A stretch of DNA of 64,000 nt. Origin: Lachnospiraceae bacterium. GTDB taxonomy: Bacteria > Bacillota > Clostridia > Lachnospirales > Lachnospiraceae. This document shows, piece after piece, positions 1 through 64,000 of this stretch; within the stretch, counting starts at the first letter, position 1, and every line of letters begins with the position of its first letter. The DNA lies in contig JAGATV010000037.1 in NCBI GenBank assembly GCA_017621075.1, forward strand, positions 1 through 64,000. Direction: 5' to 3'. Both the position numbers and the translations under genes were made by a program. The notes beneath the pieces were generated by a model. The model was not told the origin of the DNA and made no database searches. It saw only the letters and a list, made by a program, of their open reading frames with translations.

Positions 1-19
1 CCATCTCCATGAAAGTCAG

Positions 20-110
20 CGGTATTCCGTTTGGAATATTTTGCGTCTGACCAGAAGTGGATAGGCTGTACCACTCTTGCACACTTGGTTGCTGAAAAGA
101 TGCGTAATTC
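20..110 (+). ncRNA. Candidate IS110 bridge RNA (target-binding part)
   Basis: IS110 elements encode a structured bridge RNA in a noncoding end. Its target-binding loop carries one arm like the top strand left of the insertion and one arm complementary to the right side. Seen here: a 6-bp hairpin TATTCC/GGAATA (23-38), ACCAGA (50-55), then GTACCACTCTTG (68-79). The last is the exact reverse complement of CAAGAGTGGTAC at the right junction (1533-1544). The first matches the bases left of AGTGG in the third toxin cassette. The boundaries and fold are inferred, not computed. Confidence 0.4.
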
Positions 111-176
111 CGAGAAAGATGCTTAATAGTTGAGATTGCCACTGTTTTGCCAAACATTGAGATTGGAGTTGATGTA

Positions 177-1412
177 ATGATTAAAGAAGATTATATTTAT
201 GTGGGTATCGATTTACATAAGGAGACCCACACAGCAGTTATGATTGACTGCTACAATAATAAACTGGGCGAGATTACTTTTGCCAACAGACCAGCCGATT
301 TTCCTAAGCTGGTAACTAAAGTGAAGAAATGTAATACTGATGGAAAAGCTGTAGTATTCGGACTTGAGAATGCTTATGGTTACGGCAGACCTTTAGCGGT
401 ATGGCTCATTGATAAGGGGTATCTCGTGAAAGATGTAAATACAGCGATATCCCATCGTCAGGCGAAACACAGAGGTGCCATGTACCGAAAGAGTGACAGT
501 GATGATGCTGAAGCTATTGCTCTGGCAACTTTAAATATGCTTGATAAACTTCCAGATGCGTGTCCGAATGACGCGTACTGGTCATTAGGTCAGCTGGTGC
601 ATCGTAGGGATAATATCATGAAACAGCGAACCAGACTGGTTAACCAGCTTCATGAACAGTTGTGCATTGCGTATCCGTCGTATAAGTCGTTTTTTAACGA
701 TATCAGCAGACCTACAGCTTTATATTTCTGGGAGCATTACCCGTCCAGAAAGTATCTGAAGGGTAAGAGTGTGGAAGATTTGCGTGAGGAACTTGTTCCT
801 GTAAGCCACAACAAGTGTTCCACCAAGACCTGCGAAAATATCTTAAATGCGGTAGCTGGTGATAAAGTAAAAAATATCGATTATCAAGATGCCAGAGATA
901 TGGTAACACTCAGCATTGTCAGTGATTTACAGCACTATGACAAACAGCTGGCAGAAGTAGATAAGATGCTGGAAAAGATGTATGATATGCTGGGCTGTAC
1001 ACTTACAACCATTCCTGGGGTAAATGTTATCACAGCAGTAAAGATTCTGTCAGAAATCGGTGATATCAAACGTTTTTCGAATGCCAATAAACTGGCACAG
1101 TTTGCTGGTATAGCACCGCTCCATCTGTCATCCAGCGGTAAAGGTAAGGATTTTGCTACAAAGCAAGGTAACAGAAGGCTGCAGGCTACGATTTATTTTC
1201 TTGCGATTCAGATGGTGCAGGTATCTTCTAAAGGTACACCAAGAAATCCAGTAGTGCGTGCATATTACGAGAAGCGTAAGGCAGAGGGTAAGAGCAGTCA
1301 GCAGGCTCTGATTTGTATATCCAGACGACTAATCAGTATTATTTATGGAATGTTAAAGAACGGTACAGAGTACCGTATGCCAGTAGTGGAAAATGCTGGC
1401 GAAACTGTATAG
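177..1412 (+). CDS. IS110-family transposase (DEDD recombinase)
   Basis: Intact 411-aa recombinase. The N-terminal RuvC-like DEDD domain shows VGIDLHKETH with the first Asp, GLENAYGYG with the Glu, and KSDSDDAEA with the two late Asp residues. The C-terminal Transposase_20 region has the helix-hairpin-helix-like stretch LTTIPGVNVITAVKILSEIG followed by the Ser-rich segment (HLSSSGKGK) that supplies the nucleophilic Ser in this family. ATG 177 was chosen because TTGGAG lies 8 nt upstream; an in-frame ATG at 147 lacks a ribosome site. It acts with a bridge RNA on recombination between element ends and target. The closest relative in the window is the 392-aa transposase on the other strand, which is clearly diverged. 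Confidence 0.93.
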   Translation: MIKEDYIYVGIDLHKETHTAVMIDCYNNKLGEITFANRPADFPKLVTKVKKCNTDGKAVVFGLENAYGYGRPLAVWLIDKGYLVKDVNTAISHRQAKHRGAMYRKSDSDDAEAIALATLNMLDKLPDACPNDAYWSLGQLVHRRDNIMKQRTRLVNQLHEQLCIAYPSYKSFFNDISRPTALYFWEHYPSRKYLKGKSVEDLREELVPVSHNKCSTKTCENILNAVAGDKVKNIDYQDARDMVTLSIVSDLQHYDKQLAEVDKMLEKMYDMLGCTLTTIPGVNVITAVKILSEIGDIKRFSNANKLAQFAGIAPLHLSSSGKGKDFATKQGNRRLQATIYFLAIQMVQVSSKGTPRNPVVRAYYEKRKAEGKSSQQALICISRRLISIIYGMLKNGTEYRMPVVENAGETV

Positions 1413-1551
1413 TAATAATGGCAAATATGTGATATTATTTTTAGCAGATGAAACAGTCGGCTTTGGGAAGTGCATTCATTTTTCGGAAGAGTGGCATCGG
1501 CTTGGATAATTATAAGAGTAAAGAGTCTTTGTCAAGAGTGGTACATCAACA

Positions 1552-1863
1552 TTGGCTCAGTATGGGGATGACTTTGGAAAAATGGGTACATATGTTGAAA
1601 ATCCTAATATTAAAGTCGACTGGACACAATATGCAGAACATGCGGCAGAACGAATGCAACAGCGAGGAATGACGCAAGAAATAGTTAACAATATTGTTGA
1701 AAACGGTAAAGTACTTTCACAAAATAATGGTAATAAATTTGCTTATATAACTCAAGAAGGTGTAGCAATAGTAAGTAAAGAAGGAAAATTAATTACAGCA
1801 TGGAGTAGTGCAGATTTTGATAGTAGTATGTTAGAAATAATAAGTAAACTATTTGGAGAGTAG
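1552..1863 (+). CDS. Orphan polymorphic-toxin C-terminal cassette 1 (DUF4258-like RNase domain)
   Basis: The toxin frame is open from 1522, directly behind the IS110 end, and reads SGTSTLAQYGDD before the domain. The first possible start is TTG 1552 with no ribosome site, so this looks like a displaced toxin tip rather than a free gene. The domain (about residues 21-100) has the pattern H-A..R...RGMT...I..I...G, then a strand-rich part ending LITAWS. This resembles the DUF4258/BrnT-like small RNase fold used as a tip in CDI, LXG and Rhs-type toxins. Family assignment is by pattern only. The next gene, 8 nt downstream with its own ribosome site, is the likely immunity protein. Confidence 0.65.
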   Translation: MAQYGDDFGKMGTYVENPNIKVDWTQYAEHAAERMQQRGMTQEIVNNIVENGKVLSQNNGNKFAYITQEGVAIVSKEGKLITAWSSADFDSSMLEIISKLFGE

Positions 1864-1871
1864 GTGAAGCA

Positions 1872-2126
1872 ATGGAAAGGATAACACAAATTATAAATGA
1901 TTGGGACCCCATTGGATTTTTCCCAATGGCTCCAAAAGATGAATACATTAATGAAATAAAAAAAATATATGAATTTGTTTGCGATAATTACAATCTACAA
2001 GTTCATACATTGGCACAAGAAATAAATAAAATATTTGTAGAAACATTTGGAACGGATGTTTATTATGAAGACTTGGAACAATGTACAATAATTGCAAAAA
2101 GAATACTAAAGGTAGAGGTGAAATGA
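1872..2126 (+). CDS. Putative immunity protein for cassette 1 (DUF1871-like)
   Basis: An 84-aa acidic cytosolic protein starting 8 nt after the cassette 1 toxin stop, preceded by GGAGAGTAGGTG. The N-terminal stretch NDWDPIGFFPMAPKDEY followed by EIKKIY is typical of DUF1871 family members as I know them. Position directly behind an orphan toxin domain, plus its own ribosome site, argues for immunity: such modules keep immunity expressed while the toxin is silent. Function is inferred from context; DUF1871 proteins have no assigned reaction known to me. Confidence 0.6.
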   Translation: MERITQIINDWDPIGFFPMAPKDEYINEIKKIYEFVCDNYNLQVHTLAQEINKIFVETFGTDVYYEDLEQCTIIAKRILKVEVK

Positions 2127-2478
2127 TTGCTCTTAATTCCTTGACTATTCCAAAACATCCATGAACAATGGCACTCACCAGGGGTTATAGGGGGAGAAAA
2201 ATTTCCTCTGCAACAAAATAAAAACGCAGTATCAGCGTATTTCAAACTTGGAAAAGTCATGAGATACCCTTGATTTTCTGTTCATCCTTATAAGTTTGCT
2301 AGCTGCATTAATAAGGAAAAATAGCGATTGTGTCAAAACAGTATAGCATAAAAAAGTTCTTTGGTTGAAGAAAAATTATGTCATACCATACTTCACCCAA
2401 CGGCTCTGTCGGTGGGTGTCTTTCGGCTTATGCCGCCTATTGGCGGCATAAGTTCTTTAACTTGCACTATTTTCGACC
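2127..2478. other. Noncoding stretch with two strong hairpins, no gene seen
   Basis: A+T-rich spacer between immunity gene 1 and the decayed IS110 end. No convincing coding frame. Two adjacent stem-loops are visible: 2394-2418 (CACCCA/TGGGTG plus inner pairs) and 2427-2452 (a perfect 11-bp stem CTTATGCCGCC with loop TATT). Neither is followed by a clear T tract, so they are not typical terminators. They may be an IS end or a REP-like remnant. Confidence 0.5.
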
Positions 2479-2668
2479 CTGTTTATTTTTGTTAAGGAAC
2501 GGTACGGAGTACCGAATGCTAGTAGTGGAAAATGCTGGCGAAAATATGTAGAGCAAATGTAAAATATGTGGTAAAATTTAGCTGATGCAAAAGTTGGTTT
2601 TGAGAAGTGTATTTTTTTTAGAAGTTGAGCATCGGATTGGATAATCATAAGAGTAAAGAGTCTCTGTC
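2479..2668 (+). repeat. Decayed right end of an IS110 element (second copy)
   Basis: Matches 1341-1533 of the intact element: the last transposase codons (AACGGTAC.GAGTACCG, then AGTAGTGGAAAATGCTGG) and the noncoding right end down to AAGAGTCTCTGTC. There are many substitutions and small gaps, and the rest of the element is missing. The match stops at the same base in both copies, which defines the right terminus. The next bases start the second toxin cassette. An in-frame TAA lies at the same IS position in both copies (1519 and 2654), so both toxin frames stand in the same phase to the IS end. Confidence 0.8.
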
Positions 2669-2716
2669 CAGACCAGCTATGGGAAGTCAAGTGGAAAATT
2701 AAACTGGGATGCAGTA

Positions 2717-3052
2717 GTGAGTAGACGAGGAGAAACTAGAAGAGCACATGTTGCATTGCATGAAACAAATGATTTAAGTAAGCCATCGCATGGAGTGTTT
2801 TATGGTGATTCTGTTTCGACAATAAACAAAGCTTGGGATAATCGTGCAAATGGATATATGCTATCTGAAGGAAATACCGATTTATATATTATTCCATATC
2901 AAAATGCAGGATTTGCTGGTGGATATGGTGGGCAAAGAAATAATCTCAATTATGTCACAATTGTTACACAAAAGGGAACTAATAATATAATTACAGGATT
3001 TCCGGGAAATGGCTATAAATACACAGCGGAAGGTCTTATAGGTGGTGAATGA
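2717..3052 (+). CDS. Orphan polymorphic-toxin C-terminal cassette 2
   Basis: The frame is open from 2657 just before the IS110 remnant end and reads QTSYGKSSGKLNWDAVVSRRGE ahead of GTG 2717; there is no ribosome site, so it is a displaced tip without its N-terminal delivery part. Visible features are TRRAHVALHE, KPSHGVFYGD, AWDNRANG, then PYQNAGFAGGYGG and a strand YVTIVTQKGTNNIITGFP. The His-containing start and late strand-rich half suggest a BECR-type (EndoU/barnase-like) RNase, but this is a guess from shape. The following Cys-rich gene is its likely immunity partner. Confidence 0.6.
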   Translation: MSRRGETRRAHVALHETNDLSKPSHGVFYGDSVSTINKAWDNRANGYMLSEGNTDLYIIPYQNAGFAGGYGGQRNNLNYVTIVTQKGTNNIITGFPGNGYKYTAEGLIGGE

Positions 3053-3053
3053 T

Positions 3054-3293
3054 ATGTATGAAAATAAAGTAAAATGGTGTCCAATATGTAATCAAGGTTG
3101 GGTGGAGATTGTAAAGGATATATCCACAGGAACTTTATTTTGCTGTTGTTCGGAATGTGAATCAGAGTGGAACACACCATTCAATGTTGAAAAAAACACT
3201 TGCAATTTGAAGAATAACTTTGGCTTTATAGAAGACCCGGACTATGACGAAATTGAGAAACTGGGATGGGATAAGTATATTTTAAGGGCATAG
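3054..3293 (+). CDS. Putative immunity protein for cassette 2, Cys-rich zinc-ribbon-like
   Basis: A 79-aa protein starting next to the toxin 2 stop, with GGTGG upstream. It has two Cys groups, WCPICNQGW near the N terminus and LFCCCSECESEW in the middle, consistent with a small zinc ribbon, then an acidic C-terminal half. I do not recognise a named family. Immunity function is inferred only from position behind an orphan toxin tip and from size and acidity. Confidence 0.55.
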   Translation: MYENKVKWCPICNQGWVEIVKDISTGTLFCCCSECESEWNTPFNVEKNTCNLKNNFGFIEDPDYDEIEKLGWDKYILRA

Positions 3294-3296
3294 CAA

Positions 3297-3322
3297 CTAA
3301 GCCTCTCATCCGAGGGGCTTAG
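3297..3322. terminator. Hairpin after immunity gene 2 / possible right boundary of the second IS110
   Basis: CTAAGCCTCTC (3297-3307) pairs with GAGGGGCTTAG (3312-3322) across a 4-nt loop, an 11-bp stem with one T-G pair. No T tract follows on either strand. It lies 4 nt after the immunity stop and 25 nt from the transposase stop on the other strand, so it could be a weak terminator or part of the IS end. Confidence 0.4.
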
Positions 3323-3346
3323 GAAACATTTTGGATTGCATTGTTA

Positions 3347-4525
3347 TCACACAAACTTCACCGGCTCATACGGCTTACCATCCCTAAGTACAGCATAAAT
3401 CACGGTAGTAAGCTTGTTTGATACAGCACCCACTGCACTGAGATGGTGTTTTCCCTGGCTTCGTTTCTTTTTGTAATAGTCATTCAAAGGGTTATCATGA
3501 AAGGAACAACAACTGGCGGCAAGGAAAATGGCATGTCTAAGGTACGGCGAGCCGCGTTTCGACATATGGTTTCTGGTGGAGCAGAATTCCCCGGATTGTT
3601 TGACGGTAGGGTCAATACCAGCATACGCGACTAATGCAGAAGAATTGCGAAAACGCTTAATGTCACCAATCTCACTTAAAATGCAGGCAGCAATAATGGG
3701 TGAGATGTTTGGAATGGTATGCAGATAACAATCAAAGGTTTCGTAGTATTTAAGGATTTCTGCATCCAGTTCTGCCACTTGCTCGTTTAATAAATTTAAT
3801 CGTTCAAAGAGCTGATTTAGTTGAAAAGCAAAGGCACTTTGTGCTATCTTAATACCAAAGGTATTGGTCGCAGCCTCTTTTACGGAGAGGGCTTTCTTCA
3901 TGGTAAGCTTGTTGTGGCTTTTATCCTTGATAAGGGAATACAGTTCATCGACAGGAGCGTTAGCGATTTTGTCAGGGGTGATATAAGTTTCTAATATGCC
4001 TGTTGATGTACTGCCCCAAAGATCAGAGAACTGTTTTTCGTATTCTGGAAATATTTGTTCCAGAATGGTGTTGATACGAAGCTTAATCTGTGTTCTGTCG
4101 GTGATAACACTGTCTCTGTAACGGCAGAGTTGACGCATGGCAAGCAGGTTTTCGTCAGCCAGTGTTGTGGTTGTAAACTGACCAAAACGAATGACTTCAG
4201 CGATTAAAAAAGAATCCTTGGAGTCATTTTTTGTCTGGCGGATGTACATGCTTCTGAGACTGTCTGACTGGATGGGATTGATGACGTAGACGGTGTAGCC
4301 TTTTAATTGAAGAAAAGAATAGATAGCATACCAGTAGTGTCCGGTGGCTTCCATGCCAAATGTAACGTTTGAATCGCTAATGTTTCTGGTTATGTGTTCC
4401 ATGAGCTTGTCAGCCCCTTTGTGAGTGTTGGGAAAGCGGCAAGAACGACCGATTAACTTTCCGGAATAATCAATAATAGATGCCTCGTGATGATTTTTGC
4501 CAATATCAATGCCTACAATATACAT
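3347..4525 (-). CDS. IS110-family transposase (DEDD recombinase)
   Basis: Intact 392-aa protein. The N terminus reads YIVGIDIGKNHHEASIID (first Asp), then FGMEATGHYWYA (Glu), and TKNDSKDSFLIAE (late Asp pair). The C-terminal Transposase_20 part has LHTIPNISPIIAACILSEIGDIKRF and YAGIDPTVKQSG with the conserved Ser. The start at 4525 is supported by AAAGGAG 8 nt upstream. It is distantly related to the first transposase, so the two elements are separate arrivals rather than copies. Both sit at toxin-cassette junctions, in opposite orientation. Confidence 0.93.
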   Translation of the reverse strand: MYIVGIDIGKNHHEASIIDYSGKLIGRSCRFPNTHKGADKLMEHITRNISDSNVTFGMEATGHYWYAIYSFLQLKGYTVYVINPIQSDSLRSMYIRQTKNDSKDSFLIAEVIRFGQFTTTTLADENLLAMRQLCRYRDSVITDRTQIKLRINTILEQIFPEYEKQFSDLWGSTSTGILETYITPDKIANAPVDELYSLIKDKSHNKLTMKKALSVKEAATNTFGIKIAQSAFAFQLNQLFERLNLLNEQVAELDAEILKYYETFDCYLHTIPNISPIIAACILSEIGDIKRFRNSSALVAYAGIDPTVKQSGEFCSTRNHMSKRGSPYLRHAIFLAASCCSFHDNPLNDYYKKKRSQGKHHLSAVGAVSNKLTTVIYAVLRDGKPYEPVKFV

Positions 4526-4806
4526 GCTTGAACTCCTTTCATTTGTGTGTTGTAAGTAGGTAGAATCCTCACTTCAATGCGGGTTACAATCTGGTTCGAG
4601 ATACGAAGTACAGCACAAATGCTGCCAACATCCAGCTAATACGCAAAATCCTGCAAAGCAGAGGGAGCAGTCTCAGGTTACGAAGTCACAAGTGCTTCAA
4701 GAGTGGTGACGCACACCTCTATCTATTACAGGATCATTGTGAAATAGGAATTAATAATAAGCAATAGAAAGAAAAGACTGCTTTGGTTCCTATGTGTTTA
4801 GCATAC
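4526..4806 (-). ncRNA. Candidate bridge-RNA leader of the second IS110
   Basis: About 280 nt of noncoding leader. On the plus strand, GTCAC (4685-4689) and GTGAC (4706-4710) can form a stem whose loop region contains CAAGAGTGGT (4698-4707). This 10-mer equals 1533-1542 at the cassette 1 junction and covers AGAGTGGT at the cassette 3 junction. Read with the element, it is ACCACTCTTG, identical to the strand left of its insertion, as expected for a left target guide. ATTTTGCGT is shared with the first element's leader. No fold was computed. Confidence 0.35.
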
Positions 4807-5250
4807 CAGAGTGGTACATCAACATTTAAATACAAAGAAGTCAAGATATTTACAGCAGATGAAACCAATCAATGGTTTATTGATAATGTAAAACCAGACT
4901 ACAAGCCACCGTATAAGCCAGGAACAATAGTGAAAGAAATAGAACTTACCGAAAATACTACTTTTGCTAGAGTGTATGACAATATGCCGGACGGTTCAGG
5001 TATGTATGGAAGTTGGGTAATGAAAGCAGAAGATATCGAAGGATTAACACCTTTAGAGATACAAAATAAGTTTGCTTTACCTAATACTCCTAAATATGTA
5101 TGCGATGTGGAATTAGAAGCAGGAACGCACATAAGAGTAGGCGAAGTTAATCCTTTAGAAGGCTGGGGTTCTGGTGGTGGAACACAGTATGATTTAATTG
5201 GACAAAGAATTGGTGATTTTAAAAATGAAAGACTTTTGGAGGGTAATTAA
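4783..5250 (+). CDS. Orphan polymorphic-toxin C-terminal cassette 3
   Basis: The frame reads YQSGTSTFKYKEVKIF; QSGTST is encoded by the same 19 nt (AGAGTGGTACATCAACATT) that starts cassette 1. The only start is a TTG without ribosome site, so it is a displaced toxin tip of about 147 aa. The domain features ENTTFARVYDN, GMYGSWVMKAEDIEGL, QNKFALPNTPKYV, GTHIRVGEV and GWGSGGGTQYDLIGQRIGDF. The arrangement (early Arg, GSW middle, C-terminal GQR) recalls toxin tips seen on CdiA-like proteins, possibly NAD-directed, but I cannot name the family or the reaction. The immunity gene follows directly after the stop. Confidence 0.6.
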   Translation: MVPMCLAYQSGTSTFKYKEVKIFTADETNQWFIDNVKPDYKPPYKPGTIVKEIELTENTTFARVYDNMPDGSGMYGSWVMKAEDIEGLTPLEIQNKFALPNTPKYVCDVELEAGTHIRVGEVNPLEGWGSGGGTQYDLIGQRIGDFKNERLLEGN

Positions 5251-5592
5251 ATGTATCAATACGAGAAGAATCATATTGAAATCAATAATAATAGTTATGA
5301 CTTTGAATTTGATATACGTGCTGTAATCGAATACAAAGAAAATTACATAGTATTGCTCGCAATTCCGTTTAATAAAACAGAGATTAATAACATTTATTGT
5401 CTAGATAATCAAGCAAAATTAGTCTGGCAATCAGAAGATTTATCTGTTCGATACCCAGAATTGAAAAATCTTCTTCCTTACGAACAAATGGGAATAAAAG
5501 ATGATATTATTCTTGCATCAGATTTCTATGGGCGTAATTACCGAATAAATGTTAATAGTGGGAAGATTGAGGGAGTTAAAACTGTTAAGTAA
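5251..5592 (+). CDS. Putative immunity protein for cassette 3
   Basis: A 113-aa protein whose ATG directly follows the toxin 3 stop, with GGAGGG 7 nt upstream. It is strand-rich and acidic, with stretches such as YDFEFDIRAVIEY, YCLDNQAKLVWQSEDL and a C-terminal SDFYGRNYRINVNSGKIE that looks like the last blades of a small beta-sheet protein. No family recognised. Immunity role is inferred from its position, own ribosome site and low-complexity-free, cytosolic character. Confidence 0.55.
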   Translation: MYQYEKNHIEINNNSYDFEFDIRAVIEYKENYIVLLAIPFNKTEINNIYCLDNQAKLVWQSEDLSVRYPELKNLLPYEQMGIKDDIILASDFYGRNYRINVNSGKIEGVKTVK

Positions 5593-5709
5593 TTCGTATA
5601 AATATGAAAGTCTGTAAATGCAACTCTTGTGTGATAATGTTTGGGCTGACCAGATTTTGGGAGTGGGTTAGATGTTAACATGCAACACAGCCCGGAAAGG
5701 AAAATACAA

Positions 5710-6060
5710 ATGGAAGAAAAGAAAGAGAAGTACAATTCTGTTATTACAGAAAGATTGATCTATATTATGGGAGGAATCGGACTGCTTTTTGCGGCGGGCG
5801 GTCTCCTGGCAGGGAATTTGATCGGCATTGTAATTTTGGGAATCCTACCGGTTTTTTTATTAGTGATGTTTATGTTGTTTAAACATCCGGTGTATGGCAT
5901 CCTATATACCATTTTGTTTGTATATGCTCGGAGCAATCTGCTTTTTACGTTGAATGTATATTGGCCGGTGACTGTGGTGATAATCGGTTTGCTCCTGTTC
6001 TTTGTCCATGTAGACTACAGAAGCTATGTCAGGTGGAAGGAATTAAAAAAGATTTCTTGA
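5710..6060 (+). CDS. Small membrane protein of unknown function
   Basis: 116 aa with about four hydrophobic segments: IYIMGGIGLLFAAGGLLAG, IGIVILGILPVFLLVMFML, YGILYTILFVYA and a last helix around VTVVIIGLLLFFVHV. The N terminus is charged (EEKKEKYN) and the tail is basic (RWKELKKIS), suggesting cytosolic ends. ATG 5710 is chosen for GGAAAGGA 7-12 nt upstream; an ATG 30 nt earlier has no site. It is the first gene after the toxin array and has base composition closer to the core genome. No family recognised. Confidence 0.6.
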   Translation: MEEKKEKYNSVITERLIYIMGGIGLLFAAGGLLAGNLIGIVILGILPVFLLVMFMLFKHPVYGILYTILFVYARSNLLFTLNVYWPVTVVIIGLLLFFVHVDYRSYVRWKELKKIS

Positions 6061-6098
6061 AATTTTTGGGGATTTCAGACCCAACCGCAAACAATGCC

Positions 6099-6128
6099 TT
6101 GACAAATACCGCCTGTATGCACTAAAAT
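6099..6128 (+). promoter_or_regulatory. Promoter of the proS T-box transcript
   Basis: TTGACA (6099-6104) and TAAAAT (6123-6128) with an 18-bp spacer, just ahead of the T-box leader. Confidence 0.65.
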
Positions 6129-6134
6129 CACTTA

Positions 6135-6376
6135 AAGACAACAAGTGGCGATGAAAAGGGCCAGTACGGATGGGAAGCATCCCAGAGAGAGGATGGCATG
6201 GCGGCATGCGGCTGAGAGATCCTTATGCGGAAGATCCGGAACCTTCCTTGGAGCTTCGTATGAAAATACGGCGTAGAACCGGCGTTAACGGTATTCGAGG
6301 AGGATGCGTAAGAGCGCATCAATTAGGGTGGTACCGCCGAGCCTTCGGTCCCTTGCAGGGAGCGAAGGCTCTTTTT
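6135..6376 (+). promoter_or_regulatory. T-box riboswitch with terminator, controlling proS
   Basis: The leader shows the hallmark T-box AGGGTGGTACCGC (6325-6337) that pairs with the tRNA acceptor end, then an intrinsic terminator GAGCCTTCG (6339-6347) / CGAAGGCTC (6363-6371) followed by TTTTT. The upstream part (6140-6260) is rich in stems as expected of stem I. Uncharged tRNA-Pro should stabilise the antiterminator and allow proS transcription; the tRNA identity is inferred from the downstream gene, since I could not place the specifier codon with certainty. Confidence 0.9.
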
Positions 6377-6422
6377 GCATGAATTTGGAAGGAATCAAAT
6401 CAGACGAAAAAGGAGAACAATC

Positions 6423-7856
6423 ATGGCAGACAAAAAAATGGTAGAAGAAATCACTTCTATGGATGTGGACTTTGCCCAGTGGTATACCGATGTGGTAAAG
6501 AAAGCAGAACTGATCGATTACACCAGCGTAAAGGGCTGTATGGTCATCAAGCCCGCAGGATATGCTATCTGGGAGCTGATCCAGAAGCAGTTAGACGCAA
6601 GATTCAAGGAGACCGGGGTGGAGAATGTTTATCTGCCCCTGTTCATTCCGGAATCTTTGCTCCAGAAGGAAAAGGATCATGTGGAGGGCTTCGCACCTGA
6701 GGTGGCATGGGTAACTCACGGAGGACTGAATCCCTTACAGGAAAGGCTGTGCGTAAGACCTACCTCAGAGACCTTATTCTGTGATTTTTATAAAAATGAT
6801 ATCCATTCATACAGAGATCTGCCCAAGGTATACAATCAGTGGTGTTCCGTAGTCCGTTGGGAAAAAGAGACCAGACCTTTCCTGCGTTCCAGAGAGTTTT
6901 TGTGGCAGGAGGGCCATACTGCCCATGCAACTGCCGAGGAGGCGGAGGCAAGGACCATTCAGATGCTGAATGTGTATGCGGATTTTTGTGAGCAGGTGCT
7001 GGCAATCCCTGTCATCAAAGGTCAGAAGACGGAGAAGGAAAAGTTTGCAGGCGCAGTAGCCACCTACACTATCGAGGCACTGATGCATGACGGAAAGGCG
7101 CTGCAGTCCGGAACCAGCCATAATTTCGGCGACGGTTTTGCCAAGGCTTTCGGCATCCAGTTTGCGGATAAAGACAATACCTTGAAATATGTGAATCAGA
7201 CCTCCTGGGGCATGACCACGAGACTGATCGGCGCCATTATCATGGTACATGGTGACAATGAAGGTCTGGTACTGCCGCCCAAGGTGGCTCCTATTCAGGT
7301 GTGTATCATCCCTATCCAGCAGAAGAAGGAAGGCGTGCTGGACAAGGCTTATGAATTGCGGGACAGGCTGTCCGAAGATTTCCGTGTGAAGGTAGATGAC
7401 ACCGACAAGACTCCCGGCTGGAAGTTCTCCGAGGCTGAGATGAGAGGCTATCCCATCCGTGTGGAGATCGGCCCCAAGGATATCGAGGCAGGAAAGTGTG
7501 TGATCTGCCGCCGCGACACCAGAGAAAAGATCGAAGTGGCACTGGATGAGCTGGAAGCAAAGGTAGGAGAAATCTTAAAGACCATCCAGAAAGACATGCT
7601 TGAGCGGGCAAGGGCACACAGGGATGTCCATACTTACACTGCTGCCAACATGGAAGAGTTTGAAAAGATCTTTAACGAGAAGTCAGGTTTTGTGAAAGCC
7701 ATGTGGTGCGGCGATCAGGAATGCGAGGACAAGATCAAGGAAAAGCTGAGTGTCACCAGCCGCTGTATGCCTTTTGAGCAGGAGGAGATCGCCAAGACCT
7801 GCGTATGCTGCGGAAAGCCTGCCAAGAAGATGGTATACTGGGGACGCGCATACTAA
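6423..7856 (+). CDS. proS: Prolyl-tRNA synthetase (archaeal/eukaryotic-type)
   Basis: 477 aa class II synthetase that charges tRNA-Pro. Motif 2 is in [13 protein letters not shown] and [24 protein letters not shown]; motif 3 lies in [23 protein letters not shown]. An anticodon-binding domain follows ([10 protein letters not shown]), then the C-terminal zinc-type domain with Cys residues ([29 protein letters not shown]), ending in Tyr as in the archaeal-type enzymes. It has no editing insert, matching the short length. ATG 6423 follows AAAGGAGAACAATC; an upstream ATG at 6375 overlaps the terminator. Controlled by the T-box. Confidence 0.96.
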
Positions 7857-7866
7857 GGAGGAGAAT

Positions 7867-8754
7867 ATGATCCATCTCACTTATCAGTTACAGGTGAAAG
7901 GCTCTATGCCTGATGCCAGGCTCATTGTATATATACAGGACTATTCCAAGGATATGGCCATCCAGAAGCGGCCCCTGATCCTGCTGTGCCCCGGCGGGGG
8001 ATATGGCAGGACCTCCGACAGGGAATCGGAGCCCATGGCGCTGAAATTTCTGGCAATGGGGTATCATGTGGCACTTTTGCGCTATTCCTGCGCTCCTGCA
8101 AGGTTCCCCACATCCCTTGCGGAACTGGCAAGCGCTATGGTCCTGCTCCGGGATCATGCGGAGGAATGGCATATCGATGCCGAAAAGATCGTAGTGCAGG
8201 GCTGCTCTGCAGGAGGGCATCTGGCAGCCTGTCTGGGAATGTTCTGGGATGAGGATTTTTTGGCAGAGGAACTGGGACTGGAGGGCCCTGACCATGAGAT
8301 CTTAAAGCCTTACGGCATGATGCTGTGCTATCCGGTGATCACTTCCGGGGAATTTGCCCACAGAGGCTCCTTTGAAAACCTGCTGGGAGAGGCTGTGGAG
8401 GAATCTGAAAAAGCCCGTAAAGAGCAGTTGCTGGCAAAACTGTCTTTGGAAGATCAGGTGAGCGAAAAGACTCCCAAAACCTTTATCTGGCATACTTTTA
8501 CGGATCAGTCCGTGCCGGTGGAGAATTCTCTTCTCCTGGCAGGCGCTTTGAGAAAAGCAGGAGTTTCCACGGAACTTCATATCTATCCCAGAGGAAAGCA
8601 TGGACTGGCACTGGCCAACCGTTTGACCGAGACCCGTGACGGACGTGCCCTGCAGGAGGAGTGCACCACCTGGATCGGGCTGGCAGAGACCTGGCTTAAG
8701 AATCTCTTTGAAGATAATCTGGCAGACAGCCAACAAATAGAGACCGTGTGGTGA
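7867..8754 (+). CDS. Alpha/beta-hydrolase, acetyl-esterase-like
   Basis: 295 aa, cytosolic. Features of the BD-FAE/Aes-like carbohydrate esterase group: LILLCPGGGYG with the oxyanion loop, nucleophile elbow GCSAGGHLA, catalytic Asp region HTFTDQSVPVENS, and catalytic His in PRGKHGLAL. Likely removes acetyl or other acyl groups from sugars or small esters; the substrate is not shown by the sequence. ATG 7867 is preceded by AAGGAGGAGAAT right after the proS stop, so it is probably cotranscribed with proS, and a terminator follows it. Confidence 0.85.
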   Translation: MIHLTYQLQVKGSMPDARLIVYIQDYSKDMAIQKRPLILLCPGGGYGRTSDRESEPMALKFLAMGYHVALLRYSCAPARFPTSLAELASAMVLLRDHAEEWHIDAEKIVVQGCSAGGHLAACLGMFWDEDFLAEELGLEGPDHEILKPYGMMLCYPVITSGEFAHRGSFENLLGEAVEESEKARKEQLLAKLSLEDQVSEKTPKTFIWHTFTDQSVPVENSLLLAGALRKAGVSTELHIYPRGKHGLALANRLTETRDGRALQEECTTWIGLAETWLKNLFEDNLADSQQIETVW

Positions 8755-8760
8755 TGAAAA

Positions 8761-8800
8761 GGCAGCAGAACCCTTACAAAAAGGATCTGCTGCCTTTATT
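8761..8800 (+). terminator. Intrinsic terminator after the esterase gene
   Basis: GGCAGCAG (8761-8768) pairs with CTGCTGCC (8787-8794), followed by TTTATTTG. Closes the proS-esterase unit. Confidence 0.75.
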
Positions 8801-8832
8801 TGAGAATTTATGCTTGTTTAATATTTTTTTTA

Positions 8833-8860
8833 TTGTATTTTGCAAGGAATCCGCTATAAT
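8833..8860 (+). promoter_or_regulatory. Promoter of the RND efflux operon
   Basis: TTGTAT (8833-8838), 16-bp spacer, perfect TATAAT (8855-8860), in an A+T-rich stretch 52 nt ahead of the adaptor start. Confidence 0.6.
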
Positions 8861-8911
8861 GAAATAGCGTTGTTCGCCAAATTATGGCACATAAAAGAAA
8901 GGAACAGTACA

Positions 8912-10312
8912 ATGTATCATTCAATGAAGAGAAAATGTAGCGCAGGTATTGCTCTTGTACTGGGAAGCTGCATGATACTGACAGGCTGCGGTGAGGCAAA
9001 GACCACAGGGGCAGAAGTCCAGGATATTGTAGTGGATATGCAGCAGGCTCAAATCGGAGATCTGACTCTGCAGAACAGTTTTGTGGGAAGCGTGTCTCCC
9101 AAGGAGCAGGTCTATGTGATTCCCTTTGCGTCGGGAACCGTTACGGAAGTGAATTATCAGGTTGGCGACCATGTCAATGCAGGAGATGTGCTCTTTAAGA
9201 TTGACGACGAAGGGGCACAGCTACAGTTAGAACAGGCACAGTTAAGTGCCACCAGTGCCAGACAGCAGGTGAATATGGCTAACGGAAGCCAGCAGAAGTC
9301 TGCGGATCTCCAGTTGGAAAGTTCCAAGGTCCAGGCTCAGAGCGGCTTTGAACAGGCCCAGATCGCTTATTACCAGGTGCAGAATGCTTACGATAAAATC
9401 GATGATGCAGTGGAGGAAACGGAGGAGGGCATCGAACTTTTGAAACAGCAGTTGGCGGCCACCGTCAGCGGCGGGGATGCAGTCACGGCGGAGCAACTTC
9501 AGAAAAAGCTGAACGAGGCCCAGACTGCTTTGACTGACCTGAAGAAACAGAGAGACACTTTGCATGATTCCCTGCTCCAGGCAGAATCCGGTTACCGTGC
9601 AGCACAGGCCGGGCTGGATATCGTGGAAGACACGGCAGAACTGACTCAGGGCCAGATCCGAACTGAGACCAGCGATCAGACCAAGACCAGTCTGGCACTG
9701 GCACAGCTTGGTGTGGACAGCGCCGAGCTGGCATTGTCCTATTATACCGTGACAGCTCCCATCTCCGGCGTGATCCAGAGCCGCAGTGTGGAGGTAAACA
9801 GCATTGCAGCAAGCAGCAGCCCTGCTTTTGTTATTGCCAATGACAACAGTATGACGGTTACTTTCCAAGTCAGCGAGTCCGTAAAGAATACGCTGGAAGT
9901 GGGCGATGCCATTACGGTGGAGAGACATGGAGAAGAATATAAAGGTTATATTACAGAGGTAGGTGTGGCAGTGAACCAGCAGACGGGTCTGTTCCAGATC
10001 AAGGCCTGCGTGGAGGCAGATGGGGACATTTTGCCAAACGGTGTGTCTGTAAAGATCACAGCGGACACCTACAGTGCACAGAGTGCGATCCTGATCCCTT
10101 ATGATGCTGTTTATTATGATGGAAACGGTGCTTACGTTTATCTCTGTGTAGAGGGCAAGGCGGTAAAGACTTATGTGACCACTGGTATTTTTGACGATAC
10201 CACCATTGCTATCGTGGAAGGTATTTCCCAGGGCGATACCGTGATCACAAGCTGGTCTCCCAGATTGCTGGATGGTGTGGCAGTCACTGCATCCGATGCG
10301 GCAGTAAAGTAA
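8912..10312 (+). CDS. RND efflux periplasmic-adaptor-type lipoprotein
   Basis: 466 aa membrane fusion protein. The signal peptide ends in a lipobox, ILTGC with Cys26, so it is lipid-anchored outside the membrane. A biotinyl-lipoyl-like half is seen near VIPFASGTVTEVNYQVGDHVNAGD (first half) and YYTVTAPISGVIQSRSVEVN (second half), separated by a long coiled-coil hairpin (about residues 95-275, Gln/Ala/Glu-rich). The barrel and membrane-proximal parts follow. ATG 8912 follows AAAGGA; upstream in-frame ATG 8840 overlaps the promoter. It pairs with the RND pump 12 nt downstream. Confidence 0.9.
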   Translation: MYHSMKRKCSAGIALVLGSCMILTGCGEAKTTGAEVQDIVVDMQQAQIGDLTLQNSFVGSVSPKEQVYVIPFASGTVTEVNYQVGDHVNAGDVLFKIDDEGAQLQLEQAQLSATSARQQVNMANGSQQKSADLQLESSKVQAQSGFEQAQIAYYQVQNAYDKIDDAVEETEEGIELLKQQLAATVSGGDAVTAEQLQKKLNEAQTALTDLKKQRDTLHDSLLQAESGYRAAQAGLDIVEDTAELTQGQIRTETSDQTKTSLALAQLGVDSAELALSYYTVTAPISGVIQSRSVEVNSIAASSSPAFVIANDNSMTVTFQVSESVKNTLEVGDAITVERHGEEYKGYITEVGVAVNQQTGLFQIKACVEADGDILPNGVSVKITADTYSAQSAILIPYDAVYYDGNGAYVYLCVEGKAVKTYVTTGIFDDTTIAIVEGISQGDTVITSWSPRLLDGVAVTASDAAVK

Positions 10313-10324
10313 GGAGGCAGACAC

Positions 10325-13300
10325 ATGAATTTGACGAAACTTGCCTTAAAGAGGCCGGTGTCCTGCTTTCTGGCGATCCTGGCACTGGTGGTTTTCGGCA
10401 CATCATCCCTTTTGGGGTTCAGACTGGAACTGACACCGGATATCGAAATGCCCATGCTGATCGTTATGAGTACCTATCCCGGTGCGGACCCGGAGAGTGT
10501 GGATGAACTGGTGGCATCTGTCATTGAGGATGCAGGTTCCTCCTTGAGCGGCGTGGATTCCGTTACTTCCATGTCCATGGAAAACTACTGCATGGTCCTG
10601 TTCACTTATGAGTACGGCGTGGATATCGCGGAGTGCCATGATGACTTGAGGGCGGCGCTGGAGATCGCAGAGCTGCAGTTCCCGGAGGATGCTTCCGAAC
10701 CCACCATCATTGAGATGAACATGAATAGTATGGAAGTCATGTACATATCCGCCATAGAAGAAGGTGATGTGGATCTGCTGAAAGTAGTCAATGAGTCCGT
10801 GGTCCCGGAGCTTGAGGCGATCAGCGGCGTGGCACAGGTCAGCGTCAGCGGAGGCAGCGAGGAGTATATTAAGATAGAGCTGGATGAGACGCTGATGAAA
10901 CAGTATGGGCTGACCATGGCGTCCGTATCCCAATTCCTCGGAGCAGTTGACTTTACCTATCCTGCGGGAAGCGTACAGCAGGGCACACAGAATGTCAGCG
11001 TGGCTACCTCCATGGAGTACAATACGGTTCAGAAGTTAAAGGAAGTCCCTATTATGACAGGAACCGGAAGCGTCATCACGCTGCAGGATATCGCAGACGT
11101 GAAGATGGCGTCCCAGGAGGCTGAGAGCATCAGCCGTTACAATGGGCAGGATAATGTCACCATAGGCATCCAGAATAAGAGCAGCTATGGTACTGTGAAT
11201 GTATGTAATGCTGTTGAGAAGGAACTTAAGAAGATCCAACAGGAAAACCCGGCCATTCGTTTTGATATTACCTACAATGCCAGTGAAACCATCATGGATT
11301 CTCTTTCCTCTGTAGGCCAGACGCTGGCACTGGGCGTGGTACTCACTATGCTGGTACTGTTCCTGTTCTTTGGAGATTTCAAGGCCAGTCTGATCGTAGG
11401 AGTATCCATGCCGATATCCCTGTTCCTGACTCTGATCCTCATGAGCCTCATGGGATTTTCCATGAATATCGTGACTTTGGGATCATTGGTTATTGCAATC
11501 GGTATGATGGTAGATGCTTCCATCGTGGTGATCGAGAGCTGTTTCCGAAGAAGGGAGACGGAGGCGGATTTCAAGACTGCCGCATTGGAGGGCACCAAAG
11601 AGGTGACAGCTTCCATCGTGGCTTCCACCATTACCACCATTGTAGTATACCTGCCTTTGGCTGTGATGAAGGGACTGTCAGGGCAATTGTTCTCCCAGTT
11701 GGGCTTTACCATTGTGTTTGCCATGGTGGCTTCCCTGATTTCCGCTATGATGCTGGTTCCTTTGTTCTTTTATCTCTTTAAGCCGGTGCCCAAGCAAAAT
11801 CTTCCCATTGACAGGCTTCTTTCCAAGATCCATGCAGGATACCGGAAGCTTTTGCCCAAACTTTTGTATCGGCGCAAGACGGTGATGATTTTTTCTGTGG
11901 GCTTGATCGTAGTTTCCGTACTGTTGGCGGGGACGCTGAACATGGAGCTGATGCCTGCCTCCGATGAGGGTATGGTACAGGTGTCGGTGAATTTCCGCCC
12001 CGGTACGACCATGGAAGTGCAGGATGAGGCTATCAGTTATTGGGAAGAGCTGGCACGGGAAGACGAAAACGTAGAAAGTTATTCTGTTTCCATGGGGACT
12101 GCGAATATTATGTCCGGCGGCGGTTCCAGTGCTTCTATGACTGCTACTTTGAAAAAAGACCGCACCCTCACTACCGCCCAGATGGTGGATAAATGGAATG
12201 AAGTGGCTGCGGGTATCACCAACATGGATATCACGGTATCTTCGTCCGGAAGCAGCATGAGCGGTATGATGAGTACCGACAGCTACGAGATCGATCTGCA
12301 GGGAAGCAATATGGAAGAATTGCGGCAGACGGCAGCAGATCTGCAGCTTGAACTGATGAAAGTGGACGGCGTGGTGAAGGTGGACAATTCTCTGTCGGAA
12401 TCCAGTACCATGGCCAAGATCCAGGTGGACCCCTTAAAAGCCATGCAGTATGGCATGACCCCCATTCAGGTGGGCATGACCTTAAACAATGTGCTCAGCG
12501 GAGTGAGTCCCCTCACCATTACCAATGCGGGCTCCGAGTATGAGGTGCGATTAGAGTATCCAAAGGGGCAGTATGATGATCTGAATCAGTTGATGGACCT
12601 GGGGCTGAATACATCCTTCAACACAGTCATACCGCTGCGTGATATTGCAGAAATCGTTTATGTGGAGAGTGCGGAGACCATTGTGAAGCAGGATGGCATG
12701 TATCTGGTGAGCCTGACCTCCACATTGAACTCTGAAAAGATTTTTGAGGCACAGGAGGCCATTGATGCCATAGTGGCAGATACCGTGTTCCCGGAATCCG
12801 TCAAGCCGGCGGACAGTATGATGGTGGATATGATGAACGAGGAGTTTGCAAGCCTGTTCAACGCTATCTTTACGGCGGTATTCCTGGTATTTTTGGTGAT
12901 GGCCATGCAGTTTGAATCTCCCAGATTCTCTATTATGGTCATGCTGTGTATCCCGTTCTCCCTGATCGGCTCCCTGTTGCTTTTGTTCTTTACAGGGTCC
13001 ACCCTGAGCATGATATCCCTGATGGGATTTTTGATGCTGATCGGTATCGTGGTAAATAATGGTATCCTGTTCGTGGATTCCACCAATATGCTGCGGCAGT
13101 CCATGCCTGTGGAGGATGCGCTGATCGAGACAGGTGTTATCCGTCTGCGTCCGATCCTGATGACCACGCTGACTACGATCCTGTCCATGGTTCCTCTGGG
13201 TATGGCTATCGGCGGCGGCAATGCAGTTATGATGCAGGGTATGGCGTTAGTTATTATCGGTGGTCTGATAGCATCCACGCTGCTTACCCTGATCCTGATC

Positions 13301-13348
13301 CCAACCTTCTATCTGATCATGGACAAAAAGCAGCGGAAGAAAAAATGA
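10325..13348 (+). CDS. RND-family efflux transporter (AcrB/SwrC-like)
   Basis: 1007 aa with the duplicated RND layout: TM1 at the N terminus, a large external loop, TM2-6 (starting LALGVVLTMLVLFLFF), a second loop, and TM8-12. TM4 holds GMMVDASIVVIES, with one of the two proton-relay Asp residues of AcrB. TM10 reads GIVVNNGILFVDSTN with Asn where AcrB has Lys, as in Gram-positive RND pumps. Preceded by AAGGAGGCAGACAC. Exports drugs or lipids using proton flow; substrate unknown. No outer-membrane channel is present, as expected. Confidence 0.92.
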   Translation: MNLTKLALKRPVSCFLAILALVVFGTSSLLGFRLELTPDIEMPMLIVMSTYPGADPESVDELVASVIEDAGSSLSGVDSVTSMSMENYCMVLFTYEYGVDIAECHDDLRAALEIAELQFPEDASEPTIIEMNMNSMEVMYISAIEEGDVDLLKVVNESVVPELEAISGVAQVSVSGGSEEYIKIELDETLMKQYGLTMASVSQFLGAVDFTYPAGSVQQGTQNVSVATSMEYNTVQKLKEVPIMTGTGSVITLQDIADVKMASQEAESISRYNGQDNVTIGIQNKSSYGTVNVCNAVEKELKKIQQENPAIRFDITYNASETIMDSLSSVGQTLALGVVLTMLVLFLFFGDFKASLIVGVSMPISLFLTLILMSLMGFSMNIVTLGSLVIAIGMMVDASIVVIESCFRRRETEADFKTAALEGTKEVTASIVASTITTIVVYLPLAVMKGLSGQLFSQLGFTIVFAMVASLISAMMLVPLFFYLFKPVPKQNLPIDRLLSKIHAGYRKLLPKLLYRRKTVMIFSVGLIVVSVLLAGTLNMELMPASDEGMVQVSVNFRPGTTMEVQDEAISYWEELAREDENVESYSVSMGTANIMSGGGSSASMTATLKKDRTLTTAQMVDKWNEVAAGITNMDITVSSSGSSMSGMMSTDSYEIDLQGSNMEELRQTAADLQLELMKVDGVVKVDNSLSESSTMAKIQVDPLKAMQYGMTPIQVGMTLNNVLSGVSPLTITNAGSEYEVRLEYPKGQYDDLNQLMDLGLNTSFNTVIPLRDIAEIVYVESAETIVKQDGMYLVSLTSTLNSEKIFEAQEAIDAIVADTVFPESVKPADSMMVDMMNEEFASLFNAIFTAVFLVFLVMAMQFESPRFSIMVMLCIPFSLIGSLLLLFFTGSTLSMISLMGFLMLIGIVVNNGILFVDSTNMLRQSMPVEDALIETGVIRLRPILMTTLTTILSMVPLGMAIGGGNAVMMQGMALVIIGGLIASTLLTLILIPTFYLIMDKKQRKKK

Positions 13349-13369
13349 TTGAAATAAGCCTTATATGTG

Positions 13370-13397
13370 TTACACTAAAAGCAGGTGTAAATATAAT
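13370..13397 (+). promoter_or_regulatory. Promoter of the exonuclease gene
   Basis: TTACAC (13370-13375), 16-bp spacer, TATAAT (13392-13397), 14 nt ahead of the ATG. The short leader leaves room for GAGG only. Confidence 0.5.
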
Positions 13398-13411
13398 ATG
13401 AGGATATGTGA

Positions 13412-14398
13412 ATGAATTACATTGTTTTAGATCTGGAGTGGAATCAGAGTAATACCGGTCTGGAGGCGGAAGTGGAAACTCTTCCCTTCGAGATCATAGA
13501 AATCGGTGCCATCAAATTAAATGACGCTTGTGTCATGGTTAGTGAGTTCAGTGAACTGATATGCCCTAAGGTATATCACGAGATGCATCATATCACCAGT
13601 AGGCTGATCCACATACAGATGCGGGAACTGGAGAGGGGGAAGCCCTTTCCGGAGGTGGCAGAAAGGTTCTTGGAATGGTGCAAAGGGGACGAATACCGTC
13701 TTTGTACCTGGGGAGTCCTGGACCTGCCGGAATTACAGCGCAATATGAAGTTTTACGGCATGGAGCCTCTTTCGGACGGGCCCATTCCCTTTTTGGATGT
13801 GCAGAAGCTGTTTACGATCGGCTATGAGGAGGATCCCAAGGTCAGGAGGAATCTGGAGTATGCCATTGATGCCCTGCAGATCGAAAAGGATATTCCTTTC
13901 CACCGGGCCTTCAGTGACGCCTATTATACGGCAAAGGTACTGACCCGGCTGATCCAGGACAAGCCGGAGGTCCTTGGCAATCTCTCTTATGATGTGTACA
14001 ATCGGCCCAAGGATCGCAAGAGTGAGATCAAGGTGCAGTTTGATACTTATGAGAAATATATTTCCCGGGAATTCCAGGACAAGGCAGAAGCTCTGGCGGA
14101 CCGGGAAGTGATCTCCAGCAAGTGTTATCTGTGCCATCGTAATCTGAAAAAGCGCATCAAGTGGTTCACGCCCAACGGAAGGCATTATTATTGCGTGGCC
14201 TACTGTGAGAAGCACGGTTATCTGAAGGGCAAGATAAGGATACGCAAGGCAGAGGGTGAGAGAGTCTATGTGGTAAAAACTACGAAGCTCATTACCCAAG
14301 AAGAGGCAGATGAGATCGCACAGCGCAGGAATCATGCGAAGGAAATGCGCAAGCATCGGAAGAAAAGAGAAAGCGGAAAAGAAGAACAGGGATCATGA
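13412..14398 (+). CDS. DEDDh 3'-5' exonuclease (DnaQ-like) with C-terminal Cys cluster
   Basis: 328 aa. The exonuclease domain (residues 1-185) starts IVLDLEWNQ (Asp-Glu metal ligands) and ends HRAFSDAYYTAKVL, giving the His and last Asp of the DEDDh motif. Such KapD/ERI1-like proteins trim RNA or DNA 3' ends. The C-terminal part adds CYLCHRN and YYCVAYCEKHG, a four-Cys pattern that could bind zinc, then a very basic tail (about residues 300-328), which suits nucleic-acid binding. It ends 1 nt before the convergent carboxypeptidase gene. Confidence 0.8.
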   Translation: MNYIVLDLEWNQSNTGLEAEVETLPFEIIEIGAIKLNDACVMVSEFSELICPKVYHEMHHITSRLIHIQMRELERGKPFPEVAERFLEWCKGDEYRLCTWGVLDLPELQRNMKFYGMEPLSDGPIPFLDVQKLFTIGYEEDPKVRRNLEYAIDALQIEKDIPFHRAFSDAYYTAKVLTRLIQDKPEVLGNLSYDVYNRPKDRKSEIKVQFDTYEKYISREFQDKAEALADREVISSKCYLCHRNLKKRIKWFTPNGRHYYCVAYCEKHGYLKGKIRIRKAEGERVYVVKTTKLITQEEADEIAQRRNHAKEMRKHRKKRESGKEEQGS

Positions 14399-14399
14399 C

Positions 14400-16019
14400 T
14401 TAGTCATAATCCCTGAATCTATTTGTGCCTCTTGATTTAGAGTGGCGTCTGCTGCGCCGTTGTCTGCGTTTGGCAGCCTTTATCTGCTGCTTGCGTCTGG
14501 TAGCAAGACTGTCGGAGGAGGAGAGGGGCGTGCGGCGCTTCCTGCGCTCCCTAAGCCAGGAACGGCGGTTGTTGCGGGCGGCAAAATGGTAATTCTTTAA
14601 AATGTAACACACTGCAAAGACAATGCCTACCAGAACAATGGCACCTGCCACATACAGAAGGACCTTTATCACATTGATGAACAGGAAAGAGGTCTTTTCC
14701 TCCCGGGGCTCCTGAACGGGGGCATCCGGATTTTGGACTGTGATATCAAAGGAATATCCTTCTTTTGTGTCGACTGCCAGGTCTACGGAGGCGGCTCCGA
14801 TAGGTATATCATGGTAAGTATAGGTGATCAGTGCAGCCTGATTCTCGTTTTGGGTATCATAGGAAATCGTGGAAACCGTATCCGAGAAATCTGCGGTCTT
14901 TGGCAGGACGATGAAAGCCTCCTGATTCAAGGAAAGAATGGGCTTGGAATTGCCAAAGATATCGTTGTCGCTGTAAAAAGAGCCGGTGGTGTCGATGTTG
15001 TACTTGGTCTCCGCCTGGGAGATATTTACCTTTTCAAAGTTGGAAAATCCGTAGTCAAAGAGGGCAATGGTGTCCTCATAGTGGTAGGGACTCTCATCCC
15101 GCAGTACCACACAGATCAGCTTCAGGCCGTCCTTTTCTGCGCAGGACACCAGACAGCTTCTGGCGTCATCGGTATAACCGGTCTTGCAGCCCACCAGGTA
15201 CTCGTAGGAATACTTTTTGCCGGGGAGCAGTTCCATCTTGTTCACATCCAGATATTCACCGGATGCTTTGGGAATGCGCAGCATGGGGGTGGTGGTCATC
15301 TTGCACAGCATCTCATTGGCAAAGAAAGCCCGGCCGATCATAGCCAGATCATAAGCACTGGTATAATGGTCTTCATCAGGCAGACCGTTGGGATTGACAA
15401 AGTGGGAATCCACGCAGCCAAGCTCCTTAGCCCGTGCATTCATCTTTTCGGCAAAGCCTTCCCAGGTGCCGCCGATGTGTTCTGCTACCGCATAAGATAC
15501 CTCATTGGCTGAACGGATCAGGATAGCGTTTAAGCATTGCTCCATGGTGAGGGTATCACCTTCGTTCATTGCAATATGGTTGCTGCCTGCCGGAATGCCA
15601 TACACGGCATCGTGGGAAAAAGTCACCACCTCATCCATGGAAGATTCTTCCGCAGCGATCAGCGCTGTCAGGATCTTAGTAGTGCTGGCGGGATATTGTT
15701 TGGCATGGATATTCTTGGAGTACAGCACGGTCCCTGTCTCTGCCTCTATGAGAATGGCGGACTGTGCACCCACAACGGGTCCGACAGGCCAGTTGGGGAT
15801 CTGGTTGGATTCAATGGTCATGGCACGCTGGTCTTCCAACTGTTTTTGTATAGCAGCGGAGGAGGCGGCTTGTACCGTCAGGTCAGGTATTCCCCCGGGT
15901 ATAAGCAAAAGAGGCGCAGTTAAGCACAGGGCACAGGCTCCTGCCAGCACCCGGAAGGCCCATTGGCCCAAGTGTTTGTGAGACGGATTCTTTCTATGAA
16001 AAAATGTTGAATGCAACAT
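14400..16019 (-). CDS. D-alanyl-D-alanine carboxypeptidase (DacF/PBP5-type)
   Basis: 539 aa from ATG 16019. An export signal lies at about residues 20-52 (VLAGACALCLTAPLLLIPGG). The S11 peptidase motifs are present: STTK (112-115), SAN (170-172) and KTG (279-281). It removes the last D-Ala from peptidoglycan stems outside the membrane. A beta-sandwich-like segment is followed by a C-terminal membrane helix (VIKVLLYVAGAIVLVGIVFAV) and an unusually basic, Arg/Lys-rich cytosolic tail of about 55 residues. ATG 16019 is preferred over 16061 because AAAGG lies 9 nt upstream and a TTGTCA/TAAGAT promoter sits right before 16061. Confidence 0.9.
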   Translation of the reverse strand: MLHSTFFHRKNPSHKHLGQWAFRVLAGACALCLTAPLLLIPGGIPDLTVQAASSAAIQKQLEDQRAMTIESNQIPNWPVGPVVGAQSAILIEAETGTVLYSKNIHAKQYPASTTKILTALIAAEESSMDEVVTFSHDAVYGIPAGSNHIAMNEGDTLTMEQCLNAILIRSANEVSYAVAEHIGGTWEGFAEKMNARAKELGCVDSHFVNPNGLPDEDHYTSAYDLAMIGRAFFANEMLCKMTTTPMLRIPKASGEYLDVNKMELLPGKKYSYEYLVGCKTGYTDDARSCLVSCAEKDGLKLICVVLRDESPYHYEDTIALFDYGFSNFEKVNISQAETKYNIDTTGSFYSDNDIFGNSKPILSLNQEAFIVLPKTADFSDTVSTISYDTQNENQAALITYTYHDIPIGAASVDLAVDTKEGYSFDITVQNPDAPVQEPREEKTSFLFINVIKVLLYVAGAIVLVGIVFAVCYILKNYHFAARNNRRSWLRERRKRRTPLSSSDSLATRRKQQIKAAKRRQRRSRRHSKSRGTNRFRDYD

Positions 16020-16195
16020 TGCAGATGACCTTTTGTAAACCTTTCGTTCATAATATTCCATGATTCTATCTTACCATACATTGTTCTGAATTGACAAGAT
16101 TGAGCAGATAAAGTAAATTGATAATATGTGCAGGAGCCTGCGGGGAAGCTGTGGCGGGAGAAGCACAAAGAAAACAGCAGAGGTTATGAAATCAT

Positions 16196-16840
16196 ATGAG
16201 ATTGCGAAATATTACCGGCTCCAGGGAAGTCATTGCGGAGAGCCCTTTTGTGGTCAGGGAGGAAGTGTTGGAACAGTGTCCCGGAACCTGGCATGAAATT
16301 TTTGGAAATCCTCATCCCATTCACATTGAAGTAGGCATGGGCAAAGGCAGATTCATTTATAATATGGCAAAAGCCCATCCGGATGTAAATTATGTGGGTA
16401 TCGAGAAATATTCCAGTGTCCTGCTGCGGGCTATCCAGAAAATGGAGGAAGAAGAACTTCCCAATTTGAAATTTATCCGCATGGATGCAGAGGATATCGA
16501 TAAGGTGTTCGGCAGAGCCGAAGTGGACAGGATCTATCTGAACTTTTCCGATCCCTGGCCCAAGGACCGCCATGCCAAGCGTCGTCTGCCGTCCAGACAG
16601 TTTCTGGCGCGCTATGATGTGATCCTGCAGAAAGAGGGAACCCTGGAGTTTAAGACCGACAACAGGGATCTGTTCGATTTTGCAGTGGAAGAACTGGAAC
16701 CTGCGGGCTGGAAGGCACAGGTCATCACTTATGATCTGCACAGTGACCCCAAACTGATGGAAGGCAATATTATGACAGAATATGAAGAAAAGTTCTCAAG
16801 TATGGGCAACCCCATTTACAAGTATGTTATTTACAGGTAA
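16196..16840 (+). CDS. trmB: tRNA (guanine-N7-)-methyltransferase
   Basis: 214 aa SAM-dependent enzyme that makes m7G46 in tRNA. It begins MRLRNITGS as usual for TrmB. The SAM site is IHIEVGMGKGRFI, followed by YVGIEKYSSVLLRA; the active-site stretch is YLNFSDPWPKDRHAKRRL, with the conserved Asp-Pro-Trp-Pro and basic residues. Full length for the family. It starts 17 nt upstream of nothing else on this strand and leads directly to the thioredoxin gene 43 nt downstream. Confidence 0.95.
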   Translation: MRLRNITGSREVIAESPFVVREEVLEQCPGTWHEIFGNPHPIHIEVGMGKGRFIYNMAKAHPDVNYVGIEKYSSVLLRAIQKMEEEELPNLKFIRMDAEDIDKVFGRAEVDRIYLNFSDPWPKDRHAKRRLPSRQFLARYDVILQKEGTLEFKTDNRDLFDFAVEELEPAGWKAQVITYDLHSDPKLMEGNIMTEYEEKFSSMGNPIYKYVIYR

Positions 16841-16883
16841 AATGGGAATCATACCAAGGAAGATATCAGAAAGGAGAAGTACG

Positions 16884-17204
16884 ATGGAATATACGTTTAC
16901 AACAGCAAATTTTGAGGAAGAGGTATTGCGGTCCGATCTGCCGGTGCTGGTAGATTTTTATGCGGACTGGTGCGGCCCCTGTAAGATGATGGCGCCCGTG
17001 GTGGAGCATATTGCCGAGCAGATGGAGGGAAAGCTCAAGGTAGGAAAGTGCAACATTGATGAGAATATGCCGTTGGCCCAGAAGTATCGGGTGGCCAATA
17101 TCCCTACTTTCATGATTTTCAAGAACGGTGAGCAGGCAGCTATCTTCATGGGAGCCATGGGCACGGAAGAGTTTGTAGAGAAACTTGCGGATGCACTGAA
17201 ATAA
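16884..17204 (+). CDS. trxA: Thioredoxin
   Basis: 106 aa. Active site WCGPC (29-33) in FYADWCGPCKMM; the cis-Pro region is ANIPTFMIFKNGE, and the Gly pair before the C-terminal helix is MGAMGTEEF. Reduces protein disulfides in the cytosol. ATG 16884 follows AAAGGAG; a longer frame that overlaps trmB has no site. A bidirectional terminator follows. Confidence 0.95.
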   Translation: MEYTFTTANFEEEVLRSDLPVLVDFYADWCGPCKMMAPVVEHIAEQMEGKLKVGKCNIDENMPLAQKYRVANIPTFMIFKNGEQAAIFMGAMGTEEFVEKLADALK

Positions 17205-17208
17205 AAAA

Positions 17209-17246
17209 GGCCGGTCATTCCATCACGGAAATGACCGGTCTTTTTT
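17209..17246. terminator. Bidirectional terminator between trxA and pyrG
   Basis: GGCCGGTCATTC (17209-17220) pairs with GAAATGACCGGTC (17228-17240). T runs lie on both sides (TTTTTT at 17241-17246, and A run before), so it ends trxA and the convergent pyrG. Confidence 0.85.
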
Positions 17247-17261
17247 ACTGAAAGAACAGGA

Positions 17262-18872
17262 CTAGCTTTGATGCTTATTTGCCAGTGCCGCAGCGATAAA
17301 TCCCTTAAACAGCGGGTGAGGTCTGTTGGGGCGGGATTTTAATTCCGGGTGAGCCTGGGTGGCAATGAAGAAGGGATGCTCCGTGAGCTCGCACATTTCC
17401 ACGATGCGTCCGTCGGGGGAGGTGCCGGAGAGGCGCAGCCCTTTTTCTGTCAGTATGGCGCGGAAATCGTTGTTGACCTCGTAGCGATGGCGGTGTCTTT
17501 CATAAATAGTTTCTTCCCCGTAGAGTTCATAAGCCCTGGAAGCCTTGTCAAGAACACAGGGGTAAGCTCCCAGCCGTAAAGTGCCGCCGATGTCTTCCAC
17601 ACCGTTCTGGTCGGGCATCAGTGCGATGACGGGATGGGTGGTGTTGGGGTTCAGTTCCACGCTGTGGGCGTCCTCGTAGCCTACCACATTGCGGGCATAC
17701 TCTACGATGGTGAGCTGCATGCCCAGGCACAGGCCCAGGAAGGGAATGCCGTGGGTGCGGGCATAACTGATGGCCAGGATCTTGCCGTCAATACCCCGGG
17801 AACCGAAGCCGCCGGGCACCAGGATGCCGTTGCAATCTCTCAAAAGCTCCTCCACATTTTCGGGAGTGACTGTTTCAGAGTCGATCCATTTGATGTGTAC
17901 GGTGGCATGATTGGTGATGCCGCCATGCTTTAGTGCCTCTACCACACTGATGTAGGCATCGTGCAGGGACACATATTTTCCTACCAGGGCAACGGTCACA
18001 TCGTCTGTGGGGTGTTTCAGATCATTGACCATGGTGGACCAGTCGCTTAAGTCGGGTTCCGGGCAGTCTAAGTGCAGACACTCACAGACTACCTGGGCTA
18101 AGCGCTCCTTTTCCATGGCCAGGGGAGCCTCGTAGAGATATTCCACATCCAGATTCTGCAACACATGCTCGCTGGGCACATTACAGAACAGGGCGATCTT
18201 ATCCTTGATCCCCTGGTCTAAGGGGTGTTCGCTGCGGCATACCAGGATGTCGGGCCAGATTCCCATGCCCTGCAGATCCTTGACGCTGGCCTGGGTGGGC
18301 TTGGTCTTTAATTCCTGGGAAGCACTCAGATAAGGGATCAGGGTCACATGGATCAAGATGGCATTTTCGTGTCCGATCTCATGCTGGAACTGTCGGATGG
18401 ATTCCAAGAAAGGCTGGCTTTCAATGTCGCCTACGGTGCCGCCCACCTCGATAATGGCAATGCGGGTATCGGTATCGGTGAAGTTGCGGTAAAAGCGGCT
18501 CTTGATCTCGTTGGTGATGTGGGGGATCACCTGTACGGTGCCTCCGCCGTAATCGCCCCGGCGTTCCTTCTGGAGCACGGACCAGTAAACCTTTCCGGTG
18601 GTGACGTTGGAATTTTTGTCCAGGCTCTCATCGATGAATCTCTCATAGTGGCCTAAGTCCAGATCGGTTTCCGCTCCGTCATCGGTAACAAATACTTCGC
18701 CGTGCTGGATGGGATTCATGGTGCCGGGATCGATGTTGATGTAGGGATCAAATTTCTGCATGGTCACTTTGAAGCCTCTTGCCTTTAACAGGCGTCCGAG
18801 GGAGGCTGCCGTGATCCCCTTGCCAAGTCCGGAAACAACGCCGCCGGTTACGAACACATACTTTACTGCCAT
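17262..18872 (-). CDS. pyrG: CTP synthase
   Basis: 536 aa, amidates UTP to CTP using glutamine and ATP. The N-terminal synthetase domain has [20 protein letters not shown] (P-loop-like) and [10 protein letters not shown]; the C-terminal glutaminase domain has PGGFGSRG, the nucleophile elbow [14 protein letters not shown], and the late His-Pro-Glu in [12 protein letters not shown]. Full length. The ribosome site TAGGAGG lies ahead of ATG 18872. It stands alone behind a terminator. Confidence 0.97.
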
Positions 18873-18915
18873 AATATTTCCTCCTAAGAATAAATGATAG
18901 TTGACTGTTCCAAAT

Positions 18916-18956
18916 AAAAAAAGAGCAAAGAATCCCCCTGGGGAGCTCCTTTGCTC
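18916..18956 (-). terminator. Intrinsic terminator between the DUF1846 gene and pyrG
   Basis: Read on the minus strand, GAGCAAAG (18956-18949) pairs with CTTTGCTC (18930-18923), with an inner CUCCCC/GGGGG stem, then a run of seven T. It ends the DUF1846 transcript, and pyrG must start between here and 18872 or depend on read-through. Confidence 0.8.
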
Positions 18957-19004
18957 GAATTGACCAAGTTTGGTAGATTTTATGAAATCCGGCGTTGCCG
19001 GGTG

Positions 19005-20489
19005 TTACTTGTGATACAGTTTCTGGGACTGGTAATTGGGCTCGCAGGTCAGGTTCACGCCCAGCTTGCGCAGCACATTCATGTCGATCTGTGAAAGGAT
19101 GACACTGGAATGTACCTCTGAACCCCTCAGATTCTGCAGCTGCTCCATAGCGCGCTTGGCGGTATCATCCGTCACCGCACAGATAGACAATGCGATCAGC
19201 ACTTCGTCCGTGTGCAACCGGGGATTGCGGTTGCCTAAGTGCTTTACCTTCAGATCCTGTATGGGCCCGATGGTGGAAGGGGAGATCAGCTGTACTTCGT
19301 CTGCAATGCCGGCCAAAGCCTTTAATGCATTTAAGAGCATGGCGGAGGAAGCGCCCAGCAGAGTGCTGGTCTTGCCGGTGATGATGCGTCCGTCCGGAAG
19401 TTCTATGGCGGCGGCAGGCTCTCCTGTGGCCTCGGCTTTCACCTTGGCGGCACTTATGACAGGTCTGTCATCTATGGTGACTTCTGCTTGTTTCATCAGA
19501 AGCTCGATCTTTAAGATCTGGTCATCATCGGCAGCTCCCTGTCTCTTCTGGCACAAGGTATTGTAGTATCTGCGGATGATCTCCTGTTTGGCAGCCTTTC
19601 GGGTAACCTCATCATCGATAATGCCGAAGCCTGCCATGTTGACGCCCATGTCCGTGGGAGATTTGTAGGGGGATTCTCCCATGATCTTCTCAAAGGTAGC
19701 GCACAGTACGGGGAAGATCTCCACATCACGATTGTAATTGATGGTGGTCTCGCCGTAAGCCTCCAGATGGAAGGGGTCGATCATATTGACATCATTCAGA
19801 TCTGCGGTGGCAGCCTCGTAAGCTAAGTTCACGGGATGCTTCAAGGGCAGATTCCAGATGGGGAAGGTCTCATATTTGGCATAGCCGGCCTTGATGCCCC
19901 GCTTGTACTCATGGTACAGCTGGGAAAGGCAGGTTGCCATCTTGCCGCTGCCCGGTCCGGGAGCGGTGATCACTACCAGGGAACGGGAAGTCTCGATATA
20001 ATCATTTTTGCCAAATCCCTCATCGCTGACGATCACGGGAATATTGGAGGGATAACCGGGAATGGAATAATGGCGGTAAACCTTCATGCCCAGGGATTCC
20101 AGTTTCTTCTGGTAGGCAATGGCGCTGGGCTGGGCCGCAAAACGGGTCAGGCATACGCTTCCCACATACAGTCCGTATCCCCGGAATGCATCGATGAGAC
20201 GGAGCACGTCCATGTCATAAGTGATGCCGAGATCGGAACGGACTTTGTTCTTCTCAATATCTGCGGCATTGATAACGATGACGATCTCGGCCTGGTCCTT
20301 CAGCTGGGCCAGCATATTGATCTTACTGTCGGGCTTGAAGCCGGGCAGGACTCTGGAGGCATGATAATCGTCAAAAAGTTTGCCGCCAAACTCCAGATAC
20401 AGCTTGCCTCCGAACGCGGCGATGCGCTCCTTGATCTTCTCAGACTGCATTTTGAGATATTTGTCATTATCAAAACCTATTTTATTCAT
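19005..20489 (-). CDS. DUF1846 family protein
   Basis: 494 aa cytosolic protein of the DUF1846 family (PF08903), widespread in Firmicutes and structurally known but without an assigned reaction. It begins KIGFDNDKYLKMQSEKIKERI, the usual family start. A glycine-rich loop TAPGPGSGKMATCLSQLYHEY (about residue 190) looks like a nucleotide site; the middle has NYNRDVEIFPVL and the C terminus LRKLGVNLTCEPNYQSQ. Start 20489 is chosen for the family start and GGGAAAGG upstream; a frame reaching 20558 adds non-family residues. Divergent from ftsH. Confidence 0.9.
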   Translation of the reverse strand: MNKIGFDNDKYLKMQSEKIKERIAAFGGKLYLEFGGKLFDDYHASRVLPGFKPDSKINMLAQLKDQAEIVIVINAADIEKNKVRSDLGITYDMDVLRLIDAFRGYGLYVGSVCLTRFAAQPSAIAYQKKLESLGMKVYRHYSIPGYPSNIPVIVSDEGFGKNDYIETSRSLVVITAPGPGSGKMATCLSQLYHEYKRGIKAGYAKYETFPIWNLPLKHPVNLAYEAATADLNDVNMIDPFHLEAYGETTINYNRDVEIFPVLCATFEKIMGESPYKSPTDMGVNMAGFGIIDDEVTRKAAKQEIIRRYYNTLCQKRQGAADDDQILKIELLMKQAEVTIDDRPVISAAKVKAEATGEPAAAIELPDGRIITGKTSTLLGASSAMLLNALKALAGIADEVQLISPSTIGPIQDLKVKHLGNRNPRLHTDEVLIALSICAVTDDTAKRAMEQLQNLRGSEVHSSVILSQIDMNVLRKLGVNLTCEPNYQSQKLYHK

Positions 20490-20631
20490 CTCGCGCGACC
20501 TTTCCCAAAACATTCCACATAAATCCACATAATGATATATACATTTTGTATCATACAAAAAAAATCGTCCAAAATCAATGGAGAATTTAGAAATCTTTTA
20601 TAGATAAGAAGATTTTTTCATATTTATCCTA

Positions 20632-20660
20632 TTGATTTATCTTTTCGCAATCTCTATAAT
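20632..20660 (+). promoter_or_regulatory. Promoter of ftsH
   Basis: TTGATT (20632-20637), 17-bp spacer, TATAAT (20655-20660), 75 nt ahead of the ftsH ATG. Confidence 0.7.
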
Positions 20661-20734
20661 AAAATAAGTTTACTGACGAAAACGGTGATTATTTCTGATC
20701 ATCCTGGAAATAAATACTGAGAAACGGAGCAGAT

Positions 20735-22870
20735 ATGAATAATCAGATGAATGAAAATCATAACAGTGGCGGCGGTGGCGGACAGCCTCCCAGAAAACCA
20801 AGTCCGGTCATGCTGATCCTTGCGGCACTGACCAGCCTGTTGCTGGTTTTTGCCTTTTATACTTTTTTATTTGGAAGTGTTACTGATGCACAGGAGGTGG
20901 AATACACCAAGTTCCTCGAGGATCTGGAGGAGGAGAAGGTGGCGTCCGTAGAGGTCAATGTGGAAAGCGGGGAGATCCTGGTCACATTGAAAAAGGCGGA
21001 GCTGCCCGGCAAAGAGGGAAATACAGAGGGCAACAGGTCTGCACTGAGTATTCTTACCATGCAGCCGGCCAAGGTATACAACACCCTGATGATGGAGAGT
21101 GCGGATAAGCTGACAGAGAGGCTGGAAGCCCACAATGTAACAGCCAGGCGGGTGGTAAGCAACAGTTGGCTCACAGAGATCCTGATCTCCGTGGTGCTGC
21201 CTGTACTCCTTTTGTGGCTGGTAGCCGGATTCTTCCTGCGCAGAATGGGCGGAAGCGGCGGCCCGATGGGTGTGGGCAAGAGCAATGCCAAGGTTTATGT
21301 TCAGAAGGAGACCGGTGTAACCTTCAAGGATGTGGCAGGTGAGGACGAAGCCAAGGAATCTTTGGTGGAAGTGGTAGATTTTCTGCACAATCCCGGCAAA
21401 TACTCCAAGATCGGTGCCAAGCTGCCGAAGGGTGCGCTTCTGGTGGGACCTCCCGGAACCGGTAAGACCCTGCTGGCAAGAGCAGTGGCAGGGGAAGCTC
21501 ATGTACCTTTCTTCTCTTTGACAGGTTCTGATTTTATTGAATTGTATGTTGGTGTGGGTGCCAGCCGTGTGCGAGATCTTTTTAAGGAAGCCACCAAGAA
21601 TGCACCCTGCATCATCTTTATCGACGAGATAGATGCCATCGGACGGAGCCGTGATTCCAAATACGGCGGCGGCAACGAGGAGCGGGAACAGACCCTGAAC
21701 CAGCTTTTGTCCGAGATGGACGGCTTTGACAGCTCCAAGGGTATTCTGATCTTAGCAGCCACCAACCGCCCTGAGATCCTGGATAAGGCCCTGCTGCGTC
21801 CCGGACGTTTCGACAGGCGCATCATTGTAGATAAGCCCGACTTAAAAGGCCGTGTGGAGATCCTCAAGGTACACTCCAAGGATGTGAAGATGGATGAGAC
21901 TGTGGATCTGGATGCTATCGCACTGGCCACCAGCGGTGCCGTAGGTTCCGATCTGGCCAATATGATCAATGAGGCGGCTATCAACGCTGTCAAGGAGGGC
22001 AGAGAATATGTGAACCAGCAGGATCTGTTCAACGCAGTGGAGCAGGTGCTGGTAGGCAAGGAAAAGAAGGACCGTATCATGAGCAAGGAGGAGCGCAAGA
22101 TCGTCTCCTATCACGAGGTTGGCCATGCGCTGATCAGTGCTCTTCAGAAAAATTCCGAGCCCGTGCAGAAGATTACCATCGTGCCCCGGACCATGGGCGC
22201 CCTGGGTTATGTCATGCATGTGCCGGAGGAAGAGAAATATCTGAACACCGAGGCAGAGCTGCGGGATATGCTGGTAAGCCTGGTGGGCGGACGTGCTGCG
22301 GAGGAAGTGGTTTTTGACACGGTAACGACCGGAGCGGCCAACGATATTGAGAGAGCCACGGAAATCGCCCGTTCCATGGTGACCAGATACGGTATGAGCA
22401 AGAAGTTCGGCCTGGTAGGTCTGGCCACAGTGGAGAGTCAGTATCTGGAGGGCAGGGCTGCCTTGAACTGTAGCGATGAGACAGCGGCAGCCATTGATGA
22501 GGAAGTGGTAGCTATCATCAAAGAAAGCTATGACAAGGCTCTTGAGATGCTTCGTGAGAACCGTGAGCTCATGGATAAGCTGGCGGCTTTCCTGATCGAG
22601 AAGGAGACCATCACCGGCAAGGAATTTATGGAAATCTTCCGCAAGGAAAAAGGACTGCCTGATCCCGAGGAAGAAAAGAAAGACCGGGTTGATTCCGTGG
22701 AGGAGAAAAAGGATGTGGAAGAAAAGCCCGCAGCCGACGAGCCTCGGACGGATGAGGACGACCGCTATGTCTTTTCCAGGGAGCAGGATGGGGAGAACTC
22801 TCCTAAGGAAGAAACCCAAAGTGAGCCGGACCCTTCGGTGGGACGATTCTCTCATGGGAGCATTGAATAG
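20735..22870 (+). CDS. ftsH: ATP-dependent zinc metalloprotease FtsH
   Basis: 711 aa membrane-anchored AAA+ protease that degrades misfolded membrane and regulatory proteins. Two membrane helices ([20 protein letters not shown] and [19 protein letters not shown]) bracket an external domain. Walker A GPPGTGKT (about residue 238), Walker B IIFIDEID, second-region-of-homology arginines (RPGRFDR), and the zinc site HEVGH (about 460). The C-terminal tail is acidic, Glu/Asp/Lys-rich and longer than usual. Possible modulators HflK and HflC are encoded at 41387-43285. Confidence 0.96.
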
Positions 22871-22890
22871 AGGAAAAACTATAATAATTT

Positions 22891-22930
22891 GGTCTTCTGT
22901 GTTACAATAATACAGAAGACCTTTTATTTT
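22891..22930 (+). terminator. Terminator after ftsH
   Basis: GGTCTTCTGT (22891-22900) pairs with ACAGAAGACC (22912-22921), followed by TTTTATTTT. Confidence 0.85.
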
Positions 22931-22995
22931 AGGGAAGCAGGGAAACAGCGCTCTGCGATCCTGCATTTCCCAGAGCAGATATCAAGAGGACCACT

Positions 22996-24879
22996 ATGTT
23001 CAACTTCGAGGAAGAATTGAAAAAGCTCCCCAAAGAGCCGGGAGTCTATATCATGCGTGACAAAAATGACGGCATTCTCTATGTGGGCAAGGCTGTCAAT
23101 CTCCACAACCGTGTCCGCTCGTATTTCCGGGCCAATATCGGCAGAGGGCCTGCCATCGACCAGATGGTGTCCCTGATCGCCCGGTTTGAATATATCGTTA
23201 CCGATTCCGAACTGGAAGCACTGGTACTGGAGAACAATCTGATCAAGGAGCATTCTCCCAAGTACAATACTCTTTTGAAGGATGACAAGACCTACCCTTA
23301 TATCAAGGTGACGGTGGGGGAGGAGTACCCCAGGATTTTATTTTCCCGTACCATGAAAAAGGACCGATCCAGATATTTCGGACCCTACAGCAGTGCGGCG
23401 GCGGTGAAGGACACCATTGAGCTTTTGAACAAGTTGTACCAGCTTCGGACCTGTAACCGGAATCTGCCCAGGGATATCGGGGTGGACCGCCCTTGTTTGA
23501 ATTACCATATCAAGCAGTGTCTGGCTCCCTGCCAGGGATATGTGAGCAGGGAAGAATACAGGGAGCAGGTAAACGGCGCACTGGAATTTTTGAACGGCAA
23601 CTATCATATGATTTTAAAGAGTCTGGAGGAAAAGATGAAAGCGGCCGCGGAGGCCCTGGAATTTGAGGAAGCGGCAAAATACCGGGATCTGTACGCCAGT
23701 GTCAAGTCTGTTTCCCAGAAGCAGAAGATCACGGACAGTGTGGGCGAGGACAAGGATGTCATCGCTCTGTATCAGGATGAGAGGGAGGCTGTGGTCCAGG
23801 TGTTCTTTGTCAGGGATGGCAAGCTGATCGGACGGGAACATTACTATATGACGAACGTGTCAGAAAACGACAAGTCAGGAACCTTACAGGATTTTATCAA
23901 GCAGTTTTATGCGGGGACGCCTTTCATCCCCAGAGAGCTGATGCTGCAGTACGAGATAGAGGATGCAGAGCTGATCGAGAAATGGCTTAGTGAAAGGAAG
24001 GGAGCGAGGGTGCGTCTTCGAGTGCCCAAGATCGGCTCCAAGGAGAAACTGGTGGAGCTGGCGGCACAGAATGCAAAGCTGATCTTGAGCCAGGACAGGG
24101 AGAAACTCAAGCGGGAGGAGGGCAGGACCATCGGAGCGGTGAAAGAGATTGCCGATCTCTTGGGACTTCCCAGGGTGGACCGCATGGAAGCTTTCGATAT
24201 CTCCAATACCAACGGTTTTGAAAATGTGGGTTCCATGGTAGTCTATGAAAAGGGGAAGCCCAAACGAAGCGATTATCGCAAATTTCGGATCAAGAGCGTT
24301 TCCGGACCGGATGATTATGCCTGCATGAAGGAGGTGCTGACCCGGCGTTTTGTGCACGGCATGGAGGAGAGCAGGGAGCTTGCCGGGAAGGATATAGATA
24401 AGGAGTACGGAAGTTTTACACGGTTTCCTGATCTGCTTCTCATGGACGGCGGCAGGGGGCAGGTAAACATTGCCCTGTCGGTGCTGGAGGAGCTTCATAT
24501 CTCTATTCCTGTGTGTGGCATGGTAAAGGATGATAACCACCGAACCAGAGGGCTCTATTTTAACAATGTGGAGCTGCCTATCGACACCCATTCCGAAGGT
24601 TTTAAACTGATCACGCGCATACAGGATGAGGCCCACCGTTTTGCCATTGAATATCACAAATCCCTGCGCAGCAAGGTGCAGGTAAAGTCTGTGTTAGATG
24701 ATATCCCCGGGGTGGGGCCGGCCAGGAGAAAGGCACTCATGCGGCACTTCAAGTCCTTGGAGGAGATCCGCAATGCCTCGGTGGAGGAACTGATGGAGAT
24801 CCCGGAGCTGAACCGTCAGACGGCGGAGGAAATCCGGAGATTTTTTGACAACACTCTTCACACGAAAAAAACCTTATGA
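22996..24879 (+). CDS. uvrC: Excinuclease ABC subunit C
   Basis: 627 aa. Makes both incisions in nucleotide excision repair with UvrA and UvrB. Order: GIY-YIG nuclease at the N terminus ([19 protein letters not shown]), Cys motif [16 protein letters not shown] domain around [18 protein letters not shown] that binds UvrB, RNase H-like nuclease ([20 protein letters not shown]), and C-terminal HhH pair ([18 protein letters not shown]). First gene of the run leading into hprK 41 nt later. Confidence 0.96.
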
Positions 24880-24920
24880 TACAATCAAAACAATGAGAAT
24901 AAAAGTCCGGGAGGTACTTT

Positions 24921-25859
24921 ATGGCAAGCGTAAGTTTACAGAGAATTATCGATAAAATGAAACTGGAGAACATGACACCGGAGATCGCGGTGGACAAGAT
25001 CCGGATCACGCAGCCGGATATCAACAGACCGGCATTGCAGATCGCGGGATATTTTGAACATTATGATGCCACCAGACTGCAGGTGATCGGATTTGTGGAA
25101 TATACTTATATGGAAAGCCTTACGGATGAGCAGAAGAAGGAGGCTTATGAGAAGCTTCTCTCCTACGACACGCCTGCCATTGTGTTCTGCCGGGAATTGA
25201 AGCCTGATCCCATTTTCAAGGAGACGGCTATTGCCCACGGCATTCCCCTTCTGGGGACCAAGAAAGCTACTTCTGCATTTATGGCGGAGATCATCCGTTG
25301 GCTGAATGTAAAGCTGGCGCCCTGCATCACCGTACACGGTGTGCTGGTGGATGTATATGGTGAGGGAGTGCTGATCACGGGTGAGAGCGGCATCGGTAAG
25401 TCGGAGGCTGCTTTGGAGCTGATCAAGCGCGGACACCGTCTGGTGACGGATGACGTGGTAGAGCTCAGAAAGGTCAGCGATGATACCCTGATCGGTTCGG
25501 CGCCTGATATCACGAAGCATTTCATCGAGCTTAGAGGTATCGGCATCGTGGATGTGAAGGCCCTGTTCGGTGCGTCCTCCGTAAAGGACACCCAGCAGAT
25601 CGATCTGGTGATCCGTCTGGAAGAGTGGGATAAAGATAAAGAGTACGACAGACTGGGACTGGAAGAAAATTACATCGAGTATCTGGGCAACAAGATCGTA
25701 TGCCACAATATCCCCATCCGTCCCGGGCGGAATCTGGCGATCATCTGTGAATCGGCGGCTGTCAACCACCGTCAGAAAAAGATGGGCTACAATGCGGCAC
25801 AGGAGCTGTATGCCCGTGTACAGCAGTCTTTAGCAAAAAAAAGGGAAGAGGATGAATAG
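24921..25859 (+). CDS. hprK: HPr kinase/phosphorylase
   Basis: 312 aa. Phosphorylates and dephosphorylates Ser46 of HPr and Crh, the switch for carbon catabolite control. N-terminal domain (1-130), then His139 in TVHGVLVDVYG, Walker A GESGIGKS (154-161), LVTDDVVEL, and the signature ELRGIGIVDVKALFG, ending with PIRPGRNLA. Preceded by GGGAGG. The same operon contains an HPr-like protein (29504-29758) that keeps Ser46 but not His15, its probable substrate besides HPr. Confidence 0.96.
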   Translation: MASVSLQRIIDKMKLENMTPEIAVDKIRITQPDINRPALQIAGYFEHYDATRLQVIGFVEYTYMESLTDEQKKEAYEKLLSYDTPAIVFCRELKPDPIFKETAIAHGIPLLGTKKATSAFMAEIIRWLNVKLAPCITVHGVLVDVYGEGVLITGESGIGKSEAALELIKRGHRLVTDDVVELRKVSDDTLIGSAPDITKHFIELRGIGIVDVKALFGASSVKDTQQIDLVIRLEEWDKDKEYDRLGLEENYIEYLGNKIVCHNIPIRPGRNLAIICESAAVNHRQKKMGYNAAQELYARVQQSLAKKREEDE

Positions 25860-25861
25860 TG

Positions 25862-26830
25862 ATGAGCAGATATGCATTTGGCGTAGATATCGGTGGAACT
25901 ACCGTAAAGATGGGACTGTTTGACAAGGACGGCTGTGTGCTGGACAAATGGGAAATCCCTACTGTAAAAGAGAATGACGGGGCAGCGATCCTCCCGGACG
26001 TGGCAGAGAGCATTCTGGCCAAAATGAAGGAAAAAGGAATTGATAAGGATGACGTGGCAGGAGTGGGTGTTGGTGTACCCGGTGCTGTCACAGAGAGCGG
26101 ATATATGGTAGGCGGAGCCGTGAACCTGGGCTGGGGGCCTTTCAATCCCGCCATCGTGCTGAACGGGTATCTGGATATGCCGGTGAAAGTGGCCAATGAT
26201 GCCAATGTGGCAGCTTTTGGCGAACTGTGGCAGGGAGGCGGCAAAGGATACGATAATATGGTGGCGGTCACACTGGGAACCGGTGTGGGAGGCGGCATCA
26301 TCGTGAACGGACATATCCTGACCGGAGCCAGCGGAGGCGGCGGTGAGATCGGTCATATCCAGGTGGAGGACAATGAGACGGAAAGCTGCAACTGTAAGAA
26401 AAAGGGCTGTCTGGAGCAATATGCTTCTGCCACAGGCATTGCACGCCTTGCAAAAAGAAGGTTGGAAAAGGATGATAAGCCCAGTGTGCTACGCAAGGGG
26501 CCCGTTTCTGCAAAGACCGTGTTCGATGCAGTGAAATGCGGGGATGAGATAGCCGTTGAAGTCGCAGAGGAATTTGGCGAGTATCTGGGCAAGGGGCTGG
26601 CAACGGTAGCCTGCGTGGTGAATCCGGAGGTCTTCGTCATTGGCGGAGGCGTATCCAAAGCAGGGGAAGTATTGTTCCAGTATATTGAGCCCGCTTTCAA
26701 AAGACATGTCTTTGCACCTTGCGGCAATGTCCGGTTTGCACTGGCAGCTTTGGGAAATGACGCCGGCATTTACGGTGCCGCAGCTTTGATATTGAATCAG
26801 GATGAGAACGGGAGCAAAGGGAATGATTAG
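25862..26830 (+). CDS. ROK-family glucokinase
   Basis: 322 aa sugar kinase. N-terminal ATP site GVDIGGTTVKMGLFD, sugar and catalytic region VANDANVAAFGEL with the Asp base, GTGVGGGIIVNG, and the ROK zinc motif CNCKKKGCLEQYAS. Likely makes glucose 6-phosphate from free glucose, which suits the neighbouring carbon-control genes; N-acetylmannosamine or fructose cannot be excluded. It starts 2 nt after the hprK stop (an overlapping GTG at 25859 is possible), so translation is coupled. Confidence 0.88.
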   Translation: MSRYAFGVDIGGTTVKMGLFDKDGCVLDKWEIPTVKENDGAAILPDVAESILAKMKEKGIDKDDVAGVGVGVPGAVTESGYMVGGAVNLGWGPFNPAIVLNGYLDMPVKVANDANVAAFGELWQGGGKGYDNMVAVTLGTGVGGGIIVNGHILTGASGGGGEIGHIQVEDNETESCNCKKKGCLEQYASATGIARLAKRRLEKDDKPSVLRKGPVSAKTVFDAVKCGDEIAVEVAEEFGEYLGKGLATVACVVNPEVFVIGGGVSKAGEVLFQYIEPAFKRHVFAPCGNVRFALAALGNDAGIYGAAALILNQDENGSKGND

Positions 26831-27728
26831 CGGTGCAGTATTAGAGGCTTTTCAGAAGTTTGTACCAAAAGAGAACATCCACCTTGGGGAATCCCTGGCA
26901 GCCCACACGACTTTCAGAGTGGGTGGAGCGGCGGACTGTCTGCTGGAATTGGAAACGGAAGAACAGCTCATTGCTGTGCGCAGATATCTGGAGAAGGTAG
27001 GCATCCCTTTCTTTCTGCTGGGAAACGGCAGCAACACTCTGGTGCGGGATGAAGGCTACCGGGGCGTGGTACTGCAGATCGCAGGAAAGATGAATCGCAT
27101 CCGGGTGGAAGGAAACCACATTATCGCCCAGGCGGGAGCCCTGATGTCCCAGGTGGCAAGAGCGGCCCTTGAGCACGGTCTGACCGGGCTGGAATTTGCT
27201 TCAGGCATTCCGGGGACGGTCGGAGGCGGCGTGGTGATGAATGCCGGTGCTTACGGGGGAGAAATGTGCCAGGTGGTGACCCATGTGCGGGTGGTGAACC
27301 AGGAGAGCGAAGTGATGGTGCTGGACAATGAGGCTATGGAATTCGGCTACAGACACAGCGCCATCAGACATCAGCCTTTTGTTGTGACTGAGGTAGCTTT
27401 TGCACTGGAGCCGGGCGATCCCGCCGAGATCAAGGCAGTCATGGACGATCTGGCGGCCAGAAGGAGAGAGAAGCAGCCATTGGAATATCCCAGCGCCGGA
27501 AGCACTTTCAAGCGTCCGAAAGGATATTATGCAGGGGAACTGATCATGAATGCGGGGCTGCGCGGCTTTCAGATCGGCGGGGCCAGAGTCTCGGACAAAC
27601 ATTGCGGTTTTGTGATCAATACAGGCAATGCCACTGCGGCAGATATCCTGGAACTGATTGGGGAAATACAGAGAAGAGTAAAGGAACGGTTTGGTGTGGA
27701 ACTGGAACCGGAAGTCATTGTAAGGTAA
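26823..27728 (+). CDS. murB: UDP-N-acetylenolpyruvoylglucosamine reductase
   Basis: 301 aa FAD enzyme that makes UDP-MurNAc in peptidoglycan synthesis. FAD-binding features: TTFRVGGAADCLLE, LGNGSNTLVRDEG, SGIPGTVGGGVVMNAGAYGGEM. Catalytic Ser in YPSAGSTFKRP and the Glu near the C terminus (ELEPEVIV). The ATG overlaps the last codons of the ROK kinase gene, so the two are translationally coupled. Confidence 0.96.
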   Translation: MISGAVLEAFQKFVPKENIHLGESLAAHTTFRVGGAADCLLELETEEQLIAVRRYLEKVGIPFFLLGNGSNTLVRDEGYRGVVLQIAGKMNRIRVEGNHIIAQAGALMSQVARAALEHGLTGLEFASGIPGTVGGGVVMNAGAYGGEMCQVVTHVRVVNQESEVMVLDNEAMEFGYRHSAIRHQPFVVTEVAFALEPGDPAEIKAVMDDLAARRREKQPLEYPSAGSTFKRPKGYYAGELIMNAGLRGFQIGGARVSDKHCGFVINTGNATAADILELIGEIQRRVKERFGVELEPEVIVR

Positions 27729-27743
27729 AGAAGCGAGGGGCCT

Positions 27744-28610
27744 ATGAGATTTGTAATCGTTACGGGAATGAGCGGGGGCGGAAAGAGAACAGCATTAAAG
27801 ATGCTGGAGGATATCGGTTTTTATTGTGTAGACAATCTGCCGGTTTCCCTGATCGAGAAGTTTGCGGAACTGATCATCATGCCAAGCAGTGAGATCACCA
27901 AGGTGGCATTGGGACTGGATGTCCGTTCTGACAGATCTTTCACTGAGACTACCCATATCTTGCGGCAGTTGAGGGAAAAGGGCTACAAATTTGAGATCCT
28001 TTTCATGGATGCGGATGAAAATGCGCTGATCAAACGTTATAAAGAAACCAGGCGCGTCCACCCTCTTGCTGCGGACGGCAGAGTGGAAGACGGTGTCCGC
28101 AAGGAGAGGCAGGTGCTGGAGGGCATCCGCAAGAGTGCGGATTACGTCATCGACACCTCCAATCTGCTCACCAGGGAGCTAAAGGAAGAGATCGACCGCA
28201 TTTTTGTGCGGAACGAGGAATATAATAGTCTCATGATCACGGTGATGTCCTTTGGTTTCAAGCACGGCATCCCCGCGGATGCGGATCTGGTCTTTGATGT
28301 CCGTTTCCTGCCCAATCCTTTTTACATTGAAGAACTGAAACCAAAGACAGGCAACGATAAAGAGGTGCAGGATTATGTTATGAGCTTCCCGGAGGCAGGT
28401 ACTTTTCTGGATAAGCTGGATGATATGCTGCAGTTTTTGGTGCCCAACTATGTAAAGGAGGGAAAGTACCGTCTGGTCATTGCCATTGGCTGTACCGGCG
28501 GGAAGCACAGGAGCGTTACCCTTGCCAATGAGCTTTATGGGCGCATGAAGGTACAGGGACATTACGGTATCAAGTTGTATCACAGAGATGTGGGGAACCA
28601 GAGCACTTAG
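27744..28610 (+). CDS. rapZ: RapZ/YvcJ nucleotide-binding protein
   Basis: 288 aa. Walker A GMSGGGKRT (8-16) and GFYCVDNLP at the N terminus; the C-terminal signature is AIGCTGGKHRSVTLANEL followed by HRD. In enterobacteria RapZ is an RNase adaptor that senses GlcN6P; in Firmicutes YvcJ binds nucleotides and influences competence and wall metabolism. The cluster here places it between murB and whiA. The usual next gene yvcK is absent: whiA starts 11 nt later. Confidence 0.94.
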   Translation: MRFVIVTGMSGGGKRTALKMLEDIGFYCVDNLPVSLIEKFAELIIMPSSEITKVALGLDVRSDRSFTETTHILRQLREKGYKFEILFMDADENALIKRYKETRRVHPLAADGRVEDGVRKERQVLEGIRKSADYVIDTSNLLTRELKEEIDRIFVRNEEYNSLMITVMSFGFKHGIPADADLVFDVRFLPNPFYIEELKPKTGNDKEVQDYVMSFPEAGTFLDKLDDMLQFLVPNYVKEGKYRLVIAIGCTGGKHRSVTLANELYGRMKVQGHYGIKLYHRDVGNQST

Positions 28611-28621
28611 AGGAAGAGGAC

Positions 28622-29488
28622 ATGTCATTTTCAAGTGAAGTGAAGGAAGAACTGGAAAGACAGATCAGCCCTGCCAGGCATTGCCAGATAGCGGAGCTGG
28701 CGGCGATCCTGAATTTCTGCGGACAGTACGGCCGGGATAAAGAGGGAAGATACACCATCGGATTCCAGACAGAAAATATATCTGTTGTGAGAAAAGGCTT
28801 TACATTATTGAAAAAAACATATAATATAGAAACTGATGTCGCAGTAAGCGACGAGCAGATGCAGGCGCTCCACCAGAAGATAGGCAGTCTGGAGGAACCG
28901 GTGAGCAATCTGCTGATCAAAAATTCCTGCTGTCAAAGGGCATTTTTAAGAGGAGCTTTTTTGAGCATTGGTTCTATGAGCGACCCACAGAAGAGTTATC
29001 ACCTGGAATTTGTATGTACCGATGAGGATAAAGCCAGACAGTTACAGAGTGTGATACAGGGATTTGGTATCGATGCAAAAATTGTACTTCGTAAGAAATA
29101 TTACGTTGTCTATCTGAAAGAAGGCGAAAGCATCGTAGATCTTTTAAACATCTGTGAAGCTCATGTGTCCCTGATGAAACTGGAAAATATGCGCATCCTG
29201 AAGGAGATGCGCAATTCCATCAACAGAAGGGTGAATTGCGAGACTGCCAATATTACCAAGACGGTGAATGCTTCTGCCAGGCAGGTCGAGGATATTGAGT
29301 ATATCCGGGACCATTACGGTTTTCAAAGGCTGCCGGACAGTTTGAGACAGATGGCAGAGATCAGACTGGAAAATCCGGATGCACCCCTGAAGGAATTGGG
29401 GGAATATCTGGACCCGCCCGTGGGTAAGTCAGGTGTCAATCACCGCCTCCGAAAGCTCAGTGAGCTTGCAGATAGGCTGAGGACGTAA
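28622..29488 (+). CDS. whiA: DNA-binding protein WhiA
   Basis: 288 aa. An N-terminal LAGLIDADG-like domain (CCQRAFLRGAFLSIGSMSDPQKSYHLEF) without nuclease residues, and a C-terminal helix-turn-helix (LKELGEYLDPPVGKSGVNHRLRKL). Conserved in Gram-positives, where it affects sporulation septation in actinobacteria and division and chromosome segregation in Bacillus. Slightly shorter than the usual 310-320 aa. Preceded by GGAAGAGGAC. Confidence 0.95.
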   Translation: MSFSSEVKEELERQISPARHCQIAELAAILNFCGQYGRDKEGRYTIGFQTENISVVRKGFTLLKKTYNIETDVAVSDEQMQALHQKIGSLEEPVSNLLIKNSCCQRAFLRGAFLSIGSMSDPQKSYHLEFVCTDEDKARQLQSVIQGFGIDAKIVLRKKYYVVYLKEGESIVDLLNICEAHVSLMKLENMRILKEMRNSINRRVNCETANITKTVNASARQVEDIEYIRDHYGFQRLPDSLRQMAEIRLENPDAPLKELGEYLDPPVGKSGVNHRLRKLSELADRLRT

Positions 29489-29503
29489 AAAGAGGAGGAA
29501 ATT

Positions 29504-29758
29504 ATGACAAACAAGAACATCCGGATCAATTTGGAAAATGGGCTGGAAGCCAGACTGGTGGCACATCTGGTACAGGAAGCCAGCAAATATGAGAGTACAG
29601 TGCATGTCATTTCGGAAGGTAAAAAGGTGAATGCCAAAAGTATCATGGGAATGATGACCCTTAGCCTTTCTAACGGAGACGAGCTGGAAGTGATAGCCGA
29701 GGGCAAGGACGAGCAGGCAGCGGTGGACGGCATTGAGAAGTTCTTAAGCGGCAAGTAG
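29504..29758 (+). CDS. Crh-like HPr paralogue lacking the phosphorelay histidine
   Basis: 84 aa of the HPr fold. Where HPr has GLHARPA with His15, this reads GLEARLVA, with Glu15. Ser46 is kept in AKSIMGMMTL. It therefore cannot pass phosphate in the PTS but can be phosphorylated on Ser46 by HprK, encoded upstream in the same run. Bacillus Crh is the known analogue (Gln15). Ribosome site GGAGG. It is the last gene before the lipid-kinase gene. Symbol left blank because Glu15 differs from classical Crh. Confidence 0.88.
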   Translation: MTNKNIRINLENGLEARLVAHLVQEASKYESTVHVISEGKKVNAKSIMGMMTLSLSNGDELEVIAEGKDEQAAVDGIEKFLSGK

Positions 29759-29842
29759 AAACTGTTTCACAATCATACAAAAGAGGGCGGGATCAATAGG
29801 AAATATTCTGTTGGTTCCGTTTTTGATTTTAAGGAGGACAAG

Positions 29843-30748
29843 ATGCCGAAACGTAAGATGCTATTTGTGTACAATCCCAGAGCAGGAAAGGAACAGATCA
29901 AGGGCAAGCTGGCTGATATCCTGGATGTTTTTGCAGGTGCAGGATATGAGATAACGGTGTGCCCTACCCGGTGTGCCGGGGAAGCTGTGGAAATTGTTGA
30001 GAACCGTGATCCCGGATTTGAACTGGTGGCCTGCAGCGGCGGCGACGGCACTTTGGATGAAGTGGTCACAGGTATGTTAAAGAGTGATTTTGGGACACCC
30101 ATCGGTTATATCCCGGCGGGCAGCACCAATGATTTTGGCGGAAGTCTGGGACTGCCCAAGAGGAATATGCAGCGGGCGGCGGAAATCATTGTGGGAGGCC
30201 GGGACTTTCCCTGTGATGTGGGGACCTTCAACGAGGATGCCTTTGTGTATATTGCAGCCTTTGGCCTGTTTACAGAGGTCTCTTATGAGACGGACCAGGA
30301 GATCAAGAACGTGCTGGGACATCTGGCTTATCTGCTGGAAGGTATGAAATCCCTGCCCAACATCCGGTCCTATCATATGCGGGTCACCTGTAATGACAGG
30401 GTCATTGAAGATGATTTTATCTATGGAATGATCACCAATTCCGTTTCGGTAGGGGGCTTCAAGCGGATTACCGGCAGACATGTAAAGCTGGATGACGGTG
30501 TGTTCGAGGTCACTTTGATCAAACGGCCCAGAAATGCCATCGAACTCAATGAGATCATGGTATCTTTGCTGAACCGGGACATCAACAATGAAGCTATTTA
30601 CTGCTTCACTGCTTCGGAACTGACCATAGAAGCGCTGGAGGAGGTGGCGTGGACTTTGGATGGAGAATTCGGAGGCTGTCATAAATCGGTGAATATCCGG
30701 AACCTGTGCAAGAAGATTCAGATCCGGGTGGCCGAAAAAGAAAAATAA
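29843..30748 (+). CDS. Diacylglycerol/lipid kinase family protein (YegS/DgkB-like)
   Basis: 301 aa. The kinase catalytic domain starts MLFVYNPRAGK and has the glycine-rich ATP motif CSGGDGTLDEV, then GYIPAGSTNDFGGSLGLP. The C-terminal part (WTLDGEFGG) carries the family metal-binding region. Likely phosphorylates diacylglycerol or a related lipid at the membrane, recycling it for phospholipid or lipoteichoic acid synthesis. AAGGAGGACAAG precedes the ATG. A short terminator-free gap separates it from the Crh-like gene. Confidence 0.88.
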   Translation: MPKRKMLFVYNPRAGKEQIKGKLADILDVFAGAGYEITVCPTRCAGEAVEIVENRDPGFELVACSGGDGTLDEVVTGMLKSDFGTPIGYIPAGSTNDFGGSLGLPKRNMQRAAEIIVGGRDFPCDVGTFNEDAFVYIAAFGLFTEVSYETDQEIKNVLGHLAYLLEGMKSLPNIRSYHMRVTCNDRVIEDDFIYGMITNSVSVGGFKRITGRHVKLDDGVFEVTLIKRPRNAIELNEIMVSLLNRDINNEAIYCFTASELTIEALEEVAWTLDGEFGGCHKSVNIRNLCKKIQIRVAEKEK

Positions 30749-30795
30749 ATCTTGGATAAAAATTTAACAATATGGTTTTCTTTTGGACAAGAGTA

Positions 30796-30804
30796 TGCTA
30801 TAAT
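30796..30804 (+). promoter_or_regulatory. Extended -10 promoter of fba
   Basis: TGCTATAAT (TG at 30796-30797, TATAAT 30799-30804) lies 65 nt ahead of the fba ATG. A good -35 box at standard spacing is not seen; TTGGAC at 30783 is too close. Confidence 0.5.
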
Positions 30805-30869
30805 GCAAGCAAAGAGTGATGAAAGACCATATCTTTATAAACATTTTAAACAAAATGGAGGAATGTACT

Positions 30870-31739
30870 ATGTTAGTATCCGCAACAGAAATGCTCAAAA
30901 AGGCAAAAGCAGGTCATTATGCAGTAGGACAGTTTAACATCAATAACCTGGAGTGGACCAAATCCATTCTCTTAACTGCCAAGGAGCTCAGATCCCCCGT
31001 TATCCTGGGTGTATCTGAAGGCGCAGGAAAGTATATGGGCGGTTATCATGTAGTAGTGGGTATGGTAAACGGTATGTTAAAGGATCTGGACATCGATGTT
31101 CCTGTAGCGCTGCATCTGGATCACGGCAGCTTTGAAGGCTGCTACAAGTGTATTGAGGCAGGTTTCTCATCCATCATGTTTGACGGTTCCCACTATCCCA
31201 TTGATGAGAATGTGCAGAAGACCACCGAACTGGTAAAGGCGGCTCACGGCAGAGGACTTTCCCTGGAAGCAGAGGTGGGCTCCATCGGCGGCGAGGAAGA
31301 CGGTGTAGTAGGAATGGGTGAGTGTGCTGATCCCAAGGAGTGCAAGGCCATCGCAGACCTGGGGGTAGATTTCCTGGCAGCAGGCATTGGCAACATCCAT
31401 GGCAAATATCCCGCAAACTGGAAGGGACTGAGCTTTGAGACTTTGGATGCTGTTCAGCAGCTCACAGGAGACCTTCCTTTGGTGCTTCACGGCGGTACCG
31501 GCATCCCGGCAGACATGATCAAGAAAGCAATCTCCTTAGGTGTTGCAAAGATCAATGTCAATACCGAGTGCCAGCTTTCCTTTGCAGACGCTACCCGCAA
31601 GTATATCGAAGCGGGCAAGGATCTGGAGGGCAAGGGATTTGATCCCCGTAAGCTCTTAGCTCCCGGCGCAGAAGCCATCAAGGCTACCGTAAGAGAGAAG
31701 ATGGAGCTGTTCGGTTCCGTAGGCAAGGCTGACGAATAA
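30870..31739 (+). CDS. fba: Class II fructose-bisphosphate aldolase
   Basis: 289 aa zinc enzyme that splits fructose 1,6-bisphosphate in glycolysis. LHLDHGSFEGC carries a zinc His and the catalytic Asp region; other ligands sit in EAEVGSIGGEEDG and LVLHGGTGIP; the phosphate site is VAKINVNTE. ATG 30870 follows GGAGGAATGTACT; an upstream in-frame ATG overlaps the leader. Monocistronic, with its own promoter and terminator. Confidence 0.94.
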   Translation: MLVSATEMLKKAKAGHYAVGQFNINNLEWTKSILLTAKELRSPVILGVSEGAGKYMGGYHVVVGMVNGMLKDLDIDVPVALHLDHGSFEGCYKCIEAGFSSIMFDGSHYPIDENVQKTTELVKAAHGRGLSLEAEVGSIGGEEDGVVGMGECADPKECKAIADLGVDFLAAGIGNIHGKYPANWKGLSFETLDAVQQLTGDLPLVLHGGTGIPADMIKKAISLGVAKINVNTECQLSFADATRKYIEAGKDLEGKGFDPRKLLAPGAEAIKATVREKMELFGSVGKADE

Positions 31740-31750
31740 GAAGAATGATA

Positions 31751-31784
31751 AGAAGGGGCATCCGGTTGGATGCCCCTTCTTTTA
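31751..31784. terminator. Terminator after fba
   Basis: AGAAGGGGCATCC (31751-31763) pairs with GGATGCCCCTTCT (31768-31780), then TTTTAT. The stem is shared with the end of the convergent gene. Confidence 0.85.
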
Positions 31785-32270
31785 TAGTTCCAGGCCAGAG
31801 AAAGCAATCAGCCTAAGGGAAGCATCCTCCAGGGACAAGTCGTCAAAGTGTGTCACCCAGAACTGTACATTTTCGTTGGAATCGGCAATCCGGGCATCCG
31901 GCGCCAGGGATTGGAAATCCTCTGTTATATAGAGAGAATAACCGTCCCCCACAAAAAGTTCAGCAGGTACTTCCTCCGTAAGACCTTCTATGGTGAAGGT
32001 GAGGGTGGTGGAGGGCGCTGCGCCTGAAAGTGCGGAGGATTGTGAGCCGGGAGGCGGGTCCATCAGATCCGTATCAGAGACCTCCGCCGGAGGATTCTCC
32101 TTGGGAGCGGCGGAGGTGGCAAACAGTACGATGACAGCGATGATCAGGATCAGAGCAAGTAAAATCGTAAGAAAAGTCGCTTTTTTGGTCTTCATGATAG
32201 AAACAATCCTTTCTTCGGTTGCGTTTTTGCTAAAGCTGTTGCAAAAGGGATATAATTTCCGCTTGGTCAA
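31782..32270 (-). pseudogene. C-terminal remnant of a BlaR1/M56-type antirepressor
   Basis: 162 codons. The stretch NATEERIVSIMKTKKATF followed by one membrane helix (LTILLALILIIAVIVLFATS) matches the region just before and at the last membrane helix of M56/BlaR1 proteins, as I know it from clostridial members (KERIVxILxYKKPxF then a helix). The external tail (GYSLYITEDFQSL) follows. The whole N-terminal metalloprotease part with its HExxH is missing between here and blaI, 32 nt upstream. A start is possible at TTG 32270 or ATG 32195 (AAAGGA upstream), so a short anchored protein may still be made. Confidence 0.65.
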
Positions 32271-32301
32271 CTCCTTTTCGTGTGATTCCGGCCCGTCCGG
32301 A

Positions 32302-32661
32302 TTACTCCAGCTCGTCTACGATGGCTTTCAGCTTCTCGATCTGTTGGGAGGAGAGATTCCTGCGGCTCAGCAAAGAGGCAAACAGTTTATCTACGGAGCC
32401 GTCAAAGATCCTGTCGATCAGTTCATTGGTTTCCGCTTCCTGGACTTTTTCCTTGGGGATCAGGGCATGGCATACAAAATTAGGCTCAGAGCGTTTGATG
32501 GCTCCCTTTTGAATACAGCGCTTGATCAGGGTGTAGGTAGTGTTGATATTCCACCCCGTGCTTTCTTTGAGGACATCGGAAATGTGCTTGGCCGTGCTGT
32601 CACCTTCCCGCCAGAGGACATCCATTACCTTCAATTCCGAATCAAACAATTTTATGTTCAT
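32302..32661 (-). CDS. BlaI/MecI/CopY-family repressor
   Basis: 119 aa. An N-terminal winged helix (DSELKVMDVLWREGDSTAKHISDVLKE) binds TACTAC-type dyads, and the C-terminal helices (SVDKLFASLLSRRNLSSQQIEKL) dimerise. Normally a BlaR1 sensor protease cleaves it when beta-lactams are present; here only a remnant of that partner follows, so induction by the classical route seems lost. Two matching dyads lie upstream. Confidence 0.92.
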   Translation of the reverse strand: MNIKLFDSELKVMDVLWREGDSTAKHISDVLKESTGWNINTTYTLIKRCIQKGAIKRSEPNFVCHALIPKEKVQEAETNELIDRIFDGSVDKLFASLLSRRNLSSQQIEKLKAIVDELE

Positions 32662-32690
32662 GCTTAGAATACTCCTTCCTGGGACATGGC

Positions 32691-32730
32691 ACTACTGCAA
32701 TAGTATGAATATATACTACAACAGTAGTAT
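32691..32730. promoter_or_regulatory. Two BlaI-type operators
   Basis: ATACTAC (32713-32719) and GTAGTAT (32724-32730) form a perfect dyad with a 4-nt centre. A weaker one, ACTACTGCAATAGT, lies at 32691-32704. They stand 30-70 nt ahead of the blaI start, fitting autorepression. Confidence 0.7.
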
Positions 32731-32802
32731 AGTGATGTCAAGAATAATTTATACTGAAATTTGTGTTTGCTTAAAATAGATGGAAAAACGGTAATGTAAC
32801 CC

Positions 32803-32848
32803 TTGACATAGATAGAAAACCGATATATTATATAGACAATCGATATAT
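32803..32848 (+). promoter_or_regulatory. Promoter and repeat operator of the padR-SEDS operon
   Basis: TTGACA (32803-32808), 17-bp spacer, TATTAT (32826-32831). Two direct copies of CGATATAT (32821-32828 and 32841-32848), 20 bp apart, overlap and follow the -10 box, a good position for PadR autorepression. Confidence 0.65.
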
Positions 32849-32887
32849 AGGAAACCTATACAAAAGCATAACAAGGGAGGAATCAAA

Positions 32888-33211
32888 ATGGACAAGACAT
32901 TGGTATCGGGAAGTATGGCACTGATGATCCTGAAACTGTTATCAGAGAAGGATATGTACGGGTATGAGATGATCGACACTTTGCGGCAGAGATCCCAAAA
33001 TGTGTTTGAGCTGAAAGCCGGGACTTTATACCCCTTGCTCCACAGCCTGGAGGAAAAGCAGTTTTTGACCTCTTATGAGCAGGAAGTGTCAGGGAAGGTC
33101 AGGAAGTATTACAGCATCACTAAGGCGGGGAGAAAGCGCCTGGCGGAAAAGGAAGCAGAGTGGAAGCAGTATTCTCAGGCAGTGGGCAATGTGCTTGCCA
33201 TGGGGGTGTAG
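32888..33211 (+). CDS. PadR-family transcriptional regulator
   Basis: 107 aa. The winged-helix PadR domain is complete: ALMILKLLSEKDMYGYEMIDTLRQRS, then LKAGTLYPLLHSLEEKQFL and RKYYSITKAGRKRL, the classical family signatures, with a short C-terminal helix. A small-subfamily PadR, usually an autorepressor encoded directly before the gene it serves. The partner here is the SEDS-like membrane protein starting 3 nt downstream. Confidence 0.93.
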   Translation: MDKTLVSGSMALMILKLLSEKDMYGYEMIDTLRQRSQNVFELKAGTLYPLLHSLEEKQFLTSYEQEVSGKVRKYYSITKAGRKRLAEKEAEWKQYSQAVGNVLAMGV

Positions 33212-33214
33212 TTT

Positions 33215-34615
33215 ATGAGTATGGAGGAATTTCTGAATACAGTCACGGAGCAGATCCGGTGGAAGGGTGCCAGGGGACCTGTCAGCGAGGAATTGAAGGC
33301 ACATATCCTTGATCAGGCACAAAGCTATGAGAGGGAGGCAGACTGCCCCGGAACCGGAGAAGGGCTTACTGAAAGCGGCGCCCTGGAGAGGGCGGTCCGG
33401 GAAATGGGGGATCCTGTGGCTATAGGCGTGGAGATGGACAGGATACACCGGCCCAAGATATCCTGGGAAATTTTGGTGCTGGTAGGAGTGCTGAGCATTG
33501 CAGGCCTTATTCTGCATGGGGTCCTTAGAAGCTATAGTCCGGAGGAATATCACTTGAAAAGACAGGCTGCCTTTGTTGTGATCGGTTACCTGCTCATGTT
33601 GGGAGTCTGCCTGTTAGATTACAATTTCCTGGGAAGACACAGCAGGAAGATTGCAGCGGGATTCCTGCTCTTTTTGATAGGAGGCACCTTTTTCCCAGGG
33701 AGTTACGGCAGAGACACTTATAGAACCTTTGACATCCTGCATATCAAGCTGAATGTCACCGTATTGATCTATTTGTTCGTGCCCATTTTCGGGGCCCTGC
33801 TCTACAGCTATCGGGGACAGGGATACAAGGCTGTGGGCAAGCTGGCGCTCTGGGCGGCAGTGCCGATGCTCTTTCTGTATCGGCTTCCAGCCCTCTATAC
33901 CGCTGTCACCCTGGGACTGGCACTGGCACTTCTGTTCACCGTAGCAGCAGCAAAGGATTGGTACCGCATCAACAAAAAGCTGGTGCTGGGAGGGCTGTGG
34001 ACAGTCATCCTGGCAGTGCCCATCGCAGTCATATCCCTGGTCCTGATCCGGGGCACCGATCAGAGTCTGTTACGGGAATACCAGGCAGACAGACTGCTGG
34101 CATACATAAGAGGGGGTGAGGGAAGCTATCTGGTGGAAAATGTGGAAAAAGTTTTGGACGGCTGTCTCTTTATGGGGAGGGACAGTGGCAATCTGGAACG
34201 CGCGGTGAACCTGCCGGGACATAACAGTGATTATGTGTTGGTGAGTCTGATGTCGGCTTATGGAATTGTGGCGGGAGTCATAGTGGTTTTGTTACTTTTG
34301 TGGATGACAGGCAAGGTATTTTGCATTTCCATGGGACAGAAGAATCAGTTGGGAATGATCATCGGCAGCGGCTGCGGCATCGTATTCCTGATCCAGACCT
34401 TGTTCTGTGTGCTGGTGAACCTGAATCTGTGTCCGCCTGCCCAGACCCTTCTTCCGTTTTTGTGTTACGGCGGCAACACCACCATCGTAAGTTATCTGCT
34501 CTTGGGCCTGTGCCTGAGTATCTGTCGATACCAAAATATGCCCCTTGGAAGGCAGAAAAGCACTTTGAGATGGGAGATCCGGATCACAAGAGTGCCGAAC
34601 CTGAAAGAAAATTAG
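33215..34615 (+). CDS. SEDS (FtsW/RodA/SpoVE-like) membrane protein with cytosolic N-terminal domain
   Basis: 466 aa. The first ~80 residues form a soluble helical domain (MEEFLNTVTEQIRWKGARGPVSEELKAHILDQAQSY..., DUF1700/HAAS-like) with ALERAVREMGDPVAIG. About ten membrane helices follow. The SEDS signature is recognisable late: LPGHNSDYVLVSLMSAYGIVAG, and CYGGNTTIVSYLLLGLCLSI. SEDS proteins polymerise peptidoglycan glycans; in this diverged member I cannot place the catalytic Asp with confidence. Operon with padR suggests inducible use, for example under wall stress. Confidence 0.8.
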   Translation: MSMEEFLNTVTEQIRWKGARGPVSEELKAHILDQAQSYEREADCPGTGEGLTESGALERAVREMGDPVAIGVEMDRIHRPKISWEILVLVGVLSIAGLILHGVLRSYSPEEYHLKRQAAFVVIGYLLMLGVCLLDYNFLGRHSRKIAAGFLLFLIGGTFFPGSYGRDTYRTFDILHIKLNVTVLIYLFVPIFGALLYSYRGQGYKAVGKLALWAAVPMLFLYRLPALYTAVTLGLALALLFTVAAAKDWYRINKKLVLGGLWTVILAVPIAVISLVLIRGTDQSLLREYQADRLLAYIRGGEGSYLVENVEKVLDGCLFMGRDSGNLERAVNLPGHNSDYVLVSLMSAYGIVAGVIVVLLLLWMTGKVFCISMGQKNQLGMIIGSGCGIVFLIQTLFCVLVNLNLCPPAQTLLPFLCYGGNTTIVSYLLLGLCLSICRYQNMPLGRQKSTLRWEIRITRVPNLKEN

Positions 34616-34647
34616 CAGAAAATAAAAAAACTCCCCGGAAAGGGAGG

Positions 34648-34680
34648 ATGCCAAGGGAGGTTATCCCTTGGCATTTATTA
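34648..34680 (+). terminator. Terminator after the SEDS-like gene
   Basis: ATGCCAAGGGA (34648-34658) pairs with TCCCTTGGCAT (34664-34674), followed by TTATTATG, a modest T tract. Confidence 0.65.
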
Positions 34681-34823
34681 TGAAAAAGTTTTAAAAAAAT
34701 AGTTAACTGTAATCGGCTTGTGAATTATTTATCTTTCTGATATCAGTATATGAAACAGAAATGTCTAAAACATGATGTAGAATTGAAAAAATCTTAAATG
34801 ATTTGTAAACAAAATGTGAACAA

Positions 34824-35348
34824 CTACCTTGCTTTTTCCGGTTCCGGATAAGTCACGCCGAAAGTATCCACAGTTACATGTTCCATGATCTGGGGCTCTA
34901 AAGGTCTGTCACTGTAGTCGGTGGCGGTCTCGGCGATCCTGTTCACCACATCCATGCCCTCGATGACTTTGCCGAATGCGGCATAGCTGCCGTCTAAGTG
35001 GGGAGCATTCTTGTGCATGATGAAGAACTGGGAGCCGGCGGAATCGGGATGTGCGGCTCTGGCCATGGAAAGTACGCCCTCTGTGTGCTTTAAGTCATTT
35101 TTGACGCCGTTTGCGGCAAATTCGCCTTTGATATGATAGCCGGGACCTCCCATACCGGTGCCGTCAGGACAGCCGCCCTGGATCATGAAGCCGCGGATGA
35201 CCCTGTGAAAGATCAGGCCGTCATAAAACTTTTTGTTTACCAGACTGATGAAGTTGTTTACGGAGATGGGAGCAACATCGGGATAGAGCTCAAGGCGGAT
35301 TGTGTCGCCGCTTTTCATAGTGATCGTTACAATAGGATTTTGTGCCAT
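34824..35348 (-). CDS. Cyclophilin-type peptidyl-prolyl cis-trans isomerase
   Basis: 174 aa cytosolic foldase. Cyclophilin signatures are [19 protein letters not shown] (catalytic Arg and Phe), [20 protein letters not shown] and [15 protein letters not shown]. No signal peptide. Catalyses proline isomerisation during folding. Ribosome site AGAAAGGT upstream. Monocistronic between the padR operon and the divergent acetyltransferase. Confidence 0.95.
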
Positions 35349-35456
35349 AATAAAACCTGTACCTTTCTGAGATTCTGAATTATAATAAAATAGTCTATAC
35401 GAATTTTATTGTAATAGAAAAAGGCAAAAACGTAAAGAGGCGAAACGGCAGTTGTC

Positions 35457-36299
35457 ATGTATTATTTGCAGTCGGTGAAGATTTTAGTAGAAGCAGAAGA
35501 AAGACGAAGATTCATAGCCCTGGCAGAGAAACTGCAGAAGGAGGGCATCCGGTCGGATGTGGCAGACCGACAGACAGAGGAGTGCCTCCACACTCTGTGG
35601 ATCACGGACAGCAGCGCCCGGGCAGCAGAACTGCTGCGGGAAGGGAAAGCTGTTTTGGCTTATCTTAGGGAGGAAAACCGTGCAGAAGATTTTTCCGGGG
35701 TGAAATATGCCTGTGAAGAACCGGAGGAGCTTTGCGCGGAATATCTGGAACAGGTGTACCGCCGGTATGCCGGGGTCCCCTGGGATATCTTAAAGACCGA
35801 ACGGTGCAGTCTGCGGGAGACCACGGTGGAAGATGTGGAGGCCTTTTATGAGATCTACAGGGAGCCTTCCGTCACAGAATACATGGAGGATCTGTTTGAG
35901 GACCCGCAGAAAGAGAAAACCTATATGGAGGAGTATATCCAAAAGATATACGGCTTCTATGGCTTTGGGGTCTGGACTGTGTTAAAAAAGGACACGGGAG
36001 AGATCATCGGGCGGGCCGGGTATTCCTGCCGGGAAGGGTTTGAGGACCCGGAGCTTGGCTTTGTGATCGGAGTGCCCTGGCAGCGGCAGGGCTACGGGGA
36101 GGAGGTCTGCCGGGCAATCTTGAAATATGGGGAGGAAATGCTGGGATTTGAAAGGATACAGGCATTGGTGAAGCCTGGCAATGAGCCTTCTGAAAAGCTT
36201 TTAAGAAAGCTGGGGATGAGAGCGGAAGATACAGTATTTCTTCAGGAAAAGACCTACATCCGCTTTTTGAAGGACCTGCATCCGGATGAAAAAAGTTAA
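35457..36299 (+). CDS. GNAT-family N-acetyltransferase with extra N-terminal domain
   Basis: 280 aa. The C-terminal half (from about residue 118, TERCSLRETTVEDVEAFYEIYREPS) is a RimJ/RimL-type GNAT domain with GEIIGRAGYS, ELGFVIGVPWQRQGYGEEVCRAIL (acetyl-CoA loop) and LVKPGNEPSEKLLRKLGM. The first ~115 residues form a separate alpha/beta region (LWITDSSARAAELLREGKAVLAYL) that I do not recognise. Substrate unknown. The ATG has a weak GAGGCGAAA upstream. Confidence 0.8.
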   Translation: MYYLQSVKILVEAEERRRFIALAEKLQKEGIRSDVADRQTEECLHTLWITDSSARAAELLREGKAVLAYLREENRAEDFSGVKYACEEPEELCAEYLEQVYRRYAGVPWDILKTERCSLRETTVEDVEAFYEIYREPSVTEYMEDLFEDPQKEKTYMEEYIQKIYGFYGFGVWTVLKKDTGEIIGRAGYSCREGFEDPELGFVIGVPWQRQGYGEEVCRAILKYGEEMLGFERIQALVKPGNEPSEKLLRKLGMRAEDTVFLQEKTYIRFLKDLHPDEKS

Positions 36300-36317
36300 A
36301 ATTTTCTAAAAAAGTAT

Positions 36318-36392
36318 TTGACAATCCTTTTCAAGTGTGTATAATTAAGTTCAAACGAAGGCGTTTTCACAGTGGAAGTGAAAGCGCCTTTT
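36318..36392 (+). promoter_or_regulatory. glnB promoter with a terminator at the very start of its leader
   Basis: TTGACA (36318-36323), 16-bp spacer, TATAAT (36340-36345). The transcript should begin near 36352. AAGGCGTTTTCAC (36358-36370) pairs over 13 positions (one T-G) with GTGAAAGCGCCTT (36378-36390), followed by TTTATTATTTT: a full intrinsic terminator inside the leader, 25 nt before the glnB ATG. Read-through must be controlled or partial. Confidence 0.7.
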
Positions 36393-36415
36393 TATTATTT
36401 TAAGGAGGGTGTCTT

Positions 36416-36754
36416 ATGAAAAAATTGGAAATCATCATCAAGCCGGAAAAGCTGGACGATCTGAAGGCTCTTCTGAGTGAAAATGAAGTGAACGGACTTA
36501 ACATTGTGAACGTTATGGGATACGGCAGCCAGAAGGGTGTCATCAAGAAGTACCGTGGCGCCGAATATCGTGTAGACCTGCTTCCCAAGGTTAAAGTGGA
36601 AACGGTTGTGGAGGACGAGAGAGCAGATGCATTGATCGACAAGATCGTGGGAGCCATCAATACAGGCAATGTAGGTGACGGAAAGATCTTCGTGCTGGAT
36701 GTACAGGATGCCGTCCGTATCCGCACCGGCGAGCGAGGAAACGAGGCTCTGTAA
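36416..36754 (+). CDS. P-II nitrogen regulatory protein
   Basis: 112 aa trimeric sensor of 2-oxoglutarate, ATP/ADP and nitrogen state. Starts MKKLEIIIKPEKLDDLKALL; the T-loop has GYGSQKGVIKKYRGAEYRVDLLPK with the Tyr that is modified in some families; the C-terminal signature GDGKIFVLDVQDAVRIRTGERG is complete. It is followed by an Amt gene, the classical glnK-amtB pairing in which P-II plugs the channel when ammonium is ample, so glnK would also be a fair name. Confidence 0.94.
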   Translation: MKKLEIIIKPEKLDDLKALLSENEVNGLNIVNVMGYGSQKGVIKKYRGAEYRVDLLPKVKVETVVEDERADALIDKIVGAINTGNVGDGKIFVLDVQDAVRIRTGERGNEAL

Positions 36755-36792
36755 GGCATGCAGGAAAAGAATAGAGAAAGAGATTATCGAAG

Positions 36793-36841
36793 GCGATAAT
36801 ACAGGGAAAGCTCAATGGGCTTTCGGTATTACCGCTTTTTT
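36793..36841 (+). terminator. Attenuator-like terminator between the P-II gene and amt
   Basis: GCGATAATAC (36793-36802) pairs with GTATTACCGC (36826-36835) with one mismatch, enclosing GAAAGC/GCTTTC (36806-36811, 36819-36824); a run of six T follows. It would lower or control amt expression relative to the P-II gene. Confidence 0.6.
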
Positions 36842-36859
36842 GTTTAAGGAGGAAAAGAT

Positions 36860-38116
36860 ATGTTATTGACGAGTGTAGATTCCGCTGCTTTGGAAGCGGT
36901 GAACAGCGTAGTATTCGGTTCCCATGGTGTCTGGTTCCTGATCGGTGCAGCCCTGGTATTCTTCATGCAGGCAGGATTTGCAATGGTAGAGGCAGGATTT
37001 ACCAGAGCAAAGAATGCAGGCAACATCATTATGAAGAACTTAATGGATTTCTGTCTTGGTACGGTAGCGTTCCTGTTGCTTGGATATAACCTGTTATGTG
37101 GTGTGGGCAACAAGTTTATCGGCTGGGGCTTGAATCCCTTGGATTTTGAAAATGTAGACTGGTATGGTTTCGTATTTAACCTGGTATTCTGTGCAACGGC
37201 AGCTACCATCGTGTCCGGTGCCATGGCAGAGCGTACCAAGTTCATTACATACTGTATCTACAGCTTTGTGATTAGCCTGTTCATCTATCCCGTTGAGGCA
37301 CACTGGGTTTGGGGCGGTACTGCATGGCTGACAGATCTGGGATTTGTGGATTTTGCAGGCTCCTGTGTCATCCACATGGTAGGTGGTGTGGCCGGATTGA
37401 TCGGTGCTGCTTTCCTTGGGCCCCGTATCGGTAAGTATGACGAGAACGGCAAGTCCAGACCTATCCTTGGCCACAACATCGTAGTAGGCGCCCTGGGCGT
37501 ATTCATCCTGTGGTTTGGCTGGTATGGATTCAACGGTGCCGCAGCAGCAGACGGCAATCATCTTGGGGCTATCTTTGCAACCACGACCGTAGCTCCCGCT
37601 GTAGCAACCTGTGTAGCAATGATCTTTACCTGGATCAGGAACGGCAAGCCCGATGTGTCCATGTCCCTGAACGGCTCTCTGGCAGGTTTGGTAGCGATTA
37701 CTGCAGGCTGCGATAATGTAGATATTGTAGGCGCATTTATCATTGGTGCCGTTGCAGGTATCCTGGTCTGTGTTGCAGTATACTTCATTGAGAATGTATT
37801 AAAGATCGATGATCCGGTAGGTGCGGTTGCAGTTCATTTCTGTAACGGTCTCTGGGGAACCTTTGCAGTCGGCCTTTTTGATATAAATAATGGTCTGTTC
37901 TATGGCGGTGGTTTCCGCCAGCTTGGCATCCAGTGCCTTGGTATTGTTTGTATCCTGGCTTGGGCAGTGATCTGGATGCTGATCCTCTTCACCGTACTGA
38001 AGAAGACCATCGGTATCAGATGTTCTTTACAGGAAGAGATCGAAGGTCTGGATACTACCGAACATGGTCTGGAGTCTTCTTATCCCGATTTCCAGGCTAC
38101 CAACTACAAATTCTAA
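36860..38116 (+). CDS. Ammonium transporter (Amt family)
   Basis: 418 aa with eleven membrane helices. Family signatures: FMQAGFAMVEAGFTRAKNAGNIIMKN, the Phe-gate and Trp region YPVEAHWVWGG, DFAGSCVIHMVGGVAGLIGA with the first pore His, NGSLAGLVAITAGCDNV and VAVHFCNGLWGTFAVGLF with the second pore His. Conducts ammonium into the cell. AAGGAGGAAAAG precedes the ATG. Paired with the P-II gene. Confidence 0.95.
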   Translation: MLLTSVDSAALEAVNSVVFGSHGVWFLIGAALVFFMQAGFAMVEAGFTRAKNAGNIIMKNLMDFCLGTVAFLLLGYNLLCGVGNKFIGWGLNPLDFENVDWYGFVFNLVFCATAATIVSGAMAERTKFITYCIYSFVISLFIYPVEAHWVWGGTAWLTDLGFVDFAGSCVIHMVGGVAGLIGAAFLGPRIGKYDENGKSRPILGHNIVVGALGVFILWFGWYGFNGAAAADGNHLGAIFATTTVAPAVATCVAMIFTWIRNGKPDVSMSLNGSLAGLVAITAGCDNVDIVGAFIIGAVAGILVCVAVYFIENVLKIDDPVGAVAVHFCNGLWGTFAVGLFDINNGLFYGGGFRQLGIQCLGIVCILAWAVIWMLILFTVLKKTIGIRCSLQEEIEGLDTTEHGLESSYPDFQATNYKF

Positions 38117-38187
38117 TCGCGTTCATCTAATCCCTTAGTTGGTATATACAGAAGCTGTACCTCATGCTGCGACTCATGTGGTGCAGG

Positions 38188-38226
38188 AACACCCCGGATG
38201 CTTCCACCATCCGGGGTGTTCGCCTT
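38188..38226 (+). terminator. Terminator after amt
   Basis: AACACCCCGGATG (38188-38200) pairs with CATCCGGGGTGTT (38208-38220). The T tract after it is poor (CGCCTTT), so termination may be partial. Confidence 0.6.
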
Positions 38227-38315
38227 TACAATCCTTTTTGAAAGTGCTACAATGAACGATATCCTGTAGGAAACATGGAATGTTATGATTTGCAGAATGA
38301 AAGCGAGGAGAATCC

Positions 38316-38684
38316 ATGGAAAAGAGAATCCTGTCCTATCGTAGGTATATTGATGAGCTGCTGAAAAAGGAGGATGTGGACTGGCAGCAGGCTGCGGCAG
38401 ACCACCTGGTGCAGATCGGCTTTTTCCAGCATGAGCGGTTGGTGCATCTGATCGTTACCGTAACCTTTGCCATCTTGGAGATCCTGTCTTTATTTATGAC
38501 ACTATTGTCATTTGACCTTGGGAGCGGCAATCCGGGGCTGGGCTGTCTGTCTGTGCTTCTGCTGATTCTTCTGATCCCGTACATACGCCATTACTATATC
38601 CTGGAGAATGAGACCCAGAAGATGTATGTCCAGTATGACCTTATGCGGAATAAGGTTGCAAAAGCGTTTCCAACTCCGTTATAA
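38316..38684 (+). CDS. Two-helix membrane protein of unknown function
   Basis: 122 aa. A charged N-terminal region (residues 1-45) is followed by two hydrophobic helices (LIVTVTFAILEILSLFMTLLSF and CLSVLLLILLIPYI) and a C-terminal cytosolic part with HYYILENETQKMYVQYD. GAGGAG lies 6 nt before the ATG. Its last 44 nt overlap the end of the convergent MocR gene. I do not recognise the family with certainty. Confidence 0.7.
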   Translation: MEKRILSYRRYIDELLKKEDVDWQQAAADHLVQIGFFQHERLVHLIVTVTFAILEILSLFMTLLSFDLGSGNPGLGCLSVLLLILLIPYIRHYYILENETQKMYVQYDLMRNKVAKAFPTPL

Positions 38685-40044
38685 AATACCGGATCTGCCC
38701 AGGCGTGATCCCGGAATAATTGACGATCAAAGTAGATTCATACAGAGGATTCTTATGTTCGCAGTACTCAGAGAGGCAGGATATAAGGATCTTCTTTTCT
38801 TTTAGCCGGGAGATCAGTTCTTCGTCGCTCAGGGAGGTGTTTACCTTCAAAAGGAAATGGGTTCCTGCGGCATCTTCTATGATCCGGGTCTTGTCAGCCA
38901 GGGAAGACTGGCTGATGGAGCGGATGACGTCGTCCCGCTGCTTGATGTAGTAGCGCTTCATGTGGTTGATATGTCTCTCCAGGTAATTTCCTTCGATGAA
39001 CTTGGCCAAGGTAAACTGGTCAAAGCTGGAAACGGAACAGGAATAAAAGCTTAAGGTGGAGAGATATCGCTCCATCAGTGCTTCCGGCAGCACCATGAAA
39101 CTGATGCGCACAGCAGGAGCGATGCATTTGGAAAAGGTGTTCATATAGATCACCTTACTGCGCACATCTATGTTGTAAAGGGGTGGCACGGGCATGCCGT
39201 GGTAGCGGTATTCGCTGTCGTAATCATCCTCAATGATATAACGGTCCTTTTGGGCATTGACCCAGGAGAGCAGCTCCAGGCGCCTTGCGATGGGCATGAC
39301 CAACCCCAGAGGGAAATGGTGAGCGGGGGAGACGTGGACCACATTGCAGTCAGACTGTTTCAAAAGGTCTATGCGGATGCCGTTTTTGTCCAGCGGGATG
39401 GCGCGGTAATTTACCTGGTTGCTGTGATAGATCGCCCGGATCTTGGTGTATCCGGGATCTTCTACGGCGAAGGAGGTGTCCCTGCCAAGCAACTGGATCA
39501 GGCGGGCATACAGGTATTCGGTCCCTGCACCCACGATGATCTGGTCCGGGGAGACTTCCATGCCCCGAAAATCCAGAAGATGTCTGGCGATGGCGATCCG
39601 CAGTTCCGAAAGTCCGTTGAAGGGGACGGTGTCCCACAGTCTTGTGGTGTCATAAGACAAAGTCTCCCGCATGATGCGGTACCAGGTGGAAACGGGAAAC
39701 ATCTCCATACTGTTCTTGTTGGCTTTCAGATCCACCAGATAGTCTTCATCCGTGTATTTGGATACATAAGGTTTGGTGGGATTGGAACGGACCCGGTAGT
39801 CGGAAAGTGCATTGACATAATAGCCCTTTTTTTCCACAGAATAGATATAGCCTTCCAGAAGAAGCTGGGAATAGGCGTTTTCAATGGTCTTGATGCTGAT
39901 GCCCAAGTGTTCGGAGAGAGCCCGCTTGGAAGGAAGGGCCTCGTTTGGAAGCAGCTTTCGGATGATAATATCCCTTTTCAGGCTTTCATACAATTGGATG
40001 TAAAGGGATGTGGAAGAATCCCGGTCCAGATTGACGGTGATCAT
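38641..40044 (-). CDS. MocR-type regulator (GntR helix-turn-helix fused to aminotransferase domain)
   Basis: 467 aa. The N-terminal GntR winged helix (PSKRALSEHLGISIKTIENAYSQLLLEGYIYSVEKKGYYV, residues 40-80) is linked to a type I PLP aminotransferase-like domain with VGAGTEYLYARLIQLLG, VEDPGYTKIRAIY, the Asp-containing IIEDDYDSEYRYHG, and the Schiff-base Lys in NTFSKCIAPAVRIS. Such proteins sense PLP or amino compounds. It is divergent from an SDR and NTF2-like pair 130 bp away, which it probably controls. Confidence 0.92.
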   Translation of the reverse strand: MITVNLDRDSSTSLYIQLYESLKRDIIIRKLLPNEALPSKRALSEHLGISIKTIENAYSQLLLEGYIYSVEKKGYYVNALSDYRVRSNPTKPYVSKYTDEDYLVDLKANKNSMEMFPVSTWYRIMRETLSYDTTRLWDTVPFNGLSELRIAIARHLLDFRGMEVSPDQIIVGAGTEYLYARLIQLLGRDTSFAVEDPGYTKIRAIYHSNQVNYRAIPLDKNGIRIDLLKQSDCNVVHVSPAHHFPLGLVMPIARRLELLSWVNAQKDRYIIEDDYDSEYRYHGMPVPPLYNIDVRSKVIYMNTFSKCIAPAVRISFMVLPEALMERYLSTLSFYSCSVSSFDQFTLAKFIEGNYLERHINHMKRYYIKQRDDVIRSISQSSLADKTRIIEDAAGTHFLLKVNTSLSDEELISRLKEKKILISCLSEYCEHKNPLYESTLIVNYSGITPGQIRYFITELETLLQPYSA

Positions 40045-40174
40045 TCATCTGACCTCCTAAAATTTTCATAAATTGGATATTTATAAGATACCAATAGTTA
40101 TTATAATAAAATTGTAACGAAAAAACAATAAAAAGCACAAAGCTTGAAAGAGCACAAACAGTAAGGAGGCAATT
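40045..40174. promoter_or_regulatory. Shared control region of the MocR gene and the SDR operon
   Basis: Contains TTGGATAT (40073-40080) and ATACCAA (40088-40094), an imperfect dyad, and TATAAT at 40102-40107 that may serve the SDR operon. Position between divergent genes fits a MocR operator. No clear -35 at standard spacing. Confidence 0.4.
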
Positions 40175-40963
40175 ATGGGTGTATATGTGGTAACAGGCGG
40201 TTCCAGCGGGATTGGAGCAGCCGCTGTGGAGATCCTGAAAAGGGATGGACATGAAGTGATCAATGTGGATTTGAAGAATGGAGATATCTGTGCAAACCTT
40301 GCAACACCGGAGGGCAGACAGACCGCTATCGACGGTATCATTGCCAGATGTCCGGAGGGGCTGGACGGAATTATCTGCAATGCAGGTGTTTCCGGAAACT
40401 GCGGCAACCTGGAGCTGGTGGTTTCCCTGAACTATTTTGGCACGGTAAGGCTGGCAAGGGGTGTTTATGAGCTGCTTAAGAAAAAGCGGGGCAGTGTGGT
40501 GGTGACTGTATCCAACACCATCTCCCAGGGCACCGGCAGGATGGATATCGTGGATCTTTTGAATAATGTGGGGGATGAGCAGAGAGTAAGAAATATTGTA
40601 AAGCAGCTGGATGCTTCCAATCAGACCATAGGGCAGTCCATCTACATGGCCACCAAATATGCACTGGCAAGATGGGTGAGAAGGGTTTCCGCTTCCTGGG
40701 CTGCCAATGGCGTGCGCATCAATGCAGTGGCACCCGGAAATGTGCGGACCGCCATGACAGACAGCCTTTCCGATGCGGCAAAGTTTGCAGTAAGTGCGCT
40801 GCCGATTCCCGTGCGTTACGGTTCCGATGCGCTGATGGACCCGGAAGAGATCGCAGAGTCCATGAAATTCCTGCTGTCCAATGCGGCAAGGGGGATCAAC
40901 GGGATCATCCTGTTTACGGACGGCGGAACCGATGCGCTGCTGAATTCTGAGAAAGTATACTAG
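40175..40963 (+). CDS. Short-chain dehydrogenase, 3-alpha-hydroxysteroid-dehydrogenase-like
   Basis: 262 aa. Rossmann start VVTGGSSGIGAAAVEIL, Asp36-type NAD preference (INVDLKNGDI), NAG in CNAGVSGNCG, Ser in VTVSNTIS, catalytic YMATK, and GVRINAVAPGNVRTAM. The pattern AICANLATPEGRQTAI-like segment followed by PEGLDGIICNAG resembles bacterial 3-alpha-HSDH/carbonyl reductase more than FabG. It likely oxidises or reduces a hydroxyl on a steroid, bile acid or similar ring; substrate unproven. AAGGAGG upstream; the NTF2-like gene follows 12 nt later. Confidence 0.82.
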   Translation: MGVYVVTGGSSGIGAAAVEILKRDGHEVINVDLKNGDICANLATPEGRQTAIDGIIARCPEGLDGIICNAGVSGNCGNLELVVSLNYFGTVRLARGVYELLKKKRGSVVVTVSNTISQGTGRMDIVDLLNNVGDEQRVRNIVKQLDASNQTIGQSIYMATKYALARWVRRVSASWAANGVRINAVAPGNVRTAMTDSLSDAAKFAVSALPIPVRYGSDALMDPEEIAESMKFLLSNAARGINGIILFTDGGTDALLNSEKVY

Positions 40964-40975
40964 GAGGGAATGAAT

Positions 40976-41308
40976 ATGAGACCGATTGAAAAATATATTG
41001 AAGCATTGATGAAGTGTGATAACAAGGCCTTGGCAGATATTTTTGCCCCGGACGGCACCCTCAGGGATTACTGCCCCAACAGTAACGGCCGCCAGGAGTA
41101 CCATGTTTACGGCAGGGAAGCCATTGATATGTTCTTTAAGAATAAATTTTCTTTTCGCCAGTATCTGATATCCGATGCGGAGATCGTCAATGACAATCAG
41201 GCGGAATTTGTGGCATCTATCGGCGGCTATTTCGTTATGGCCATCGCAACGGTGCGCAGAGTAGACGAGAACGGTCTGATCACCAGACTGACGGTACGCC
41301 CCAAATAA
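40976..41308 (+). CDS. NTF2-like/SnoaL-type small protein (ketosteroid-isomerase-like fold)
   Basis: 110 aa. The N-terminal helix pair MRPIEKYIEALMKCDNKALADIFAPDGTLRDYC, a middle YGREAIDMFFKNKF and the C-terminal strands EFVASIGGYFVMAIATVRRVDENGLITRLTV fit the cone-shaped NTF2/SnoaL fold. Start 40976 (not 40970) gives 7 nt from GGAGGG. Cotranscribed with the SDR. The fold serves as isomerase, dehydratase or binding protein; with an HSDH-like partner, steroid or bile-acid chemistry is possible but not shown. Confidence 0.75.
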   Translation: MRPIEKYIEALMKCDNKALADIFAPDGTLRDYCPNSNGRQEYHVYGREAIDMFFKNKFSFRQYLISDAEIVNDNQAEFVASIGGYFVMAIATVRRVDENGLITRLTVRPK

Positions 41309-41337
41309 AGGCGAAACGAACAGGAAAGATGAACATA

Positions 41338-41371
41338 AAAGGCCCCGGCAGCTTACGCTGCCGGGGCCTTT
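41338..41371. terminator. Strong terminator between the NTF2-like gene and hflC
   Basis: GGCCCCGGCAGC (41341-41352) pairs perfectly with GCTGCCGGGGCC (41357-41368), flanked by AAAA and TTT, so it can act for both convergent genes. Confidence 0.8.
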
Positions 41372-41386
41372 GGCTGCAGGTCACAG

Positions 41387-42256
41387 TTACTTTCCATAAA
41401 AGATCTGTGCAATGGGAGAATCGGGAGAGAGAATGACAGTCTTGTCACTTCCTGTCATGGAGTTTTTCAGGGCATCCAGGCTTCTCACAAAAGCGTAGAA
41501 ATCCTGTTTGGCTCCGTCTGAGTAAGCCTCAGACAGGATGCGCATGTATTCTGCCTCTCCTTCCGCAATCAGGATCTCCGCATCTTTTTGGGCTTCGGAG
41601 ATCATCACGGTCACTTCTTTGTCGGTGGTATTGCGGATCTTCTGGGCCTCGGAGCTTCCCTCGGCAGTGTAGGTGGCGGCAATGTTGTCACGCTCGGAAA
41701 TCATGCGCTCGTATACAGCAGCTTTGTTGTCACTGGGCAGATCCAACTGCTTGGTCTCGAAAGCCAGAAGCTCGATGCCGTACTGATCCAGGGTGTTGCC
41801 GATATTTGCAACAATGGCGGCAGCCAGTTCCCCGTCACGTCCGGAGATCACTTCCTCCTGGGTAGTGCTGCTGATGACATTTTTGGTAGAGTTGTATACG
41901 GTGGTGTTCAGACGGGACTCTGCATTGGCGATGGAGGAGTTGAGGGTCTGGGCAAATTTCAAAGGATCGGTGATACGCCACAGCACATAGCTGTCACAGA
42001 TCATGGTCTTCTTGTCGCTGGTGATGACATCGGAAGAGGACAGATCGTAAAGCTGGATGTTCTTGGGCAGAGTATCCACGCTCTGGATGAAAGGGATCTT
42101 AAAACTAACGCCTGCGGTTTCCACCACGTGATCCACTTTGCCGAACTGGCGGATCAGGCTGTATTCATCTTCGTTGGTGACAACAATGCTGGAGGCACCG
42201 ATGCACAGCGCAGCCAGTAGGATAACGATCAACGCAATTCTTTTTACTGTCTTCAT
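41387..42256 (-). CDS. hflC: HflC-like SPFH protein
   Basis: 289 aa. An N-terminal membrane anchor (IALIVILLAALCIGASSIVV) is followed by the SPFH/band 7 domain (DEYSLIRQFGKVDHVVETAGVSFKIPFIQSV), an Ala/Glu-rich coiled coil (AEGSSEAQKIRNTTDKEVTVMISEAQKDAEILIAEGEAEYM) and a short C terminus. With HflK it forms cages around FtsH and limits its access to membrane substrates; ftsH is also in this window. It lies 12 nt downstream of hflK in the same operon. Confidence 0.9.
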   Translation of the reverse strand: MKTVKRIALIVILLAALCIGASSIVVTNEDEYSLIRQFGKVDHVVETAGVSFKIPFIQSVDTLPKNIQLYDLSSSDVITSDKKTMICDSYVLWRITDPLKFAQTLNSSIANAESRLNTTVYNSTKNVISSTTQEEVISGRDGELAAAIVANIGNTLDQYGIELLAFETKQLDLPSDNKAAVYERMISERDNIAATYTAEGSSEAQKIRNTTDKEVTVMISEAQKDAEILIAEGEAEYMRILSEAYSDGAKQDFYAFVRSLDALKNSMTGSDKTVILSPDSPIAQIFYGK

Positions 42257-42268
42257 GGCAGGACCTCC

Positions 42269-43285
42269 TTATTGTTGGGAACCGGCGGTACTGCCGGTAT
42301 TGTTGACTTCAAAATTGGCAAAGGACTCGATGGGATAGAAGGTCTGCATATCGCCGTTCGGGCTTTCAATGATGACCTTCAGCCCGGGAAGGACTTCTTC
42401 CATGGTCTCATAGAACATACGCTCTCTGGTAACGGCAGGATTCTTTATGTATTCTTCATACATGGCATTGAAACGTGCTACCTGTCCGGTTGCCTCATTG
42501 ATACGCTCGGTCTTCTGGGCTTCCGCATCCTTGATGATGCCGTCAGCCTGTGCCTGTGCCAGAGGGATCTGCTCGTTGCGATATTTGTTGGCGTTGTTTA
42601 AGGCAGTTTCTTTTCCCTGCTTGGCAGTTTCCACGGCCTTGAAAGCTTCCATGACTTCTATGGTGGGGGGCTCAGAATCCTGGATGGTGATATTTACTAA
42701 CTGAATGCCGATATCCTGCTCTTCCAGGCGGGCCATGATCATTTCCTTGATGGATGCCTGGATCTCGTTCTTGCCTGTGGTCAGCACATCATCAACGGCA
42801 TAGCTGCCGATGACGGTACGGATGCAGCTCTGACTGATGTTGCGCAGGATGCCTACGGGATCTTCTGAGGCATAGACAGCCTTTACGGGATCACTGTAGC
42901 GGTATTCCACGAAGAAATCCACATTCACGAAATTATAATCGTTGGTGATCATCAGGGAATCAGAGATCTGGGATTCGTTGGAATTCATATCGTAGCCGAT
43001 GGGAAACCCCTGAATGGTGGTGTTTACTTTTTTGACTTTCTGGATAAAGGGAATTTTAAAATGAAGGCCCGGTGTGGTGACTGCCTGAGCCTTCCCCAGG
43101 GTGATCAACACCGCCTGTTCCTGCTCTCTGATCTGATAGGTGGAATCTGCCACCAGGATCAAAAGCAGGATAACGGCAGCTACGATGCCGATGATCTTTC
43201 CGGGTGATTTTTTGATGGGTTCCGGCGTGCCGTCCATGGTCTCAAAACCATTCTGACGGTTGCGGAAGGAATCTTGTTTGCTCAT
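42269..43285 (-). CDS. hflK: HflK-like SPFH protein
   Basis: 338 aa from ATG 43285 (GAGAGGAG 7 nt upstream; ATG 43291 is too close). A cytosolic N-terminal tail, one membrane helix (IIGIVAAVILLLILVADSTY), then SPFH domain (REQEQAVLITLGKAQAVTTPGLHFKIPFIQKV) and coiled coil ending in the FYPIESFA stretch. First gene of the hflKC pair. The partner to FtsH in membrane protein quality control. Confidence 0.9.
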   Translation of the reverse strand: MSKQDSFRNRQNGFETMDGTPEPIKKSPGKIIGIVAAVILLLILVADSTYQIREQEQAVLITLGKAQAVTTPGLHFKIPFIQKVKKVNTTIQGFPIGYDMNSNESQISDSLMITNDYNFVNVDFFVEYRYSDPVKAVYASEDPVGILRNISQSCIRTVIGSYAVDDVLTTGKNEIQASIKEMIMARLEEQDIGIQLVNITIQDSEPPTIEVMEAFKAVETAKQGKETALNNANKYRNEQIPLAQAQADGIIKDAEAQKTERINEATGQVARFNAMYEEYIKNPAVTRERMFYETMEEVLPGLKVIIESPNGDMQTFYPIESFANFEVNNTGSTAGSQQ

Positions 43286-43514
43286 TGACATACTCCTCTC
43301 TGTAATCGTGTGTAAAATACGGAAGCTGAATACTTCTGATGGAATCTATTATATGTAATAAAACGGGTTTTTGCAATGAGAAGAACGATACGATAAGGCA
43401 TGGTAACGTGCAGAAAACAGTTGCGCAGAATGGGAAAAAGTACTACTATATAAAGGAATAGGGTGGATTGATACCCCAATAAGAACCGCAGGCAATGCGC
43501 AGATTGGAGTCCAG

Positions 43515-45963
<2,449 letters not shown>

Positions 45964-46019
45964 CGCTTTTTCTTGTAATGTGAAGGAAACATGGTAAAAT
46001 AAATTTGGAGGAAAAGAAA

Positions 46020-47204
46020 ATGTTAGTGCAAAAGTATAAAGATATGTTATCGGGCAAATCTGTAATCAGACAGCTTTCCGAATTTGCCACTGCAAGAGGG
46101 AAGGAGATCGGTTACGAGAATGTCTTTGACTACAGTCTGGGCAATCCTTCCGTGCCGGTGCCTCAGGAATTTACCGACAGGATGATCCACTTGCTTGCCA
46201 CCCGCGAGACTTCAGAGCTTCACGGCTACAGCCCCAGTCTGGGCATTACCGGTGTGAGAGAGGCAGTTGCGGCATCTTTGGAAAAGCGTTTCGGTCTGCC
46301 TTACCGCAAGGAGCATATTTTCATGGCTTCGGGAGCGGCAGGCGCTTTGGCCCATGCTTTCCGCCTGGTGACGGAGCCGGGGGATGAGATCCTGACGTTT
46401 GCTCCCTTTTTCCCGGAATACCATCCATATGTGGACCTGACAGGCGCTGTGCTGAAGGTAGTGCCGCCGGATTTTGAGGATTTCCAGATCAATTTCCAGG
46501 CTTTTGAAGAGATGCTTACCCCAAAGGTTATGGCAGTGCTCATCAATACCCCCAACAATCCTTCCGGCGTGGTGTATTCGTCAGAGACCCTGAAGAGACT
46601 GGCGGATATCCTGAGGGAGAAATCAAAGCAGTATGGGCATGACATTTATCTGATCTCTGATGAGCCTTACAGGGAGATTACCTTTGAAGGAGTGGAAGCG
46701 CCCTGCGTGTCTTCCTTCTATGACAATACCATTATGTGTTATTCTTTTTCCAAGTCCTTATCCCTGCCCGGTGAGCGCATTGGTTATGTGGCTGTCAATC
46801 CGGCCTGCAAGGATGCGGAAGATATGATCAATATGTGCGGTCAGATTTCCAGGGGGATCGGTCATAACTGTCCGCCCTCCATCATTCAGTTGGCGGTGGC
46901 TCAGGTCCTTGACCGGACGGCAGATCTGAAGGTATATGAAACCAACATGAATCTGCTGTACAAGGAATTGGTGGAACTGGGATTTACCTGTGTGAAGCCC
47001 GGCGGGACCTTCTACATATTCCCCAAGGCTTTGGAGGAGGATGCCAAGGCATTCTGTGAGAAAGCCTTACAGTATGATCTGGTGCTGGTTCCCGGGGATA
47101 CCTTTGGAGCCCCCGGCTATTTCCGCATGGCATATTGCATCGATACGGAAAAGGTAGAGCGTTCTTTGGCGGCACTGAGGAAATTTGTACAGGAGACCTA
47201 CTAA
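46020..47204 (+). CDS. PLP-dependent class I/II aminotransferase
   Basis: 394 aa. Features: DYSLGNPSVPVPQ, HGYSPSLGITGVREAVA, ASGAAGALAHAFRLV, NTPNNPSGVVYSSE, LISDEPYREITFEG (PLP Asp and Tyr), and the Schiff-base Lys in YSFSKSLSLPGERIGY. Fits the aspartate/alanine-type group; I cannot fix the amino-acid partner. ATG 46020 lies 8 nt after GGAGG. It precedes the patatin-like gene by 20 nt. Confidence 0.9.
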   Translation: MLVQKYKDMLSGKSVIRQLSEFATARGKEIGYENVFDYSLGNPSVPVPQEFTDRMIHLLATRETSELHGYSPSLGITGVREAVAASLEKRFGLPYRKEHIFMASGAAGALAHAFRLVTEPGDEILTFAPFFPEYHPYVDLTGAVLKVVPPDFEDFQINFQAFEEMLTPKVMAVLINTPNNPSGVVYSSETLKRLADILREKSKQYGHDIYLISDEPYREITFEGVEAPCVSSFYDNTIMCYSFSKSLSLPGERIGYVAVNPACKDAEDMINMCGQISRGIGHNCPPSIIQLAVAQVLDRTADLKVYETNMNLLYKELVELGFTCVKPGGTFYIFPKALEEDAKAFCEKALQYDLVLVPGDTFGAPGYFRMAYCIDTEKVERSLAALRKFVQETY

Positions 47205-47224
47205 AGTAAGAAAGGTGGATTGGG

Positions 47225-48079
47225 ATGTATCAGGCAGGACTTGTATTGGAAGGCGGCGGTATGAAAGGAATTTATACTGCCGGAGTGTTGGACTTTTTTC
47301 TGGATAAAGAGATAGAATTTTCCAGTGTATATGGGGTATCTGCAGGCGCTTGCCACATGTGCAGCTATCTGTCTAAGCAGAGGCGCCGGGCCCTGGAAGT
47401 GAATACGGATTATCTGGATTCCCGGAAATACTGCAGTGTGGAGAGCCTTCTTACCACGGGCGATCTGTTTAATGTAAATATGTGTTATCATTTGATCCCG
47501 GATTATCTGCATCCCTACGATCATGAGGCCTTTGAACAGTATCAAGGCAGGGCTTACAGCGTGGTGACCAACATCCGCACCGGCAGACCGGAGTACCTGC
47601 GCCTTAAGGATATGCACAAGGATATCATCAAGGTACAGGCATCTGCATCACTGCCCTTGGTGTCCCGGAATGTAAAGATAGGAGGCGAGCTGTACCTGGA
47701 CGGAGGTATCAGTGATTCCATTCCTCTGCAGAAATCCATTGTGGACGGCAACACCAAAAATGTGGTGGTGATGACCAAGGAGATCGGTTACGAACGGAAA
47801 CCTGCATCACCCGCCCAGCTTGCACTCATAAAGGCCCGTTATCTAAAATATCCTAAAGTATATGAGCTGATGGCGGAGCGCCATATCAATTATAATGAAA
47901 CCCTGCGCTTCATCGAGCGTCAGCAGGAAAACGGTCAGGCATTTGTGATCCGTCCCAAGAAGGCCGGCAATGTGGGCCGGATCGAAAAGGACAAGGAGAA
48001 ACTTTTGGCCCTTTATGAGGAGGGCTACCGGGATGCGGCAGACTGTTATGAGGAGCTGCTTGCGTACCTGAACAGATAA
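47225..48079 (+). CDS. Patatin-like phospholipase family protein
   Basis: 284 aa. Oxyanion loop GLVLEGGGMKGIYTAGVLD, nucleophile elbow GVSAGACHM (Ser in GxSxG), and the catalytic Asp in LYLDGGISDSIPL. The Ser-Asp dyad lipase fold hydrolyses acyl esters, likely phospholipids. No signal peptide. The C-terminal half has a helical region ending FVIRPKKAGNVGRIEKDKEKL. Same strand and close to uppP. Confidence 0.9.
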   Translation: MYQAGLVLEGGGMKGIYTAGVLDFFLDKEIEFSSVYGVSAGACHMCSYLSKQRRRALEVNTDYLDSRKYCSVESLLTTGDLFNVNMCYHLIPDYLHPYDHEAFEQYQGRAYSVVTNIRTGRPEYLRLKDMHKDIIKVQASASLPLVSRNVKIGGELYLDGGISDSIPLQKSIVDGNTKNVVVMTKEIGYERKPASPAQLALIKARYLKYPKVYELMAERHINYNETLRFIERQQENGQAFVIRPKKAGNVGRIEKDKEKLLALYEEGYRDAADCYEELLAYLNR

Positions 48080-48125
48080 GGCGGAACCATTCCGACAGAT
48101 AAAAATGATGATTGGGAGAATAGTA

Positions 48126-48974
48126 ATGGCAGAGATTTTAAAAGCAATTTTTTACGGTATCGTGGAAGGGATCACGGAGTGGCTGCCCATCAGCAGCACA
48201 GGACATCTGATCCTGGTGGAGGAGCTGCTTCCGTTTTGCGGGACCAGCGAGGGCTTCTTTGATATGTTCGATGTGGTGATCCAGTTGGGAGCCATCCTGG
48301 CGGTAGTAGTGTTGTTCTGGAAGCAGATATGGCCTTTTGCCCTGACGAAACGGGAGCGGGAGAAGACAAAGAACAAGTCTTTCATCAAAATGGATATTAT
48401 GACATTGTGGTTCAAGATCCTGGTATCCTGTGTTCCGGCAGCAGTCATCGGCATCCTGTTCGATGATGTCTTTGATGCATTGTTCTACAATTATTTCTGT
48501 GTAGCCATTGCACTGATCGTCTTTGGCGTGGCATTCATCATCATCGAAAACTGGAACAAAGGGCGCAGCGCCAAGATCAATTCCCTGGCTGACATCACCT
48601 ATCAGGCGGCACTCTTGATTGGTGTATTCCAGGTGATTGCAGCGGTATTCCCCGGGACCTCCCGTTCCGGCGCAACCATCGTGGGAGCGCTCCTGATCGG
48701 TGTTTCCAGGACCATTGCGGCAGAATATACATTTTTCCTGGCGATTCCCGTTATGTTCGGCGCCAGCCTGTTAAAGGTGGTCAAGTTTGGTTTTTCCTTC
48801 ACAGCACTGGAACTTACGGTACTTCTCGTCGGTACGCTGGTGTCCTTTGTGGTATCTCTCTTCGTGCTGAGATTCCTGATGGGCTATATCAAAAAGCATG
48901 ACTTTAAGATATTCGGATGGTATCGGATCGCACTGGGCATTGTGGTGCTGTTGTATTTTGGATTGCTTGCGTAG
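48126..48974 (+). CDS. uppP: Undecaprenyl-diphosphatase (BacA/UppP)
   Basis: 282 aa with about eight membrane helices. Signatures: GIVEGITEWLPISSTGHLILVE (catalytic Glu and Ser region) and FPGTSRSGATIVGALLIG with the catalytic Arg. Dephosphorylates undecaprenyl pyrophosphate so the lipid carrier can be reused in wall synthesis; raises bacitracin resistance. ATG 48126 is chosen by GGGAG 8 nt upstream. It is followed by a terminator and then by the A+T-rich island. Confidence 0.95.
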   Translation: MAEILKAIFYGIVEGITEWLPISSTGHLILVEELLPFCGTSEGFFDMFDVVIQLGAILAVVVLFWKQIWPFALTKREREKTKNKSFIKMDIMTLWFKILVSCVPAAVIGILFDDVFDALFYNYFCVAIALIVFGVAFIIIENWNKGRSAKINSLADITYQAALLIGVFQVIAAVFPGTSRSGATIVGALLIGVSRTIAAEYTFFLAIPVMFGASLLKVVKFGFSFTALELTVLLVGTLVSFVVSLFVLRFLMGYIKKHDFKIFGWYRIALGIVVLLYFGLLA

Positions 48975-49018
48975 GCGAAAGCAGATTTTTCAGGAAGCAG
49001 ACACAATATGGGCTCACA

Positions 49019-49054
49019 AAAAGCACCTGTCCATTTTATGGACGGGTGCTTTTG
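49019..49054. terminator. Terminator after uppP
   Basis: AAGCACCTGTCC (49021-49032) pairs with GGACGGGTGCTT (49040-49051), flanked by AAAA and TTTT. Confidence 0.8.
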
Positions 49055-49166
49055 GGGGTGAACTTAATATACATACTCCCACCAAATTGGGAGCTGTCGG
49101 TTTCTTTCGAAAGATAAGATATCAAGTTTCCTCAATTTCACTATCAGTTCAAGTTATGACTGATGA

Positions 49167-49361
49167 TTAGTCAATATACTTCTCTATAAATCCCATCATT
49201 GCTTTATGGCAGTCCTTTGCCGCAGGTGTTTTATTGACCCATTCTGAAGGATAACCCTGCCTTGTTAATCCGTAGGTTTCTTCATCGGTATAGAAGTTCT
49301 CATTATCCACATTTGGTTTTGTAAAATTTTTAAAAAATGTTTCATGTTCTTTGGAAATCTG
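49167..49361 (-). pseudogene. C-terminal remnant of an unknown gene
   Basis: The minus strand reads ISKEHETFFKNFTKPNVDN, then a stretch including YGLTRQGYPSEWVNKTPAAKD, ending FIEKYID and a TAA. It is bounded upstream by an in-frame stop and has no start or ribosome site, so it is the tail of a lost gene. A further 69-codon minus-strand frame (49362-49571) just upstream may be another piece with a frameshift. No family recognised. Confidence 0.5.
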
Positions 49362-49677
49362 TCATCTGTTTCTGCTGTCATAAAAGCTGGCGGTTAATCC
49401 GCTGTTAAATAATTTATTGCTTTTTACAGTATTATGGTGGTGTAATACGGTGCAAACGCTGTTGAGTGCTATAAAAGCCGCTTTTACAGCTACGGACTTT
49501 TCGGTTTGTTTGATGAATGGATTACTCGAGGTGTTTATAAATTCTTTATAAATTTTATGAAGAAATGGCAAGGATATTGCAAGAATTTTCGTAACCCGGA
49601 ATGCGATTGCTATACTTTTAAATTATCCATTGCATCCAGCCTTTCCTGCAAAATAAAAAAGCATTGTAAAAAACAAC
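49362..49677. other. A+T-rich noncoding stretch ahead of the restriction-modification genes
   Basis: No convincing gene. The minus-strand frame 49362-49571 (SVAVKAAFIALNSVC...) looks like decayed coding sequence continuing the remnant downstream. The rest is low in G+C with no clear repeats. Confidence 0.4.
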
Positions 49678-49706
49678 TTGAAAAAGTTCGCCAGAACGAA
49701 TAGAAT
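49678..49706 (+). promoter_or_regulatory. Promoter of the restriction-modification operon with a dyad in the spacer
   Basis: TTGAAA (49678-49683), 17-bp spacer, TAGAAT (49701-49706). TTCG (49687-49690) and CGAA (49697-49700) form a small dyad between the two boxes, where a regulator such as the helix-turn-helix part of the methyltransferase could bind. Confidence 0.45.
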
Positions 49707-49729
49707 ATATGTGTAAAGGAGAGCTTGAT

Positions 49730-51166
49730 ATGGATAAATATATTTCGGTAGTAGAAACAGCAGAGCGGTGGAATGTTTCTCAGCGTAGAATTCAAATATT
49801 ATGTAATGAAAATAGAATTAAAGGTGCGATAAAGCAAAGTGGAGTATGGTTAATTCCATATGGTGCTAAAAAGCCTGATAGAATAAAGTCCGGCGTGAAA
49901 GTTGAGAAAGCGGCTCCGCTTAATGTTTTGTCTTTATTTTCTGGATGTGGAGGCATGGATTTAGGATTTGAAGGTGGATTTAATGTGTTGAAAGAATCCA
50001 TAAATGAGATGGTTCATCCGGAATGGAAAGCAAAAAAGTGTGGAAAAACATGGGTGAAGTTACCGGATACCAGATTTCATACTGTTTTTGCAAATGATAT
50101 AAAGCCAGAGGCGAAGGCTGCATGGTGCAATTATTTTAAGAAAAAAGGGATTGATGAAACATCATATTATTTGGATAGCATTGTTGATTTGGTAAAATTG
50201 CAAAAGGAAAATAAAGTAAATATCTTTCCTACAAATGTTGATATTGTAACAGGAGGATTCCCGTGTCAAGATTTTTCCGTAGCAGGAAAAAGAAAAGGTT
50301 TTGATTCTGATAAGGCTCATAATGGAAAGAAAGTTGATTCTGATGTACCTACGGTAGAAAATAGAGGACATTTGTATATGTGGATGAGAGAGGTCATTAG
50401 CATTACAAAACCTAAAATATTTATAGCGGAGAATGTGAAGGGGTTAACTAATTTACAGGATGCAAAAGAAATAATTGAAAAGGATTTCTCATCAATATGT
50501 GATGGTGGATATTTGGTGGTGCCTGCACGAGTGCTAAATGCTGCTGAATATGGCGTGCCACAAGGAAGAGAAAGGGTAATCTTTTATGGATTTAAGAAGG
50601 AAGCACTAACAGAAAAAGCATTGGAAGAATTGAGCAAAGATGATATTTCAACCGAATATGATCCATATCCGGTTGTTACACACTATATTAGTGAGAAGTG
50701 TGAGAATAATACTCTCCGACCATTTGTAACAGTTGAACAGGCTTTTACGGATTTGGCAGAACCAGAATTGTCAAATGATGTTTGTCAGCAAAAATATTCT
50801 AAAGCCAAATTTATGGGCAAACATTGCCAAGGTCAGCAGGAGGTAAAACTAAAAGGTGTAGGTCCCACTATTCGATCAGAACATCATGGTAATATTGAGT
50901 TTAGAAGGTTGTCGGAAGAACATGGTGGAGAGTATCATCAAGAACTGGCACAAGGAATGAAAGAAAGGCGACTTACTGTACGAGAGTGTGCAAGGATACA
51001 AACATTCCCAGATGATTATGAATTCATAATATCGAAGAAAGGAGAAAATGTATCGGTATCTGCATCTGAGGCGTATAAGATTATTGGAAATGCTGTTCCG
51101 CCATTGTTGGCTTATCACATAGCAAAAAGGATAGAAGATAATTGGCAAAGATATTTTGGAGGTTAG
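49730..51166 (+). CDS. DNA cytosine-C5 methyltransferase with N-terminal DNA-binding-like domain
   Basis: 478 aa. Residues 1-48 (SVVETAERWNVSQRRIQILCNENRIKGAIKQSGVWLIP) form a MerR/excisionase-like helix-turn-helix. The methyltransferase follows: motif I LSLFSGCGGMDLGFE (67-81), motif IV GFPCQDFSVAGKRKG with catalytic Cys179, motif VI IAENVKGL (234-236), motif VIII QGRERV (Q278, R280, R282), and the late GNAVPPLLAYHIA. Methylates cytosine in a short target. ATG 49730 has AAAGGAG upstream. The fused domain may autoregulate the operon. A+T-rich, unlike its neighbours. Confidence 0.93.
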   Translation: MDKYISVVETAERWNVSQRRIQILCNENRIKGAIKQSGVWLIPYGAKKPDRIKSGVKVEKAAPLNVLSLFSGCGGMDLGFEGGFNVLKESINEMVHPEWKAKKCGKTWVKLPDTRFHTVFANDIKPEAKAAWCNYFKKKGIDETSYYLDSIVDLVKLQKENKVNIFPTNVDIVTGGFPCQDFSVAGKRKGFDSDKAHNGKKVDSDVPTVENRGHLYMWMREVISITKPKIFIAENVKGLTNLQDAKEIIEKDFSSICDGGYLVVPARVLNAAEYGVPQGRERVIFYGFKKEALTEKALEELSKDDISTEYDPYPVVTHYISEKCENNTLRPFVTVEQAFTDLAEPELSNDVCQQKYSKAKFMGKHCQGQQEVKLKGVGPTIRSEHHGNIEFRRLSEEHGGEYHQELAQGMKERRLTVRECARIQTFPDDYEFIISKKGENVSVSASEAYKIIGNAVPPLLAYHIAKRIEDNWQRYFGG

Positions 51167-51167
51167 T

Positions 51168-52244
51168 ATGTCACAAGAAAGAATGTTAGCATATTTAAAC
51201 AGATTATATGATATGACAAAAAATATTGAAAACAAGCTACAGAATGAAAAAATAGGAGATAAAACTGTCAAGAAAATGTCGGGTACAGACTTTGAAGATG
51301 TGGTTTATGATAGCTTACTTGAAGCTGGTTTCGAAGAAAAAGAGATTTCACATAGTTCTCAAAAATTTCCTGATTTTGTTCTGGTAGATTTGGAAGATGG
51401 AGACAAAATGGGGGTCGAAGTTAAGAAAACGGATTCTGCTAAATGGGAAGTTATTGGTGGAAGTATCTATGAAAGCCTTAAGAACGATATAGAGGATACA
51501 TATGTCTTAATGGCGAAACTGGGAGGCGATAAGCCAGAGGTTCGTTTGAGAAAATACGAAGAGTGTATTGATGACTTGAAGGTCACGCATAGTCCGCGTT
51601 TTTACTTAAACTTAGATCTTAAAGAAGGAGAGGATTATTTATCTAGAAATGATGCAAAAGATTTGCTGGAATTGTCTGGTGATGAACTGAATAAAAAGAT
51701 AAGACAATTGCTTCGAACTCAAAAGTCTACATGGTGGAGTGAAGGTGAAACAGTTTCGTTTGCTGATTTGCCTCAAGATGAGAAAGGGGTATATCTCAAT
51801 GAAGGAATTGCACTGTTTCCAGAAGTCTTTAAGGGGGATTATCGTAAATTTACACCGTGGTTAGTATATAGTTGTTTTGTATGGTGCGGTAATGTTAGAG
51901 ATATTTTTTCGGCAGGAGGAAATAAGTACATAGAAGATATGCATATTTATGTGTCTGCGGTTATGTATAGGACATTACAGAATGTTTCAAGCATCCAACA
52001 GAGAATCATTGAAATGACAGAAGATGAGCAAATTAAATTCTGGGGAAAAAGTACAGATGATATTGGCGAAAGAATAGATAATTGGCTTGAATTAGTTGAG
52101 GAAAACCTAAAGGTTTCTTCAGACTTGATCGCAAATAATAAAAAACTACAAGTATACGAAAATTCTAGCGATGAACAAATTTGCATTTCAGTAAAAAGTG
52201 AATTTATGAGCAGATTGAATTGCATGATGAAAAAGGGTGGATAA
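51168..52244 (+). CDS. Type II restriction endonuclease, PD-(D/E)xK type
   Basis: 358 aa, starting 1 nt after the methyltransferase stop with GGAGG upstream. The catalytic motif is visible: Glu43 in TDFEDVVYDSL, PD (68-69) in KFPDFVLVDLEDGDKMGVEVKK, with Glu84-x-Lys86. The rest (WWSEGETVSFADLP, FTPWLVYSCFVWCG) is unfamiliar. Size and pairing with a C5 methyltransferase suggest a Type II enzyme, possibly SacI-like; recognition site unknown. Confidence 0.8.
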   Translation: MSQERMLAYLNRLYDMTKNIENKLQNEKIGDKTVKKMSGTDFEDVVYDSLLEAGFEEKEISHSSQKFPDFVLVDLEDGDKMGVEVKKTDSAKWEVIGGSIYESLKNDIEDTYVLMAKLGGDKPEVRLRKYEECIDDLKVTHSPRFYLNLDLKEGEDYLSRNDAKDLLELSGDELNKKIRQLLRTQKSTWWSEGETVSFADLPQDEKGVYLNEGIALFPEVFKGDYRKFTPWLVYSCFVWCGNVRDIFSAGGNKYIEDMHIYVSAVMYRTLQNVSSIQQRIIEMTEDEQIKFWGKSTDDIGERIDNWLELVEENLKVSSDLIANNKKLQVYENSSDEQICISVKSEFMSRLNCMMKKGG

Positions 52245-52445
52245 TCGAGAATGTGGCAAATTCATGTCTGCATTCTCCATCTAAAACAAGTCTCGCATAT
52301 TTTAAAGGATCATCTGTTGCCAAGGCACTAAGTGAGCTTTGTGAGCAAGCAGTGATTTCCAATTCAACACATATTTTGTGTCTTTCATATTATCACACAT
52401 TCAATACTTTCAAGCAAATAATCCTTTTTCAAAATGATTTGCACT
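52245..52445. other. Right border of the A+T-rich island, no gene
   Basis: About 200 nt of A+T-rich sequence between the endonuclease stop and the operator of the next operon. Contains only short frames without ribosome sites. Confidence 0.4.
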
Positions 52446-52449
52446 TAAC

Positions 52450-52490
52450 AGTATATAACAGTTGACAACAGTTATATACTGTTATATACT
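52450..52490 (+). promoter_or_regulatory. Promoter and three-copy operator of the GntR-ABC operon
   Basis: TTGACA (52462-52467), 17-bp spacer, TATACT (52485-52490). The 10-mer GTTATATACT occurs at 52471-52480 and 52481-52490 and, inverted, at 52450-52459. The repeats cover the whole core promoter, as expected for YtrA-type autorepression. Confidence 0.75.
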
Positions 52491-52513
52491 GTTTATAGAC
52501 AGGAGGAAACTTC

Positions 52514-52885
52514 ATGAAAATCATCTTAAATAATAATTCCATGATTCCCATTTATGAGCAGATCATGGATCAGATCAAGACCATGATCGCCAAGGAGACT
52601 TTGCATGAAAATGATGTCCTGCCCTCTGTCCGCTCTCTGTCCAAAGAACTGAAGATCAGTGCACTGACAGTGAAAAAGGCTTACGACAATCTGGAGCAGG
52701 AAGGATATACGGTCACGGTTCATGGGAAGGGAACTTATGTGGCGGCCCCCAGCAGGGAAATGCTGTTTGAGGAGCAGAAAAGAGCAGTGGAGGCCGATTT
52801 GGAGCTGGCCATCCAAAAAGGCAGAAGATGCGGAATGAAAGATGAAGACATCCGTACATTATTTGAACTGGTATTGGAGGAATAG
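52514..52885 (+). CDS. GntR-family (YtrA-type) transcriptional regulator
   Basis: 123 aa. The winged helix MIPIYEQIMDQIKTMIAKETLHENDVLPSVRSLSKELKISALTVKKAYDNLEQEGYTVTVHGKGTYV is typical of the YtrA subgroup, with only a short C-terminal dimerisation helix. Usually represses its own ABC-transporter operon and is released by wall-active compounds or other ligands. AGGAGG upstream. The ABC ATPase follows 3 nt later. Confidence 0.93.
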   Translation: MKIILNNNSMIPIYEQIMDQIKTMIAKETLHENDVLPSVRSLSKELKISALTVKKAYDNLEQEGYTVTVHGKGTYVAAPSREMLFEEQKRAVEADLELAIQKGRRCGMKDEDIRTLFELVLEE

Positions 52886-52888
52886 GAT

Positions 52889-53740
52889 ATGTTGAAGATT
52901 GAACATTTCATAAAGAATTACGGAGATTTCCATATGGATTGTTCCATGGAGGTGCTGCCGGGCCGGGTGACCGGGCTCATCGGTGCGAACGGAGCCGGCA
53001 AGACTACCATATTTAAGGCGGCCCTGGGACTGATCTCTCCGGATGGCGGTAAGATCCGGATCTTGGGAAAAGACAGCAGAGAGCTGACCAAAGAGGATAA
53101 GCGAAAGATCGGTGTAGTGTTGGCGGATTCCGGCTTCAGCGGATATCTGACCATCCGGGATATCCTGCCGGTGCTAGGCAGTATGTATCCTAAATTTGAC
53201 AGGGCGGCATTCCTTGGATTGTGCCGGCGATTCGGGCTGCCTGAAAAGAAGCAGATCAGACAGTTCTCCACCGGCATGAAGGTAAAGCTGAAGGTCATTT
53301 CAGCCGTTACCCATGATGCGTCTCTGTTGGTGTTAGATGAGCCCACTGCCGGCCTGGATGTGATCGCCAGGGAGGAACTCCTGGAGTTGATCCGGGAATT
53401 CATGGAAAAGAAGGAGGAGAACAGTGTTCTGATCAGCTCCCACATCTCTTCTGATCTGGAGGGACTGTGCGATGACCTGTACATGATCCACAAAGGAAGG
53501 ATCATCCTTCATGAGGACACGGATGTGCTGCTCTCGGAATATGCGCTGCTCAAAGTGGATGAGGAGCAGTTTCAAAAGCTGGACCGACAGTATCTGCTCA
53601 GCGTGAAGAAAGAAAGTTACGGATATGCCTGCCTCACAGCACAGAAACAGTTTTATCTGGAAAATTATCCGGGGATCGTGGTGGAAAAAGGAGCGATCGA
53701 TGAGCTGATCGTGATGATGGAGAGAGGAGAAAAACTATGA
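52889..53740 (+). CDS. ABC transporter ATP-binding protein (YtrB/BcrA-like)
   Basis: 283 aa. Walker A GANGAGKTT (about 34-42), Q-loop in GVVLADSGF, degenerate signature FSTGMKVKLKV, Walker B LLVLDEPTAGLD, and the H-loop ISSHISSDLEGL. Drives the permease encoded next, whose start overlaps by 4 nt. Probably exports lipids, peptides or antibiotics such as bacitracin-type compounds; substrate not shown. Confidence 0.93.
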   Translation: MLKIEHFIKNYGDFHMDCSMEVLPGRVTGLIGANGAGKTTIFKAALGLISPDGGKIRILGKDSRELTKEDKRKIGVVLADSGFSGYLTIRDILPVLGSMYPKFDRAAFLGLCRRFGLPEKKQIRQFSTGMKVKLKVISAVTHDASLLVLDEPTAGLDVIAREELLELIREFMEKKEENSVLISSHISSDLEGLCDDLYMIHKGRIILHEDTDVLLSEYALLKVDEEQFQKLDRQYLLSVKKESYGYACLTAQKQFYLENYPGIVVEKGAIDELIVMMERGEKL

Positions 53741-54390
53741 AGGGATTATTGATAAAAGATTTTAGGCTGATGGCGGGACAAAAGCGGTTTTTCGGAGCAG
53801 CGGTGGTATTTACGGTGCTGTTCGTGTTTTCCGGAATGGCGGAGATGACCATCGGTTATCTGACCTTTATCGGAGCGCTGTTTGCGCTGGGGACCGTCAG
53901 TTATGACGAGTTTGATAACGGAAATGCGTTTTTGTTTTCCCTGCCCTTTGACCGGAAAGAATATCTGTTGGAAAAATACCTCTTTGGCCTGCTCACAGGT
54001 GTTGCAGGAAGTCTGTTGGCCATTTTGGCAGTCCTGGCAAGCAGCCTGGTGGGAGGGGCAGAGTACCATTTGGGAGAAATGCTTCTGACATCCCTGGCCT
54101 GTCTCGCGGTGGCCAGTCTGGCCATAGCGTTCATCCTTCCTTTGCAGATCAAGTACGGAGCGGAAAAGGGGAGATATTTTGCCATGGGACTGTATGGGAT
54201 CCTGTTCCTTTTGATCTTTCTGGCTGTAAAAAGTTCCCAGGGCAGCCCGGAAAGCCTGGAAGCGGCAGAAGCATGGTTTACGTCCCTGGACCCGATACCG
54301 GTAGCGATAGCGGCAGTGTTGATTTATATGACAGTGATGTCAGCATCTTATCTCGTGGGCATGAAAATACTGGAAAAAAAGCAATTTTAG
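53737..54390 (+). CDS. ABC-2 type permease
   Basis: 217 aa with about six hydrophobic segments (VVFTVLFVFSGM, YLTFIGALFALG, GLLTGVAGSLLAILAVLASSL, LACLAVASLAIAFILPLQ, ILFLLIFLAV, AIAAVLIYMTVMSASYLVG). The ATG overlaps the ATPase stop, so the two are translated together. Partner of the YtrB-like ATPase. Shares the start pattern MKGLLIKDFRLM with ABC-2 permeases of such operons. Confidence 0.88.
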   Translation: MKGLLIKDFRLMAGQKRFFGAAVVFTVLFVFSGMAEMTIGYLTFIGALFALGTVSYDEFDNGNAFLFSLPFDRKEYLLEKYLFGLLTGVAGSLLAILAVLASSLVGGAEYHLGEMLLTSLACLAVASLAIAFILPLQIKYGAEKGRYFAMGLYGILFLLIFLAVKSSQGSPESLEAAEAWFTSLDPIPVAIAAVLIYMTVMSASYLVGMKILEKKQF

Positions 54391-54422
54391 CAAGCTTTTA
54401 GCGGTAATTTCTTTATTTTAAG

Positions 54423-54451
54423 TTGACATTTTGTTTTAAATGGAATAAACT
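54423..54451 (+). promoter_or_regulatory. Promoter of the DUF6465 gene
   Basis: TTGACA (54423-54428), 17-bp spacer, TAAACT (54446-54451), 69 nt ahead of the ATG. Confidence 0.6.
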
Positions 54452-54519
54452 GTTCTCTGTCAAGTAAAACTTGTGAGGAGAGAAACGATTATTGTGATCG
54501 AAAGAAAGGAGACGTCATT

Positions 54520-54912
54520 ATGGCAGTAACAAAGAAAACTGTGGCTACAGCAGTAAAGCCAGCCATTGCAGAAACTCCGGCAGCTCCAGTTAAGACAGAA
54601 GAACCTGCAAAGAAGGAAACCGTTAAGAAAGCACCTGTGAAGAAGGAAGCAGTAAAGAAGGAGACCGTTAAGAAGGCTCCTGTAAAGAAAGCTGCAGCTA
54701 AGAAGGCAGAGCTTAAGAGTGCTTTACATATCCAGTTTAGTGGAAAGTCCTATGCGCAGGAAGATTTGATCAAGATTGCTAAGGATGTATGGAAGTATGA
54801 CCTGAAGCAGAAGGCTGCAGATCTGACCAGCGTTGAGCTGTATGTAAAACCGGAAGAGAGCGTTGTTTATTATGTAATGAACAAGGAATTCACCGGAAGC
54901 TTTGCTATCTAA
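54520..54912 (+). CDS. DUF6465 family protein with Lys/Ala/Pro-rich N-terminal tail
   Basis: 130 aa. Residues 1-66 are histone-H1-like: repeats of KKETVKKAPVKKEA with Lys, Ala, Pro and Val. The C-terminal domain (about 67-130) is folded: LHIQFSGKSYAQEDLIKIAKDVWKY, then a Ser/Val-rich strand pair (SVELYVKPEESVVYYVMNKEFTGSFAI). I know this family as DUF6465 of Lachnospiraceae, function unknown. The basic tail suggests binding to DNA, RNA or an anionic polymer. Ribosome site AAAGGAG. It has its own promoter and terminator. Confidence 0.8.
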   Translation: MAVTKKTVATAVKPAIAETPAAPVKTEEPAKKETVKKAPVKKEAVKKETVKKAPVKKAAAKKAELKSALHIQFSGKSYAQEDLIKIAKDVWKYDLKQKAADLTSVELYVKPEESVVYYVMNKEFTGSFAI

Positions 54913-54955
54913 GTGAAAAGAGTTTTCAGAACAAGAAAATTGTAATGTGAAACAG

Positions 54956-54987
54956 AAAGCCCAACTCGGAAAAGAGTTGGGCTTTTT
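54956..54987 (+). terminator. Terminator after the DUF6465 gene
   Basis: AAAGCCCAACTC (54956-54967) pairs with GAGTTGGGCTTT (54974-54985), with a T run. Confidence 0.9.
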
Positions 54988-55022
54988 AATAATTATTTTA
55001 GAAATTTTTTCAGGGAAATCAG

Positions 55023-55092
55023 TTGACAATACCTGGTTAGGGTGATATTTTATGGTAAGAAGATGTTAGCACTCCACAAAGGCGAGTGCTAA
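55023..55092 (+). promoter_or_regulatory. Heat-shock promoter with CIRCE operator
   Basis: TTGACA (55023-55028), 17-bp spacer, TATTTT (55046-55051). A perfect CIRCE follows: TTAGCACTC (55066-55074), 9-nt spacer, GAGTGCTAA (55084-55092). HrcA binds here and represses its own operon. Confidence 0.95.
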
Positions 55093-55114
55093 TAATCGGA
55101 AAGGAGTGAAGGCG

Positions 55115-56185
55115 ATGCAGATGGATGAGAGAAAGACCAAGATCCTGCAGGCAGTCATCCGGAATTATCTGGAGACAGGGGAACCGGTTGGAAGCAGGAC
55201 CATTTCCAAATACACTGATCTGAACCTGAGCTCCGCTACCATTCGCAATGAGATGGCAGATCTGGAGGAAATGGGTTACATCCTGCAGCCCCACACCTCC
55301 GCAGGAAGGATTCCTTCCGATAAAGGTTACCGCTTCTATGTGGACACTATGATGGAAGCCAAGGAGCGGGAGATGGTGGAGATGAAGGATATGCTCTTAG
55401 AGCGCCAGGATAAACTGGAAAACCTGTTGAAGCAGGTTGCAAAGGTGCTGGCACAGAATACCCAGTATGCCACCATGATCTCTGCACCGCAGACTCATTG
55501 CAACAAACTGAAGTTCATACAGCTTTCCAGAGTGGATGCAGAGCAGATCCTGGCAGTCATCGTAGTGGAAGGCAATGTGATCAAGAACAAGATCCTGAAC
55601 GTTGCAGAAGAAATCTCCGATGAGACTATGCTAAAGCTGAATATCCTGCTGAACACCCATTTGAACGGTCTGTCCATGGAGGAGATCAATCTGGGGATCA
55701 TCGCAGCCATGAAGCAGAAGGCAGGGATACACAGCGATATCGTAAGCGATGTCATCGATGCGGTGGCAGATGCCATCAAGGCAGATGAGGATCTGGAGAT
55801 CTATACCAGTGGTACCAACAATATTTTCCGGTATCCGGAGCTCGCGGATCAGGAGAAGGCCAGCGAGCTGATCAATACTTTTGAAGAAAAGCAACTGCTC
55901 AGCGGTCTGCTTCAGGATGCTTCCAAAGAGGAAGAAAATACAGGCATCCAGGTGTACATCGGTGATGAGACTCCGGTACAGAGTATGAAGGACTGCAGTG
56001 TGGTCACAGCTACTTATGAATTGGGAGAGGGAATGAAAGGAACCATCGGCATCATCGGTCCCAAGCGTATGGACTATGACAAGGTGGTAGGAACGCTGAA
56101 AACCCTGCAGGGGCAGCTGGAAGAATTGTATAAGACCGACGATAACAGGGCCGACAGCAGCGGTTCTGGGAAAGGAAACAAATAA
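55115..56185 (+). CDS. hrcA: Heat-inducible transcription repressor HrcA
   Basis: 356 aa. The N-terminal winged helix (ILQAVIRNYLETGEPVGSRTISKYTDLNLSSATIRNEMADLEEMGYI) is followed by the conserved AGRIPSDKGYRFYVD and a C-terminal GAF-like part (GMKGTIGIIGPKRMDYDKVV). Represses this operon through CIRCE, with GroE help in known cases. ATG 55115 has AAAGGAG 8 nt upstream; GTG 55106 and ATG 55121 are alternatives. Confidence 0.95.
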   Translation: MQMDERKTKILQAVIRNYLETGEPVGSRTISKYTDLNLSSATIRNEMADLEEMGYILQPHTSAGRIPSDKGYRFYVDTMMEAKEREMVEMKDMLLERQDKLENLLKQVAKVLAQNTQYATMISAPQTHCNKLKFIQLSRVDAEQILAVIVVEGNVIKNKILNVAEEISDETMLKLNILLNTHLNGLSMEEINLGIIAAMKQKAGIHSDIVSDVIDAVADAIKADEDLEIYTSGTNNIFRYPELADQEKASELINTFEEKQLLSGLLQDASKEEENTGIQVYIGDETPVQSMKDCSVVTATYELGEGMKGTIGIIGPKRMDYDKVVGTLKTLQGQLEELYKTDDNRADSSGSGKGNK

Positions 56186-56848
56186 ATGGCAGAACAGGAA
56201 AAAGACATTTTAAAGGAAGACTCGGAAAATGAGAGTATAGAAGCAGAACAGGAAGAGACCTGCGAAGAACAGGGCGCAGCAGAAGATTCTTGTCAGGAGA
56301 AGGCACAAGAGGAGGAGCCCCAAAAAGAGGTTGCCCAAGAGACACAGGATCAGGCCACCTGGGCAGAAAAAAAGGCTGCAAAGAAGCAGGCCAAACAGGA
56401 TAAGAAGGAAGAGGCATACAAAGAAAAGATCGATCAGCTGGAGGACAGGGTAAAACGTCAGATGGCTGAGTTTGAAAATTTCCGAAAGAGAACGGACCGG
56501 GAAAAACAGGCCATGTTTGAAACGGGAGCAAGAAGCATCATCGAGAAGATACTTCCGGTGGTGGACAATTTTGAGAGAGGCCTTACTACGGTGGCGCCGG
56601 AAGACATGGAAGATCCTTTTGTAGATGGCATGAACCGAGTATATAAACAGCTTTTGACGGAACTCGACAATATGGGAGTGAAGCCCATTGAGGCGGTGGG
56701 CAAGGAATTTGATCCCAACTTCCACAATGCAGTGATGCAGGTGGAAAGCGAAGAGTATGAGTCAGGCATAGTAGCTCAGGAGTTGTTAAAGGGCTATACC
56801 TACCGTGATACCGTGGTAAGACACAGCATGGTAGCAGTTGTATCATAA
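56186..56848 (+). CDS. grpE: Nucleotide exchange factor GrpE
   Basis: 220 aa. A long acidic/Glu-Gln-rich N-terminal tail and coiled coil (YKEKIDQLEDRVKRQMAEFENFRKRTDREK) precede the C-terminal beta domain with the signature KPIEAVGKEFDPNFHNAVMQVE and VAQELLKGYTYRDTVVRHSMVAV. Releases ADP from DnaK. The ATG is directly after the hrcA stop. Confidence 0.96.
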   Translation: MAEQEKDILKEDSENESIEAEQEETCEEQGAAEDSCQEKAQEEEPQKEVAQETQDQATWAEKKAAKKQAKQDKKEEAYKEKIDQLEDRVKRQMAEFENFRKRTDREKQAMFETGARSIIEKILPVVDNFERGLTTVAPEDMEDPFVDGMNRVYKQLLTELDNMGVKPIEAVGKEFDPNFHNAVMQVESEEYESGIVAQELLKGYTYRDTVVRHSMVAVVS

Positions 56849-58771
<1,923 letters not shown>

Positions 58772-58776
58772 TCAGT

Positions 58777-59955
58777 ATGGCAGAACAGAAAAGGGACTAT
58801 TATGAGGTCCTCGGCGTAGATAAAAATGCAGATGAAGCTGCTATCAAAAAAGCATATCGTGTTCTGGCCAAGAAATATCACCCGGATATGAATCCCGGTG
58901 ATGCAGAAGCAGAGAAAAAATTCAAAGAGGCATCGGAAGCTTATGCAGTCTTGAGCGATCCTGAGAAGAGACGTCAGTATGATCAGTTTGGTCATGCGGC
59001 ATTCGACGGCGGCGCTGGCGGACCGGGCGGCTTTGACTTTACAGGAGCGGACTTCGGAGATATCTTTGGAGATATCTTCGGAGATCTCTTCGGAGGCGGA
59101 CGCAGCAGAAGCGCCCGCAATAACGGCCCCATGAAAGGGGCCAATCTGCATACCAGTGTCCGCCTTGCTTTTGAGGAGGCGGTATTTGGCTGTAAAAAGG
59201 AAATTGAACTCACTGTAAAAGAAACCTGTAAGACCTGTAACGGCAGCGGCGCAAAGCCCGGCACCAGCCCTGAGACCTGCAGCAAATGCGGAGGCAAGGG
59301 GCAGGTGGTATTTACCCAGCAGTCTTTCTTCGGAACGGTGCGTAACGTGCAGACCTGTCCGGATTGTCAGGGAAGCGGCAAGATCATCAAAGAAAAGTGT
59401 ACTGACTGCCGCGGCACGGGCTATATCCCCATGAAGAAGCGCTATGCGGTAGATATTCCTGCAGGAATCGAGAACGGCCAGGCAGTGAACCTGCCGGGAC
59501 TGGGCGAACCCGGTGTGAACGGCGGTCCCAGAGGAGATGTAAGGGTGGAGGCTATTGTAGGCAGACATCCTATCTTCCAGCGCCAGGATGTAAATATCTT
59601 TTCCACTGTGCCGGTGTCCTTTGCAGTGGCGACACTGGGCGGAGAGATCTTTATTGATACCGTGGACGGCAAGGTGGTCTATGATGTGAAGCCCGGCACC
59701 CAGACGGATACCAAGGTGCGCCTGAAGGGAAAAGGAGTTCCTTCCTGGAGAAATAAGGATATCCGCGGTGATCACTATGTAACGCTGGTGGTGCAGGTGC
59801 CCGACAAGCTGAGCCATGAGGCAAAGGAACTGTTAAGACAGTTTGATGCTGCTTCCGGAGACTCCCTGAATGCGGTGCAGAATGCAACCGGTACACAGGA
59901 GGACGGAGATGCCAAGGACGGCAAAGAAGGAAAGAAAAAGAAATTCTGGAAATAA
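58777..59955 (+). CDS. dnaJ: Chaperone DnaJ (Hsp40)
   Basis: 392 aa. J domain with YHPDMNPGD (HPD), Gly/Phe-rich linker [11 protein letters not shown], and four zinc motifs: [32 protein letters not shown]. The C-terminal substrate domains end in a Lys-rich tail. Delivers substrates to DnaK. It starts 5 nt after the dnaK stop; a terminator follows. Confidence 0.97.
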
Positions 59956-59979
59956 AGACAGGAAAACTGTTGCAAAAAA

Positions 59980-60011
59980 GGAGTACGGCCCTTAGGCTGT
60001 ACTCCTTTTTT
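59980..60011. terminator. Terminator after dnaJ, shared with the convergent J-domain gene
   Basis: GGAGTACGGCC (59980-59990) pairs with GGCTGTACTCC (59995-60005), with AAAAAA before and TTTTTT after. Confidence 0.85.
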
Positions 60012-60017
60012 AATGCT

Positions 60018-61256
60018 TTAGGAGAGATATGCTTTGATCTTTTCATATTCTGCCTGGAGATTCTTGAAGCTCTCCTCATCGCCGCCCTCAGAATCCGGAT
60101 GATACGCTTTACATAAGGACTTGTAACGCTTTTCCAGTTTTTCCTGGGTGGTGCAGCCGGAGAAGAATACGGAGGCTTTGATGGGATCGCCGGCTTCTTC
60201 TTTTTGGCGATCCACAGTCTTTTGAATCGTTTCTTTTAATTTATCCAGCCGTTCGATTTGAGGAACCAGCTTTTTGAATGCCTTGTAAGGCACTTTGCCG
60301 TCATAAGAGTTGATCGTTTCCAGGATATCCGTGACGGAATGCAGGTATTCGCTCCAGGAACTGCGCAGGATGGGGTTGTCGGACATCACCAGTGCGTCGT
60401 CCACTTCCTTCTGCAGGGTTTCCACCTGCTCTAAATGCCGGTTCAGCTTCTCAAGGGTTTCGTTGTCTTCATCCTGTTCCATGTCAGCCACATCCAGTTC
60501 CTTTTGCTGGAGCTGCTTTACATACTCGGAATATTCGTCACTGGTCATCTTCAGTTCCATGGCCCATTCGTGCCATTCGATTCCCAAGGCGATCAGAGTC
60601 ACGATCACGGTGGCCATGATGGCAAGATACATGACGATGCCCTCCACCAGTGAGAAGGTGTCAAATCCGGACAGGTATGTAAACAGGTTGATGCCAAAGG
60701 TGCTGCGAATGTCATGGCTCAGATCTGCCAAAGAAGCGATCACTAAAATGGCGCTGGCTGCAAAGGCCAGATACAGAGAAGCCGATGCAAACAGGATGAT
60801 CACTCGGTTCAGCCCCTTTAAAACAGAGTAGAGGAAGCAGAATACGGCATGGGATTTCTTTTCCCCTTTCAGGTTCAGCAGGGCATAGTCTGCGGTACAG
60901 ACATCATACAGTTTCAGGTAGCCGAGGTAAGCATATTCATAGATCAGACTGAAGATCAGCACGATATAGGTCCAGATCAGCGTCACTATGGTCCAACAGA
61001 AGTGTATGATCAGATAAGCGATAAAAATCAAAAACAGGCATATGACACAATAGGCCAGGATCATCAGAAAGCCGTTGGGATTTTTGATGATGGCAAACAG
61101 AAGGCCAAGCCCCAGGGTGAGAAAAGTCATGCTCACAATGACGGCAATCTTTTCCAGGGCCTTGGCGATCAGCTTGCTGGCTGTTGCCACCAGCAAAAGC
61201 GGCAGGGCAATTAAGGACAGGATATTGATCTTTATGATTTTAAGCAGTTTTCCCAT
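60018..61256 (-). CDS. Membrane protein with C-terminal J-like domain
   Basis: 412 aa. About six hydrophobic helices in the first 240 residues (SLIALPLLLVATASKLIA, IVSMTFLTLGLGLLFAII, CVICLFLIFIAYLIIHF and others), then a charged coiled coil (QQKELDVADMEQDEDNETLEKLNRHLEQVETL) and a C-terminal J-like domain (about 365-412) with TTQEKLEKRYKSLCKAYHPDSEGGDEESFKNLQAEYEKI, including His-Pro-Asp. It could recruit DnaK to the membrane. Family of the membrane part not recognised. Ribosome site AAGGAGG. Second gene behind the lipoprotein. Confidence 0.8.
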   Translation of the reverse strand: MGKLLKIIKINILSLIALPLLLVATASKLIAKALEKIAVIVSMTFLTLGLGLLFAIIKNPNGFLMILAYCVICLFLIFIAYLIIHFCWTIVTLIWTYIVLIFSLIYEYAYLGYLKLYDVCTADYALLNLKGEKKSHAVFCFLYSVLKGLNRVIILFASASLYLAFAASAILVIASLADLSHDIRSTFGINLFTYLSGFDTFSLVEGIVMYLAIMATVIVTLIALGIEWHEWAMELKMTSDEYSEYVKQLQQKELDVADMEQDEDNETLEKLNRHLEQVETLQKEVDDALVMSDNPILRSSWSEYLHSVTDILETINSYDGKVPYKAFKKLVPQIERLDKLKETIQKTVDRQKEEAGDPIKASVFFSGCTTQEKLEKRYKSLCKAYHPDSEGGDEESFKNLQAEYEKIKAYLS

Positions 61257-61267
61257 GGCGGTCCTCC

Positions 61268-62206
61268 TTATTCAAAACAGGCAAGCTCATAAGTGATATC
61301 AGTGATATAGGTACCGCCGGAACTTAAGCCGATAGTAATCTTGTTGCCGGAATCGGGATCACTGTAGATGACCCGGGTATCGTCAAGCCCCCAGCCGAGG
61401 AGCGGGGAACCGCTGAAACGGTCGGGTTCGCCGTACAGGCCGTCTGTTTTGTGGAGAACCTTCTTTGCGGACATTCCCAGAGTAACGCCCTCCGGGAAAA
61501 CCACATTGTTCTTGCATACCCGGATGCCGATGACTTCGCAGCCGGTCCAGGGAAGACTTTCCTCACTGTTGTTTAAGACGGTGACTGTGATGCCCCGCTC
61601 CTGGTCTGAGAGCTCCAGTTTCTGATAAGGGCGCACAGGGCTGTCGGAGGAAGCCTCCAGCGTCAGCTCGGAAAGGATGTCGCGGATATTGACGATCCTG
61701 CGGTTGATCTGGATCTGTCCGGAAAATTTGTCCGCAAGCAGCATCTCCGGCATGGGCTGTGTAGCCATCCAGTTTTGGGTGAATGCCTCCTGATTGTCCA
61801 CAGAGATCAGGATTTCTTCCGGGGTATCCTCGGACAGGGTGACATTTTCCACATTGGCTGCCACTGAGATGCCGTTATACTTTTCCATGTTGTTGGAGAC
61901 ATAACAGATCTGATAAGTACCGGGATGCAGGCTGATCTGTGCGGAATAATCATTTTCCTTGTTCAGCGTGATATAGTACGGGGTCTCATTGATGGTATTT
62001 TTCAGGCAGACATTGATCTCGAAGGTATCTGAGAGATTTTCCTCCAGCATGCCAAATTCTTTGGGAATGTCTGTGAAGGAGATGCTGCATTTGCAGTTCC
62101 CTTCGTCCAGCCTGCCTTTTTTACCGCATCCGGAGAGGGACAGCGGAAGCAGCAGACAACAGATACATAGAATGATATGGATTTTCTTTTGTGCGGACCG
62201 ATTCAT
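61268..62206 (-). CDS. Lipoprotein of unknown function
   Basis: 312 aa. The signal peptide (KKIHIILCICCLLLPLSLSGC) ends in a lipobox with Cys27, so it is anchored on the outer face. The rest is strand-rich with no family I recognise; FEINVCLKNTINETPYYITLN and LTLEASSDSPVRPYQKLELSD hint at Ig-like or carbohydrate-binding sheets. AAGGGGG is 7 nt ahead of the ATG. In an operon with the J-domain membrane protein, 11 nt apart. Confidence 0.75.
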   Translation of the reverse strand: MNRSAQKKIHIILCICCLLLPLSLSGCGKKGRLDEGNCKCSISFTDIPKEFGMLEENLSDTFEINVCLKNTINETPYYITLNKENDYSAQISLHPGTYQICYVSNNMEKYNGISVAANVENVTLSEDTPEEILISVDNQEAFTQNWMATQPMPEMLLADKFSGQIQINRRIVNIRDILSELTLEASSDSPVRPYQKLELSDQERGITVTVLNNSEESLPWTGCEVIGIRVCKNNVVFPEGVTLGMSAKKVLHKTDGLYGEPDRFSGSPLLGWGLDDTRVIYSDPDSGNKITIGLSSGGTYITDITYELACFE

Positions 62207-62283
62207 GTTACGCCCCCTTAAATGATATCTTATTTACTAATATAACGTTCATAAACAAAAAAAGCAATAATCTTTTGGCGTGG

Positions 62284-62312
62284 TTTTCAATTTATGGCTT
62301 TCATGGTACAAT
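62284..62312 (+). promoter_or_regulatory. Promoter of the O-antigen-ligase-like gene
   Basis: TTTTCA (62284-62289), 17-bp spacer, TACAAT (62307-62312) with TG at 62304-62305. It places the transcript start near 62320 and so supports ATG 62367. Confidence 0.5.
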
Positions 62313-62366
62313 ATCCCCAGAGAGTTGTGGAAGGCAGGCGGTGTCCTGCACGAAACGGAGCCGGAT

Positions 62367-63890
62367 ATGGACGATGCGAGGAAAGAATTCTTAAGTGTAT
62401 TGTGTAATCTGTATATGGCAGCATTATTGGCGGTGCTGCCGCTGTATACAGCCGGGACCTATTATCAACTGGGAGACACGAAGTACTTACTGTTTCGCAA
62501 TGTTTCCCTGCTGTGTATCGGACTGTGGCTGGTGCCGGGGGGTGTGTATGCACTGTGGAAACGGGATCGCTGGAGCGCAGTGGACTTTGGCATGTTGGCT
62601 TATTGCGCCTGCGTGCTGGTCTCTGCAATGGCCAGCCCTTTTGGGGAGATTGCGTGGACTGGGTATAGGGAATGGCATATGGGTGCATGGTCCCAGCTTT
62701 TGTTTGTGGGGATCTATTTTATGATCTCCAGGGAATATGACGGCAATGTGCTGCCCATCTATCTGGGGGAGGGGGCATTCCTGGCGGTTACGGTCATCGG
62801 TCTCCTGAACCGGCTGGGTATAGACCCCCTTAAGCTTTATGAAGGATTCCGGGCCGGGGACTGGGAATACAGCCACTTACTTTCCACCCTGGGCAATATC
62901 AACTGGCTCTGCGGTTACTACAGCGTGATGCTGGCTTTTCCCATGGCAGGTTTTTTGTATTGCGGCAGACATGGTGGCCTGCAGGGCAAAGCCGGGAGGA
63001 TAAAGGAAGGGATCCTTTATGTCATCAGTGTGCTGGGGCTTGGATTGTTGTGTATCCAGGGCAGCGACAGCGGCCCGGTGATCGCAGTGACAGGGATCGG
63101 TCTGAGCCTTTGGGCTTGCAGGAAGCAGCCGGAACGTTTTAGGAAGGGCCTGTTGCTGGGAGCAGGGGTGTCTGCGGTGATCCCCGGGATGGGATGGGCC
63201 ATCCGAAAGCTGCAGACGCAGGCGGCTACTCCGATTGACGGGGATGCTTTTGCGAGGATGCAGTGGAAAGGATTTTGGTTCCTTTCGATACTCCTTTTGA
63301 TCCTGGCTGTACTTCATGCACGGCTGAAAGGGCATGCCCGGAAACTGTTTACCCTGAGCCTGTTAACTGTGGGAGCGATCACCGGGATGGCGGTGCTTTG
63401 GGTGTTTTTGGGAGATTGGATGAAAATTCCCTGGGAAAACTTCGGAAGCGGACGGGGCACCCTCTGGAAAAGGGCGTGGGAAGGTTTTTTAAAGGGAGAT
63501 TGGAAACAGAAGCTCCTTGGGGCTGGGCCGGATTGCTTTGCGGAATATCTCACATCGGTGGGGATCAGTCCGGTGATAGACACCACGGGACAATGGAGCA
63601 GAGCGGTGTATACCAATGCCCACAACGAGTGGCTCACACAGTTGATCAATCTGGGACTGCTTGGCACGGCGGCCTATCTGGCTGTTTGGGCCGGAGCATT
63701 CCGCAGATACCGTGGGATGCTTCTGGGGGTGCTGGCCCTTGGGATGTACGGGGTGAATTCGTTGGTGAGCTTTCAGCAGGTGCTAAATGCCCCTTTTCTG
63801 TTTCTGGTGCTGGGGCTTAGCGAGGCCAAGTGCAGGAAAGCGCAGGAAGCTTCCCGGGAAAGGCAGGTTCATGACGGGCAATGTATTTGA
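62367..63890 (+). CDS. O-antigen ligase/polymerase-like membrane protein (Wzy/WaaL type)
   Basis: 507 aa from ATG 62367 (GGAG 8 nt upstream; an earlier frame start at 62280 lies inside the promoter). About twelve hydrophobic segments. A large external loop late in the protein (FGSGRGTLWKRAWEGFLKGDWKQKLLGAGPDCFAEYL...) and AVYTNAHNEWLTQLINLGLLG hold the Wzy_C-type Arg and His residues, followed by the last helices. Members polymerise or ligate polysaccharides at the outer membrane face or, in Gram-positives, cell-surface glycans. No glycan cluster is nearby. Confidence 0.75.
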   Translation: MDDARKEFLSVLCNLYMAALLAVLPLYTAGTYYQLGDTKYLLFRNVSLLCIGLWLVPGGVYALWKRDRWSAVDFGMLAYCACVLVSAMASPFGEIAWTGYREWHMGAWSQLLFVGIYFMISREYDGNVLPIYLGEGAFLAVTVIGLLNRLGIDPLKLYEGFRAGDWEYSHLLSTLGNINWLCGYYSVMLAFPMAGFLYCGRHGGLQGKAGRIKEGILYVISVLGLGLLCIQGSDSGPVIAVTGIGLSLWACRKQPERFRKGLLLGAGVSAVIPGMGWAIRKLQTQAATPIDGDAFARMQWKGFWFLSILLLILAVLHARLKGHARKLFTLSLLTVGAITGMAVLWVFLGDWMKIPWENFGSGRGTLWKRAWEGFLKGDWKQKLLGAGPDCFAEYLTSVGISPVIDTTGQWSRAVYTNAHNEWLTQLINLGLLGTAAYLAVWAGAFRRYRGMLLGVLALGMYGVNSLVSFQQVLNAPFLFLVLGLSEAKCRKAQEASRERQVHDGQCI

Positions 63891-63915
63891 CAGGAAACCG
63901 GCGACGGTTTACAAT
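63887..63915 (+). promoter_or_regulatory. Promoter of the gene entering at the right edge
   Basis: TTGACA (63887-63892), 17-bp spacer, TACAAT (63910-63915). TTGACA overlaps the last codons of the ligase-like gene. Confidence 0.65.
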
Positions 63916-63974
63916 GACATAGATTGCGATAAAATCGGCGGACTGCGTCATCACTGAGAATAGAGGAGAAAAAT

Positions 63975-64000
63975 ATGAAGTGGGTAAGATTCCGTTTAAA
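63975..64000 (+). CDS. Start of a gene cut by the window end
   Basis: ATG 63975 with GAGGAGAAAAAT upstream and MKWVRFRL as the first residues. Too short to identify. Confidence 0.5.

What the first reader, a model, noticed from the sequence alone, without database searches (positions are those of the whole stretch)
20..1544. IS110 leader encodes a guide-like match to its own insertion junction in a toxin-cassette boundary
Seen: GTACCACTCTTG (68-79) in the noncoding leader is the exact 12-nt reverse complement of CAAGAGTGGTAC at the right junction (1533-1544), and ACCAGA (50-55) matches the bases left of AGTGG at the third cassette. Known: IS110 bridge RNAs have a target-binding loop with one arm like the left target and one arm complementary to the right target. 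Inference: this element is programmed to insert at the conserved start of polymorphic-toxin tip cassettes. The target (TACCA-GAG-TGGTA) is itself an inverted repeat, which would allow insertion in either orientation, as seen with the second element. If true, bridge-RNA recombination could drive toxin-tip exchange.
Basis: partly seen in the sequence, partly recalled or inferred. Interest (0 to 1): 0.8.

Follow-up and report, generated by a model that had tools for sequence, protein, structure and literature searches.

The report
RNA-guided integrase swapping bacterial toxin tips
A family of IS110-type recombinases appears to use a small guide RNA to insert DNA exactly where the fixed part of a bacterial weapon protein (an RHS toxin) meets its changeable toxic tip, bringing in a new tip with its neighbour gene and leaving the old tip downstream as a silent spare.

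Summary
In relatives found by recombinase similarity alone, a 12-nt guide sits at a fixed place in a conserved RNA loop (10 of 13 pairs with changes on both sides). It is antisense to the element's own right junction by 8 nt or more in 41 of 56 elements and changes with it (17 of 29 distinct guides; permuted mean 5.8 of 56). The same 8-mer lies in frame in an upstream open frame, at the core/tip junction where read, in 19 of 46 elements (permuted mean 2.7). The apparent unit is site, toxin tip, neighbour gene, cargo, leader RNA, recombinase; then the site again and a displaced tip. One genome holds core and tip joined at one locus and split by 4.8 kb exactly at the site at another. Misses exist and are listed. 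Everything is computational; no recombination was shown.

The parts
1..176 (+). Leader of IS110 element 1 (left side cut off by the contig start); contains the guide loop at 59-140
   Evidence: nhmmer match to the leader profile; loop alignment row L001:59-140
68..79 (+). Guide, 5' arm of the loop, antisense to the site at 1533-1544
129..135 (+). 3' arm GTTGAGA, proposed to pair with the bottom strand left of the site
   Evidence: pairing inferred
177..1412 (+). IS110-family recombinase, 411 aa
   Evidence: PF01548, PF02371; NF033542 205 bits, cut-off 140
1413..1534 (+). Right end of element 1
   Evidence: right-end profile 1406-1542
1533..1545 (+). Site at the right junction (CAAGAGTGGTACA), start of orphan tip 1
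1534..1863 (+). Orphan toxin tip 1 (DUF4258)
   Evidence: PF14076, 27.5 bits, cut-off 25; same cassette 94% over 590 nt behind another IS110 in G221
1872..2126 (+). Putative immunity gene of tip 1 (DUF1871), by position
   Evidence: PF08958
2137..2491 (+). Decayed b region of an older unit
   Evidence: profile match E 4e-51
2490..2671 (+). Decayed recombinase tail and right end of the older unit
   Evidence: repeats D1, D2; right-end profile 2544-2671
2717..3052 (+). Cassette 2, tip-like frame (no Pfam family); its start near 2672 has another motif, not AGAGTGG
3042..3293 (+). Cassette 2, neighbour gene, putative immunity by position
   Evidence: only sub-threshold matches
3347..4525 (-). IS110 element 2, recombinase of another lineage (29% identity)
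4526..4805 (-). Leader of element 2; its end abuts the third site
   Evidence: conserved in L002, L050, L053
4698..4710 (-). Guide-like GTCACCACTCTTG of element 2
4808..4817 (+). Third site AGAGTGGTAC
4807..5250 (+). Cassette 3, tip-like frame (no Pfam family)
5251..5592 (+). Cassette 3, neighbour gene, putative immunity by position

Best explanation
The window holds the tail of an RNA-guided integrative unit and an array of older cassettes behind it. The IS110-family recombinase and its structured leader RNA act as a bridge/seekRNA-type pair. [quoted passage not shown] the 3' arm probably pairs with the bottom strand just to the left. The mobile unit starts with such a site, followed by a new tip, its neighbour (immunity) gene, variable cargo, the leader RNA and the recombinase. 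Inserted at the junction between the conserved core of an RHS gene and its tip, it gives the gene the new tip in frame, leaves the old tip as a silent orphan, and re-creates the target at the new core/tip junction, so rounds can repeat and arrays grow. Shown by sequence: guide-site covariation, RNA structure, site at both ends, one empty/occupied pair. Inferred: RNA expression, its use by the recombinase, 3'-arm pairing, a circular intermediate, the order of events.
For: Own guide antisense to own right region by 8 nt or more in 41 of 56 elements; permutation mean 5.8, maximum 31 in 2000; same-sense control 1 of 56. Own 8-mer in frame upstream in 19 of 46; other guides' 8-mers 31 of 811; permutation mean 2.7, maximum 18 in 5000. 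Loop: 96.8% of cells paired, 10 of 13 pairs with two-sided changes, 53 two-sided cells against 14.3 in shuffles. Five of five upstream proteins scanned are RHS; in L111 the pretoxin HINT domain ends 3 residues before the site. Toxin-family tips right after the site in L105, L106, L112 and L043. Core identity 95-100% up to the site, 27-37% after it among four G750 loci. Joined versus split locus in G750, split by 4811 nt with AGGGAACGAGTA at both ends. Tandem units in L043 and L044. 39 of 42 right-hand tip frames have no start codon between the upstream stop and the site.
Against: 15 of 56 elements have runs under 8 nt, including L014/L050 and L020/L053 with a different right flank. 27 of 46 lack an in-frame exact left 8-mer; some because the contig ends or the match is inexact, others unexplained. 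Only one clean empty/occupied pair. Three units in G750 with near-identical recombinases (98-100%) carry unrelated tips, so tip and neighbour gene are also exchanged within a unit lineage by something else. The left junction of the window's own element is not in the data. The 3'-arm association largely follows ancestry. No expression or activity data.
Confidence: 0.78

Rival explanations
1. Plain IS110 insertion: only leader, recombinase and right end (with or without b region) move, guided to the tip site; tips and neighbour genes are brought by ordinary homologous recombination between toxin cores and between units.
For: Three near-identical units in G750 carry unrelated tips while cargo and recombinase stay alike; homologous or illegitimate recombination is the published view of tip and effector displacement (PMC5361080, passages).
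Against: A plain insertion at the site would put core directly against the leader or b region; in the 19 elements with an in-frame left site the recombinase starts 1.6-9.2 kb away, behind a tip. The G750 pair shows tip plus IS110 arriving as one 4.8-kb block with the site at both ends.
Confidence: 0.17
2. The match is just a conserved inverted copy of the IS end in the leader and has no guide role.
For: In the window alone leader and end are inverted copies, and the first bases of the match (CA) belong to the right end of the unit.
Against: The guide letters change together with the site while the surrounding leader is kept, and the motif also lies in frame in toxin genes upstream.
Confidence: 0.02
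3. A known-type integrase (tyrosine or serine recombinase carried in some units) moves the units, and the IS110 is a passenger at the right end.
For: Some units carry an XerC-like recombinase or a resolvase-like gene (L048, L004, L108).
Against: The b-type units and the L105 cargo scanned have no such gene (L105: four frames scanned), yet share the same ends; and the ends covary with the IS110 leader guide.
Confidence: 0.03

Closest known systems
IS110-family bridge RNA elements, IS621 (Durrant 2024, PMC11208160, passages seen)
   Same: Recombinase family; RNA encoded upstream of the gene; loop whose two arms match the two strands at the junction and overlap at its centre; naturally reprogrammed guides
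   Different: Carries a toxin tip, neighbour gene and kilobases of cargo on its left; only one conserved guide loop found; arm order reversed relative to the element; insertion leaves the host gene in frame and re-creates the target
IS1111/IS110 seekRNA elements (Siddiquee 2024, PMC11187229, passages seen)
   Same: Short RNA with one segment for each strand; donor flank and target share sequence; cargo shown movable by experiment in that paper; top-strand complement first, as stated there for IS1111
   Different: RNA is upstream of the gene, as stated there for IS110; natural cargo; toxin-gene target ('toxin' and 'Rhs' occur 0 times in that paper)
Tip or effector displacement arrays in RHS and T6SS loci (Kirchberger 2017, PMC5361080, abstract and passages)
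   Same: New toxin module in front, old ones kept behind as an array
   Different: There explained by homologous or homology-facilitated illegitimate recombination; the paper says there is no evidence so far for an integrase. Here an RNA-guided recombinase and a site are proposed
Integrons (recalled; compared in PMC5361080)
   Same: Cassettes added at one end, older ones pushed back
   Different: No attC/attI-like sites or integron integrase looked for; recombinase here is IS110-type and travels with each unit
Phage satellites of the P4/PICI kind (recalled)
   Same: The L105 unit carries a P4-family primase and an HK97-type capsid gene; homologous cargo in L106 and L107
   Different: IS110-type recombinase at its end, inserted in a toxin gene; packaging and induction not tested

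Membership tests
IS110-family recombinase | DEDD (PF01548) and Transposase_20 (PF02371) domains | tested here: met
   83.3 bits (cut-off 29) and 66.1 bits (cut-off 21.3); NF033542 205.1 bits (cut-off 140)
Bridge RNA / seekRNA element | Structured noncoding RNA next to the recombinase gene | tested here: met
   Covarying loop; expression not testable here
Bridge RNA / seekRNA element | Guide covaries with the insertion junction | tested here: met
   41 of 56 elements, 17 of 29 distinct guides
Bridge RNA element (IS621 type) | Separate target-binding and donor-binding loops | tested here: inconclusive
   One guide loop recognised across the family; a second was not excluded
Bridge RNA / seekRNA element | Circular intermediate and RNA-dependent recombination | not testable with these tools
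   Needs reads or experiments
Plain insertion sequence | Only recombinase and ends, no cargo between its ends | tested here: not met
   Tip and further genes between left site and recombinase; 4.8-kb block in the G750 pair
RHS polymorphic toxin | RHS repeats, variable C-terminal tip | tested here: met
   5 of 5 upstream proteins scanned have PF05593; tips differ after a near-identical core. Not testable for the window itself (contig start)
Phage satellite | Primase/capsid genes with helper-dependent packaging | tested here: inconclusive
   Genes present in the L105 unit; packaging not tested

The most novel reading that the evidence does not exclude
Bacteria have an RNA-programmed cassette-exchange system for polymorphic toxins: bridge-RNA recombinases with guides tuned to the core/tip junction carry toxin-immunity pairs, and sometimes satellite-like genes, as cargo, re-create their own target at each insertion and so build tip arrays. 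A second, different IS110 lineage has come to the same junction with its recombinase gene pointing the other way.
Probability: 0.6. Interest if true: 0.92.

Novelty: new variant of a known kind. Interest (0 to 1): 0.86.

Why it matters
How RHS-type toxins gain new tips and line up old ones as orphans has been put down to homologous or illegitimate recombination, and one paper says that no integrase is known for it (PMC5361080, passage). These loci offer a specific enzyme, guide and site, which makes the question directly testable. They also suggest natural bridge-RNA elements that carry kilobases of cargo and keep the entered gene in frame, with many naturally changed guides to compare.

Tried and rejected
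Left guide ACCAGA (50-55): rejected. Palindrome as the cause of the opposite orientation of element 2: rejected, another IS110 lineage. Rfam: in the window only a T-box at gathering scores; no match at E 0.1 in 9 relatives. Viral contigs: 14 pattern hits, none a relative. Plasmids: 1519 records, all under 60% identity; not pursued. Tip 1 attached to a toxin core: tip 1 was found in 2 of 299 family genomes, orphan in both, so no core-attached copy. A second split pair, L051/L060, is not a clean empty site; the other split patterns do not lie at the site. PADLOC: no match for 4 proteins. No structure prediction or fold search was run.

Rows dropped before counts: 3 of 61 elements without a readable guide (L023, L058, L116); L005 and L017 (under 150 nt downstream); elements with under 2.5 kb upstream. 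One search counts L020 and L053, which are one element. In some searches the genomes were drawn evenly from larger groups and, at most 4 candidates per genome were scored, so counts of elements per genome are lower bounds.

Full report
Observation. GTACCACTCTTG (68-79) is exactly antisense to 1533-1544, 13 nt when extended. The frame 177-1412 is an IS110-family recombinase. The window begins at base 1 of a contig of a 61-contig draft, so the left side of the element cannot be read here. Relatives were sought by recombinase similarity, not by toxin or guide, so their neighbourhood is an independent test.

Relatives. One search gave 31 loci in genome contigs, many titled Lachnospiraceae. Searches added relatives down to about 39-40% identity, some from other families of the class; wider regions were taken. 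Of the 31 loci, 24 have [A/G]G[A/G]GTGG at the right end; the seven without are L005 (contig end), L014, L020, L031, L032, L033 and L034.

The guide. One search found 61 elements with a recombinase N-terminus; in 58 a 12-nt guide was read in the leader, four of them set by hand. In 41 of the 56 with at least 150 nt downstream, its reverse complement has an exact run of 8 nt or more within 300 nt of the gene's end. Permuting guides among classes gave a mean of 5.8 and a maximum of 31 in 2000 trials; the same-sense control gave 1 of 56. Of 29 distinct guides, 17 reach 8 nt with their own junction. Examples of natural reprogramming: L055 AAATCCCCCTTG with CAAGGGGGATT; L054 TAGCCTCCCTTG with CAAGGGAGGCT; L044 second copy TTTCCCCCCTTG with CAAGGGGGGAA; L095 GGCGTTCCCTTG with AAGGGAACGCC; L099 first copy GTTACCCCCTTG with AGGGGGTAA. 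Against: L014/L050 and L020/L053 have another right flank; L096, L098, L101, L115, two of three L094 copies and the second L099 copy match poorly; L061, L062, L118 and L046 mismatch at the third base and near the far end.

The RNA. On a 27-sequence alignment of the loop a structure with an outer stem, two inner stems and a small apical stem has 96.8% of cells paired, 10 of 13 pairs with changes on both sides and 53 two-sided cells against 14.3 in shuffles; sliding partners by 1-3 columns gives 20-46% paired. I named the structure from these sequences, which favours it on percentage paired. The guide is the 5' arm of the internal loop. The 3' arm resembles the left half of the junction: the 11 listed rows with AGAG-type sites and a run of 7 or more go with GAGA, and the rows with GGG-type sites go with GAGG or GCGG; this follows ancestry closely and is weaker evidence. 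RNAalifold on longer leaders gave no structure 5' of the loop on that alignment. Taken relative to the element, the arm order (top-strand complement first) is the one stated for IS1111 seekRNAs, though the RNA lies upstream of the gene as stated for IS110 (PMC11187229, passages).

The other end. 19 of 46 elements with at least 2.5 kb upstream have their own exact 8-mer in frame in an upstream open frame, against 31 of 811 trials with other guides' 8-mers; permutation mean 2.7, maximum 18, 0 of 5000 reaching 19. The test frame (x|AG GGN NNN) was chosen. In these 19 the recombinase gene starts 1.6 to 9.2 kb downstream of the site. Five of five upstream proteins scanned are RHS proteins; in L111 the pretoxin HINT domain ends 3 residues before the site. 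Of 9 left tips scanned, 3 match toxin families above cut-off (CdiA_C, Colicin_E5, Tox-REase-9) and one DUF4258 below it; of 10 right tips, one matches a colicin DNase and one DUF4474. Most tips match no family; calling them toxins rests on position.

The unit. Left to right: site, tip, neighbour gene, then one of three fillings: a conserved noncoding b region (about 880 nt are conserved before the recombinase gene, the last 250 or so being the leader); Rep, resolvase-like and tyrosine recombinase genes (L004, L048); or a P4-family primase and HK97-type capsid gene (L105; homologous cargo in L106 and L107). Then leader, recombinase, right end, site, orphan tip. L043 and L044 hold units in tandem. 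In 39 of 42 right-hand frames there is no start codon between the upstream stop and the site (the exceptions are L056, the second L044 copy and L117), so they look silent.

Empty and occupied site. In genome G750 one locus has core and tip joined (2371438-2370017 and 2370028-2367809); at another the same pieces (96.3% over 1422 nt; 94.2% over 2227 nt) are 4811 nt apart, around a new tip, further genes and an IS110, with AGGGAACGAGTA once in the joined locus and at both ends of the insert. Four G750 cores are 95-100% identical over 150 nt up to the site and 27-37% after it. Three units there with 98-100% identical recombinases carry unrelated tips, the difference spanning from just after the site to the start of the cargo. 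So tip modules are also exchanged within a unit lineage; homologous recombination between tandem units is my guess.

The window read with this model. Behind the cut-off unit (1-1534) lie tip 1 with its neighbour gene, a decayed older unit (2137-2671), cassette 2, a second IS110 of another lineage in reverse (3347-4525, leader to 4805) and cassette 3 at 4808. Tip 1 and its neighbour gene are 94% identical over 590 nt to an orphan behind a 61%-identical IS110 in genome G221: two different recombinases at one tip. The second IS110 has GTCACCACTCTTG facing the same kind of site in the window, L002 and L050, fails to match in L053, and its 59%-identical relative in L098 matches only in part.

Mechanism, status of each step. 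Shown by sequence: guide-site covariation, RNA loop, site at both ends, one whole-unit insertion. Inferred: RNA expression and use, 3'-arm pairing, a circular intermediate, regeneration of the target. One loop could serve donor and target because they share the right half, in line with the seekRNA report in which donor flanks carry the target; a second loop is not excluded.

Literature. IS110 + bridge RNA + RHS: 0 papers. Bridge RNA + IS110 + toxin: 5, none on this by title and abstract start. IS110 + polymorphic toxin: 9, likewise. IS110 + bridge RNA + guide: 18 listed, likewise. IS110 + phage satellite: 1. Rhs, toxin, mobile, integrase, cassette terms: 11 listed. 'Toxin' occurs 0 times in PMC11208160 and PMC11187229. 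The library has open-licence papers only and no preprints, so this does not prove novelty.

Noticed in passing
L105:8353-15172; homologous in L106, L107: Unit cargo with a P4-family primase and an HK97-type phage capsid gene: satellite-like DNA inside a toxin-tip unit.
   Followed up: partly
window 2672 onward; right flanks of L014/L050 and L020/L053: Another shared tip start, AGCTATGGGAAGTC, behind right ends whose guides do not match it; may be the site of another lineage.
   Followed up: no
G750:C1, 24 matches to one RHS core end: Many copies of one toxin core end with different tips in a single genome; 6 of the listed ones end at AGGGAACG (L126, L128, L130, L132, L134, L150).
   Followed up: partly
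L008 and relatives, about 250-880 nt before the recombinase gene: Conserved noncoding b region of unknown role, kept even in decayed units such as window 2137-2491.
   Followed up: no
window 6142-7856: T-box leader before a frame that looks like a prolyl-tRNA synthetase (recognised by eye, not scanned).
   Followed up: no
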